Both the position numbers and the translations under genes were made by a program. From contig OX485806.1 of assembly GCA_950295325.1 (NCBI GenBank), positions 1,798,001 through 1,862,000 of the forward strand: a stretch of DNA of 64,000 nt. Reading direction: 5' to 3'. Below, in pieces: positions 1 through 64,000 of the stretch. The notes under the pieces are model-generated. The model made no database searches. It was not told the DNA's origin and saw only the letters and a program-made list of their open reading frames with translations. How positions within the stretch are numbered: the first letter of the stretch is position 1; the number at the start of each line of letters is the position of its first letter. Source of the DNA: Polytrichum commune (taxonomy: Eukaryota > Streptophyta > Polytrichopsida > Polytrichales > Polytrichaceae).

Positions 1-2
1 TA

Positions 3-1577
3 ACTACGTCATTATTATTTGCTTGCACAAAATTCCGCCACTACTTACTGTCCAACCCCTTCCCAGTGGTAGTTCTGTGTGAGACCGACGAGCTCAAGAG
101 AGTAGTGCAACAGACTGAACCCACGGGAAGGGCAGCAAGGTTCTTAGCTGCTCTACAACAATACGATCTGTTTTTCAAAACTACGAAGACCCAGAGATCT
201 GCGCACGCCAAGCTACTCCTAGAGCTCGGATCTCCTCCAGAGTCCACCGAAGGGGCCATCTCAGATGAGGCAGAATGTTACACAATCACAAGAGCCGAAG
301 ACGAACCTGATTTCGGGTACCCAACAATTGCAAACTACCTAAGGGACTTGGTGTTCCCTTCCAATTCAAGTGCTCAACAACGCAAGGACATCCGTAGGCG
401 AGCGCTCCCGTTCACCTTGATCGGTGATACACTTTACAGGAGGGGACGTGACGGAGTTTTGAGAAGAGCAGTCAATAAGGAAGAAGCAAGAAAAATCCTG
501 CCAGAATGCCACGAAGGAGTCTGTGGGGGCCACTTCGCCACCGACTCAACTGCACGTAAGATACTCACAGCCGGATATTTTTGGCCAAGCATGTTTAAGG
601 ATTGTGCTAAATATTGTCAGAGTTGTCCCACATGTCAAGCCTATGGGAGGAGATTATTCGCCCATACTGAATTGCATCCAATCCTCCCTACCGGAGCTTT
701 CGAAAAGTGGGGACTCGACTTCGTCGGGGCACTTCCAAAAACATCACGAAGAAACGAATATCTCATTGTGGCCACAGACTACTTGACCAAGTGGTGCGAA
801 GCTGCTGCAGTGAAGAAATGTACCCAGGACGTGGCAGCAGATTTCCTGTTTAACCAAGTGATTTGCCGATATGGTTGCCCACTTGAGGTAATCACTGATC
901 AAGGATCCCACTTCACTAGTGGTGTCATCACCAAACTTTTGAGCAAGTTGTCGGTGAAACATAGGAGGGTTACACCATACTACCCCCAAGCAAATGGCAT
1001 GGTTGAGAAAACCAATGGAATTCTCACAGGTATCATTTCCAAAATAATTTTAGACAAACGTCATACATGGGACGATCATGTGGGAGAAGCTCTCTGGGCA
1101 TACCGCACGACTCATAAATTAGTCACTGGGTACACTCCTTTCCAGCTTGTATTTGGATTTGAAGCAGTCGTTCCCATCGAGCTCGAAATCCCATCTTTGC
1201 GCCTTGCAGTTCAACACGGGTTAGGAGATCATGAATCTGTCGAGGCCAGACTCATGACTCTCGAACGACTCGATGAAAACAGAAGACGCGCTTTGTGGAA
1301 CATTGAAGTCATACAGCACCGCCGGAAGGAAAGGCATGACGCCCGAGGTAAGAAAACTACCTACCCGGCCGGAAGCCTTGTGATGCTCATCGACAGTTGG
1401 TTACAAAAGCAACACGGGCAGAAGTTTCGTCCAAAGTGGAAGGGTCCATTTGTCATTCATCAACAATTTGACAATGGCACTTACAAACTCAGCACGCCAG
1501 ATGGGAGGATCATTACTAAAACATACAACGGGTCGAAGCTCAAGGCGTATAAGCACATGGAGCATTTACAGGGATGA
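3..1577 (+). CDS. Ty3/gypsy polyprotein, 3' part (RNase H end plus integrase)
   Basis: The frame is open from the window edge, so the start is outside. The first codons read ..FACTKFRHYLL.., the usual end of the Ty3/gypsy reverse transcriptase/RNase H module. Next comes the integrase. Its H2C2 zinc knuckle is HEGVCGGH..CPTC (about 510-645). The catalytic core has D in GLDFVG (about 715), D in ITDQGSHF (about 895) and E in NGMVEKTNG (about 1010), with 35 residues between the last two (DD35E). The C-terminal part ends in a FRPKWKGPF motif followed by an SKLKAYK tail. No stop or frameshift interrupts this part. It would insert the cDNA of an LTR element into the chromosome. The domain order makes Ty3/gypsy secure; the lineage within gypsy is not resolved. 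Confidence 0.93.
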   Translation, partial: TTSLLFACTKFRHYLLSNPFPVVVLCETDELKRVVQQTEPTGRAARFLAALQQYDLFFKTTKTQRSAHAKLLLELGSPPESTEGAISDEAECYTITRAEDEPDFGYPTIANYLRDLVFPSNSSAQQRKDIRRRALPFTLIGDTLYRRGRDGVLRRAVNKEEARKILPECHEGVCGGHFATDSTARKILTAGYFWPSMFKDCAKYCQSCPTCQAYGRRLFAHTELHPILPTGAFEKWGLDFVGALPKTSRRNEYLIVATDYLTKWCEAAAVKKCTQDVAADFLFNQVICRYGCPLEVITDQGSHFTSGVITKLLSKLSVKHRRVTPYYPQANGMVEKTNGILTGIISKIILDKRHTWDDHVGEALWAYRTTHKLVTGYTPFQLVFGFEAVVPIELEIPSLRLAVQHGLGDHESVEARLMTLERLDENRRRALWNIEVIQHRRKERHDARGKKTTYPAGSLVMLIDSWLQKQHGQKFRPKWKGPFVIHQQFDNGTYKLSTPDGRIITKTYNGSKLKAYKHMEHLQG

Positions 1578-1603
1578 GTGTTCATTCGATGAACCCTAAT
1601 CCT

Positions 1604-1613
1604 GGGGAGGAGA
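1604..1613 (+). other. Polypurine tract of the LTR retrotransposon
   Basis: A purine run, GGGGAGGAGA, lies 27 bases after the integrase stop and directly before a TG dinucleotide. This is where a plus-strand priming tract and the start of a 3' LTR are expected. Confidence 0.6.
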
Positions 1614-2330
1614 TGATATCCCTAGTTTTTTACCACTTACTTTTTACTTCTACGCATGATAGTTTACTTTCCTCTTCCCTTCTCCTTACCTCTCACTCCA
1701 AGATCCCGCTTGTTGGAGAAGGAAACCCGAACTACATCCAATCTTCTCAACCCTTTCCATTTCAAAATCACAAGCAATCGGTAACCACCGTGCCTTGGCA
1801 AGAAAGCAAACGGCACTACCATCGTGCCAAGAAACCACTACCAAGAGGATTTATAGGACTCCTCTTGCAGTCCAGACCATCTCTCTTTTTTTCGGCTTTA
1901 GGCTCTCTCTCGCAATCTCGCCGGTGGGCTCTTTTTTCTCTTTAGTTCTCTCTCAGTCTTTTTAGGAGCTCAACTCTTCCATGTGATATGGTTGAGTTCA
2001 AGATGATAGTCCCTTGATTTTATTTCGATGAATAAAGAGTTACCTTTGCTTGCAATATGAGGTGATCACATAGTTCAACCAACTTTTTGTAATGTACTGG
2101 ATGCGGCCGGTGCGGTGTGGCCGGTCGGTGTTCGATCTTGGTAGTATATTTCGGATTATGAGTGAAGTCGTTTGATGGGAAAGAGGATTAAGTATGTGCG
2201 AAGTGATATGTCTTGAGGTATGTGTGGAACAGTCTGTGATATTCTCTATAAAAATTCTACGTGTTTCAGTACATCAAACAAAGGTCATGTAATATTTTAG
2301 TCTAAATTCAAAGAGTTGATATTGTAGCAA
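1614..2330 (+). repeat. Probable 3' LTR of the Ty3/gypsy element (end not fixed)
   Basis: The segment starts TGATATCC just after the polypurine tract. It has a TATA-like TTTATAGG near 1850 and an AATAAA signal at 2031-2036, the usual order in an LTR. The right boundary cannot be set because the 5' LTR lies outside the window; 2330 is only a guess. An open frame at 1574-1945 lies inside it and has no recognisable protein features. Confidence 0.4.
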
Positions 2331-5300
2331 TTTACAATATGATGATTGATTGAAACACTTGAGACATAAAACTTCGTCAATGAAAGGGTATAAAGACAAG
2401 TTCGACGAATTTGACTAATGTGTTTTCAATTTGCCTAACAAACACAAACACAAAGCTAGCTAGAGAGAAGCTAATAATGACATTTTCTTTTGATATTTCA
2501 TGTATACATAACAATGGAAAATCGATTGGGAGTTGGAAAAGGTTCTAGAAGTTTTAACCTCTAGATATGCAATGTAATGACCATGGTATATGATGGTAAA
2601 GATAATAAACCTTTCAGCACACACAAACTAGGATTGAAGTATATATGGATGCATGAATTCCGAACAATTCTAACTGCCAACATGATGTACATTAAATTGC
2701 AAAACTACACAACTATGGTGGTTGGTGAACATGGAATACAAACATTCAAGTTGTGGTTGTTGTTGCTTTTGTTGTTGTCATTATGTGTTTTTGTCCCTAG
2801 AATTGTACATCCCTTATGAATTTTGGACAAAGGGGTTTGTCCAAATAAACTTAAATGCAGTTATACATTAGCCATGTGATTTATTTATTTATTACAGAAA
2901 AACATAATATGTTCAATAATTATATTGCCAAAAACATAAAAGTCCACCAGAGCCCAAAATAAGAGAGCCGGGGTAATTAGCTTGGCAATAACTGGTGAAT
3001 CACAAAGTTGTCAAGGACTGTGAACAACCTAAGAATGGCCAACTAAGCCAACATTAGGTGCACGACTATCTTACATAATCCTAGTATTCGACATATGATA
3101 GAAGAGGTTGTTGATGCCCCCCAAGTGTCGAATTTGGTGACAACATCATCGTAGATAGCTACGGAATTCCTCTTCGAGCCTTTGAGAGGCTTTTTGAAAG
3201 CAACTATAGTATAGTCAAGTAGATCTCATAAAATAACCTTTCTATACTTTCCATAACCTTTCTAGCATCCCACCTAATATTATTCAAGGTGAGGTCATTT
3301 CTTTCAATTAAAATGGTCCACAATGTGCAAGTGGCGTGCTGCCAAATTTAAGAGGATTTGCTACATGAGGCGGGGATTTTCTTCCCAAAAATCTCATGGT
3401 GCTAGTCCAACGGTCTTGAAGAGCCTTTCCTATATATGACTAGATGTGCCACAATCTCAATATATGTCAAGAGCACATATATGGCATTTATCATTAAAAT
3501 TGACAATTTAACGTGTCCTCCAGAATTCAACCGCAACCGCTTTATTCAAGAGAGCCCAAATCAATGCTTCTTCTATTTTTACTCCTCAATTTATCTCACA
3601 CAACACCCCAAATTACTGAAATTCAGTGGATTTAATGTCATCTTCGTTTGTCAACTTTGTGACGTTCTAAGCTTCCACTGAGAGAAAGTGTCGTATTTGT
3701 GACATTATTATGCTCAATAAGCTGCCATTAACGCAGTCAAAACGCATTTGTGCCACTTGAGGAAATGCACATTCCATGGCATTTCTTTCTCATGAATCAT
3801 TTGAGGAGGAGGTTTTTACACTGCTCTGATCACGGTTGATTACCATGGTGTAGCTTAAGAACTCGTATCCAGAAGCCCATGATTTCAACTATGAGGATCC
3901 ATGAGAATAAAATCACATCGTCTCAAGTAAAGGTCAATGATTTTTCTTCTTAGGACCTCTGCCGATTTCTCCGGACAACCCTCACCGTCTTGAGCAATTC
4001 CTCCCATTGACCTTCTGATATGTGATTATGGTGACTCCATTTTGCTAAGCGATGACCGAGGGGTCCAACATCCCGGGATAAAGGTGAGTTTCCATGTAGG
4101 TCACTCACCCACTAGTTTTTAGATAATAGTGGGTTGGAGGTGTTTGCATGTAGTTAAGGATAAGCAATCATCCAAACCACATTATGGCAGTCTGCTAGAA
4201 CATGAAGGGTTGTGGACACGGTTCGCTACACTTCCATGTGTCCATTAAAGAAGATTTAATCTACACATACCTGTCATCAAAGGATTAAGGTCAAGCTCAA
4301 GACTCGAAAGAACTGATGTAGGTCTAGAACTATGACCTTGGTAATTGGGAGGAGGAAGTTCGTAGATGGGTCCGGATTTGAGAAGATGGGAGTAACTAGT
4401 TGGCACATATGAATGCTACCCCACCATATTCCCTCTACATATATTTGGGCAGGTTTGTCTTTATTCCCGATAGAATCTCGTGGGCGAGCATCCCACATGG
4501 AAACTCACCCTAACATTTCTTCATTTCTTTTTGTTACAACACATCTGAGACACATTTATTCCATTATTAGAAAGCATACAAGATCACCCAAACCGGAAAA
4601 AAAATGGACAGAAACTCTCTTGGTGGAGCCACACGATTGCTTGCAATCGCGATCAGAGACGTTATTCCAATGTTTGGCTCCCTCTGTCTCGGGATTGGAG
4701 CCTTGCCGACTAATTCGGTCCTCATACGACGGATAATCCGCGCAGCGTTGATGTTCCGCTGCATCAATCCACTTCTTCACTCTTGCTGTCCCAGGGATGA
4801 GCTCATCCAAAGCTTGCGTCGGTTGGTTCTTGTTGCAATTAGGCCTTGGAGCTCCTTCCGTCGTCGGCTGCATTACATGCACAGAAAATTGGAGTAGCCG
4901 GCTGATCCTACGCACGGAGAATTACCTTTGAGGCAGGCTGCAAAATTATCTTCCCCATCATGCAAATTTCACATTCACGATGGACGCATGAATCTACTCT
5001 TGTACAGATCGTAGTCGGAAGTCACAGTGTCTCGTTTTGTAGGCATCTCCAGCATACTACGATCCCCACATGATGAGCTGCAGGCTGGCGAGATTCATCA
5101 TCGTCTTGGTTTCTTCGCTCCAGCACGCGCTGCTTCGATAGAAATTTTCTCGAGAAAGCTCGAAGAAGTCCTGTTTTTGACGATGTGGGCGGTACTCGTG
5201 CTAGTAGGCTCCGTGGATTAAGTAACATGTATGTGGACTTCCTCAACATTTTTCGTTCACCTACTTGTGATTTGCAGTTGCATATGTTTGTGTGCTTGGT

Positions 5301-5399
5301 AAATTTGTCGTCAGAGAGGGCTATGTCGGCCACATCCAACCATCGACAGGTCTCCAGCGTTCAAATTTAGCTGCTCAGACGGATGTTCTGGGGTGGAGA
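2331..5399. other. AT-rich non-coding stretch, no gene supported
   Basis: Only short open frames are present and none has a recognisable domain. From 4556 to 5339 the base composition is less AT-rich and both strands are open for 60-120 codons. The minus-strand frame at 4556-4915 contains a protein-like run (LDELIPGTARVKKWID), but I cannot name it or find exon borders. This could be a decayed gene fragment or chance. Confidence 0.4.
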
Positions 5400-5456
5400 A
5401 TTAGACACATGCAATAACACACTAGCCCAACCCCAAAATTACAACTTTAATAACAT

Positions 5457-6848
5457 ATGGACAAACACATTGATTATCAGACTGGCCAACCTCACCAACC
5501 CCCCGAAAGGCATATATCAACACCTCACCCCTACATAACTTTTATAGAAAACAATCAAGATATAATATACCCAAAACATTCAATACACACAGAGATATAT
5601 GAATTTATCCACAACCAAGATACTACACCAACACCAATCACCCTTCAAAATAAATTTTCCTTCCTCCCAAATCAATTGATCACCGAAGCACTCCGATGCC
5701 TAGAAAGCATCAACGAATATTCACACCCACCCCCACCCCCAACTACTCCCACACCAAACCCAAGAATTAACACCGACACCGAATACGAAACAAACATAAT
5801 AACATGGAATGCGTCATCACTCAACACATCATTACCAAACCTACAAAGCCTAATAAACAACTCGCTAAACAACACAACAATCATACATATCCAAGAAACC
5901 AAACTAACTGCAAATAAATCTACAAAATATATACAAAACCTATTTCCGGAATTTAAATTCATTTTCAACAACACACATGCACTCACAAGATGCATACAAC
6001 AAAGAATGCCTTATACCCCCGGAAGAGGAGGCTTACTCACACTTATCTACAAGAAATATGCATTCCCTGGAAATATTACCAAAATTCCCACGCCAGTAAA
6101 TATATCCCCATACCTATAAATAATTAAAATAAACAACCATCCACTAATACCTTGGCTAATCATACACATGTACATGCCTACACACTTAGAAGACACATGC
6201 CTCATTCCACACCTTAAGAACGAAATCACTAACGAAATCACTATACACCCCAATCACATGTATACATTATGTGGGGACTTTAACCGAGATATCGCACTTA
6301 GAGGCAGACAAAATAACAACATTAACACCCCTCCACAAGAAGAAGATTACCAATGGAAAATTTTCACCGCATCACTCAACCTAGAATATATCCCAACTAA
6401 CACTAGCATCTCCAGACAAGGAGGCTATAATTACACATCAACAAGTCTAATAGATGGATTCTACATTCACTCACCAGACAACATCAAATTCATTTCTACC
6501 ACAAACACAAACATGAATCTAAACTCAGACCATTATCCAGTTGTACTACATATCCCCTACAACACCCTTATAGCCAGATCCCCACCTCCCACAAACACGT
6601 CACCAACTAGAATACTAAACCCAATACCACCAGAAAACATCGAAAAATTCAACATAACATTCTTCGAAGAAAACTCTGTACAAATAAAAGCCCTTACCAC
6701 CCTACTCGAAAACCACCAACACTTAAGCCCGGATCAATGGGCGGAAGCCTGTACAACATTCGACCACATTGTATACAAAATTTCAGAAACAATTGAAGAA
6801 ACATGTAAAGCAGACCCACTACCCAACCTTACGAACAGAACATCGTAA
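5457..6848 (+). pseudogene. LINE N-terminal domain and AP endonuclease domain
   Basis: The chosen ATG is the first in frame after the A/C-rich sequence begins. Residues 1 to about 110 form a Pro/Thr-rich leader with a conserved helical stretch that is also present in the second LINE copy. The endonuclease follows: NIITWNASSL (strand one), IHIQETKL (catalytic Glu), GDFNRDI (Asp/Asn), SRQGGYNYTSTSLIDGF, and SDHYPVVLH (the SDH motif near the end). These are hallmarks of exonuclease/endonuclease/phosphatase-type LINE nucleases that nick target DNA. The frame is broken by TAA at 6116-6118 and TAA at 6846-6848. The second LINE has a Gln codon at the position of the first stop. Confidence 0.88.
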
Positions 6849-9640
6849 CAATGTGGGTTTTTGCCACGCAAACTTGCGAGAAAATGGAAAAGACACCTCA
6901 ACACATATCACCTCATCAGGAACACCATATACATTGTACAATACGATCCACTCTGGCAAGCACACCCCATCCTAAACGATATACGAAACCACCACCACAC
7001 AAACATCCCACACCCACCTGTTACAACGGCACCTCCTACTGAATGGATTGATGCCATAGTAACCATCGCAAAAAATGCAAATAAAGAAGCCAGGAAAATC
7101 ACCACAAAATACACCAAAGACTGCATTCTAAAGGCCGTATCAAAATACCGTCAAATGTATGAAAAAAACCCCCAAAAAATAAATCGAAAAGTCTTCAAAA
7201 ACATTGAAACCTCACCCCTGGACTCCATCATTGATAGACAAAACAATATATTAACTAACCCAGAAGACATCGCAGCAGAAATATACACGCAACAATCCAT
7301 CAGTAACCGTCCTACAGTTCCCACATGCCAATATCAAAATACACACCCACTACACTGCACATGTGGAGTCCGGCAATACCCATGCCATGACTTAGACGGA
7401 TACATCATTGACAAACGAGGAGAACCCCAAACCCCCCTACACACGTATTTTGACCAAGAAATATACGACTTTTGTCTTAAAAACCTAAGCAATAACAAAG
7501 CCCTAGGCCCAACCAAAATACCCAATTCAATTCTACAAAACATGCCTCCACGCTTCCATAAATTACTCTTTTTATTTTTTAAACATTGTTATAAACAAAA
7601 ACAAATCCCTGCATCATGGAAAACCAGTCTAACAGTTTTACTATACAAAAAAGGTAACCCATCACAACTAACAAACCATAGACCTATTGCACTAGCTAAC
7701 ACCATATATAAATTCTACACGAGTACATTAACTTCTATCCTATCAGCATATGGAGAAAAATACCAAATATTGCACGATAGTCAAGAAGGGTTTAGAGCAG
7801 AGAGAAGCACTTCTAGACAAATCCAATTATTAATCACAGCGCTTGAAGACGCAAGACTCACGAACCAAGATATATATATCTTTTATATTGACTTCAAAAA
7901 CGCCTTCGGCTCCATTGATCACGCCAGACTTTTAGCCATAATGAAAGATCTGAGATATCCCACTGACTCCATAAAACTCATAGGAAACATATACTCACAA
8001 TCCTCAACAATATTCAATGGTGAACACTTCGGTAAAACCTTACCAATCCCCATTCAAAGAGGTACAATACAAGGTGATACCCTTAGCCCATATCTATTTA
8101 TCATATTCCTAGAACCCCTCCTCAGATGGCTACAACAAGGGAATAATGGATACACTTTTGGTACATCTAAAATTAAAATTTCATCAGCAGCATATGCAAA
8201 TGACCTAGCAGCAATCGCCAATAAACTAGAGACACTACAAACACAACTCAACAAACTAGACAAATTCTGCGAATGGGCAGGAATGGATATTGGAATACCC
8301 AAGTGCGCAATAACTGGATGCCCAAACAAATCCAAACTTCACCCCACAATCTTTAAAACCCTAATCCAATCTACCAATATCAACTACAGAAACCAACCTA
8401 TACCAGTCTTAAACCAACATGAACCATATACGTATCTAGGAATAAATCTTGCACCATCACTCAAATGGAAAACACAAATAAATACCACTACAGCTAAAGT
8501 AATAAAACAGTGTCAAGCCCTTGTAACATGCCCAGCTACTATAAAACAAAAAATAAACATGGCAGATACAGTCATACGTGCTGGAATAGCATACAGCTTC
8601 TACGCAGTGCCATACTCCATACCAGCTATCAAAAAACTCGATAAAAAAATCATAGCACTTCACAAAACGATATGCGGAATACCCAAATGCACATCTAACA
8701 TCGCTACACAACTCCCACACAATCTATTCGGAATCGAAGCATTCTCACTATAAAATGCCTATTTAAGAGGCATTGGAGAACAACTACAAAATGCCCTCAA
8801 TGATAAAGGTAGAATTGGGAAAATATATGTTGGTCTACTTCAATTCATACTCGCCAAATATGGGGGCTCTAAGGAAATCACCCGTATTAAATACCACCAC
8901 TGTGTTAGATCACCCATCACTAGAACATTATTCTTGCTCAAACATAAAGCCGGAGTCCACCTAAAAATTACAATAAACAATTTCCTACTAACCCCATCCC
9001 CACTTGAAACTGCATGGATGCAGGAAGCACAAATCCTTCATGGCCTAAATCCCAACACCTCACTTAAATTACTATACAAACTACTTGTACATAATATAAT
9101 CACACTAGACCAAATTACCATGCCTAATGGTACCACTCTAATGAACCCGGACGAATTCAAAATCTACCACTCCACTCCTTCTAAACTTATCAAAAGCGCA
9201 CTTAACATAGCTAATCAATTATTTTGCCACCCCCCTTGCAATCAATGCCCCCTACCATGCCAACAACACCATCCACCAAGATCCCTAAAAAATAAATATA
9301 TAATAAGACACCACAATATCCTACCACACCCACCAACCGCCCCCGTACACCCCCCTAACCTCCCCATCCCCCCTCCTCCCAACAACATGCTTAAAGACCA
9401 CCGACAATTCCCCATACACAAAATAATCGATCATAAACAAAAACAATCCAATAACCATAACGGAATAAAAAGAAAAGTCACGTCGTACTTATGTCAATGG
9501 ACTACAACAAATAACAACACATATAACAAATGACGAACTCAAAGGGACCTATACCCCTACTGTGAAGCCAACACATGTAATCACAACACAGACCTACTTA
9601 TCCATTACTACAAAAAAGACAACACAAACATTTTTCAAAC
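6849..9640 (+). pseudogene. LINE reverse transcriptase domain
   Basis: It continues the endonuclease frame. Motifs in order are NNKALGPTKIPN (entry to the fingers), SWKTSLTVLLYKKG, NHRPIAL, GFRAERSTSRQI, YIDFKNAFGSIDH (first catalytic Asp), QRGTIQGDTLSPYLF and AYANDLAAIA. The last should read YADD in an active enzyme. The first Asp is Asn here (AAT in place of GAT), so this copy is catalytically dead as well as interrupted by TAA at 8751-8753 and TGA at 9531-9533. After 8753 the same frame stays protein-like (LLKHKAGVHLKI..), so the stop is secondary. The region 8934-9533 is a Pro-rich linker with a Cys cluster (CHPPCNQCPLPC) near 9230. Confidence 0.9.
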
Positions 9641-12157
9641 ATAATTAATGTCTACTTCTCCACAGAACAACATAGAGACACAAGATACGTCACACCAACC
9701 ACAATAATTCTACTAGCACATATCTCTATTAATGAATGCAACCCAGAAAACAACATCGAAACAAACTCTGATACCATCCAAACACAATTCGATGTCGCTC
9801 ACATATACGAAGACAATGGCCGACACCTCATTACCATCCCGAAAGCTAGACTAACATGGCTATGGAAACAATACCAATTGGCAAAAACCAACACACATGG
9901 TCTAGAACCATCTACCCAATCGTTCGAAACTGAAATTGTTTGGTTATACCAAAGGTACAAATACCGTATCCCAAAAAATGACCCACTCAAACGAGCCCAA
10001 TATACAATACCAACCCAAATATTAGATCTCCTAATCACAACATTCAATATTAACCACTCATATTTTTCATCCCCAGTTACATGCCCCACACAATTCACCC
10101 AATTCTACTCACCATTCTCGCGAGACATAATATTTGGATCCCTAGGTAAAGCGTTTGACCATAAATGGCAAGGAATCGGTTACGCACATCCTCATAATAC
10201 AACAGACCTACAACAAGCTATTCACTGGGCGCGCATAGCGGCCCAAAATGATCCATATACAATCACTATACTTATATCCCCAGACACTGATTGGTACCAA
10301 AATTCGAACCCACACACATGCCCATTCCCAGACACACATGTCATTGCCCATTTTGCCGCTGACACAATCACATACGAAGAACCAACAATACCCCCCGAGC
10401 TCAATATCACAAGGAAAGAACCATCTACCATGCAAATATTCTGTATCCATCACCAAAATAATAACATAGGTACCTACGAACAAATGAAGTTAATAAATGA
10501 CATAGCAAATAACCTCCAAATACTACAAAGCCACACTCAAATTGCACCACCCACCCCTCCGAACATCACCGTTAACCCTAGTAAAAAATGGGCTAAATCA
10601 AACTATCCAAACACACCCCTACACAATAATATCTCCACCCCACAACTTCCAAACTACCAAACTAACTTACCGCTAAAATTCCACCCCCAATTTAGCTACT
10701 ACACGGACGGATCCTTTATAAAACCCAAAGAAATTGCCCCTAGGGTATGGAGAAGAGAAAGAGCTGGATACGGTATCTATAGCCCCAAAGGCTTAAATAT
10801 CGCCAAAAGACTCCATGGGCATCAAAACATACTACGTGCAGAAATGATGGCTATACACAAAACACTAAGAATCATCAATACACAATTCCCTAATGAACCC
10901 GCATTTATATTCACAGACAGTCTAAACGTATTATTCCTACTCAACACACAAATTAAACACCCCGCTCTCCATAATAGTCACCCAGACCAAACCACACTCA
11001 ACTCCATGGTAAAAATCCTTCAAGACCGTACACAGCCAATCACACTATACAAAATCAGAGCACACGTCAACATTGACAGTAATGAAAAAGCGGATAAACT
11101 AGCAAAAGACGGGTTAGAATTAGAACACATAATTGCCATCCACCCATACGAACATGCCCACGCCACCCCGTACTATTATCAAAAGGACGTCTGGGCCTCG
11201 ATGGCAGACGTCCCAGACAAAGGCCCAGTAAGATTCTTAGAAAAACAAATTAAAAAATATGATAGGGAAACCAATATAGCAATCATGGCCACACAAACCC
11301 CCAACACGTGTAAATGGACAGAAAATATAGACATTGACAAAGAACTATCCAACGAATTCTGGACAAATCCCTTAATCACAGACAAATAAAAATCCTGCCT
11401 TATTAAATTCCGCACAGGAACATACATGGGTAATGCTAGAAAACAATTGTTCTTCGATCACCAGAGGTACCCCTCTATCACGTGTCTTATATGCAATTCA
11501 AATGATCCAGACACTTGGCTACATGTACTACTGAAATATAACCAACAACATATACACTCACTACGAATTAAAAGACATAACAAAGCAGTCGGAGAAATTA
11601 GGAAGCTCCTAATCTCGTCCGAAAAATCCCGATGTTTTACTCTCATGAATGCCGGTACCTTCAATAATAATCCCCAAGAAAATACTGTCCCCAATTGGCT
11701 ACTCCCCTGCACATGTAACACACAAAGATGTCATTGCAACGCAAGATTTCGACCTGATATGCTCTGCGTTAAAGGATTACCATATCAAAATGACCCTCCC
11801 ATTGACATTGACCCTAACCTCACCATAAAATTTATTGAATTCACATATTGTAACGACAGATTCTCCCCAGAAGCAATAGAAGCAAAAAACAACAAATACA
11901 AACCATTGATTGATAGTATCGCTTCCAGAGGATGGAAAATCGAACCACTTATTGTCATCACAGCTGGGGCCCGAGCTACGGCCCACATCCCATCTATGAA
12001 AATACTAGAAGAAAATCTCAAAATACCCATGGTTACCATCAAAAATACCTTTAAAAATATTAATACCATTGCAATACAATATGCCATGTCCATCCTCCTC
12101 CATAAGAGGAGAATTGAAAACCACCAACCGCTCCCCCAAAACTTAGACCCTCCATAA
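9641..12157 (+). pseudogene. LINE RNase H domain and Cys-rich/PD-(D/E)XK-like C terminus
   Basis: A frameshift near 9640 moves coding to the next frame, which then stays open except for TAA at 11387-11389. RNase H is seen at about 10690-11130: YYTDGSF (Asp), LRAEMMAIHK (Glu), IFTDSLNVL (Asp) and NEKADKLAKDG (Asp). A zinc-type CLIC motif and a KRHNKAV motif follow near 11480-11590, as in other RNase H-bearing LINEs. The last 170 residues hold CTCNTQRCHC, then RPDMLCVKG, then FIEFTYCNDRF and AKNNKYKPLI. The spacing RPD, then E-x-T, then K..KY resembles the restriction-like endonuclease domain of R2-type and Dualen-type elements. RNase H is secure; the nuclease reading is inference from motifs alone. 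Confidence 0.8.
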
Positions 12158-12610
12158 AACCCAAAAACTTATATAATATATAATATCTATTTACAGCTCA
12201 GAATGAGGGATTGATGCCGGTTGGTTGGTACAAATTCCCTGCCTTTTACTCACTTGCAGCACCAAGTCACGTCTTACATTTTAAACGATCATACGGACTC
12301 GACTGGAATCAAACCCGGAACGTCTTAACTCAAACATCCTCCCACAACCAACCGAGGAATCATGACTTGGTGTTCACTCTCATTACGAAAACACTAATTA
12401 TACTTAAAAGGCATGCACCCCCGTGGGCCATGATCGGCCCATGTTATTTGTTTCTCGGTTACTATAGTGTCCATCCTCGAAAGAGGAGAGTAGTTTTGTC
12501 CCAGCTTCCCCATGTCCTGTGGGCATCGGGTTGTTGGCATTACGAACAGACACTCTATTCACGCCGGCCCCAAAAAGGGACCGGAGTTTCTATCTATCTA
12601 TCTATCTATC
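12158..12610 (+). repeat. LINE 3' region ending in a (TATC) tail
   Basis: The sequence between the last LINE codon and the second LINE copy is non-coding. It ends with (TATC)5 at 12591-12610. Several LINE clades end in a short tandem repeat instead of poly(A), so this is my placement of the 3' end. The open frames across it have no protein features. Confidence 0.55.
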
Positions 12611-12611
12611 A

Positions 12612-13860
12612 TCCCAATGCCACACCAATGTAACGACCAACTCTCCAGTCAACTTGACCCAAGATGCCTCACCATACTACGAGGACTTCAAAATAGTGAA
12701 CCACACCAATACATAGAACTCCACCCCCCCCCCCCCACCCCCACCTTCTGCAAATACTTATCAAACAAACATTGCAAGCCCCCACAATAATACCCATACA
12801 CGACCACATCAACAAACAAATCGCCCAAGGAACCCCAATCACCCAACAAAACCTTACCCAACAATTCCCCCTAATACCCACACAACTTCTCCAAAATATT
12901 GCCAAACGCACCCAACAGATCGCCGGTTTCACATCTATCCAGAATAACACACATAACCAACCCCCACAACCACAACATACAAACACCTACAATACTAACA
13001 CACACATCATCACATGGAACATAGGACACATTAGCTTCAGCCTCCCAGGCATCATAGAACTCATAAACACCTTACACATTAAACCCCATATTATTCTCCT
13101 ACAAGAAACTAAATTAAACAAAAACAAATCTACCACATAGTACATAGAAAATAAGTTTGCATACTATAAGATAATATACAACAACTCGAATACTGCTAAC
13201 CTAGGAAGAAATCGCCAATACAAAGCAAGTGAGCCCCCACACGGCAGGGTACTAGCCATGATTCAAAAAAATATATACACCTCTGAAAATATAACCAAAA
13301 TTCCCACCCTAAATAACATCTCACCCTACTTACAAGTCTTCAAAATAGCCAACAAACCACTAACACCAATCCTCATTATGAATCTATATATGCCATAATA
13401 CCCACACGGCCTTCACCTCATACCGGAAATCACAACCCAAATCAACACCACACATACAAAATCATACTAGCATGTGATTTTAATAGAGATATCTTCTTGC
13501 AAGGACACATCCACGAAGGCACACCTCAAGGCCCCACTAGAGAAGACAATGAATGGGCAAGATGTATGCAGGCCCTAAACCTACATCCAATCCAAAACAT
13601 CGAAACCCTATCCCGACAAGGAGGCCACAACTACTCATCCACCAGTCTTATAGATGAATTTTATACTAACACGCCACAACACCCAAGCATAACATGCACA
13701 ACCCTACTCCACCAAAACCAAAACTTGGACCACTACCCTGTCAACCTAGACCTTGGCCCTAGCACACTAATTCAAAAAACGGACAACCCCACACAACACA
13801 CCCCAAGAATGACATACCCCATAATACAAAGGGATATAGATAAAATAAAATGCCTCATAT
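12612..13860 (+). mobile_element. Second, 3'-truncated LINE copy (N-terminal and endonuclease region)
   Basis: This is a diverged relative of the upstream LINE in the same orientation, starting directly at its TATC tail. It has the same N-terminal block (TPITQQNL..), HIITWNIGH, ILLQETKLNKNKST, ACDFNRDI, LSRQGGHNYSSTSLID and LDHYPVNLD. The frame carries TAG at 13138 and TAA at 13396, then a frameshift near 13450. The A/C-rich LINE sequence stops near 13860, before any reverse transcriptase. LINEs usually lose the 5' end, so a copy that keeps the 5' end and lacks the 3' end probably reflects a later deletion or recombination. A C-run lies at 12723-12744. Confidence 0.82.
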
Positions 13861-16850
13861 AGAAACAAGTGGGTGCATTATGCGTTGCCAACCTATCATT
13901 ACTAGTCCGGTTATTTTTAAGAAATTAATATGGACGGACATTAAATACCCCCTCACAAGCTTTCGGGGGTGTCAAATCTGGGCTAGGGCAACCCTCTAAA
14001 GAAATTTTTGAACCCGATCAAAAATTGTTGCCCATCCCGTTCAACTTTGAAAAAGACCATTGCCCTTGCATTCTTGAAGGCCGCTTGACTACAAATCCCA
14101 TATTGTGTGCACTTCACCTTCAAGGTCTAAAATCCAATATATATGTGCACTTCCAATTAGTAAATAAGCAATTGATTGGGATTTCATTCCGGAAGTGAAA
14201 CCATCAATGAAGCACGTAATTAACTTGGAGGTTAAAAAATTACAAAATCCTCATTAACATTGAGGTTATAATTTTGTGACTTACCATTTAAAAGTATCTT
14301 TGTCATCCTAATGATAGATTAGTGCAAGTATTCATAAGATAACCAAAATGAAACAATGAACGTAGAATATAAAACATAAAACAAATATTATATAAAAATC
14401 AATTTTATTTTTTAGGTAATATAATACGAGGTATAAAGAAAACAATATGTTATTTGGAATTAGACTTGTGGGACAACATTATGGATGAGGTATACTCAGA
14501 AAATTTATATATAATATTTTATCCTCATCACATAATGTATATAATATTCCAATCTAAAGTCATGCTCACATGGTTGTTAGCTTTACCGTAAAGGTAAGAG
14601 ATGGAAAACAATTTTAATAAGGTCAATGTTACCTTTTGGAGGTGGCAAGGTAAATTAAAGAAAAGAAAAGAAAAGGTACACTTAAAGGGTGTGGGCAAGT
14701 GGGGTCTTAGAAGGAAAGGGCAAGGAAAGAATCCTAATCCCGTTTTTCTTTTCGGGTGGCCCGGAAAATGCCGGGCAACGCGAGAAAAAATGAAAGGCTT
14801 GGAGGGGTCTCGGGAGGCAAGGAAAAAAGGCATTATGCATGTAAGGGGGGTAGAGGAAAGAGGGGGAAGAAGGGGCGAAACCCTGCCTCATCGGGGATTG
14901 ATGCAAGGAAAAGAGAGGAAGAAGGAAGCTGGACGTGGAAGCATTGCTGGACGAAGAGCGACAAGGGCCAGGAGCCTGTGCAACTGTGAACGGAACTACT
15001 CGGGAGTACACACATGAGCTCGGAGGGCAGTAGAGGATCACGGGGCAAGGGTGCCTCTAAAGGAGCGGAAACGAAGGCGAGAGGCCATCAGGCGCTGGGC
15101 CGAGGGAGCCATGTTCCCTGGGTGGTAGTAGAGGAGGGTTTTGGTTCTTCCGGAGGCGGTTCGACTTAGGCGGGCGCGCTGCCACAAGAAGGGCCGCATG
15201 GATCATTGCAAATCGAGGAAGGATAACGATTCAGCAGCGTTTCGGGGACTTTGCCGGAACCAGGGGAGAATCCCTCACCTAGTCTTCTTTCCTTTTGATT
15301 GTGTGTTGTGCTAAAATGTACGATGAGTAGGAAGAGAAGTGGGAGGGGACTTAGAAGAGACCGGGTGCAGAGGAAAAGTGAGAGGGAAAGACATCAGTTG
15401 CACTTGAGCCTTTCAGAGCCCGATCGCATCTTCACTCTTGTAGCAGAGGGCAAGGATACGGACGTGTCCAGAACATCAGTGAGTAGGAACCAGTGTTCGG
15501 CGACTCGTTAAGTGTAGCTGCACTTGGGCAGGCAATACTAGGGGAAGACTGCCGATCTGAGAGCAGCATTCCAACGGATGCTGAATTGGGAGTCATTTGG
15601 TTGTTTTGTAGCAAGGGAGTAGTGGGGGGTAGCAGTAGCATTCGTTTTAGCGCCCATCCTCAATGGAGGCAACCGGCAGCCGACGATTACAACTAAAGCA
15701 TCACGCCAGACCGACCCCCTAGTGCTCATCCCGTCATTTTCCGTTCCCATCCACACACCTATTCCATTCCCATCCCGAATGCAAACAACACTCTCATTAC
15801 TATCAAGACAACTGCTATCAATCTGCTGGTGAATGTGTAGGAACAGCGGCAACGGAACATAGTCATCCCTATGTCTCAAGTGGATGAGGTCGTCAACTCG
15901 ATGTCAGCAGCGGTGGAGAATCGATGTCGTGGACAGCGCTTCGAGACTTCGCTCTTACACTGCTGTGGGCAGTCGAGCTCAAGGGTGCAGTGCTGCTAGG
16001 AGCGTCATACCTGGGGGTTTCCGTTTTGTTGGAGGGTGGCATAACATTGACATTCGCAGTTACAGGGGTGCCGCACCTCGTTCAATCTGGGTCATTGCGC
16101 AGCATCCGGAACATATAGACCCATCTTGAGGAGCTAGAGACTCTCTACTTCTGCGGTGCGGGTAGCATCTCCGAGAAGTCAATTGGCCAAACCGGCAAAG
16201 CAGCGGGTGATTAGATGAGACAGGAGGGTTAGAAATTATCCCGTCAGTGTCAAATCACGAAAGGGAGGGAAGCAGCTGGGGACTTGTTCATGCATTTATT
16301 TCTGCCTTCAAATCTAGTTGCCGGCAATTCCGAAGAGCTCGTCTTGGTTTGGGAATTGACATTGGGTAATCCATTGGAGAAATCGGTCCCAGCCTTGGAT
16401 ATCTAGTGTGCGGTGGAGCTGTGGGATTTAATCATCCCTCAGGAGTCTACGTCGGTCGGAGACAAAGGATGGTGTGATTCAAGATCAAGCCGCGGGGAAG
16501 CTAGGAGCCATAATCACCCTGCACGCACTCAAGGTTGAGCACTGAGGACTGAGGCGGAAGGTCTCACAAGGAGTTATGCGGGAAGAAAGAAAGGAAAAAG
16601 GTGTCGAGAAGCGTCAACCACTGTAGGAGAGGGGGAACGACACAAGGCCACAGGCACCAGAAAGTGAAGCTGGGAGGCGAGGCAGGTTCCGCAAGTTGTT
16701 CCAGAAGCGGGCACAGGGCCTTGATTGCGAGATTAGTTTAGGGGAAGCACATGTTGATTGATTAGCAAAATGTGGGGATTCATGTAGTTTAGAATTTGGT
16801 GGATCAAGTAGGAGGTAAGTGACCCATGTACCTTGTAATCAACACGAGTG
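13861..16850. other. No gene resolved; GC-richer, purine-rich block at 14.6-16.7 kb
   Basis: 13861-14590 is ordinary AT-rich sequence. 14590-16750 is clearly richer in G and C, with open frames on both strands (14601-15017 plus, 14682-15041 minus, 15538-15879 minus). None shows a domain, a consistent frame or good splice borders. The block contrasts with its surroundings and may be the non-coding or badly decayed part of a retroelement. I cannot support a gene. Confidence 0.4.
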
Positions 16851-19800
16851 TTCATGAATGCTCGTGCCTTTTGAAGGTTGTTACATAATAAAAGGGTGTT
16901 ATACACACCACTTCTCCCACTTCAATTGAATGGCATGAGCACTTGCATATGAGAATGTTAGGCTTAGGATGTGGCACATGATCTCCCACCCGGACTAGGA
17001 CGCAATTGAAGGGTGGGGGTGATTGTGGCTCACAGATACCTTTCCCCAAATCATTCCACTCTTGAATGTGGGTTGTCCGTCCACGACATCTTTGTTGGAT
17101 AGGCGCCTCAACGCTGTTTCTTGCGAGTTTGATTGATGTTTGGTGCTCTGGTGTCGTAATGTAAATACGTACACTATATAAATGTGTACTTATTTAGTAT
17201 TGCATTGTGATTCTTTGATTTGGAGGAAAGTAAAAGGAAATAGATTTTTTTTTGTTTACTTTTAATTTATTTTTAGTTTACCCTTTTAGTTTTATCTTTT
17301 GTTTTATTCTTAGTTTACTTTTGGACCAATGAGAGATTAGAAGCCCATGTGATGAGGATAAAAAGGGGACTTTGTCTCTCTCATTGTGATGATCATTTTT
17401 TATTTTATTTTTAAATTTTTTTGTGGTTGTAGGGAAGAGGTTGTTCAGGAGAAGAGGTTTTTGGGTTGAAGCTAATGGTGTGTGAGTTTTATGAAAAATT
17501 TTGAAATAAAATATGGAGGAGTTGTGTTTCATGGTGTTGTTTCTCAAAAGTGATCTCACTTGCTTGATTTGAAGTTAGAAAAAAAGCTATGCTAGTTTGA
17601 GTGGAGGGAGGTCTGTTGGCTCTTATATAGAAGGGTTGAGACTTCGACCGACCATAGAAGACGGACAAGTCTTTTGTTGCAATGAAACTTTGAGGAAGTG
17701 TAGTACTTATTGTTAGCTTTCTGTAAAGATCTCATTCGCTCAATTTGACGTTCATATGAAGATTTGAAGATTTGAAGACTTCTCAAGATTCAAGTGTGTT
17801 GTGGCTTGTGGTTCGTTGTCATTTCTGTGATTTCCAGCCGGATTTGGAGGCTATTCGCATTTGATTTTTTGCATCGTAAATTTGTTGCGGGTTTTGTGGG
17901 AATCCATAAAAATCCCGTCTCATGTTTGTGACAACGAAGTGGGGTTGATGACCCACAAGGTTGTATTATGTTGTTCCCATTGGTGAGGCACGATTGCTGG
18001 TCACTGTGGGTTTGAAAGTTTAGGAGCCAATCTTTCGGACGTCAACTCGTGTTTTGATGTCCCGTTTTACCCCTCCGAGGCCTGTGGTTTCTTATCACCC
18101 TATCCGTACCCTTAACCCATTTAGAGCCGCAACAGGATAGGCCGACGGGAAAGAGTTTGCAGATTTGAAGAAACTGAAGGCCGAAACTCTTGAAGACTCG
18201 GGGAGTTCACTGCGATAATATTAGAAAACAACGTGCAGGAAAATATAGGATAATTTATATTCACAAAAGGAAAAAACTTAGAATTTTCTTAGAAGTAATA
18301 TAGGTGAGTATGTATGATAAAATTTGTATTATAAATAATATAGGCTTGATACAAATAACGCATATTTTTAAAATATTTGTAAAAATATACCGTAGGATTT
18401 AAGGATCCTAGGTTTTTTTTGAAATAGGGTGTCCTTTGTGTTCAGAGGCGGGAAGATTTTGGATGAAAAACTACATCGATTCAGTTGAAAAAATGGGATG
18501 AAAGATTGATGAGGGCGGATGACGGAATCCTGGGTTTAGGATTAAAGGCATGCATTATTTGTTGATTATATACTAGTGTTCTTAAAATCTAGGAATTGTT
18601 TTGCAAGATGAACATGACATTTTTCATTTGCTATGAACAGTTTTGCTAGTGTTTTTAAATGCTAGAAACAATTTCTCAAGATAAATTAGAGGAGTTTTGG
18701 TTGGTCTTGTGTATGTCTGCTTCAAGCAGGATGTTGTAGTATTAACTCTATACCCTTCTACATTATTGCGTGGACCCTATTTTTGCTTGCTTTGTTGTTG
18801 GTGTTTTAATTGTTTTTTTTACACTCAGTATCGTTGTGTTTAATTGTGCGTGCAACTTGATTGAGGAACATGGGCTGATTTTGTTGTTTGAAACTGTTTA
18901 TGACACTCTTAATGTAAAATCTTGTTGTGCCTTGGATTTTGGTGACTTAGTACTTTGAATGCTCTTAAACCCTTTGGAGCAAAATCAGATAATTATAATG
19001 AACATACCTAGCTTAAAATTAGAGCTTCATCAAATTTAAAAGTAATTATAGGGTCATTTAAAAAACAAAAAATTAGCAAATTATATAATAATACGGTACA
19101 AAAAATTAAGGATGGATAATTAAATACCCCTTGAATAAATACCCTTGTCACGCACGTGTATACATATATACATGTCTAGTGAACTCCCCGAGCTTGAAGA
19201 CCAGAAGATATGACGGTCCAATAAACAAATCTAGTTGCAGCCAAAAACCCAATGCTTTCCCAAGGCGGAACCCTCTCTACCCGACACCGGAGATGTGCAA
19301 GACATCCCAATTTTGCAAACTCCATCATATTCCACGTATAATTCTTTGTCCTAAAATTCAGGAGTGTGTCACCAAATATGGATGGTTGATTCATTGTCCA
19401 TTCCAATATAGAGTAGGGGTTATAGCCATAAAGATGATGAGGATAAAAGAAAAAGAAGTTGCCGCAAATGCTATAGCCAAAATGAAAGAATCGGCCACAA
19501 AGACTATTGCAAAAGAAGGAGATCCGGGTTCCATTGACATTCCAAATGTGTAGGGCCTGTTGATTCTACAATTATAATTCATGGTTGGTTATCATTGTAT
19601 GTGAAGGACCACCTCCTCAGCATATCAATGGGTGATTCCCTTATATTATGTATTTTGATCCCATTCAATACATTCAATAGTCCCCACATTTTGCCTTCAA
19701 ATGGTCATAATTTCTTATATTTATGCAAATTCTTTAATAGCCACCTCAATTTCTTACTATGATGACATGTATTTATGTCGAATTGGTTAGTGCTGTGCAT

Positions 19801-21442
19801 CCAAGTCGCTTCATTTCATATGTTGAATATAATTTTGTGTTTTTTTGTTCTATATTTCAAAGTCACATCCTTAAATAGCCTCAAAATTAAGGGAGAATAT
19901 TTTATTACTAAATATAGTTTTATGGTTAGTTGAAAATATTTAGTTTATTTGGAAACTCTAAGTATGATTGGGCACAAACCAGATTGGTAGGGTGCATTGG
20001 ATCTAGTGATAGGAAGGCCACCTCCCCAAGCACTACATTGTTTTGTCTAATTAGTGTGGGTTGCCATTCATAGTTACGTGTTGCTGTAACATTTTACGAG
20101 AGTATCAATTTTTACCAACTAAGTTATATCATATTCTTTGGCGTTCATAGTAACTACTTATGTTATTTGGGTAGATAATTATACTCTCAATAAAATGATA
20201 TAGTAATGCGTAACTCCATATGATAAACCCATTGTTAATTAGACAAAACAATGTACACTGAATATTAGGGTCATTTGTGTGACCTTTTGAATAGAATGAC
20301 TTACTCTGTTGAATTGCGGTTCTAGCTTTACTACTTGATGAAATTAAAGTCAATTTTTGACATGTAGAAACATAAGGAGCCGTGTGATTGTGTCTTTTAA
20401 CTTATACAATGCAATAATATATTTTCTCTAGTAATTTCGGTCCAACATTATAGTTACTAACATAGTAATAGGTAGCATTAATTGTTTATGAAATGCTAGA
20501 GAAATTAATGCAATCACATTAATGACTCTATTTAGTGTAAATATTGTAGCCTTAAACAATTCAATCTTGGAGTTATGTATCAAGGCATTGGGTCTCACCC
20601 CTAAGAGATCAAGCAAACTTGCTTCCAAATCACCTAAAATGGTTTAATTCAATTCAAAAGCTCATTAAGAATAATCAACATCTCTTGCACTAGATCTAAC
20701 AATTGTTAAGATTAATGTGGGTTGTCTTGAAAAACACAAAATTTATTATCGTGGTAGGTCTTTTTCATCTCAAGCTAGTTTCTCACGTACACTAATCTTT
20801 CAATCTTGGCCAAGTTGAGTCAATCACATGGTACCCTCAATGCTAACCTAGTCAACCTCACCCTCATGTAGCTTTCAACTCTTTCATATTCTACCTACAA
20901 AATTTTGTAAAGTAGTTGCATACCTCACATACTACTCACACATTTATTGTTATGACTAACAAAGCAATGTGCAACTCATGGTGCAACTTTTAGTCAAACT
21001 AATATTTACCCTCAACAATCCTATAAAAGATCCAGTTGCATCAAGATCAATAACATTCAATCTATAACACTTATGCAATTGAAATTTCACCACATTTGAG
21101 ACAAGGTATAATTTAAGCTACCTTCCAAATCTCACATTCATAGCTATAGTATTTACATAGAAGGAAGCCCTCAAAGTTGGGTCACTTAGCTATGCTAGAC
21201 CCCCTTTGCTTCAATGCTTCATTGCTCCTTCTCGAGCCTGAATCAAACCTTCAAATTTTGCATACAAGTAACCTATCTCACTAAAAACACTCCTTCAAAA
21301 TATGCCAACAAAATAATTCTCCATCATGCATAATAGACTAAAACCCGAGACCCAAATCGTGCCTCCTTTATAAACCACATGTAGAAGATACAACACTCTG
21401 CCTAGTGCATGCCCTCATTCCACCCTCAACTTCTTTAAGCAC
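16851..21442. other. AT-rich non-coding stretch, no gene supported
   Basis: Repetitive low-complexity AT sequence with scattered short open frames. The longest, 19131-19553 plus, has a Lys/Ala-rich end and no recognisable domain. No RNA gene, intact mobile element or clear inverted-repeat pair was found by eye. Confidence 0.4.
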
Positions 21443-21445
21443 TTA

Positions 21446-21944
21446 GGGGCGGTTTACACTATGGACCAAGAGCCATGACCATGAAATTCTAAAATTTGTG
21501 ATTGGAGAGTAAAGTGCTCTTGGTCCCATTTGGCTTTACACTACCTTGAAAAAAGGAGAATGACCACTAACTTTGAGGTCCCCAAAAACTACTAAAATCT
21601 GCCATTTGGATAATGTGCCATGGTCCAACGGGTTTTCCGTTGAGGCGAGGCAAAATGCTCAACTCAACGGAAATCAAGGGAGCTGTAAGGCTGAAAATCA
21701 GCCATTGGCCGATTCTTTTTTAATATTTTTTTTCCCGATTTTTTTTGACGTTACTGTATTTATATTAAAAAAATCAGCCCAAAGTTGTCCCGGTCCAAAT
21801 CCACTTTACACTACAAGAGTGACCAAGCCACTCAAAAATCCATTTTTGATTTTTCATGGTCACGGCTCTTGGCCAAGAGCTATGACTATAAAAATGATTT
21901 AATTTTCTTGGTCATGGCTCTTGGTCCATAGTGTAAACCGCCCC
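21446..21944. mobile_element. Tourist-like MITE (PIF/Harbinger type), TSD TTA
   Basis: The 499-bp element has near-perfect inverted ends starting GGGGCGGTTTACACTATGG and continuing for over 30 bp. It is flanked on both sides by TTA (21443-21445 and 21945-21947), the 3-bp target duplication of PIF/Harbinger transposons. Extra internal copies of TTTACACTA lie near 21533 and 21806. A small stem (TTTCCGTTGAG with its complement) lies near 21640-21675. An open frame runs through it but has no protein features, so it is non-autonomous. Confidence 0.85.
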
Positions 21945-21947
21945 TTA

Positions 21948-23914
21948 GAAACACAAAGCCTTCAAACCCCTCAAGAATACCCACAAGAATGCATCACCAC
22001 CCTTCAATCTATACCCTTAAATCTTCTTATCTCGTGCCCCCTTCGGCCAATAGGAAACCATAAGGTTTAGGGAACCTTAAGCAACTAGGCGATGACTGCC
22101 GCTAGTAAACCCTATCCTTCCCTAATCCTCAAGTCCTCCCTACCAAGTCTTCCGTACCAAATCCTCTTTACCATACACTCCCGGTCTTGAACTCAACACC
22201 AATTCTAAACTAAACAACTAACTAGAACATGGTTGACGTATATGTATACTTGGATTAGCAATAACATACTTAAATACCCACGTTTAAATACTAACTAGCC
22301 CACATCACGACACCATACAAATATAAGCTTTGTAAAGTTAGATTTAAAAAATAAATATAAACCATCCATGTTCAAAATTGTAAGATTATAACATAAACAT
22401 GAATCATGGTATTCTTGAGCAGCAATAATTACCCAACCAAAAACGTTTGTCTTGGCCCTTTAGAAGTGAACCAACTTTAAAATTCCTCACTTATTATATA
22501 ATTGTTTACGACTATGAAAGATCTAGGGTGTAGACTTGAGATCCCCCTTGTAAAAGTTTCATACACACCATGAAGTACAGAAAATATTAACCTCCATCCT
22601 ACAAACTTTTAAAGGAGAATTTGAAAGCATCATTTCTACCTGACAAAGGAAATCCTTGCTACCTGAATCATGACATCAGCGGTGTTCAGTGACAACTGAC
22701 AAGAAACCAAGGCACTTGCAATGGGTGACTATGAAATAAAACCCCTATAAATATATAAAAATGTATATTGAAAAAAATATGCAAAATCTTAATGATTTTA
22801 TAGGATGTATTTTTTATATAACCTTATAGATCCTATATATTTTTCTCCCTCTTTAGTATGACACGTTTAGGAAACACCAAAAAGTCGTATTATCGAGGTG
22901 TCGTCTTTTCATTAATATGACAAATGACCAAAAGTTGTCATGTTATTGAGGGAATACAAAAACAGAAGTAATATGAGCTTAAAAATATATACAACGAGTT
23001 TAAGCAATATAGATGGTATGAAATAATAACTTATAACTCCGAACAAATACAAATATTTTCAAAATCTCTTGAAATAGGAGTCAAAGATCTCTAGTGTTGC
23101 CTACGCAAGTTAGCAACTGTCATTGTATCTAAATTCCCTACTAAATTTTGAAAACTAATAATTTCATTAAGACCAAAACATGAAGAGTTCTCTAATAAGA
23201 AACTAGACAACAATGATGCATGACGTTACCAGGACTTCTTTCCGTTGAAATATGTGTGGATAGTATTTTAACAATAATGAAATGGTTTCTACATACTTTC
23301 TTCCCATGTAGAAGAGATTTCCTCTTTACATGTGTGGAAATACCTTTACTAATCTTCCACTTTCTTATCAAAACTTGAGGAGGCATTCTTGAGTCATACT
23401 CTCAACTTAGTAATTCCTCCTAACCTCCAATCCCTCTTATCATAATCCTTCTCTCTTCGTGTGTCCTTTGGTTTCGCACCTATATAGGTTGCAATCTAAT
23501 TTTAGGATAGTCATATTAGTTGTATTACCGTCTCTACTATAACTGGATTATAATCTATTTTTAATGTGGCCTATTAATGTATGTTAGTTCAGCTATAATT
23601 AGTCTTAGTCCAATTATAGTGCAGTCAATGTATCACAACCCAATTATAAATAAAACACGTCCTATTTTAGCAGAACTCTCAATACTATTAGAGCATCAAC
23701 TATAACATCCACATTCTATTTTTAAATCATAAATAATATAATAACAATCTTGTTAGATATTCATATACTCAACTTATCAAATTTAAAATTACTATCATAA
23801 TACTTCTTATACTTAAATTACTCATCATATTCAATTTCCTTGGGCAATTAATCATGTATATGAAACATAGATATCATAGGTTCCAAAGTCATTAAGATAA
23901 GAATGATAGTAGAA
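21948..23914. other. Non-coding stretch, possible pogo/mariner remnant at 22.85 kb
   Basis: No gene seen. Around 22845-22960 there are phrases (TTTAGTATGACACG, TATTATCGAGG) similar in style to the pogo-like remnant at 27.5 kb, so a decayed copy of the same kind is possible. The rest is AT-rich sequence without structure that I can name. Confidence 0.35.
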
Positions 23915-24250
23915 TAAAATAAGGGGATTGATATTTCCACACATTTTTTGGCTAGATTCACACCTTTTTGCCGGTTCGGTTGCCGTGTCACTGAGGCGCT
24001 ATATATGAGATTCTTCATGGTGCATCCGGACCGTTGATCCACCAAGGCCCATCCAAGGGCCTCAATGATCCTAGATGGCGATGGGGTGGGGGGCGGGGGT
24101 GGTGCTTGCCACCAAGGCGGGGTGGGGCCGTGGGCCTCATGTCCTTTTTGGGGAGGCCGGATTTAGGGTGGTGTCGGGCCTAGTGGCTAGGCAGGCCCAG
24201 TGGCTAGGCCTACTTATTATATAACTAGTTGGTTACCCTTATTCTACTTA

Positions 24251-24667
24251 GAGCGTCCCCAGCAGCCTCGCCATAGGGCATGCCAACGCCAAAAATGGGG
24301 CATCCCGGGTTCTTAGGTGGCGGTACCGGCATAAATTGAGCCCCACCAATGTCCGGTCCGGCATAATTTAGAAGCGGCCCGGGTATAGTAAAGGCCTTCC
24401 AACGCCATAAATGGTTCATATGGCGACCCTCCTCCGGCCCGCCAAGAGATTACTTTAATATCAGATACTCCGATATCCTACTTTATCCCATGTCAGATAA
24501 TAGGTGTCGTTGTCTTATTGATTGCTTCCTAATTATACCGGGGGTATGCCTAGGCTTTGGTGGGCTCTGACTCAAGATGAGCGGCCCCGCCCAAGATGGA
24601 GGGCTCCTAAACACCATATAATATATTATTTTTGGCGGGTTGCTTACTATCTCTCCTGGGGATGCTC
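24251..24667. mobile_element. Tourist-like MITE in the left arm, TSD TTA
   Basis: The ends are GAGCGTCCCCAGCAG and the complement of GAGCATCCCCAGGAG. TTA flanks both sides (24248-24250 and 24668-24670). The length is 417 bp with no coding potential. The 3-bp TTA duplication places it with PIF/Harbinger-type elements. GAGCATCCCCAGCAG-like ends are common in plant MITEs. Confidence 0.8.
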
Positions 24668-24762
24668 TTACTAAATGACTAGTTGGTTGCCCTTTCTCTA
24701 CTTACTAAATAACTAGTTGGTTAGCCTACTCTACTTACTAAATGACTAGTTGGTTACATACC
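24668..24762 (+). repeat. Short tandem repeats, unit about 33 bp
   Basis: Three adjacent units built on TTACTAAATGACTAGTTGGT start at 24668, 24702 and 24735. A fourth related unit lies left of the MITE, at about 24213-24250. Fewer units are present in the right arm at 32940-33000, so copy number differs between the two arms. Confidence 0.75.
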
Positions 24763-25543
24763 TTATGCCCCTTTCCCACCTGGCTCTAGCTAAAACCAGG
24801 TGGGGTGCCCTAAAACCGTGGAGGTCAAGCTCTCACTTTTGGACTCAGGCTCGTCGGAACTTTTCCGGTGGGACCTACTATTTCTATGTAAGGTATTTAA
24901 TAATGTTTCCCACCTGCTCTGCGTTATACGCTTGTCAGTAGATACCTAGGCAGATAGAGATAGAAACTAACGGACCTTCTTCCCTTCAGCTTATCTCAAC
25001 CGACACTTTTTAGTTCTGTTTGCCTCCTCTTCATGAGAGCTCCTCTCACCACGTGTGCTTCCGAGTCCTGAATGCCACAACTCAAGTTGAGATACAAACT
25101 GCTAAACAGACTCGAAGCAAGATTTGCGTCAGGATTGTGCACATCTGAGATTACCTTCAAACGAAATTCCTGAGAAATCAGAGCAGGACTGGGTCAAGGA
25201 CTCTTCTTCTGCATCCTGCTCTTGTGCACAGACCTCTCTTTACGTTCTCTACAATATACTGCAGCCACCGATTCAATCACTTGAGAAGCTTGGATTGCTG
25301 CAAATCTGCTGCCACCCAGGACCTTCATGATTCGCACCTGGTAATTATAGGAAGGAGTTTGCAGCTGCTTTTGAGGACGGATTGAGTGCGGATTGAGAGC
25401 GGATCTAAGGAGAATCTGGCGCTCCATACATACACAGTAAGCTTGGACATGTGCTCATTGAATTGAGGGAACAAATTCTTCATGGACTCTAAGTGATTTG
25501 GGGTGAAAGGGCTGACTTGACTGCAATTCCTGGGTGTTCGGCA

Positions 25544-25582
25544 CTTCAACCGGTTATTCTTCAAACTCAACCGGTTCATCTG
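25544..25582 (+). repeat. Subterminal repeat with two ACCGGTT motifs (left copy)
   Basis: The sequence ACTTCAACCGGTTATTCTTC with a following AAACTCAACCGG lies in the transposase 5' leader. It is repeated in inverted orientation at 30853-30890 on the other side. The leader ends at a good donor, TCT|GTAAGT (25582), and the acceptor is TTTAG at 25766, so a 185-bp intron precedes the transposase ATG. Confidence 0.6.
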
Positions 25583-25774
25583 TAAGTAGCAGTCAGTGAC
25601 CTTGGTTCCCTAAACCATATGGCACACAATGATATGCTTTCACCATAATGCATGAAATTGCTAATGGTGTATTATTTGCATCTTATTTGTACTTCTATTT
25701 GTTACATTTGTCAATCAATTTATTGTAAAATTTGAATTCTAATTCTTGTGATTTGTATATGTTTAGGGTAATTT

Positions 25775-27139
25775 ATGGCTGGCTTGGATGATCATGCGGA
25801 TTTCGGGGCCTTGGTGTCGGCATTATTGATTATTCTTCTCAATGTCCAAGATTCCCTGTTTACATCCTTAAGTGTCATCACAGACTCTCCATCTCCGATG
25901 GAGATACCCATAGTTGTCGAGGATTTTTCGCAACGTGTGGATGAATTGAACCGTGCTGCATTTGCGGCATTGCATTGCTTCCAATTGTGTAGCAATCTTA
26001 TTTACAGTGACCCTGACCTTGGATTTTGGGTGAAGCCCCGGTCAACAACTTGGTTTTCACGCTTTGTGTTGGAGGAATATGATGATGAAAGGTGGACAGC
26101 TTTGTTTCGGATGACCAAAGCATCTGTGATTCACCTCTCAACCCAATTACGTCCACACATTCACCGGCAGAACACAAGGTTTCGGCATGCGATCCCTGTC
26201 ATTGTTAGGGTTGCATGTACTTTATTCAAACTAGCACAAGGTTCTAGTATGATATTATGTTCAGAGTTGTTCGCTATTGGGATTTCAACTGTTTCAAATG
26301 TTGTCCACAACACTTGCCGTGCTATCAATATAGCATTACGGCATGAAATTTCATGGCCAACTAGTGAACGCCTAATTCAAATCCAAAATGAATTTAAATT
26401 CTTATGTGGTTTGCCTGCCGTAGTAGGGGCCATAGATGGTACACATATTTCAATTTCTAAACCTAGGGTAGGACCCGAAGATTATTTCTATTTCAAAACA
26501 CATGGTTATACCTTGAATTGTCAAGCTGTTGTAGATAGTAGAAAAATATTTTTAGATTTGTTTTTAGGCATGCCTGGCTCCACTAATGATGCTCGGATGC
26601 TTAGAAGATCTAGTCTTTATCAACTTTCGATGACAGGTGCACTACTTGATTCATCTCAAGGTCGAGAGGGGTTTCCACCTTATTTACTAGGAGACTTGGG
26701 TTATCCATTGTTACCTTGGCTTATGATTCCCCACCGAGATCAAAATCTTACAATTTTAGAGGCTCTTTACAACCGCAAGTTGCGTAGAGGAAGGGGGGTT
26801 GTAGAAAATGCCTTTGGCATTTTGAAAGAAACTTGGCGAGAGTTGTTGACAAAGACCGAGCTGAATGTGGTATACTTACCCGATGTTATCACGGCTTGCG
26901 CTATTTTGCACAATATTTTACGGAGGCAAGGGGATGAAGACCTTCATGCAATGGCTACTTTGATGGATAACGAAGGACTAGATGGTCATAGTGATGGGGA
27001 TTTAGAGGCGGAGGTGTACGATGCATGTGATGATTCGCTACCTCATAGGATTAATCGCATACAAGGCGAGGGCCTCCGACGATCTCTTGCAAACTATCTA
27101 GGATCCCAAAGGGGGGTGGCACCTTCACTCCCACATTAA
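25775..27139 (+). CDS. PIF/Harbinger transposase (DDE nuclease)
   Basis: The 454-residue protein begins at the first ATG after a 5'-leader intron (25582-25766). The catalytic domain shows the expected Asp, Asp, Glu set: VVGAIDGTHISIS (about residue 218), LGDLGYPLLPWLM (about residue 311) and VVENAFGILKETW (about residue 346). Upstream lies a helical DNA-binding region (..FRMTKASVIHLSTQLRPHI). Length and layout are normal for the plant DDE_Tnp_4/HARBI1 family. The enzyme cuts and joins the TTA-flanked ends, working in the nucleus with the Myb-like partner encoded on the opposite strand. No frame damage or key-residue loss is seen. The acidic C terminus is variable in the family. Confidence 0.95.
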   Translation: MAGLDDHADFGALVSALLIILLNVQDSLFTSLSVITDSPSPMEIPIVVEDFSQRVDELNRAAFAALHCFQLCSNLIYSDPDLGFWVKPRSTTWFSRFVLEEYDDERWTALFRMTKASVIHLSTQLRPHIHRQNTRFRHAIPVIVRVACTLFKLAQGSSMILCSELFAIGISTVSNVVHNTCRAINIALRHEISWPTSERLIQIQNEFKFLCGLPAVVGAIDGTHISISKPRVGPEDYFYFKTHGYTLNCQAVVDSRKIFLDLFLGMPGSTNDARMLRRSSLYQLSMTGALLDSSQGREGFPPYLLGDLGYPLLPWLMIPHRDQNLTILEALYNRKLRRGRGVVENAFGILKETWRELLTKTELNVVYLPDVITACAILHNILRRQGDEDLHAMATLMDNEGLDGHSDGDLEAEVYDACDDSLPHRINRIQGEGLRRSLANYLGSQRGVAPSLPH

Positions 27140-28036
27140 TTTAGAGATAATATATTTGGGATGTAGTTATATTGTTTGGTTCTTTCATGTATTTGATTTT
27201 TAGGGTTTAGGAACTTTCCTCAAACCTATTTCATATCAATTTTATGAATTATTTTCAACTTGGTCCATCTTAATGCCATATTATAATGATATCAAATGGA
27301 CTGCATTATTTATTGCATGAGTTTATGTCAAATTTGTGTTATTTTACTAATATGACATATGAGTCAAACTGATTGTACATCTTTATCTTACCATCCTCAA
27401 ACTTTATATTTAAATTTCTTCAAGTTTATGTCCTTCATGTGAATATAGCCATTACATACAATACATAATCCAATACAGTCTAACCTTGTTAGTACGACAC
27501 TCGTTTATACGACACCCTCAATATTATGACACATTTTTGCGCGACCAAACTTTTTAGTTCAAAACTCCCTCTTTAATATGACCACGACACTCGATAATAC
27601 AAAGTTTAGAATCTCCATTTTCTCATATTAAAGAATGAATTAATGTTAAATTTCCTTTCATCCATGTTATGTACATCTAGAATACACCCATTTTCATTTG
27701 AAAACTACTTGAGACCTTCACTTATTATTGGGAACTTAATAATAATTAGGGTTACTAGTGTAGAATGGAAGGGGAAGAGATTATTGAGCTACGATTGAGT
27801 ATTGATGAGTTTGTGGATGTTGGTTCGGAAATGATTTATGCATAAGGCTTTGATCTTAATGTTGATTTACATTCAGTAAATGTGTATGATGTTGCTCCAC
27901 CTATACTGTATCTTACTGATGCTAAACATCATGCATCATTATTGTCTAATTGTCCATTGAGATATACACTCATGTTTTATGCATCGTAAAGATGAAATGA
28001 CAATAGAAATTCAAAATATGCTCCATAAAGCCAAAA
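27140..28036. other. Intergenic part of Harbinger, with a pogo/Emigrant-like remnant at 27476
   Basis: This lies between the two convergent genes. From 27476 the sequence CAGTCTAACCTTGTTAGTAC preceded by TA, followed by repeated TACGACACTCG-type phrases to about 27620, resembles the inverted end of pogo/Emigrant-type Tc1/mariner MITEs. The partner end is not evident, so it is called a remnant. The rest is AT-rich and non-coding. Confidence 0.5.
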
Positions 28037-31027
28037 TTACATAGGATGATTTATAGGAGGTTCTCCACAACTAGGAGTACATGTAGAGTCCGTAGATGTT
28101 ACTTCTTTTTGAAGTTTCAATCCGAGGGTCAAAATATGAGATAACCCTGCAAGAGCATTTACAACTTCACCTTGTTTAATTATGGCAAGCCTAGCATTCT
28201 CTGCAGTCAACAATCCTTGTTCGTATATTCTCATATCCCGTTCTCTTTGGTAGGCCATGTGTTCCACAAATAATTTTAATTGAACCTCAAGTTTCTTGGA
28301 CTCTGTCTCTTTCGTTGCGGACACCATTGCCTTCAATTGGTTGGCCAATGCCTCTGTAGATGCTTTGGTGACCTCAACAATGGCCGATTGATTGCCTAGT
28401 GATTTTCGCCTAATTCCTGTGTTGCCCGTCTTCCTCTTACTAAATGAGTTGTTAGAATCTGAGAGAACCACAGTGTTTCCTCTAGCATTCGGGATACCTT
28501 CTTGAAGAGGACTCCCGATTGATGCTGCCACTCCCCCTTGGGTAGGCAGGCCGTGTCTTGAGTCGGAACGAATATGAATAGGCCTAATTGGCGAGCCACC
28601 AAATGCTACAGGCGAATGTGGTGAAGACAAGTTATCTACCACCCTTTGAGAATCTTCAATATCTTCATTTGTTACATTTACTTCGAAGTTCTCCCCATCC
28701 GCGCTAAGGTCCACCACCTCAACCTCATCCTCCTTACTGTCCTCATGAACCCGTTGAAAAACAGCGTCTTGGGGATTTAATAAATCCCGGACGTGAGGAG
28801 GTTGAATTTGGGGCCTCCGTCCAAACCACTCATGAATCTGACTATAAATTTCTTTAGAAAATGACTTAGGCAATTTCTCTGCAACATACTCATCATTGGT
28901 CAGCTTCCAATAGTCCTCTGAATTAATTCCAGTCCTCCCATGGTAATCGGCGATTTTCCGATAATCTGGTAAAATTAAATGCCATTTACCCTTGCAAGCT
29001 GTGCCATCCCGAAAATGTGACGAAAATCCTGTAGCCATTACCTTCTCTGAAATTCGTGTCCATTTTGTTGCCTCTGAATGCATAAGATCTCTACCATCTA
29101 CAGCATCAAGCTCTTCCAAAAACTCATCTCTCTTAGCATTTACAAGAACAAGCATCTCGTGCATAGTCCAGTTCGGACCCCGATCCCGTCGTTGTTTTTG
29201 GGAAGGTTCCCCTGTCGATGATGATGTGGAAGCACGCTTGCCGCGTCCACGTGCGGGAGATCTTGCCAGTGGATCACCTTGTCCTACAAGCACGGCAGGG
29301 CGTACAACACCTACAATTCAAATAAGACATCAACTATTTGAGTTTCATTGGTGTGTATTTAAAAAAATCAAGATTTTAAGAAGACAAAGAGGCTTCTGTG
29401 TTTCAAGAATAAATCCATAGCCACATCCTCAACGTATTCACATCACCAAAGGAAATTACTTCAAGCCCACGATCTATTCAATAGCCCAGTTTGTTAGATA
29501 TCTAATTGAGACCCAAACAGTAATGTGTGAAAGCATTCCTTATGCCCACTGAATATATGCGTTGATAAGGTTCGGAAAGGGTTGGAGGCTCTCAGCAACC
29601 AGTTGCAGGATTGTAGCAGAGACAAAACGTATCTATACATTTCCCAAGGAAAATAACAGACAATGTGAGCATCCAGAAATGTTTCAAATTCCACAATAGA
29701 CAAGACGCTTTCGTGGTCAAACAACCATACTCACATCCACTTCCCCAAGCACTCATATCACCCAAAGATATTCATAAGAAATCAAGCTCACCATATTCCA
29801 CAGCTCAATATGTCTCACTAGGTCTCAATATGTCTCGATATCCCACACTGGATTGAAGAAACAACAGTGATATGTGAAAGCAATTCAAAAAACAGTAGCA
29901 AAGTACCCACATCTATACATATCTAAATTGAAATCGTGGATAATTACATCGGATGAGCTTATCATCAACTATTTAAGTGTCATTGAAGCATGCAGAAACC
30001 TTTGAAGGTCCACAACAGACAAGAGATTCGAATGTTCCAAAAACAAACCCACAACCGTGTCCTTGTGCATTCACATTACCCAATAATACTTAAACAAAAG
30101 CCCACCATATTCCATAGCCCAAAATGTCTGCCTCACACACTTCATTGAATTGCAAACAGTGATGTGAGAAAGGATTTCACATGGCAACTCAATTTATGAA
30201 CTAAAAAAGCTCAATCCGGGTTGAAGCTCCTGTCAACTATCGAGTTGAAGACAGTACCCAAGACAGCAGACCGCACATATATATTTCTCAATGAAAAGTC
30301 TAGAGATTTAATTCCAGGTGAGTATGACATCAACTATTTGAATGTCACTGAAGTACCCATAAATAATTTCGAGATTTAGAACCAAATAGAAGCTTCTGGA
30401 TTACAAAAACAAACCCACAGCCACATACTCGTGCAGTCATAATACCCTAGAATATTACTAAACATGCAGCCCACCTGAACCCTAAATCCAACATGTCTCT
30501 CCAACTAACATCATTGAAATAAAAATAGTCAAGTGTGATCTCATTCCAACTCTCAGCTCCTTACATGCATCAAGAAGATTCAATCGCGGTTGATAGCTCT
30601 TCAAAAGCTGTTGACACAGTAGCCAAGAACAGATCCCAATAAAATTACTTGAACATGAAGCCCGCCATATTCAAAGCTCCCAATACTTAATTGAAATGCA
30701 AACAATGAGCCAGCTCCTTGTATGCATTAAGGTTAAATTGGGGTTGAAAACCAAAGCTCTTGGCAACCATCGGAGTCAAAAGACAGTAGCAAAAACAAGG
30801 ACACACCGCATCAATAGAATTTCTAAAGGGTAAAACCACAACTCCGAAAATTTGAAGCGGTTGAGTTTGAAGAATAACCGGTTGAAGTTCAAGAGCTTCA
30901 GCACATGGTGATGAATTGGCAATGGAGATTGTGATGAAGCAGAAAACTTACCTTGTGGGGTGTTTGAGGTTGTGTGCAGGGTTGTGGGAGAACCACCAAA
31001 GGACCAGCTCCCGCCTGGAGTCGCCAT
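28037..31027 (-). CDS. Harbinger accessory Myb/SANT-like protein, two exons
   Basis: Exon 1 is 31027-30952 (ATGGCGACTCCAGGCGGG.., 25 codons plus one base), with donor CAAG|GTAAGT. Exon 2 is 29310-28037, with acceptor TTGTAG. The phases fit and the joined frame has about 450 residues. After a basic Ser/Arg-rich leader, a Myb/SANT-like trihelix begins at NWTMHEMLVLVNAKRDEF and continues through CKGKWHLILPDYRKI. An acidic middle follows, then an NTGIRRKSLGNQ segment and a coiled-coil-like C terminus (ALANQLKAMVSATKETESKK). In known PIF/Harbinger systems this second protein binds the element ends and helps carry the transposase into the nucleus. The 1.6-kb intron holds the right subterminal repeat. 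No disabling change was seen. Confidence 0.9.
30853..30890 (-). repeat. Subterminal repeat with ACCGGTT motif (right copy)
   Basis: This is the inverted partner of the repeat at 25544-25582, with one of the two ACCGGTT motifs changed to AGCGGTT. It lies in the first intron of the Myb-like gene about 530 bp from the right end. It is a candidate binding site for an element protein. Confidence 0.55.
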
Positions 31028-31073
31028 GTTGGTGACACCCCAAGTGTTCGATGACCAGCAGACTCTCAACCTC

Positions 31074-31113
31074 GGTGTCGACTACAAGTGTCGACTACAG
31101 GTGTCGACTACAG
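31074..31113. repeat. Three tandem copies of a 13-bp unit (GTGTCGACTACAG)
   Basis: Three near-identical units follow each other just outside exon 1 of the Myb-like gene, so they lie in its probable promoter or leader inside the Harbinger element. Each contains a GTCGAC palindrome. Confidence 0.75.
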
Positions 31114-31424
31114 GTTATTTGCTCTTAAAAACTATGTAAGTTTTAGTAAATATGGCAGTTGGGCCCCGGATAGCTAAAACCTACTGCAGCCAATCCGGGG
31201 CCACTGCACTTGCATACTTAACTGCCCATAAAGTTTGGCGGATTTATAGCAACAGTAACTAGGCTCGGTGGCCGGGGAGGTTTTAAACGGGTTTTAAAGT
31301 AGCCATGTCATCTATCCACCTAGGCTCGGCACTAAAAAGAGCCGTATGTGTGAACCCTAGATAACTAAAACCACTTTTAGACTAAAAGTACTTCTAACTA
31401 ATGTCAAGTGGGAAAGGGGCATTA

Positions 31425-31917
31425 GGAGACTATCCACAATCATATAGCATAGAATTACAACATAATGGTAATGTCATTAGAGGCATTACATTTCCGGATA
31501 AAAATATTTGATTTGCTTGACAATAGGGATGATACATAGATTATGTAATGTAGGTGACACTAAGTAGGATACAATTATTTACAAATGTATATGGGCCTTT
31601 TGTGGTCACTCTTCTTAATTGGACATGTATATTTGAGTGGTATATGTGCAAGTCTTGAAGTTAGGTATGGACACCTATATGATCATTATTGACACCATAA
31701 TCTTCACTTTGATAATGACTAAGATATTCATATGAGCTTCTAAATTTTTATTTGGATTTGCTAACCATCTCGTACTAACCTACTTGTTTCATATCATGCC
31801 ATAAGTAGGCTAGTTTGAAAATTAACCATTTAAGACCCATCTACATTAACGGGTACGAGTTCCCATCAATTCCGGGACAAGGCTTTGATGCGATAAGTAT
31901 TGGAGAGGGCTAGACTC
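31425..31917. other. Unique centre of the fold-back element
   Basis: About 490 bp between the Harbinger element and the next Tourist-like element. No coding frame or repeat seen; it ought to be the original loop between the two inverted arms. Confidence 0.5.
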
Positions 31918-31920
31918 TAA

Positions 31921-32939
31921 GGGCCGGTTTATACTACGGTGGAGAAGGCCTCCGGTCAGTCAAGAATGCTTGGCCAAGACATGGTTATATGAGGCAAATG
32001 GTGGATGTGCGGGGAGAAGAATTAAAGGCAATAAAATATTTCTTAAGGAGTCTTGACCGGTTGAAGTCTAAACACCTAGAGGAGAAGTTTAGCGGAGAAG
32101 TCCACCGGTGAAGAGAAGTCCACCGGTGAAGAGAAGTTCACCTAATGGTGAAGATTTTTTGTGATAAAAAACCATAATTCTCTACATTCACATTGTATCA
32201 AAAGATTTCAACAAGAATTGTGTTCATAAGAATTGTGTAATATAATGTTCAATTTTATTCAAAAGATAATGAAAATTGCCAAATTGCCAATTGTCAAGTT
32301 TGGCCCATGTAGGAAATAAATGTCTCCTTGGATGTCTAAGAATGAAGAAGGGAAAACCCATACACATTGGACAAAGCACTACTCTTTGGTATTATTTAAG
32401 ACATGCTCTCCTCTTAATCATCCTCATCAATTTCTCTCTTCTTATCTTTGATCTTCAATCATGGATAATCGAAGAAGAGAGATTTTGTGCTCTCTTATGA
32501 TCTTTATGGTTTTGAAGTATTTTATCGTTTCAACTATGGCAATACAAAAAACCATCATGTATCACCATAATGCTTCAATTATGATGATGGCATATTTTTT
32601 GTTTGGGAGCAAGGAGAGGGTGGTGTGGAAATTTGACCGGCCAAGTGGATATGTGTCACAATTTTTTATTGAGTTGGGCTTCTCCGGATGAGGAGTTTCT
32701 TGTCCGGCCTCGAGAGGCCGGACAAGAAACTCCTCCTCCAGAGAAGCCTAACTCCAAAAAATGCCGCCATGTAGGCGGCCATGTCATTTTATCATCCATG
32801 AGAAAAGTTCACCACCATTGTTTTCTTCACCTAGTGTAAACACCCACCGGTCAAGAGTTGCATTTTCAACCAATCACAATTGAGAAACGCCCTTTTTTTC
32901 ATGACCGGTGGACTTCTCCACCGTAGTGTAAACCGGCCC
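31921..32939. mobile_element. Tourist-like element with a central hairpin, TSD TAA
   Basis: The 1,019-bp element has ends GGGCCGGTTTATACTACGG and the complement of GGGCCGGTTTACACTACGG. TAA flanks it at 31918-31920 and 32940-32942. It carries no protein gene that I recognise; short open frames at 32276-32839 overlap one another and the hairpin. An inner GTGTAAAC copy lies near 32835. It sits in the right arm of the fold-back element at the mirror position of the Harbinger insertion. Confidence 0.85.
32671..32754. repeat. Long near-perfect hairpin
   Basis: The arms 32671-32710 and 32715-32754 pair over 40 bp with three mismatches around a 4-base loop (CGAG). The innermost 21 pairs are perfect. 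A transcript through it would fold into a stable double-stranded stem. Confidence 0.9.
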
Positions 32940-33690
32940 TAAGGTATGTAACCAACTAGTTATTTAGTAAGTAGAGTAAGGCTAACTAACTAGTTATATA
33001 ATAAGTAGGCCTAGCCACTGGGCCCACCTAGCCACTAGGTCCGACACCACCCTAAAAGACCTCCCAAAAAGACATGAGGCCCACGGCCCCACCCCGCCTT
33101 GGTGGCAAGCACCACCCCCGCCCCCCACCCCACCGCCACCTAGGATCATTGAGGCCTGTGAGGCCAAATCCACCACCCTTAAGCGTCCTAGTCCGGGTGA
33201 TGACTTTGAGAATCACATTCATCTATTACAACATTGAACCATGTGCAAGGTAATTTTCATGTTCAAATGAACACGTATTGTCTCACTCATTGTGCTTTAT
33301 TAATGTTGGCCTCTTGGCTTGTGCTAGAGTTGGCTTTCTCAAGAGTCCAACCCGTGGCTTTAGCCGCACATGCCCTTACGGACATTCCCCTCACTCTTTT
33401 AATCTTCACCCCATTTCTCTTGCCATTGCAAGAGTCCTCCACATTCTCCATTAATAATGCAAGTGAGTTATTTGGAATGATGAGTCCAAGTGTTGAAAAA
33501 CACTTTTATCAATGATCAAACACACTTATACAAACCCACACGTGGTATCAACTAGCCCAATGAATCTAACTATTTAACCACCCCTAAAAATGGCCTAATG
33601 TAATTTAGTTTTTTTATGTGCTAATACTTCCTAATTGAGTTAGCCTTGCTAACCCCTAGATGGTCTAAAAGGATTTGTTGCTAAACTCCT

Positions 33691-34185
33691 CGGCTGCATA
33701 TGCCACAGTCTCGGATGGCCTCCCTCCAGCAGCCTAGCTGCATATGCCACAGTCGGATGGTCTCACCTCCAGCAGCCTAGCTGCATACCCACAGTCGGAT
33801 GGTCTCACCTCCAGCAGCCTAGCTGCATATGCCACAGTCGGATGGTCTCACCTCCAGCAGCCTAGCTGCATACCCACAGTCGGATGGTCTCACCTCCAGC
33901 AACCTAGCTGCATATGCCACAGTCGGATGGTCTCACCTCCAGCAGCCTAGCTGCATACCCATAATCAGATGGTCTCACCTCCAGCAGCCTAGCTGCATAC
34001 CCACAGTTGGATGGTCTACCTCCAGCAGCCTAGCTGCATACCCACAGTCGGATGGTCTCACCTCCAGCAGCCTAGTTGCATATGCCACAGTCGGATGGTC
34101 TCACCTCCAGCAGCCTAGCTGCATACCCACAGTCAGATGGTCTCACCTCTAGCAGCCTAGCTGCATACCCACAGTCGGATGGTCT
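33691..34185. repeat. Minisatellite, alternating 42- and 43-bp units
   Basis: About twelve copies of a unit containing CCACAGTCGGATGGTCTCAC and CCAGCAGCCTAGCTGCATA. Units alternate between GCATATGCCACAG (43 bp) and GCATACCCACAG (42 bp), giving a higher-order period of about 85 bp in part of the array. Open frames across it are products of the repeat. Confidence 0.92.
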
Positions 34186-34530
34186 ACAATACCCGAATGG
34201 GTATCACAACTATTAGTTGCATCTTAATGCAACCCCTCCCATTCCCTAATCACATGTTTTCTAAGTTTGTCTTCTTCTTTCCTTTTCCTTGCTCCTAAAT
34301 AATGAACTACCTAACACACTAATTTCACTAACTACTAACTAATCAACACGTGCAATATTAAACTCTAAGAGCTCCCTCACTTGGGAGGCATTGTGAGGGG
34401 GAGCTTAACTAACTAACTTCACTAACAACTACTAGCCCACCCACTTGGCTCAAGTTCCTACGAGCTTGCTCCCTTAAGAGCACTTGATGGAGAGAGAGGC
34501 AAATGAGAGAAAAACACCTTAAGTAGCAAA

Positions 34531-34564
34531 GAGGGAGAGAGGGAGAGAGGGAGAGAGGGAGAGG
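34531..34564. repeat. GAGGGAGA simple repeat
   Basis: About four tandem copies of an 8-bp purine unit inside the solo LTR. Confidence 0.85.
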
Positions 34565-35260
34565 ATAGGGTGAGAGGATTAGCACCTCCAATCACAATCC
34601 TTTAACCCTCTCCTCCAAAGTAGGGACTAATCCCCATCCACCAAGCTTCCTTCTTCCTAAACTAACAAAGTGGATCCAAAAGTGGGCATTTAACCCGCGG
34701 AGCTCACCTTGCCTCACCTTACCCTTTACTCACATAATCAAGGCATCCTCTTATTGAAATCAAACCTTGAAATAACTACACAACACATTCTAATGCCTAA
34801 ACTTAAATCCACACCACACTTCACTCTTTTTATGTTTTGTGAATAATCATAACACCTCAAAGTGAAACTAAAATTGGTTTCGAAGAGTTAATCACCACAT
34901 GTAGGCACCATTTTGGGCTCACAAGGCCCTTGGATGGGCCTTGGTGGATCAACGGTCCGGATGCACCATGAAGAATCTCATATATAGCGCCTCAGTGACA
35001 CGGCAACTGAACCTGCAAAAAGGTGTGAATCTAGCCAAAAAAGGTGTGGAAATATCAATCCCCTAAAATAAATGTGCAAGAACAATATGATTGAAATTTT
35101 GGTTCATGCCAAGAACTTAATAACTCTTAGACTCATAGCAATCATTAGTTTAGAAGATACATGAATTCAATTATCAATTTCCTTGCATGCAAACTCATAC
35201 ATTCTTATTCCAATGTTCTTAATATCCTCCTTCCCTCATTAATTTCCTCAATGACTCTAA

Positions 35261-36394
35261 GGGGTGGTTTACACTATGGACCATGAAGTCGTCCCACGTA
35301 AGAGGCCTATTTTGCGTGGGACGGCTTCATGGGACGACTTCCATGGTCCGAGTTACTAAAATATTAGTTTTCATGGTTCATAGGCCCTTCACTAGGTGTA
35401 AACTGAATGTAGACCATGAAGAATGACCACGCACCAAAAAGTGGAGGTGCTGATTTTTTTAATACATGCCCAAAAAGGGCAATTTTGAAAAAAAATTAAG
35501 TTTGATCATTCCTTGTCTTCTCTTGGGCTTCACTTGTCTTCACTTCTTGTTAAATGTGTCGAAGATGTGGCTTGCAAATCTTCTCACAACAATTTTTTTT
35601 AAATAAAATAAAATGAGCAATTTAATTTGTACATGCTCAATGTAATTTACATGTGACATGTACCTTGTGTTGTCACTACACTAAATAGGATATTTAGTGT
35701 TTGATTATATTTAATGTTGTTACCACCCTACCTTGCTCAACACTAATTTTCAATTCTTTGATAATTAATGTTAGAAGATTTACAATTGCACTTCTTTTGA
35801 CTACCCTGATCTACAATCACTAAACCACTACAAATTTTTCTTTTTTGTTTTGAAACTGCATTTTGTAAGAATATTGGGGTGTGTAATATACCGTTGGAAA
35901 GGTATTTTCAAGACCTTTCCAACGGTATATTACAAGCCCCAAAATTCCAAACATTGCATTTGGTAGACCAGAAAAACAAATCTGCATTTGAATTCTTGAG
36001 TTCTAGATGTCCCGCGTTGTTTGGTGAAACATGTGTGAGCCGGTTTAAGGGGTAGGGCAAGGTAGTGCTAGTATGTCTCATGGGCTATGGTATAATTAAG
36101 GCGCTTGAAAGGTAGATTCGTTAAAAAATTATTGAAATGGTATTTCTCTGACATGGGCCCTTGCCTTCTCCTACCAGACCACCTCTCTTGCCTCTCTCAA
36201 CGCAAAACCTGTTGGACCATGTCAGTGCATTTATTAGGCCTTAAAAATTATATTTTGGGGACCTCGACCTCCATGGTCCCTCTGCCATTTTTTCCTTAGT
36301 GTAAACCGAAGTTGTCCCGGGAGAACTTCAACAACCAATTAGCTGCCTTGCAAAGCCCTGGTCCAACTTCATGGTCCATAGTGTAAACCGCCCC
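35261..36394. mobile_element. Tourist-like element with a central hairpin, TSD TAA
   Basis: The 1,134-bp element has ends GGGGTGGTTTACACTATGG and the complement of GGGGCGGTTTACACTATGG, with TAA on both sides (35258-35260 and 36395-36397). The outer ends are shared with the elements at 21446 and 31921 but the interiors differ. It contains a perfect 22-bp hairpin near its centre and a fragment of the TA-flanked MITE family at about 35679-35775. No protein gene is recognisable. Confidence 0.85.
35882..35934. repeat. Perfect 22-bp hairpin
   Basis: The arms 35882-35903 and 35913-35934 are exact complements around a 9-base loop (ATTTTCAAG). Pairing continues outward through TTGGGG/CCCCAA after a 2-base mismatch. 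Confidence 0.9.
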
Positions 36395-36397
36395 TAA

Positions 36398-38590
36398 GTA
36401 TCCAACTCCACTCACCAACTTTGTATTACAACTATCTCACCTCATGTGAGCTTCAATGCTTTCTCATTAGACAATTATATTTCATTATCTCACAAAGTTT
36501 CTCTCACTTCTTGTATATCCTAAATAATTATCAATCACACTTTTCTCTCAACTTATATGACTACCTCACCTCATGTGAGTTTCTATGATGCCTCAACACT
36601 TACACAATTGCCTTTCGTTACTACAATTCTCTCACTACTTAGAAATCATCAATAATGTGTCACTTTTTAATCCGAAAGGAAGTGAAGTAACCACGTGTTT
36701 TCCTTTATAAAACTTATATGAGACACCTGGACGATATACAAGTCACATTTTAAGTCTTCCCTGATTGTTTCTCTGGGTTTGTTCATGACCAAAACCTAAT
36801 TTCAAATTTCAATGATAGTGTTGCTATGAATAATATTGGGATGAATAATAACTCTTGCACATAGTGCTAAGAGTATAACTCCACCCACATTTCCAACTTC
36901 AGCTTGAATGTATGAATAATAAACAAATATTACTACTTTATTATGGGGGCTCATGGAATATAAATGACATAGTTCATGGTCATGAAACCGATTCGCATGG
37001 ATAAATCATGCTATGCTTCGAATGTGCTTGCATTCCGTTTTTAGAGTTTGAATGTTGAATCTACCGACAATATTAAAACACATCTCCAAACTCTCATCCC
37101 AGGCTTGTGATTGTTGATTCAAAAAGTAAAGTAAGGCATTCATTAGATTGATGGCAATTTGTGTGAACTCCCCACTTATACTATTATAAACAAAGATGTT
37201 ATTATTTATGCCAAAATACCACAGTTAAAGGATATTAGTTGGTGTGTCTCCAAATATGTTGCCAACCTCACTCGGGGGGTGCACTGTACTAAACATGTAC
37301 GAGTATACGTGAGTGCACAGGAGGGGTATTGATTTGGACCTTGCCGTATTACGTATACATATGGTATACATGTTATAATTTATAGTTATGTACATATATG
37401 GAAGGCCTTTAAAAAATATACAATAATTGTACTTCTATGGTACTGTTACTATACTACATATCATAAGTTTTCATATTGGATGAAATTAGGATTAACGAGG
37501 ATTAACGATTTTCGTTAGCAACCTTATAGGGTAGTATGAACCATGTACAAGGTGTCAAGGTCATATCGGGGAAAGAGGCAGTATTAGGGTTTTGAAATGA
37601 TTCGTTCAACTCAAAGTAACAAGGAGATTGGTTTATGTTGGTATCAAAAAGGGGCTAACAACAAGTGGACATATGATCTTATTGATCATTTGATGGTAGA
37701 CTTAGAGACAATAATTGCATCGGCTACAATGACATATATTGGTGAATCAAATGTTTATGAGTTACATCCGGGAGATGAAATTTTTTTCAATGACTTTGCT
37801 GATGAAAGCTAGGATATTTTGTTATACATATTATAGGGGTTGATTATTGTTCAAAAGTATATTTGTATACTTATGTTAATGACTATATATGAATGGATGT
37901 TTTTTGTGTACACATATTGTCACTTGTATATTTATTGTTGCAATTGTATGTGTATTACTTCATTTCACAAAAAATAACTTGTATATAGGGGGTTTTTAGA
38001 GTATGCAGTGAACGCACGTGATTCTAGGTTTTAATGAAAGGTGCACCCCCCGAGCAACCTCACCGCTGACAAGAAACCGCTAATCGCTCACATGTTACCA
38101 CTCCCCGGTCCGAAGAGACACACTTTCCTTATCCTCTCAATCACTAAAAATAAATAAGATTACAGTACATTTCCGAGACTATGGTCATACAACTTAATTC
38201 TCAAATGTGCATTTGTGTGTCATGTAGACAATTGGAACTCCAAAGTGAACCTCCTTTAATCGCATATAAACATATGTGGCATTTTAAAATGCAAGAAGTC
38301 ATTACTGCAAAAGCCTAATCTTATTGTTTAATCAAAAAGTTCATCTTAGCTCTATAAGTCGTATTGCCCATCAAAATTGACATTTAAAGATACTGCTAGG
38401 GGGAGTACGGGGGCAAGGCCAAAATACACTAACTGCGAGAGGGCAACAGTGCAAGCCCAACCATATGATGTCCCATTAGGACGCAAGCTTTTTATATTAT
38501 GTTGAATTCTCTCATGGTGAGACTGCAACAAGAGTGTGTGGGCACACATTCCATCACCAAGTCTGTCTAAAGCAACTATTGCTCATCTTA
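36398..38590. other. Non-coding stretch with one small unassigned open frame
   Basis: AT-rich sequence without recognisable elements. The plus-strand frame 37597-37812 (71 residues, ATG start, ends DEIFFNDFADES) has a plausible protein composition but no domain that I know and no clear promoter. It could be a small gene, an exon fragment or chance. Confidence 0.35.
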
Positions 38591-38626
38591 ATTCTTTTCC
38601 TTGAAAGAAAGGCTACTGAATTGCAT

Positions 38627-39018
38627 CTACAAGTACTTGGCCAACCTATATCTCCTTTCGGATGAAGCTGTCTTCAAATTTAAGGCTACGTTGCGATTTA
38701 TCTTGCCTTTGTAACCGTTTGAATTCAGTCCATGTTTGACCAATCTATCCCCATCATCAACGGCCGAAAGTGCTTGATGAACCTTTTTCTCAACTAGAAG
38801 TACATCAATTATGTCTGGTAATGCCTGGGCCAGCCTCTCAAACTCTGTAGGTTTTGGATCAGTTTGAGGAAGATTCTTGGCTTGTGTGTCTACTTTAGAT
38901 GTGTTGCTTGCAGAATTTGGAGCACCACTTTCTGTGAGACCACGCACTAGAGCTTCTTGAGACGACAAAAAATTCTTCATGGCAAGTAACTCCCCTTCAA
39001 GATCAGATATTTCTTGTG
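38627..39018 (-). pseudogene. EXO84-like exon (exocyst subunit), fragment
   Basis: The segment follows a usable acceptor (TCTGGCAG at 39019-39026). It reads QEISDLEGELLAMKNFLSSQ, then after a variable linker ALPDIIDVLLVEKKVHQALS, and ends ASSERRYRLAKYL before a stop. This matches the order in plant EXO84 proteins: EISDLEGEL, the PD(I)LDVLLAERRV segment and the ERR.KLA helix, from the N-terminal part of the exocyst subunit that tethers secretory vesicles at the plasma membrane. The preceding and following exons are not visible within several kb, so I call it an isolated or captured exon. It could still belong to a gene with large introns. The identification is from memory of the family pattern. 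Confidence 0.6.
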
Positions 39019-40238
39019 TAGTTCTGCCAGACATAATAGATTGAATTTAGAGAAGAATACAAAAGAAAAAAACTTAAGTACAACAAGACATTACCCAATA
39101 CCGAGATTCTTCCTCATAATGAATATGGCTATGCCATGAGGTAATCTCTTATTGAGCCCTTAACTATGAAAATGATTGTTCAGTGCCTTCGTTTTGAAGA
39201 TGCTAATCTAAGGAATCCATTGCCCACATTTGTCCAATCTGGTAACAACCTCACCAACAGGGCTAGCATTAGACTCAATTGCCAAAAAAAACTTCCACTG
39301 GTCACTAACCCAAATGGACATAGAAACTTCCAAATAGCAAGCAAGAAAAATCTCCTCAGAGGCATTGAAGTATTCTTCACTCCCTTGCCTAATGAATGCA
39401 CACCGTTGAAATTAGGCAAGGGTGTTCAAAGGAGCACTTCACAAAGCAGGAGGCTAAAACAAATAAGAAAAACAATAGTAGCAGCAATTGCAATTTGGAA
39501 TGGGCATAACCATAACCAAAACCAATGCTAGGGTCACGTCGCCTGAAGACAAACATGGTGATTCAAGATCAAATTAGGTTTTGACTTTTGCCATCACTTT
39601 AAGGCAAGATGCTTTCTCGTCATGCATATCCTCTTATACATGCAATAAGAAAAGGAGCTAATGCACCTAATGGATGTGGCATAATGATTGGCATAAACAT
39701 TTTTTTGCATCTCCTAGGCAAATAATTTATTCATATCCTCGCACAATTTTTTTATGCCGTGCCAAAGATACCAATCAATTCTAAGAGTACCAAGGTACTA
39801 AATTCCAACTTTGGAGCTATTAGTGAACATTAACACCCTTATCTTGTTATCCTCGTTCCACACTATGCCATAAAGTTTCCATGTACATTGAAAGTCCAAG
39901 ATTCATAAAAAAAATAACCACATTAAGGCATACGTGATAATAAGACACGATACCTTTTTGCTTATAGACTGGCACTTAAATTGCACATAAGTTTGTGTAG
40001 CAAAATCTTCAGTCTCGAACATGGCCAGTTCTTCATGCAAATGGTTAGCATAGCCATTACTAACAAGAGGAGCCACGGCCAACGCACCATTACGGCCATT
40101 CGAATGAAGTACACTTGAGAACACTCCTCTGCCATTCCGAACCCGGACAAAATCCTTTACTAAGCCCATTACTTCTTCCAAAGCTCCTATAGTGGACCTA
40201 ATCAATATCTCCTCATGTTCATAGCGTTTTCCAGCCTA
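39019..40238 (-). other. Exon-like fragments of unknown origin
   Basis: Two further protein-like stretches lie on minus. 40205-39956 reads RSTIGALEEVMGLVKDFVRV and ends SISKK at a good donor (AAG|GTATCG). About 39411-39200 reads EEYFNASEEIFLACYLE and continues to RLDKCGQWIP before a stop. Neither is assigned. They share orientation with the EXO84-like exon but do not look like EXO84, so the cluster could be pieces of different genes brought together, or a real gene I fail to recognise. The plus-strand frame 39166-39531 overlaps the second stretch and is probably a shadow. Confidence 0.35.
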
Positions 40239-40239
40239 G

Positions 40240-43200
40240 GTGCATTCCAGCTTTAGCCAAAATTGATGTAAATAGCCTACACCCTCCACACATGGTGACC
40301 TCAATCCTTCAAGCACATCTTTCAAAGCTTGAGAGGAATGAAATTTGACCAAGGTTAAGAGGTTGCTCAATGCATTGGGAAATTCTCCCAAACGTCACAC
40401 GTCCCCATGTGGAGTTTCTTCAAGCATGTCAAAGTAAAAAAATTTCTAGAACGTGCTTCAAAGATTAACATAACAAAGAATTGAGTTCCTCCAAGGCAAC
40501 AAAGTTGTTCAATCCAGAGGAAAATTCTTCCACACACTCACAATCCAACATATTCAGCTTTCTCAAGCATTTCAACGTTCCAAATCCCTCCATCATGTGT
40601 TTCAAAGCTCAACATTTTGAGAATCTGAGTTATTCCAAGGCTATGAGATTGATCAATCAACAGGGAAACACTTCCAAAGCCTCACACTCTGACATGTTAA
40701 GCTTTTTCAAACATGTCAACGTTCCAAATCTTTCCGGCACATGTTTCAAAGCTCGACATGTTGAGAAATCAAGTACCTCCAAGGCTATGAGGTTGTTCAA
40801 ACCAGAAGGAAACACTTCCAAAGCCTCACACCCCGACATGTTCAATTCTTTCAGACATGTCAACATTCCAAATCCTTCCGGCACGTGTTTCAAAGCTCGA
40901 CATTTTGAGAAATCGAGTTCCTCCAAGGCTATGAGGTTGCTCAATCCAGTATGAAACACTTCCAAAGCCTCACACTTATACATCTTCAACTCTTTCAAAC
41001 ATGTTAATGGTCCAAATCCTTCCGGAACATGTTTCAATGCTAGACATTTTGAGAAATGGAGTTCCTCCAAGGCTATGAGGTTGGTCTATCCACTAGGAAA
41101 CACTTCCAAAGCCTCACACCCCCACATGATAAGTTTCTTCAAACATGTCAACATTCCAAATCCTTCCGGTACGTGTTTCAAAGCTTGACATTCATACAAC
41201 CAAAGTTCCTCCAACGCGATGAGGTTGTTCAAACCTGAGGGAAACACTTCCAAAGCCTCACACGCCCACATATTCAACTTTTTCAAGCATGTTAATGGTC
41301 CAAATCCTTCCGGCACGTGTTTCAAAGCTCGACATTCATGTATCGAGAGTTTCTCCAAGGCTATGAGGTCGCTCAATCCAGTAGGAAACACTTCCAAAGC
41401 CTCACACCCCCACATTATGAGCATCTTCAAACATGTCAACGTTCCAAATCCTTCCGGCACGTGTTTCAATGCTGGACATTTATACATCCAGAGTTCCCCC
41501 AAGGCTATGAGGTTGGTCAATCCGGTAGGAAACACTTCCAAAGCCTCACACCCCCACATGTTCAATTCTTTCAAACATGTCAACATTCCAAATCCTTCCG
41601 GTATGTGTTTCAAAGCTCGACATTTTGAGAAGTCAAGTACCTCCAAGGCTATGAGGTTGGTCAATCTAGTAGGAAACACTTCCAAAGCCTCACACTCCGA
41701 CACGTTAAGCTTCTTCAAACATGTCAACGTTCTAAATCCTTCCGGCACATGTTTCAATGCTCGACAAATTGAGAAATTGAGTATCTCCAAGCCTATGAGG
41801 TTGTTCAATCCAGTAGGAAACACTTCCAAAGCCTCACACTCCCACATGTTCAATTCTTTCAAACATGTCAACATTCCAAATCCTTCCGGTATGTGTTTCA
41901 AAGCTCGACATTTTGAGAAGTCAAGTACCTCCAAGGCTATGAGGTTGCTTAATCCAGTAGGAAACACTTCCAAAGCCTCACAGTCCGACACGCTAAGCTT
42001 CTTCAAACATGTCAATGTTCCAAATCCTTCCGGCACATGTTTCAATGCTCGACAATATGATAAATTGAGTATCTCCAAGCCTATGAGGTTGTTCAATCCA
42101 CTAGGAAACACTTCCAAAGCCTCACACCCCCACATTATGAGCATCTTCAAACATGTCAATGTTCCAAATCCTTCCGGCACGTGTTTCAATGTTGGGCATT
42201 TATACATCCAAAGTTCCTCCAAGGCTATGAGGTTGCTCAATCCGGCAGGAAACACTTCCAAAGCCTCACACTCCCACATGTTCAATTCTTTCAAACATGT
42301 CAACATTCCAAATCCTTCCGGTATGTGTTTCAAAGCTCGACATTTTGAGAAGTCAAGTACCTCCAAAGCTATGAGGTCGCTCAATCCAGTCGGAAACACT
42401 TCCAAAGCCTCACACTCCGACACGTTAAGCATCTTCAAACATCTCAACGTTCCAAATCCTTCCGGCACGTGTTTCAATGTTGGACATTTACACATCCAGA
42501 GTTCCTCCAAGGCTATGAGGTTGCTCAATCCGGTAGGAAACACTTCCAAAGCCTCACACTCCACAATGATGAGCTTCTTCAAACATGTGAATGTTCCAAA
42601 TCCTTCCGGCACGTGTTTCAAAGCTCGACATTGATGCATCCAGAGTTCCTCCAAGGCTATGAGATTGCTCAATCCGGTAGGAAACACTTCCCAAGCCTCA
42701 CACTCCACCACGTTAAGCTTCTTCAAACATGTCAACATTCCAAATCCTTCCCGTATGTGTTTCAAAGCTTGACATTTTGAGAAGTCAAGGTTCTCCAAGG
42801 CTATGAGGTTGGTCAATCCAGTAGGACACACTTCCAAAGCCTCACACCCCCACATGATGAGCTTCTTCAAACATGTCAACGTTCCAAATCCTTCCGGCAC
42901 ATGTTTCAAAACTCGACATTGATACATCCAGAGTTCCTCCAAGGCTATGAGGTTGCTCAATCCGGTAGGAAACACTTCCAAAGCCTCACACCCCCACATG
43001 ATGAGTTTCTTCAAATATGTCAACGTTCCAAATCCTTCCGGCACATGTTTCAAAGCTCGACATTGATACATCCTGAGTTCCTCCAAGGCTATGAGGTTGC
43101 TCAATCCGGTAGGAAACACTTCCAAAGCCTCACACTCCCACATGATGAGCTTCTTCAAACATGTCAACGTTCCAAATCCTTCCGGCACGTGTTTCAAAGC

Positions 43201-43392
43201 TCGACATTGATACATCCAGAGTTCCTCCAACGCTATGAGGTTGGTCAATCCGGTAGGAAACACTTCCAAAGCCTCACACTCCCACATGTTCAATTCTTTC
43301 AAACATGTCAACATTCCAAATCCTTCCGGGATGTGTTTCAAAGCTCGACATTTTGAGAAGTCAAGTACCTCTAAGGCTATGAGGTTGGTCAA
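40240..43392 (-). pseudogene. Distal LRR array of the kinase-NB-ARC-LRR gene, beyond the first stop
   Basis: The frame of the LRR exon continues after a TGA at 43393-43395 for another 16 complete 48-residue units. These end at TAG (41086-41088). Three more units follow to TGA (about 40657), then badly decayed units to about 40240. Each unit is two 24-residue LRRs, one with LKHVPEGFG and one with CEALEVFPTGL. No frameshift occurs over about 2.7 kb; the breaks are nonsense changes only (GGA to TGA, TTG to TAG, GGA to TGA). Unit types (LDFSKC, LWMYQC/LWMYKC, LNLSYC) recur in mixed order, which shows duplication by unequal exchange. Either the tail is lost from the protein or the whole allele is dying. 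Confidence 0.88.
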
Positions 43393-44079
43393 TCATGTAG
43401 GAAACACTTCCAAAGCCTCACACTCCGACACGTTAAGCTTCTTCAAACATGTCAATGTTCCAAATCCTTCCGGCACATGTTTCAATGCTCGACATTTTGA
43501 GAAGTTGAGTATCTCCAAGGCTATGAGGTTCTTCAAATCAGAGGGAAACACTTCCAAAGCCTCACATTTCTCAATTTGAAGTTTTTTCGAGTGTTTGAAT
43601 CTTGCAATTCCATTTGGCATTTGTTTGAGTGTTTGGCAATTATAGATATTCAAACATTCTAAGAATACCATAGGGGCAGTTTCAAAGATAAAGTGTTCAA
43701 AGTTATCACAATTTGTCAGTGATATGCCTTTGAGACAAGGAAACGTGAATGAACATAATGGATTGAAATCAAGAAAATCACAATTATAGATTTGTAAAAC
43801 ATACATTTGATGTAGAAAGGTTTGAGCAATGTTCCAAAACTTTTTGGCAAAAGTCTTTCGTGGTTTGATAGACTTGTCATTTTCAAGTGACAAGTGGATC
43901 TTCAACCACCGTAGATGGACGGAATGCTTTAGAATATCAAAAAGAACGTCCACATCATCACAATTTTGAACGCTCAATAATCGAAGGTTTGGCATGTCTT
44001 TCATCTCAAAATTTTCCTCATACGTGGACTTATGTTCAAGCCTTTCAAATGACATGCCTTGTACACGTTCTATACGCTG
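43393..44079 (-). CDS. LRR exon, first part, of the kinase-NB-ARC-LRR gene
   Basis: The acceptor is CAAG|CAG|CGT at about 44076-44079, a tandem NAGNAG site, in phase 0 with the NB-ARC exon. The product begins (Q)RIERVQGMSFERL. It then shows degenerate LRRs (MPNLRLLSVQNCDDVD, FPCLKGISLTNCDNFE, FLECLNIYNCQTLKQMPNG) and passes into the regular type (CRALKHVPEGFGTLTCLKKL). It ends at TGA 43393-43395, where neighbouring repeats have GGA. Spliced to the upstream exons this gives a receptor of about 1,170 residues with a short LRR. The longer array downstream was in the same frame before the stop. The LRR part of such receptors recognises ligands and holds the NB-ARC domain inactive. Confidence 0.8.
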   Translation of the reverse strand, partial: QRIERVQGMSFERLEHKSTYEENFEMKDMPNLRLLSVQNCDDVDVLFDILKHSVHLRWLKIHLSLENDKSIKPRKTFAKKFWNIAQTFLHQMYVLQIYNCDFLDFNPLCSFTFPCLKGISLTNCDNFEHFIFETAPMVFLECLNIYNCQTLKQMPNGIARFKHSKKLQIEKCEALEVFPSDLKNLIALEILNFSKCRALKHVPEGFGTLTCLKKLNVSECEALEVFPT

Positions 44080-44643
44080 CTTGCACAAACAAATGACATG
44101 TTATAAATCGATATTTTAATCAATTCATGCTAGTTTGTTTTAAAAAAAACCAATTGGATTTGACCATGATAACATTGAAAAAACAACTAGCTACACATTC
44201 AATCGACACGTATTGGACAAACGTTTCAAAAATGTTCAAATCCGTTCAATTTCCTTGATATATCATCAAGTTTTTTTGGCAGAGTGAGGTGGGTTGTTAA
44301 CCTAAATCTACTTGCAAAATATGGTCGGAACGAGATATTAAACTTGATTGAAACCTACTTCCACACTCGCATTCATTTTTTACAAAATTCATAAGACTTA
44401 TGTACCTTTCCCAAAGATGTATGAATTTGACACTACAACGATTATATTCAAAGACTATTTTATTAATCAATATGTTGGATAACAATTTGTAATGGACCAT
44501 GGAAAACTCTAGTCATGGATACATTCCAATTTTCTCTAGAATAATCAAGAGTTATCTTTTTTACAGTGTATGCATACTCACTTGTGGCATAATTTGATTG
44601 ATTTGTAGTGGAAAACAAAGGGTTGTGTTTGGATGAGACTAAC

Positions 44644-45639
44644 CTTTTGCTTACAATGGTCGGTGAATGTTCCCAAACAAAGATTCATAAGTCGAGTTTC
44701 TTTGAATTCTCCCAGGTTTGCGAGCATACGACCCATGGCACACAATTGATCATGAATTTTCAGTAATCCATCACCATCCACTGTCACGAGTGACTTGTTA
44801 TTTAAATTCTCCAAGGTTTTTTTGGCAATGTTGGCATCAAGATCGGACATCCGAATTATGTCATCCCCCCAAAAATAAAATCCTGGAAGGTGTGGATCTG
44901 GCTTGTTGAAAAAACAAGAGATGTCAATAAACATGTTTTTTTCTCTATCACCTAGCTCATCAAAGCTGATCCTCAGTGTCTTCCATATTTGTTCATCTGC
45001 GCTTCCATCATGTCTAGCCTTCAACAATCTATGCAACGTTCTCTCCCATATTCGTAATCGCCTCTCCCCATGCATGCATTTGCCCATTACCTCCAAACTC
45101 AATGGAAGCCCACCGCAAGCATTCACAATCTTCTCCGCTACATGTTTCAAATAAGGCTCACATGATTGGTCCGTCCCAAAGGCATGCATGGAAAAGAGTT
45201 CCATAGGTTTATCACCCTCAAGGGTTTTGATGTTTACGATGCCGGCCTTGGGTATATATCGTCCAAAAGATTGCCAACCACGAGAGCTTGCAATCAACTT
45301 ACTGCCATCAACATCTTTGAATATGTGATCACCTAATAGTTGATGTAAGTCATTTCGTTCGCTCACGTTGTCTACAACGATAAGAATGTTCTTTGTTTTG
45401 CAAATATGTTCCATCGATATTCTTGCTTCAATCAATGTTTTCACTTGAGGTACCTCTCTCGTATCTTCCAACTTATGCTTGAATATAAAAGTACATGTTT
45501 CTCCCTTGAAGTCACCTACAAAGCATGTCCCATCAAATTGGTGGGAGATATGTACACTTAGAGCATTGGCCAATGTTGACTTGCCGATCCCGCCCATGCC
45601 GACAATCCCCAAACGACCAATTTTTTGCAAGTATTTGGT
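44644..45639 (-). CDS. NB-ARC exon of the kinase-NB-ARC-LRR immune receptor
   Basis: The exon runs from acceptor CGAAAG|ACC (45640) to donor AAG|GTTAGT (44644/44643), both phase 0. It encodes about 332 residues. NB-ARC motifs are in order: P-loop GMGGIGKST, kinase-2 ILIVVDNVSE, RNBS-B GSKLIASSRG, GLPL CGGLPLSLEVMG, RNBS-D MFIDISCFF and IHDQLCAMGR at the MHD position. This is the nucleotide switch of plant NLR receptors, cycling between ADP and ATP forms in the cytosol. The key residues for nucleotide binding are present. The intron before it contains a 16-bp direct duplication (CAAGTATTTGGTCTTT, 45629 and 45651) next to the acceptor; only the proximal copy keeps the frame. Confidence 0.9.
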
Positions 45640-45866
45640 CTTTCGAATTCAAGTATTTGGTCTTTGATACCAATCAATCTCTTAGATCCATTTGTGGTAT
45701 TATTGACCTACAAGAATTCCAACATCCAATCTTAGCTTTATAACATATTACATGCCGGATCATAATATTTTCCAAACTATCCCAAAATCATTGATCTCAT
45801 TACATTGAAATATGATTTGCATACTTTATGTGGCAATGAGCAAAATAATATCAACAACACAATTAC

Positions 45867-47696
45867 CTCATCAAGAATTTGATGTAATGATGGATCATTG
45901 CGTGTATCTTCAGGTGAGCTACCATATTCTCCAATTTTGGGCATAAATCGTAACCATGAGCTAAGGGTCACAAAAACTCGCCACAATAAGACTATTTGAC
46001 AAAAGACACTATAAAGTATTCCCATGAAGTCGGTCCACCATTGCTTGGGATTCATCAACAAATTGTAGCTCCATGATGGTTCCTTATGCTGGAGTATTGC
46101 ATCCATAGGGACTACATTCTTGAACATTGCGCTCTTCAATAACCTTAATGTATTGCAAATGTCAAGAAATGTGGGCCTCTTTGATGGATCCAAAGACCAA
46201 CAATCGTGTATTAATGACTTCAATTCCTTCGAGCAATTTGTTGGTAGTTGTGGTCTCTTGCCATCATGTATACTCTTCCAGTAATCATGGTGTGAAAGTG
46301 CACCAAAAGGTTTTTCCCCTGAAAGAATCTCAAAGCTCGTCATGGCAAAACTAAATACATCGGTTTTAAATTTATTTACTTCCAAACTTCGATTTTCAAA
46401 TGCCTCGGGTGCCATATACCGAAAGGTGCCATAACGAAATTGTCCCGTGGGCACTTGCGGTGATTCTTTTACTTCGATTTTTGATATACCAAAATCAACC
46501 AACTTCACATGCACACATTCAAGGCAACCATCTGATTTTGAGACATCCATGGAAGTCACAACAACATTATTGGGCTTCAAATCACGATGTGCTACCTTCA
46601 TATCATGAAGGTAGCACATTCCGCTTGCAATTTGTAACATAATATCCATTCGAACGGCTTCTGTGATTGAAGCTTTCTTTTCGACCAATAATTTGCACAA
46701 GTCAAACTTTCCTCGTTCCATGACCAACTCAAACTTCTCAATTTCTTCATAAAAAAAACCACAACAAAAGAACGTGATAATGTTTGGATGATTCAATCCC
46801 CCCAATATACTTGCTTCTTTCCATAAAGCTCTCTTGTGTTCAAGGTCTACAACTTCGATCACCTTTGTCGCACTTTCAATGCCTACCCATTTAGTAGGTA
46901 GTACAACACATCCCTTTGTGCATGCTTCACCCAACGGAATACTCAACCTTCCTGAAGACTTAGAATGTGGGTAATCATAAGGGAAAACAATATTATCCAA
47001 TTCTTCACCTCGAGCCAATTGTAGACCTGTCACTCGTCCCAATAGGTATTGTGCAAGTGCACGATCCTCAATTGTGTCGATTGTCAAATGCTTTGAGAGT
47101 CTTTTATGTAGTGAATTTTGGTCCTCTTCAACTTCATCAATGGATGTTGGATAGAATGTCGTACAACTTTGAATTTGAAGAATATTTTGGCTTTGACCTT
47201 GATAACGCATTCGAGATATGTCACACATTGTATGGAAACAACATTCCAAGTCCAAGAGAAGCTCTCTAAAAACCTCTTTGTTGTTTATTTGCAACACTGC
47301 ACCATGGCACCAATCTTCCTTGCAACATTCATCAACCACATTTTTTGCTTTGTCCACAATCCGAATTGAATCTTGTTCAACGTCACTGAACACATTCCCT
47401 CGGGAGCCTTTCTTGATCTTTTGAATTGCTTCCACACCCTTTCGGAAGTTTGCCACCAAATTGTTGCATTGCTTTTCATTCCATAGAATCGAACTTGACA
47501 ATCTCCTCATATCTTCCACGATCTCGAAAGCTTTCTTTATGTTGTTTGACATCTTGGAAGTCTTGCAACAAGAAAATTCGTTGTTTTGATATTTGACTTT
47601 CTGTGTGAAGATTTGCGATGATAATGTCAAGGTTTGCAGCACAAGCCCTATGAATCCAAAAACTTGCGTATCAATGCAATATAAGAGGCAAACCAT
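45867..47696 (-). CDS. Protein kinase exon of the kinase-NB-ARC-LRR immune receptor
   Basis: The first exon begins at ATG 47696 and ends at donor GATGAG|GTAATT (45867/45866), phase 0, giving 610 residues. An alternative start is the Met of MSNNIKKAFEIVEDM, about 48 residues in. Residues 1 to about 190 are helical (bundle-like). The kinase domain spans about 255-510: a degenerate glycine loop (LGEACTKGCVV), the VAIK-type Lys in ESATK (about 278), the conserved Glu in LWKEASILGG, AHRDLKPNN (about 370), VDFGIS (about 401) and YMAPEAF. The catalytic Lys, HRD and DFG are kept, so activity is possible despite the glycine loop. A kinase in front of NB-ARC is the arrangement described for moss NLRs, where TIR or coiled-coil domains are more usual in flowering plants. 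The gene reads away from the 8.8-kb transposon. Confidence 0.9.
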
Positions 47697-49017
47697 TTTT
47701 TCATTATGAGGTGCACAATACTCTTCTGTGTAGACATTGGTATCAAATCATACACGGATCGAAATCATATTGGAATTTGTATTAGTCATATGTAGAAATC
47801 AATTAATTAACATACAATAAATAAGAATACATTGAATAAGTCGGGACATAATGTCCTCCACTCGATCTCAACTATAATATATATTCCTTACAAACATTTG
47901 CCATCCATTGTAAATACGCTCTCAAACTCTATAAACATTTGTTAAGACTTCCCAAATTTAAGCAAAACACTTCAATAAATGTTTCAAATTTGTACATTTC
48001 TTAATAAGTGTATGTATTTCGTGCGTAGGTAACAAATTGTGAGCTCTCTTAAAACTAACTGGTAGTGCACACCTCCTCAACTACATATTTCACATTCTTT
48101 ACTAACTTTTTGTAGATGGTTGTGCATAGTATTGCACAACCCTTCCATATTGATGAATCCAATCCTCACAAACGATGTAATATCACCGCCGACAATGACT
48201 CGTGTGGGGTTAGAAAAAAACACTTGTTCAATTTATTATTACTTTGAAGTGAAAGGAAATGAAAATAAAAATCATTGACCACTATATACCCAAAGAAATC
48301 AAAATTTGAAATGTCACAACTAACAACCTTGGTGTTGAGAAAGTTATGGACATCTTGGAATAGATCAAAAATACCTATGAAGATGGTGTTTATGTTTCAA
48401 TATTGATCTTCAAATTCACCTCCAATCTTTGATGGCCTGCCATCATTCTTCACGGAGTCCCTATAATTTCTATAACAAATGTTCTTGTTTGCTCCAGCAA
48501 AAGCTCTCTGGGAACAACCACTACCCAACTTAGAGCAACAACCAAGTTCCTGCAACCACAAAACCACCACCGACAAAATTGGGAGTTTGCAATCCGAGGG
48601 GTGCTTCCTCAAAGTCCTTTGAGCTTTAGCTTCAACTTAATATACCAAATCATGGATCCAACTAATCGAAGCAACTTTTGAAACGTGCAATAGAGTTGAT
48701 GTTCTTTCCCTCTAACCTATGTTCATCAATCCAGAGTGGAATAACAACTCCTCACGGAACAGTGAACCCCTGCCTCTCACTAAGGTATGTGGGTGTCATT
48801 CGGTTACGTTTCTTGATTGGACCCCTATATTTGATTGGTGTGTGGTTCGGAGAGATCAAAGAACAACTACCATAAAACAAACACATGCTTAAAAGAGATC
48901 GGACTAGCACGACTTCGGATTTTATTAACTACAACACACTCAATAGTGGACACAATTGGGAGGATCTAATATGTCACTCACGAAATCAAGAAACATGCAC
49001 TGCCAGTAACCATGATG
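47697..49017. other. Upstream region of the NLR gene, no further gene supported
   Basis: AT-rich sequence that should include the NLR promoter; no specific element is identifiable by eye. A 71-residue frame on minus (48397-48612) has a Cys-rich centre but no support. Confidence 0.4.
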
Positions 49018-49545
49018 AAATCAGGGGGAGGTCCGATTTTTGTTCCGAGCTCTTGCTGATGCTTCGTTGTAGTTATGCTCATGCAACACAAGGTACGCTG
49101 TGTAAATCTAAACGGCAGAAGCTGAACGAACCAAACAGCACCCACATACCTTAGGAGGCGTGAAGAGGTGGCAGCAGCAGGAAGAAGAGATCGTCCACCA
49201 ACAGACAACGAGAGGCAGCAAGCAGCAGCCGGACTCAGGAGAGCCGTGGCTATGGCAGGGGGACAAGGAGAAAGGAGGAGGAGGAGGAGGAAGAAGAAAT
49301 CAGGGGGAGGTCCGATTTTTGTTCCGAGTTTTTGCTGATGCTTCGTCGTAGCTGTGCTTATGCAACACAAGTTGCGTTGTGTAACTCTAAACGGCAGAAG
49401 CTGGAGAACACAAAAATAGGGAACATACCGCATACCTTAGGAGGCGTGAAGAGGTGGCAGCAGCAGGAACAACAGATCCTCCACCAGACAATGAGAGGCG
49501 GCAAGCAGCAGCGGACTCAGGAGAGCTGTGGCTGTGGGAGAAAAG
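49018..49545. repeat. Tandem duplication, period about 279 bp
   Basis: Two copies start at 49018 and 49297 with AATCAGGGGGAGGTCCGATT. They share further blocks such as ACCTTAGGAGGCGTGAAGAG and GGTGGCAGCAGCAGGAA. On minus each copy has a CCTAAG|GTATG donor-like site and an open frame (48978-49433), so an exon duplicated in tandem is possible. Long runs of simple amino acids make real coding doubtful. Confidence 0.8.
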
Positions 49546-49554
49546 AGGAGGAGG

Positions 49555-49617
49555 AAGAAGAAGGGGAAGGGGAAGGGGGGGGGGGGGGGAGGAGGGGGGG
49601 GGGGGGGGGGGAGGGGG
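49555..49617 (+). repeat. Long G runs (G15 and G18)
   Basis: Uninterrupted G runs at 49575-49589 and 49594-49611 within a purine-only tract. Such runs can form G-quadruplexes and are also prone to sequencing length errors. Confidence 0.9.
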
Positions 49618-50297
49618 ACTCCACACCATCGTGGCTCGCCAAGTCCCCGTTCCCAATGCCCAGAACCTGGAGAGTGGAGTCACTAATTTTTTGGGTTTCT
49701 TCCCTCATGGTAACTTAGCTTAGTTTGAACGCTGGCACACATGTCTCATCTTAAGACTCGAGATTTGCCTCACTTGACCTCGTCTTGAGAAATACACACT
49801 TTCTAAGGATACGTGTCTCCAAGTCACTTGAGGTCCATCCGTGCAATCTCAACCGTTGATAGTATAGAAGCTTCAACTTACCACTTCACAGGGTGTCCCA
49901 AGTCCTAAGTCTCGAGTTTGACCGTACTCTCAACCCAAGTAGGGTCTAGTTTTCTTGTAGGTGAGGCTTGGGAGATGTGTTTGAGTGTTGGGTCGATCAA
50001 AAAGCTAGACCCTACTCTCAACCCAAGTCTTCCAAATATTTTTGTCTTAAATAATCAAGATGCAACTCTAATGATAATTAACCATATTTTAATGGTTTCT
50101 TGAAGCTCATAAGTTGGGACTTGGTCTCCATGTTGGGACTTTCTAACATGAGTGGGACTTGGGACCCCATGTGAACCGGCTCTTAATGTAATGAGGGAGG
50201 GGAGGTTTCGGAGCTAGGTGGAGCCCAACTCCCCCAAGAAAATCTAGAAGCACTTACATTGGAGAGGCAAGTACCGGAAATAAGGACACAATATCTC
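49618..50297. other. Non-coding, no feature recognised
   Basis: The phrase CACATGTCTCATCTTAAGAC and the later CCATGTGAACCGGCTCTTAA hint at a decayed Tourist-like element, but the ends do not pair well enough to call one. Confidence 0.3.
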
Positions 50298-50299
50298 TA

Positions 50300-50597
50300 C
50301 ACAAAATATGATATTTAGTGTTTTATTAGATTTAGTGTTTTACCACCCTACTCTGCTCAACACTAATTTTCAATTCTTTGATAATTAGTGTTAGACATAA
50401 ATGTGCCGCCGCCGCCTTCCTTGTTGCCACCTCTTTCCTACTAAACACTAAATCCGTGCATGTAACTTTCACATATTACCATAGATGATATTTAGTGTTT
50501 GAGTTTACATATAATGTTACTTACTTTCATAGGGTTAGTGATATTTAGTGTAGTGTTCGTATTTAGTGTATCTAACACTAAATATCATATTTTGTGT
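50300..50597. mobile_element. TA-flanked MITE (copy 1), intact
   Basis: The 298-bp element has perfect inverted ends beginning CACAAAATATGATATTTAG (more than 20 bp), flanked by TA at 50298-50299 and 50598-50599. Inside are several copies of ATTTAGTGT in both orientations. A TA duplication suggests a Tc1/mariner-type source, but the ends do not match the usual plant Stowaway end. It shows the undisturbed form of the element that is split at 52.6 and 61.4 kb. Confidence 0.8.
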
Positions 50598-50726
50598 ACT
50601 TATCACAAGCTTAATTTAAGGGAGAAATTTATTCTTTCCTATTCCTTCTCTATGATTGGTTGCTAGGGTGTCGGACTCGAGACACGCACATGGTGCATAA
50701 TATTACTTAGTGTACAAGTCACGTTC

Positions 50727-50832
50727 CGTGGGCCCTCAAAATATAACATTGAGATGCTCAAAAAGATGTGCATGGAGATTCGTATACAGATTGAACTCCC
50801 AACATCTCATTGTTATATTTTGAGGGCCCACG
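50727..50832. repeat. Short inverted-repeat element
   Basis: GGGCCCTCAAAATATAAC at 50730 is repeated in reverse at about 50810-50827, with a spacer of about 50 bp. It looks like a very short MITE or remnant; no clear target duplication. Confidence 0.6.
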
Positions 50833-52339
50833 TCACTTAGTAATGTTATGTGAGGGCATATAGTTATAAACAACAATGGCAAATCATTACTCTCTATGAA
50901 TGGATCTACTTGAAATCTAATATGAGGTGTCATTAGGTCCATCATAGATGAACCTAGCATAACACTTTGAAAACTCATAACTAATTCATATTATGTCTCA
51001 AAATATATTAAATTAAATTGGAGACTCAATTCCATCTTTTTGATTTATGGTAAATGTTTCTTGAAGAAATGTAAAATTCTCTAAATACTAAAATTTGCTC
51101 AATATGTACACTAAATATTATATTATTGGTCATATGGTATTTTATGTCACTGGTAACTTCCTAATGACATTTTCTATGAATAAGTCTACAAGTATTGTCA
51201 TGGAATAGTGAAATGTCAATTCAAAATTTATGTCAATTCTTGAAACAAAGTTTGGTATTTTGCATCCTAATAATTACGTAATGGAATCCCGGGGTGTGGA
51301 CTCTTCATTGGAAACCTAATTGACATGTATGGGTCACTATGAAATAAACCTCCCACATACGACAAGTTTATAGAGACAACAAAATGTATACGTACGAACG
51401 GTATGCTAGAAAAAATACTCATGTACTTATACTAAGCTTTTCAATTTAATGTGATGAATGCATTCCCTACATATACAAAAAAAAACTTCATGAATTAAAT
51501 AGACCTTGATTACTTACACAACCCACTTTCACTCTCCAGTTAGAAAGTCATTAAACATTTTTTCCTCCATAGCATTTAACTCAATAATTGCATCAAACAA
51601 ACAAAGGCAAGAGCACAATAACTTAACCACAATTCGAGAGGATAACTCAAGAGAGCACATGAGCGATCCAAGAGCCTTTAGTTTGTAAAACCTAGAATCC
51701 AAATGCAAACCTTAACAAGAATTGACAAGGTAGTCATTGAGGAAATTACCATATGACAATAACACATGACAACATGAATTGGATGAAACTGACACATCTA
51801 TTGTCAAATCTTGCTCAAACCCTTAGAGCCCGCTTTTGTACAATCACCTTTACTTCAAAATTCTTGATAGCCTCTCTAAATGTACACACTAAAGAAAAAC
51901 AATACATCTCCTTTATGTATACTATGTTCATTAATGCCTAAAATAAAACCCCTTCTTACACTCACATTAGTTCATACGTTGTATGAAGAGTCCACCCCCT
52001 CCATGGGAATGAGATATTGTCATGGATGATTATGTTTTGGATGAAAATCACTAACTAAGTGGCAATGACTGTAAATCAATGATGCCCTAAATTTTATATG
52101 AGAAGTGACAAATAATGTTAGGTTTACTTTTACTGTTGGTGACACTACATGGGTAATTTATGCTTTATATTGAGCAAGACAAATAAAATAGGTGACACTA
52201 AATACAATGTTTAGGATAGTTTTGTGTAGTACGTCAACATACCTTACTATGCTCAATAACATAGTGTCGCACATCTTTGTGAGTGAAGGTGCGTATTGGA
52301 TTTGATATGCTCAATTTGCAAACAGGGAGAGCCGTCCAC
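50833..52339. other. AT-rich non-coding stretch
   Basis: No gene seen. At 52100-52250 the phrases GGTGACACTAAATAC and GTTAGGTTTACTTTTAC recur in reverse near 62815-62860, so another dispersed repeat is present in both places. Confidence 0.35.
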
Positions 52340-52341
52340 TA

Positions 52342-52604
52342 CACTTAAATAGGATATTTAGTGTTTGATAATATTTAGTGTTGTTACCACCTTACCCTTC
52401 TCAACATTGATTTTCAATTCCTTGATAATTATTGTTAAACATAAATGTGCCGCTACCTTCCCTATTGCCACCTCCCTTATTATATCATTTTTTTATATCC
52501 CCACTAACACTAAATTCAAACATGTAACTTCCACATATTACCACAGTTGATATTTAGTGTTTGAATTTACATTTAATGTTGGGTTATAGATATTTAGTGT
52601 ATGT
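52342..52604. mobile_element. TA-flanked MITE (copy 2), left part, split by the 8.8-kb element
   Basis: It begins CACTTAAATAGGATATTTAG after TA and follows copy 1 in order (CCACCTTACCCTTCTCAAC, TTTTCAATTC, CATAAATGTGCCGC). It breaks off at ATGT 52601-52604. Its missing end is found at 61412-61425, beyond the large insertion. Confidence 0.75.
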
Positions 52605-53549
52605 GGGTGAAAGCACGCTACACTAGTACAAAAATGTTGTCACAACGTACATTTTCAGAGGAATGTTGCATTCAATTGGGTGTAGATTTCAAAGTAGCAT
52701 CTCTTTGAGGGATAAAAGATAATAATATGGTTGTAGATATAGATGAGCAATAACTCATCTAGTTTTTATCAAGAAACTCCTCATGGTTTGGCCGTGGTAA
52801 GTATATTTATATACCAGTGGTTTCCTGTCACACAGTATATTTTTGGGCCAAAAGTACTTCATTATGTGGGTTAAGGGTTGTATTTTTCTATGACTCTTTT
52901 GTGACATGTGTAATATATATCTATGAATCATATTTTGTAAAAAAATTCCTACATTTGCAGTCATCTCGCTGGTTAATGAAAGATAATGGGGTTTTTTTTG
53001 TACGTGCTTAAAACATAGGGTATCAAAACTTTTTTGGGTTTAGACACTTCTGCCCGTGCACATCATGGAGAACACTACGTGGGCTTCCTGCATTTTCGTG
53101 CCTCAAATGCTTTTTCCTTGCAGATATGCGAACTTAAAAATAAATGCCAACATGCAGGGTGCATATACTTTATATACTACCATAGTACTTTAACATACTC
53201 TGTCAAGGTCATTCGGCCAATGGTGGACGGCCGCGTGGCATCACCGATCCTGCTATATTCTTGGCAGTCCTGGCAATGCTATTGCCAGGCTAAGGCCAAG
53301 TCGGCTAAAAATGGATACCGCATGGGTCTAAGGGTTTCCATCTGGGACCGCGGTCTGTTTTGACGTTAGGGTTGACGGGTGGTGGCCGAATGCAGGAGTT
53401 ACAATGGGGATGTTGTTCTTTGTTAGGGTTTTCAAACTTTGATGCATGTGCCGCTCGAGATGGACTTGCGGTTTGCCGACCGATGTGTCTACTGGTTGCT
53501 GGTTTTGTAATCGACAACGGCGGATCCAGTGTGGCATCGTGCTTGCAAG

Positions 53550-56500
53550 ATGGGCAATTGTAGAGCTCAAGATCATCGTTGGGGTGTTAAACGGCCTGGA
53601 CCTGCCCAGAGAGCAAACTTAGGGTCAAGGGCTGAACCTACTGCTTCTCTTCTGTTGGCAAGGGAGAATGCTGCAGAACGCCAACGTCAATGTAGAGCAA
53701 GGAAGAGCCTTCTGAAACAAAAGTCAGATCAGTTGGCGTTATTGAGAGAGTGGGGATTTGGCGATCCCAGGTCGTCGTGATGTCCTTAGAGTATCTACCA
53801 AGATTTGTTCTCTCATTGTAGCTGAGTTGGAGTGCGACTGTGATGGGCCGCTATTTCGAAAGGCTGTTTTGGAATCCGTTCTCAGGAGCAATAGCATTGC
53901 TCCACACTTGCCGGAGTATTATAACTCTGAATTGGAGGCGAAGGCTACTCATTCATTTATTCAATCTTATAAGAAAGAGTTACAACTGTTGAAGAACCCA
54001 ACCTCCGCAGAGAAGTTAGTAAGGAAGACGACATTGCTAGAAGCCGCAGTGAGTAGCGACGTCCCTGGCGTCCGAGCCTTGTCCAGAGTGTTGGGGACAA
54101 GGCCTGGCAATATTTCCTCTGCCATTCATAGACGGCGGACACTAGCATCAAATGGATCCTCCATTTTCAAATTGCCTCAGAGGAGAAGGAGAGATGGTGT
54201 TCTCAGCGGGACTAGGGATCTTGTGATCGCTTGGTGGTCTTCAGAAACTCATGTGAGTCCCAATAAGAAAGATGTTACTAGAAAGAGGTTGGGGCCCAAA
54301 GTGTACGATGTTCACGCTACCCACCTTCTACTGGAAAGTCAGGTATGGTATATGAAGTTTTCTTCAAATTGGCGTTTTGAGTTCTCTCATAAATTTTTGA
54401 GCAGTTTTAATAAAACGTGTTGGGGTGTAAGGCTGTGCCCTGTTCCAGTTAGTACACATAGTTTCAAACGTACATGTACACAGAACTAATCGTTTTTTAG
54501 GGCTCCTGTTTACTTTGGCCTACATATTGTTTGTACATATTGTTTGATAGGAGGTATTGCTAAAACCTTGTCACACTCAATATTGTACGAGAACTACCTT
54601 CATAGTACTCTAATTCTGGTGTTTAGACATATCTCATATATGTTGGGTATACCTCATCTTAGTATACATTAGTATATGTCAGCCACATCTTAGTATACAC
54701 TAGTATAAATCAGCCTCATCTTGGTATACGTTAGTATATGTCAGCCTCGTCTAAGTATAAATTAGTATTTGTCAGCATCATCTTAGTATACATTAGTATA
54801 TGTCAGTATCTTCAGTAGTCCTTGCCTGAAGTACTTTGAGTATGAGTTACTAATACATAGTTGCATTGTAAGATTACTACAATATACTTTTGAAATCTCT
54901 AAGTATACACTATATACATTGGCTTTGTAATGTGTACTCCTCAAAAGTCCTTGGACTACTTTTGGGTTCTATATTTTTTCCCATATATCCCTTGCCAGTA
55001 CTCCATCTGTAGTATGTGGCAATACATATGTAGAGTACCAGTGACACAAATATATTGTGCAAGCTTCATTCTATGAGCGTTTTGTTCAGTCTCACCCAGA
55101 AGCTACAATTTCCATGCGTGCGTTCGAGTGCCTGAAGCCATTTTTTGTCAAAAAGTGTAAAGACCGAAATGTATGTTGCTGCAAGTACCATGTTGAGATA
55201 GACATGCTACGGGAGGCAGTCAACACAATGAGGGATGTTGTGAAGGGGGTACACTCTACCATTTCTTGTACTTGTTCATGTCAAGTGTGTTACAACTTAT
55301 CTGTTGATACTTGTTGTGCGCATTTGACCAAATGTGAGGGAGTTACTAAATTCTGGGAGCAGATTGTATGTCCAAAAGGGGAATCAGAGGAGTTCCATAA
55401 AATTGACTGTTTGATGGGTTCATGTCCCAATTGCGGTGCACATACTCTTCTGATGTGCCCTCTGGAGGTATCAACTCCAGCGCTCAATATGAAGTGGCGG
55501 TGTTTCAGCTACGAAGTGGTTGGAGTTAACGATGATGGGGAACCCAGAAAACGAATCAGAGAAGTCTTCATGGAAACCTCTTGTGTTGATTTTTTTGAAT
55601 ATTTGAAGCCAAAGTTGCAGGAGTTTGTTAGTCACAACTTCGTTGCAAGGTGGCAAGATGTCCAGTGTAGGGTTAGTATGAAAGAGTTACCTGCTGATGC
55701 TATCCTCTCCCATGTTGATTTTGCCGAAAACTATTCGTTTGAAATCCAAAATGAGATTCAGTCCATGCATTGGCATTCGTCTCAGATTACAATTCTTGTT
55801 CACATAACATACCGAATGGATGCATTGACTAATACCATTGTGAAGGAGAGTCACTTCTATGTGTCAGATGATAAGACACATGACACCTTATTTGTACAAC
55901 ATTGCTTCTTGCTGCACTGGGAGTGGTTGAAGGGTCAAGGTGTCAATGTGGCTCGTCATTGGGTTTGGAGTGATGGTTGTGCCGGGCAATTTAAAGGTTC
56001 AAGGCCCATGTATTTTGTTAGCCGATATCCGGGTCTTACTGGTGGGTGTGTTATGTCTTGGAATTTTTTTGGTACAGGCCATGGGAAAGGCGAGTGGGAT
56101 GGAGCAGGTGCTGTTGTGAAGCGAGCTTTGTGTACTGAGCAACTGCACAACCCCTGGCGGAAGCTACAAGATGCAAAAGATGCGGTTGACTTCTTGAAGG
56201 AGACTATGGAGGGCATCGTGGAAGGTTCGTTGGGTGGAAACAAAAGAGTGTCTTATAGGTACTTTCACCTTATTCAGCCAGATGATGTAGATCGTCGGCA
56301 CCTTCACGGGTGTGACACCATTGTCGGTTCTAGAAAATTGCACTCAATTCAAGGAGTGTCTATCTCGGATCCTACCTTGCTAATGGTAAGGCATTTGTCT
56401 TGCTTTTGTGTCCCATGCATGGAAGGTGATTGGGCAACTTGCGAGAAGACGGCCCATGTCCAGCCTTGGAGAGTTATTAAACTAGTTCCAACTGATGTAT

Positions 56501-56958
56501 CATTTGTAAGGGAGCGGATGATTTCAGCGCAGGCTGAAGATGGAGATGACGAGCCATGGGATTATGTCACAGACGAGACACTAGGGGACTTGGTCGACGT
56601 TGGCGATAATTTTGCAGTCCCAGCGATTGAAGCTAATGCAGAAGGGGTGGACTTCTACATTCTACAATGCTAGAGGAAAAAACAGATTGTACGCGAGAAG
56701 TTTACATGTATTTGGGGTGGGCAGTTTGAGGTTGGCGAATATGTCATTGCAGGAACCTACTATCAGAAATGGGGGAATAACCCTAATTCCTACGTGTACT
56801 TGAGGAATTCTAGAGTAGCTTATAACGATGCATCATTAGTGCTTGCATGCAGATTTCAGATGGTCCCAGCTGCCCATAGAATAAAGGGTGATGAGCCCGT
56901 TTACCAATTGTTAAGTGAGACAATTGATGTAATCACTACAAGCCTAGAGGCTCTATAA
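53550..56958 (+). pseudogene. Probable DDE-type transposase of the 8.8-kb element
   Basis: The first ATG (53550) opens MGNCRAQDHRWGVKRPGP. A basic segment (ENAAERQRQCRARKSLLK) follows that resembles a bZIP basic region. The frame shifts by one near 53770, then continues through a helix-turn-helix-like part (VRALSRVLGTRPGNISSAIH) to a donor CAG|GTATGG at 54342. After an intron of about 0.7 kb the second exon (about 55064) has FYERF, LKPFFVKKC, a Cys/His cluster (CCCKYH; CTCSCQVC) and conserved blocks VDFAENYSFEIQNE (Asp near 55717), SDGCAGQFKG (Asp near 55972) and GHGKGEWDGAGAVVK (Glu near 56092), a plausible D-85-D-40-E triad. A TAG at 56671 interrupts the frame, which stays protein-like to TAA 56956. 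Splice phases at the intron are ambiguous. Similar block orders occur in uncharacterised repeat-encoded proteins of animals, as I recall. Confidence 0.65.
54640..54815 (+). repeat. Minisatellite in the transposase intron, unit about 30 bp
   Basis: About five diverged copies of a unit with CATCTTAGTATACATTAGTA and TATGTCAGC. It lies within the presumed intron (54343 to about 55063) and does not touch coding sequence. Confidence 0.8.
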
Positions 56959-57254
56959 TATTATGGGGGAGTTTTTAAACTTCCCCCTTCGTTATATTTT
57001 GTGTGCATTTAAGACAGATGATGATGTTACTTTGGTAGGTTAAGTGCAAGGGTAATGTTTTGTGCCAAGCAATCGCATCTGATTTTTTGTGGGGAATTCA
57101 TGCTTGGACCATGTCTTGGGTCGTCTTCTGCTGTGAATCTTTTTCTCTGAAATGCCTTGTGGAGAATCTGTGTTTGGATTATACTACTATGTTAGTGAAT
57201 GTGTGATGTGTGACGTGTTTAGTGTGGGTGTAGGTTCACCTATTGGGTTGTGTA

Positions 57255-57578
57255 AGGTAGAGGGACCAGTAGTCGCCCACTTTTCATATTTGCCCACTTG
57301 GGACAGTGGTGGAAAAATTTTATAATCTTTGGATGGATTGCAAAGCTAGTGCAAAGCCATTCCAAAAAAATAATAATTTATGAGTAAGTTTATAATGGCC
57401 TATTAATTTTCTGAGTGTTCAGTCCTAGGGGGGCCACTAACCTATCAGAGTCTTGGTTAACATGAGCACTTGAATTTTGAAATGAGAACGTTTTTGCACC
57501 AATCAGAAGCACTCAAGTTTTGCAGACATGTACGGAAGACTATTGCCTGGACCTGGGCGACTACTGGTCCCTCTACCT
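57255..57578. mobile_element. TA-flanked MITE between the two genes
   Basis: The ends are perfect inverted copies over 25 bp, beginning AGGTAGAGGGACCAGTAG, with TA on each side (57253-57254 and 57579-57580). Length is 324 bp with no gene. It is a later insertion into the larger element, between the convergent genes where harm is least. A short phrase GTTAAGTGCAAGGG occurs on both sides (57048 and 57643), a separate local duplication. Confidence 0.82.
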
Positions 57579-57989
57579 TAAACCTTTTGCTTTGGATTGC
57601 ACTTCTTTATGACAGGCAATAATGTTAATGTATTAGGTTAAGTGCAAGGGCCATTTGTATTTGAGAAGCAGATAATCTAGCCACATCAAATGGCACCTTG
57701 TTTCAACTCATGGGAATACTTGTGGTCAACTCATGGGCTAAGAGTTAGAGGTAACTGTGGGTTACTAGCAGCTCATGCAGAAAATAATTAACTATAAGTA
57801 ACAAAGTAAACAAATTAGCACTTGGTTAGCTAGCAACCCAAGTAATTTAATTAAAGTTTGTTCAGTTAGGGTGATACTGAAATGAGGTAATCTAAATCAT
57901 TTGAACTGCTGAAATCCAAAAAGACAGCTTCAATATTAAGTCTGTCAAATTCAAACAGATCATATCAAAACTTTGGAATACATGATATT

Positions 57990-60747
57990 CTACTTCTTCT
58001 TCTTCTTTGTTTTCTTCGACCCACTTCCCATGACCTCCAACGTTTCCGAAGGCCCATCTACTCGGGTCCTAACCTTCTCAAATTTTGTTTTGTTCCTTGT
58101 GGTTCTAGAGGTAGGGTTGCCACTATTGTCAACACTCGGTACACTCCTATTCTTCAGTGAGGCTACTATGGTCTTAGGATGCTCTTCCTCAAATGTTGGT
58201 GGTCTACGTACTACTCCCTTACTCATTTGTTGATTGGTGAGCTCAACAATTGTGGCCTTCAATTTGGCCACCTCATCATCCTTGGACAGTTCAGCTTGTT
58301 GGGTGTCAGCTGGACGTTCAATTTCTGGATCCTTCCCCAAAGCACTGTCATTGACCTCGTCTTGCTCGGGCTCATCGTGAGCACTTGAATCCTGAGATCC
58401 GTGTTCTTGGTTTAAACCCGGGCTGCTCACAGTTGTGTCGCGAACAACCTGCACATACCATAAACCCCATCCTTTTATCAACAATGTGTAGTGGACAACT
58501 TATACTACATAAATCCATGCATGTTGGTAATTGCAAGTAAGATAAGGATCAGAGGTGAATCACCTCTGAAGGGGTCGCTCCAGTTGTTACAAGCGGAGCA
58601 GCTGGTGTCTTGTTAATCCCTAGAACCAAATTCGTGAATAACGACTTCGAAGGCGACTTTGACGGCGACTTCGGAGGCGTAGTTACTCCAAGTTTGGCAG
58701 ATGTAACTCGAGAAGGCGGCGTTTCCGAACCCTTTGACCTACTTGGTGGAGCCTGTGCTCCCAAGCTGTACGTCCCTGTGCACACTGAGGCCTGACCAAG
58801 GGGTGGCTGTTGAGAGGACCCTGCAAAACAAAATACCCGAAAAAATTCACCAACAAAACACCACTTGACCAGAATCAGAAAAGTACCATATTACACTTCC
58901 AAGTACATGTAAATACAGAGAGTGGGTGGATGTACCTCTAATTAGGGACTACATGTACACTTATATACTCCACCAAGTCTATAAAACACTACAAGATGGC
59001 AGTGAATGGTGTAATAACATAGTCTAACAATATTTTATGAGTGTAACACGTATACAGAGTATGTGTAAATACTTTTGAGAATCCAAAGCATACTGGCAAA
59101 CTACTATTGATCTGTATGTTAATAGACAGAGTAGTACATTAAAAATGTACTAAGTGTACTAAATGAAAGTGTAACTAGTGTACTATGTTAAAGCCTTATA
59201 AACACTTCAATATACTACAAGTCCCATAGCCTGTGTACTACAAGTATATGAACATACATTACATATCAGACCCTAAACCCAAACTTGACATTGTGTACAT
59301 CAAATGACAAACAAAAACAACATGCTCAAGTGGATGGGGCATACCAATGTCTGCACTAGTACGCTTGGCAGCAGCAGATCTTTCTGCAAGAGCCAGCTTT
59401 CTTTGGAGGTCGCAATCCAGGGCATCAACCTTCTCTTCAAGACTAATTGGAAGTTCCCCAAAGCCAAAACTTTTGAACCAGTCTGGGTGAACTACTATAC
59501 AAGATTTTTCTACACATTTAACTGATGTACTAAACCAGGACACAACACACCATGGGTGGTAGACATGCCGACAGCTACACACTAGAATGTCATTGTAAGC
59601 AAATGGGCAATCACACAAAACACAATTTGTTAATTTTATAGAATCACTATCTGCAAGCTCAATCTCAAGTGAGTTGCACATGGGGTGGGGGTGCAAAGCC
59701 AAACCAGGCCGTCCACTTCGCAAATTGGATAATTGCTTGGCCAGCAAGGATTGCTGACTTACGAGGAATGCCTCCCTCCGCACCAACTTCTCATGCAGAG
59801 TAGATTGGAGGCCCTAGTCAGCAACAATGGCCTTGTACTCACCCTCGGTCTTCTTCAGAGTAGCCTCCTAGAAGTCAAGGGTCATCTTCATCATCGGCAA
59901 CTCTTGCAGCTCCGAACATTCCTCAACCTTCCTTTTGTACTCCTTGCACGTCGCGTCCATGGAGAGCAGCATTATCCGGACGCCCTCCACCTTAGAGTCT
60001 AGCCGCTGAACCTCCTTCACAACAGATTGAATGTCAATCTTCACAGCCTGCAGCTCTGCCTCAACCAAGCGTTGAAGGTCATGGCTCTCCCGTTTTTTTC
60101 TCTCGATCCATGACGAGCTTTGTCCACCAAAACCTGAACCCACCCCTCCGCATGGCAGCTCGCCAGGCTCCCCTTTCACAACCACATCACCCTGCATCAG
60201 GGTATCCATATCCTCTTCCTCAAGAACCTCACTGAAATTCCTGTCAGTGAGTGAAGCTTTCAGCTCCAAGGCGGCCTTCATTTTTTTTTTGCCATGCGCT
60301 ACGCTGGTTTCGATTAGTTATGTGGGCAAAAGATGCCCTGTCAACATCTAAACCCTTCACTACATCAGCGACAATACCAATTGCAAATTCTTTACCTATG
60401 AGCTTAGTTTTGATTAGAGAGGGTTTATGGTAGACTATAGGGTACAGTCTAGCTATGGCAGACTTGACCTTTGTATCCTTTACATCCCCAAACCAAAACC
60501 CTGACTTTGCTCTCTGTGGCCCAAACACGGCAGTGAGATCACTCTGGAGGATCTCTGTAGTGTCCCTAGATTTATGAGGATCGATACCTGTCCCATTCAA
60601 CCCATAACTATCCCTGAAGTCCTCAAAAGACAGTGCAGGAGGAGGTGCACCTCTACGCAGCGTCAAAATCTTATCATCTACATCGTCCACAGTGAGAGGC
60701 TCATCCTCATCAGGATCAGCATCTTGTTTTTTTTCTTTCTTCCCCAT
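57990..60747 (-). pseudogene. Accessory coiled-coil/RING-H2 protein of the 8.8-kb element, three exons
   Basis: The ATG at 60747 opens MGKKEKKQDADPDEDEPL. The introns are 59344-58821 (ATTG|GTATGC to TTTTGCAG) and 58563-58449 (GAG|GTGATT to TGTGCAG); phases fit, giving about 700 residues. Residues 1-155 form an acidic then globular part. A coiled-coil region follows (LQRLVEAELQAVKIDIQSVV). A RING-H2-like zinc motif is next (CVLC..CRHVYHPWC..CVEKSC), then a Ser/Pro/Lys linker, and the protein ends SKKTKKKKK. Disruptions in this copy: a one-base shift in a run of ten A (plus 60281-60290) and two TAG codons (59868-59870, 59814-59816). A role as end-binding or ubiquitin-related helper of transposition is a guess from position only. 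Confidence 0.65.
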
Positions 60748-61000
60748 CCCTAAACCCTAAACCCCCAAAAAGACCAAAACCTGCTTGAGTTTGCGATCAA
60801 CCTGCTTGAGTGTGCAATCACTAATGCAATGCTAAAGGGTTAAGGGTTTGAGTTTGCGATCACACAGGCTAAACCCTAACATGCTACGGATTGAGTTCGG
60901 CAACATTTGAGAGTTTGCGATCACACCCTAAACCCCAACCGGTGACAGATTTGAGATGGAGTGATTAGTTTGATGAGTGAGGCTCCAAAACCCAAAACCC
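60748..61000 (-). promoter_or_regulatory. Telo-box-rich promoter/leader of the RING gene
   Basis: Several CCCTAAACCC-type motifs lie just upstream of the ATG, at about 60751, 60870 and 60925. AAACCCTA telo-boxes are common in plant promoters of growth-expressed genes. They are not arranged as a telomeric array. Confidence 0.4.
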
Positions 61001-61411
61001 TACCTAAACTCCAGAAAGTAGTCCACATTCCCTAAACCGCAACAACAAAAACATAAGCCCTGCCTAACAAACGCTCCGCCTCACAGACCAAAGTGCAATC
61101 AACAAACTAAAAGCGTAAGAATCGGAGAGAGGCCCCTCTACCCCAATCCGCCCAAGTCGCAAGAGGGAGAAAATAGAAACCCCTAACTCCCGCAAGCCCA
61201 CCCCCGAAACCCTCCACGTCTAAAGTAAAGTCCTTAACCAGACTGTCGAATCCCTAAAAAGCCCTGCAATCAACGGCCGAGATTAACCTGGCAAAGAGAA
61301 TCGACGGTGAGGCTTGTTTTAGAAATCTCAGGGCATTGTTCTAAATGATGTACTTAACATACTTAGATTTTTGCCCAAAGTGTACCACCCCTAGCGTGCT
61401 TCTACCCATGT

Positions 61412-61425
61412 GTTCATATTTAGTG
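61412..61425. mobile_element. TA-flanked MITE (copy 2), right end
   Basis: GTTCATATTTAGTG followed by TA matches the GTTCGTATTTAGTGTA part of copy 1 and completes the element interrupted at 52604. Confidence 0.65.
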
Positions 61426-61437
61426 TAGCTACAAATG

Positions 61438-61483
61438 AGCCGGTTGAGTTTGAGAGATAACAGGTTTAAGTTCAAGACTTTCG
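61438..61483. repeat. Lone sequence resembling the Harbinger subterminal repeat
   Basis: GCCGGTTGAGTTTGAGAGAT followed by AACAGGTTTAAGTTCAAGAC resembles 30853-30895 (GCGGTTGAGTTTGAAGAATA, ACCGGTTGAAGTTCAAGAGC). No Harbinger end is seen near it, so it may be a remnant of a related element. Confidence 0.45.
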
Positions 61484-61499
61484 GCAAATCGTTTATCAT

Positions 61500-62436
61500 T
61501 TTAGGGCTCTATAGAATATATCTTTCTTAAAAGAGATGAACATGTAAGAAATTTGACTTGGAAACACTTGGATCTCAAATGATTTTGCCCCAAATCCCCT
61601 CAGACACAGTGCCCAGCATATTGGTCGTGCTTTCACTAACGCTACTCAAGTGTCTATACTAATACCCCACTTACACATGGGCGAATGTTGAACATTTTGT
61701 CATTTAAAAACATAACATCAGACGTTTGAGTGCAAAAAGCTTTCGAGACACCTGGCATTGGGGTAAAGTATTCTAGTAGAACATCATGACTCATACACAA
61801 GGATGAGAAACTAGTAGAATTGTCACCAATCCCAAGCCAAGATTTTTGCTGAAGAGGGTAACTTGGTCTTTCAAATTATTATGTTTTAAGAGTCATCCAA
61901 CGTTTCAGTGGTTGAATGTTCTTGTGTGTCCAACATCGAAATGCACAAGGTGGCTCCTTAACTTGCGGGAGGGTCCTTAACATTCTAAGACGTCAACTGA
62001 TTGTTGTGTGCAAGTGGGCTATAAACTAGGTGCACATGTTTAGGATTGTGACACACTTTGGAGACCTAAAATTAAGGACACATTAGATAGAAAGTATACT
62101 ATGTTACATGGTCTGCCATTAATTAAAAAAACAAAGTGGAGGCTTAGCATAACCTATGTGCACAAACGGCTTGTATATTGTGTAGTACACCGTGACATAA
62201 ACAATTAACTTTAGATTCCAACATAAATAAGGTTGTGCATACTGCATAATTGAATCTCTTGTTTATTCTCCACATGTGGGGAGCCTTCAAAGGATGTGAA
62301 GCGAGTGAATTGATCCACCTATACAGTATAGCTCTTACAATTACGACACATGCGCAAATTGAAATTTATCATTGTGTACTTACCGCTCTTAAGTCTTCAT
62401 GCTACTCTTGGGAGGTTTACTTGCTAACAAAGGACA

Positions 62437-62509
<73 letters not shown>

Positions 62510-64000
62510 GCATGAGACTCTACTAGGTAGATGGTACATGTGACGTTCATATCAAAATTGAGTGAGATGATGACTGATTTTATTTATGAAGTTGATGACT
62601 GTATATAAAAGGTCCAATCATCCAAATGTGTTCATTGACTTTGTGTTAGCAATGTTGCTTCATGAATGCTTCATAAAGCAAGGTTGCAAATCCCACTTTA
62701 TAACTCATCTTGAAAGAAGAAGAATCACAACTTTGCCATGGACTCCACTACATACTGTATTTAGTGCCACCAAATCTATGTGTTTTGCTTAATACGAATT
62801 GTAAACAACCCATGGAGTGTCACCAACACTAAATGTAAACCTAACATTATTTGTTATTCCTTGTTAAAAGAGTTGGTCATTATCTATTTACAATGTTGCA
62901 ACTATTTTCACTTACTAAGTGAATTTTCATTCATATTTCAATCATCCATGACAATATTTCAGTACATGCATGTTAGGATGCAAATATACCAAATGTTATT
63001 TCAATAATTGGCAATGATTTCCTCCATGACAATACTTGTAAACTTACGTCGTAAGATGTGTCACTAGAAAAGTCACCACATTGACATAAATACCACATGA
63101 CACTAAATGCAACATCTAGTTTAGTAAGACAAAGCATTAAGAAACAGAAATATTAAAAAAATAATTAGGGTCTCATCCCAAAGTATACATTACACTCTAG
63201 TTTTGGAACACGGCCCCTGCCCCCTCCCGAACATAAATAGAGTCAAAGTTTCATTAATACCAGCTATGAGGTACACATTCATTCTCTTCACATAATAAAG
63301 TGCCTTTCAAAGCCTTGGATTAATCCCTAAGGTTTGTAAAACTATTTGCAAACATCACGTGAAGGAACATGTTATGGTATGTGGGCCTTAATATGAAGTC
63401 ACTCCTCTTTAAGGGACACTAACATTTAAGTGATATACAAATTATATACCAAAAATGACATATGTCATAATGGAGTGTGTGCTTGACACATAGACATTCT
63501 CTTAGATGCAACATTTAACACATTCGGATAGACCTATGTCATCAGTAAAAGAGAGTGAGATTCTTCACTATGGCATTTCAAATTTGGTTGTGAAATTTGA
63601 AACGACAATCTTCATGACTCGCAATTGCTAACATGGCAAGACACTTCTTAGTTTAAAGCAACAATTGACTTTTTATGTGGAGTTGGAAATGCCCACAATA
63701 AGACCATATACTTTATGTTCATATACTTTTAGTACGTTCATGCTAATTATGTATCCGTTCTTTATATTAGATGATACAAAATATTTATCAAACCCCTAGC
63801 AAGTAACTTCACATGTCCAAGTATCATGAAGAATAAGTAATTTTGCAAAACAACAAGCTCTCATTAGTATCTATAAGAAGTTCAAATCGGACTTTCATCG
63901 TGTGTAAGGGTTATGCGATGAAAATTCAAAACATGGAGGAGCCTCGATCTCACATGTGTTGAGCAATGCTTTATACTCTCAATTAAAGCCGATACTCATC
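61500..64000. other. AT-rich non-coding stretch, no gene supported
   Basis: No domain-bearing frame was found. Short ATTTAGTG/CACTAAAT phrases near 62760, 62830 and 63100 suggest decayed members of the TA-flanked MITE family or a related repeat. Confidence 0.4.
62439..62507. repeat. (GA)n microsatellite, 69 bp
   Basis: An uninterrupted GA dinucleotide repeat. The open frame across it (Arg-Glu repeats) is an artefact. Confidence 0.95.

Follow-up and report, generated by a model that had tools for sequence, protein, structure and literature searches.

The segment from position 52605 to 61407 (8803 bp) of the analysed window, a 64,000-nucleotide stretch of Polytrichum commune contig OX485806.1, is confirmed as a complete, multi-copy DNA transposon, carrying a transposase gene on the plus strand and a second gene, for a RING/coiled-coil protein, on the minus strand. 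Taken as a whole, the data are very probably explained by a cut-and-paste transposon whose lineage keeps two proteins, and our best reading is a Sola-like element with a second protein which we did not find described in the literature searched.

The original prediction, made from the window alone, that the element has matching ends with ATGT on both sides is borne out. The terminal inverted repeats, at 52605–52620 (plus strand) and 61392–61407 (minus strand), both match the pattern GGGTRRAAGCACGCTA with 0 mismatches and share 14 of 16 identical bases with each other, and the ATGT duplications lie directly outside them at 52601–52604 and 61408–61411. In the 408-Mb genome the 16-bp end pattern matched 12 times, six forward and six reverse, forming six facing pairs, and a control with the end pattern read backward gave 0 matches in the same genome. 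Duplication lengths agree throughout, being exactly 4 bp in all six pairs (ATAA, ATGT, ATGT, AAGT, TTAT and ATTC) and never longer when checked up to 8 bp. Four of the six dispersed copies are 8.5–8.8 kb long, and the other two are longer and contain inserts. Looser repeats do arise by chance in such a stretch (0.85 matches expected within the window for a 16-mer with three mismatches), but six exact facing pairs, an empty control and six of six duplications leave a chance inverted repeat or assembly artefact with a negligible probability, a reading which the copies already rule out.

It had also been claimed that the two flanks together rebuild a MITE, and this is correct, if uneven between the sides. 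The left flank (52339–52604, plus strand), the left portion of the MITE that received the insertion, aligns from 52339 with a MITE relative at about 50297–50574, but on the right a remnant of 20 bp only (61412–61431, plus strand) extends this alignment. A 1-base gap marks the junction, and the final 25-bp inverted repeat of the relative was not found in the right flank. For the borders, the six copies are a firmer basis than the MITE.

The transposase gene consists of exon A (53550–54342, plus strand), a putative DNA-binding part delimited by tblastn across copies, a conserved Met and a GT donor, an intron (54343–55062), and exon B (55063–56958), which contains a putative DDD core and Cys clusters as judged from the alignment of relatives and dN/dS. 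The donor GT is present in all five copies shown and the acceptor AG in four of six. In an alignment of 68 transposases, Asp225, Asp310 and Asp352 (numbering of the 55045–56673 frame) are kept in 67, 68 and 68 members respectively, and we infer that the product of the larger gene is a putative transposase of the DDD type in which these three residues would be catalytic. Between subfamilies, dN/dS is 0.17–0.20 for exon B (five of six copies, the frame-shifted copy being left out) and 0.28–0.31 for exon A (five of six copies). Within subfamilies the ratios vary widely, between 0.11 and 1.88, or have no defined value, and nothing firm follows from these. The copy in the window is itself damaged, a point absent from the original prediction: the reading frame of exon A is broken near 53740–53780, the intron acceptor lacks its AG, exon B contains an in-frame stop at 56671–56673, and the second gene has a frame break near 60285 plus further stops.

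At least 88 stretches of the genome match the transposase, some of them pieces of one copy, and two further families (F2 and F4) encode transposases 44–45% identical to that of the window family and likewise possess GGG...GCA ends. In the F2 group all nine facing pairs, spanning 13.8–28.3 kb, enclose a transposase match and carry 4-bp duplications, as does the single facing pair of F4 (10 of 10 insertions read in the two families). In total, every one of the 16 insertions for which both ends were read shows a 4-bp duplication (six in the window family, nine in the F2 group and one in F4). Diverged homologues of the second gene occur in F2a, F2b and F4b at the same place and in the same orientation, with a low similarity between families (22–35%). 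F4a, which diverges in sequence from F4b ahead of this position, has none among the matches listed. F2a additionally contains further minus-strand frames, one with a RING-like motif of its own.

Named relatives of the transposase were found in the moss Ceratodon, the alga Klebsormidium and the conifer Cryptomeria. We found no sequence link to a named superfamily in Pfam or the PDB. The window transposase exons matched no Pfam family at E-values up to 1, and the main exon matched none at E-values up to 10. A search of Pfam with exon A yielded one match alone, at E 0.066. The 68 members together matched 20 families, weakly and in scattered fashion, and the best of these, DUF6597 (4 of 68 members, 2.4e-4), we take as chance. 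A PDB sequence search returned one match for the transposase (E 3.3) and one for its profile (E 0.66), both likewise taken as chance. Scans of viral and prokaryotic contigs produced 3, 12, 13 and 59 pattern-matched stretches with no relative by tblastn, and a viral origin is rejected, as no viral relative appeared in the scans. The proposed position outside the common plant superfamilies stands as tested, by the lack of a Pfam family and by the different duplication length: transposase models of hAT, MULE, CACTA, PIF/Harbinger and Tc1/mariner were absent for the main exon (E-values up to 10) and from the 20 families listed above, where one MURB-like model (Zea_mays_MuDR) occurs once at E 0.13.

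Several other systems share features with the element. PIF/Harbinger and Pong are two-protein elements in which the second protein works with the transposase, but they make 3-bp duplications and the partner is Myb-like, whereas here the duplications are 4 bp, Pfam gives no match and the partner is a RING/coiled-coil protein. Ginger elements have duplications of about 4 bp, a similar length, yet no Gypsy-type integrase core was matched by Pfam in the window transposase. KDZ elements (Kyakuja-Dileera-Zisupton) are large and carry Cys clusters near the transposase, as here, but Zisupton duplications are 8 bp, and Pfam matched no KDZ transposase domain, CxC7 being hit in 1 of 68 members at E 0.11. 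The TTAA duplication of piggyBac occurs in 0 of 16 insertions. In the features open to testing the lineage agrees with Sola, and direct membership of that superfamily, compared by description only, is in our judgement somewhat more likely than not, an estimate within which animal proteins with an HGKG..DG motif, presumably classed as Sola, count as a lead only.

According to two papers, Sola elements encode a DDD transposase, create 4-bp duplications, are known from Physcomitrella, are mostly 2–9 kb but sometimes >15 kb long and have terminal inverted repeats of 11–1124 bp (PMC10741241, PMC9033089). The present lineage resembles this description in its three conserved Asp, a putative DDD triad, its 4-bp duplications at all insertions read, its short terminal repeats (16–17 bp), its size (8.5–8.8 kb, with 13.8–28.3 kb in F2) and its presence in a moss. 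The AT-rich AWWT duplications of some Sola2 elements, described in Dictyostelium (PMC3627910), fit 1 of our 16 insertions (AATT). A Sola transposase sequence or motif was not among the portions of the literature sampled (PMC9033089, PMC10294476, PMC3627910, PMC6875170, PMC4455052, PMC12477816, PMC10741241, PMC3985635). Given these likenesses, and with the moss Ceratodon among the relatives, it is a serious possibility, a little short of even, that we have here a Sola transposon of the ordinary kind, most likely of Sola1, and that Repbase already contains close kin of it, perhaps ones with the second gene as well. Against this, a Sola1 element described from Salpingoeca carries one gene only (PMC6875170) and the accessory gene of an Ectocarpus Sola1 encodes a ParB/methyltransferase protein (PMC12477816), whilst a conserved RING/coiled-coil partner was not found described for Sola in the literature searched.

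It is less likely, though deserving consideration, that the lineage forms a new superfamily distinct from Sola, in which both the transposase and its partner would be peculiar to the group. Such an unnamed superfamily of green plants (alga, moss, conifer), for which we hold the odds to be low, would be defined by GGG...GCA ends, 4-bp duplications, a novel DDD transposase and a co-evolving RING-type partner as core. The lack of any Pfam, PDB, viral or prokaryotic relative in our searches speaks for this, as do the ends and gene pair common to three families, but every tested feature overlaps Sola, and a missing Pfam model is not the same as absence from Repbase. Were it true, a ubiquitin-ligase-like subunit would be one core component of a transposon's own machinery.

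The second gene lies on the minus strand, convergent with the transposase. Its exon 1 (59345–60747), delimited from the copies, dN/dS and the homologues in F2 and F4, encodes an N-terminal domain, a coiled coil and a RING-like finger (59514–59627), and is open to its end in three of six copies. Exon 2 (58564–58820, from a GT-AG reading and tblastn across copies) and exon 3 with a basic C-terminus (57990–58448, from sequence reading and tblastn across copies) are putative. The expectation of two convergent multi-exon genes was confirmed by splice sites for the transposase, whilst exons 2 and 3 of the second gene remain predictions; that of a DDE-like enzyme beside a RING/coiled-coil protein is supported, with the finger matching zf-RING_2 (E 1.6e-4) at 22.3 bits, below the Pfam curated cut-off of 27.3, which makes for a weak RING assignment. 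In the PDB the finger matched RNF38 and other RING-H2 ligases (best E 0.0069).

Between subfamilies, dN/dS of the second gene is 0.14–0.17 in the RING part (five of six copies) and 0.08–0.10 in the N-terminal part (all six copies), which with the transposase values shows purifying selection between subfamilies on both genes. A random open frame is rejected by these ratios and by the homologues. RING fingers are common host domains, and the gene might instead have been captured from the host, or be a passenger, and contribute nothing to transposition. Large transposons bear accessory genes, as one study describes (PMC12477816), and the extra minus-strand frames of F2a would also suit a passenger. 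We nevertheless regard this as improbable, since the dN/dS ratios are no higher than those of the transposase, place and orientation are kept in families whose transposases are 44–45% identical, and the eight relatives found outside include no named host gene. Going beyond the original prediction, three diverged families of the genome retain the second protein, and the low dN/dS together with the diverged homologue at the same place and orientation in two other families argues that it is a conserved part of the element, not a passenger.

In the cut-and-paste transposon with two proteins that we favour, the exon A/B protein would be an RNase H-fold DDD transposase which binds the GGG-starting ends, excises the element and integrates it into target DNA at a 4-base stagger. 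Its partner would cooperate with this enzyme, the most likely role being that of a subunit contacting the ends or the host, or else of a ubiquitin-ligase-type regulator. Should the RING partner prove necessary, one could test here whether a transposon steers host proteins, or those it encodes, through a ubiquitin-ligase-like subunit. The lineage has at least 88 transposase-matching stretches in this genome and is also represented in Klebsormidium, Ceratodon and Cryptomeria, yet the window transposase is recognised by no Pfam model. A transposition assay is feasible owing to near-identical copies: in one family five loci share 99.4–99.8% identity across 4.6 kb, which implies that this family was probably recently active.

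The original prediction described a two-gene DNA transposon at window positions 52605–61407 with matching ends and ATGT flanks, and the window sequence bears this out: the terminal ends match GGGTRRAAGCACGCTA and ATGT lies on each flank. When other copies with the same ends were sought in the 408-Mb genome, as the prediction proposed, the end pattern gave 12 matches, six per strand, and its backward-read control gave none. The matches form six facing pairs, five spanning 8.5–10.5 kb and one 31 kb, and all six are bordered by an exact 4-bp duplication and none longer (ATAA, ATGT, ATGT, AAGT, TTAT and ATTC). As the chance of one exact 4-bp match is ~1 in 256, assuming even base composition, six duplications in six pairs are not chance. 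The empty MITE site reported earlier holds for the left flank (from 52339), but the right flank has only 20 bp in common with the MITE relative near 50297–50598. An inverted repeat of 145 nt (76% complementary, 52070–52214 and 62748–62892) flanks the element at a distance, and may represent two copies of a different repeat.

Two subfamilies can be told apart among the six copies. Subfamily A comprises the window copy, C4:33.04 Mb and the copy on C5 (98–99% identity in aligned parts), and subfamily B comprises those on C3, C6 and at C4:34.11 Mb, which share ~82% identity with the window across its first 4.4 kb and 73–88% in other aligned parts. Longer copies carry inserts, of ~1.7 kb near the 3′ end in C4:33.04 Mb and a large one within exon A in C5. 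A 324-bp MITE-like stretch (57255–57578), with ~25-bp inverted repeats and TA on each side, is nested between the two genes; subfamily A copies align through it and it is absent from B copies.

The transposase gene consists of a long exon A, an intron and exon B, the intron having a GT donor in all five copies shown and an AG acceptor in four of six (the acceptor lacks AG in C6); it also contains a 31-bp tandem repeat (54621–54813). Exon B is free of stops in three of the six copies (C3, C5, C6), has one stop each in the window copy and C4:34.11 Mb, and is frame-shifted in C4:33.04 Mb; in C5 the exon A frame is also broken. Gene 2 lies on the opposite strand, and its first exon is open to the end in the same three copies; in C3 the frame of this exon spans an N-terminal domain, then a coiled-coil region and a RING-like finger, and we infer the later exons. 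The finger's matches are weak, to zf-RING_2 in Pfam (22.3 bits, cut-off 27.3) and to RNF38 in the PDB (E = 0.0069). In the window copy both genes are broken and the acceptor AG is lost.

Between subfamilies, dN/dS was 0.28–0.31 in exon A, 0.17–0.20 in exon B and 0.14–0.17 in the gene 2 RING part (five of six copies each, one disrupted copy omitted), and 0.08–0.10 in the gene 2 N part (all six copies). These low ratios indicate that both proteins were maintained by selection between subfamilies. Ratios within subfamilies, each resting on a handful of changes, ranged from 0.11 to 1.88 or were undefined, and say nothing firm about decay.

Searching the genome with the transposase gave at least 88 matching stretches, a lower-bound count in which some are pieces of one copy; six are window-family copies and the others share 35–56% identity. 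Ends were read in two further families, F2 and F4 (GGGAGGAAGCATCC... and GGGTGTAAGCATCC... in F2, GGGTGAATGCATGG... and GGGTAGATGCATGG... in F4). The F2 ends occur at 27 places (control, 0), giving nine facing pairs of 13.8–28.3 kb, each enclosing a transposase match, and nine unpaired ends, six of them at most 15 kb from a transposase match, in a comparison covering 15 of the 88 transposase places. All nine F2 pairs have duplications (GCTG, CGGA, GTAC, GTAT, TTGG, ATAA, CATG, CTCT, AATT), as does the one F4 copy read at both ends (AGGA); in the other F4 copy the 5′ end alone was seen. Across the three families, all 16 insertions with both ends read have a 4-bp duplication and none a 5-bp one.

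Gene 2 recurs in these families. With the C3 protein as tblastn query against four F2 and F4 stretches, matches were found in F4b (E = 2.9e-16, 22% identity), in F2a for the RING part (E = 2.6e-13, 35%) and two N parts (E = 2.4e-9 and 3.9e-7, 29–30%), and in F2b for the RING and one N part; no tblastn match was listed in F4a, which diverges from the F4b sequence ahead of the gene 2 position. The N and RING blocks retain E-values of 9.9e-12 to 2.9e-7 when low-complexity sequence is masked, and the F2 and F4 blocks lie on the opposite strand between transposase and 3′ end, matching the window layout. Judged by these similarities, gene 2 is conserved. Outside this genome, only eight environmental fragments were similar to its N part (57–84% identity). 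In the F2a stretch (L047, L039, L048), a 13.8-kb element, minus-strand frames are more numerous than in the window copy; one holds a second copy of the N domain with an acidic repeat and another its own RING-like motif.

Transposase relatives number 216 proteins at E ≤ 1e-3 and 282 by profile search, and among the matches listed (120 of each) those named to species are from Ceratodon purpureus, Klebsormidium nitens and Cryptomeria japonica. No relative turned up when viral and prokaryotic contigs were scanned. In a tree of 63 proteins the window transposase groups with P0001 and P0002 (92% and 83% identity; support 100/98 and 100/100). Several Cys clusters are conserved, as are Asp225 (67/68) after a hydrophobic stretch, Asp310 (68/68) within WSDG and Asp352 (68/68) within HGKGxxDG, a putative triad of an RNase H-like enzyme.

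Among known superfamilies Sola is the best fit, compared by described features: excerpts of two sources describe DDD enzymes, 4-bp duplications, short TIRs, lengths mostly of 2–9 kb with some over 15 kb, and occurrence in Physcomitrella (PMC10741241, PMC9033089). Against a plain Sola1 identity, Sola1 in Salpingoeca carries a single gene (PMC6875170) and the accessory gene of Ectocarpus Sola1 is of another kind than gene 2 (PMC12477816), as far as the excerpts of these papers go. We therefore class the element as Sola-like: it may belong to Sola itself or to a neighbour. Its conserved gene 2 partner is apparently undescribed, as far as the open-licence papers searched show.

The ends, duplications, copies, selection and co-occurrence are shown by the sequence data. 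Movement is most likely by cut-and-paste, in which the DDD protein, as putative catalyst, would recognise the ends, excise the element and insert it with a 4-base stagger. PIF/Harbinger elements are two-protein elements, and by analogy the gene 2 protein most likely partners the transposase, its N domain perhaps binding the ends or host factors and its RING-like finger perhaps recruiting ubiquitin transfer.

Five F2 loci (L039, L040, L041, L042, L045) share 99.4–99.8% identity over 4.6 kb, near-identity that suggests a recent burst. Two loci of another family, F1, L026 (C1:24065823+) and L027 (C1:24143898-), lie 78 kb apart in opposite orientation with 100% identity over 4629 bp, which reflects either very recent copying or duplication in inverted orientation. 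Leucine-rich repeats and a transposase-like part are combined in the single predicted protein P0121 (Klebsormidium nitens, 1180 aa), through either a fusion of genes or an error in gene prediction.
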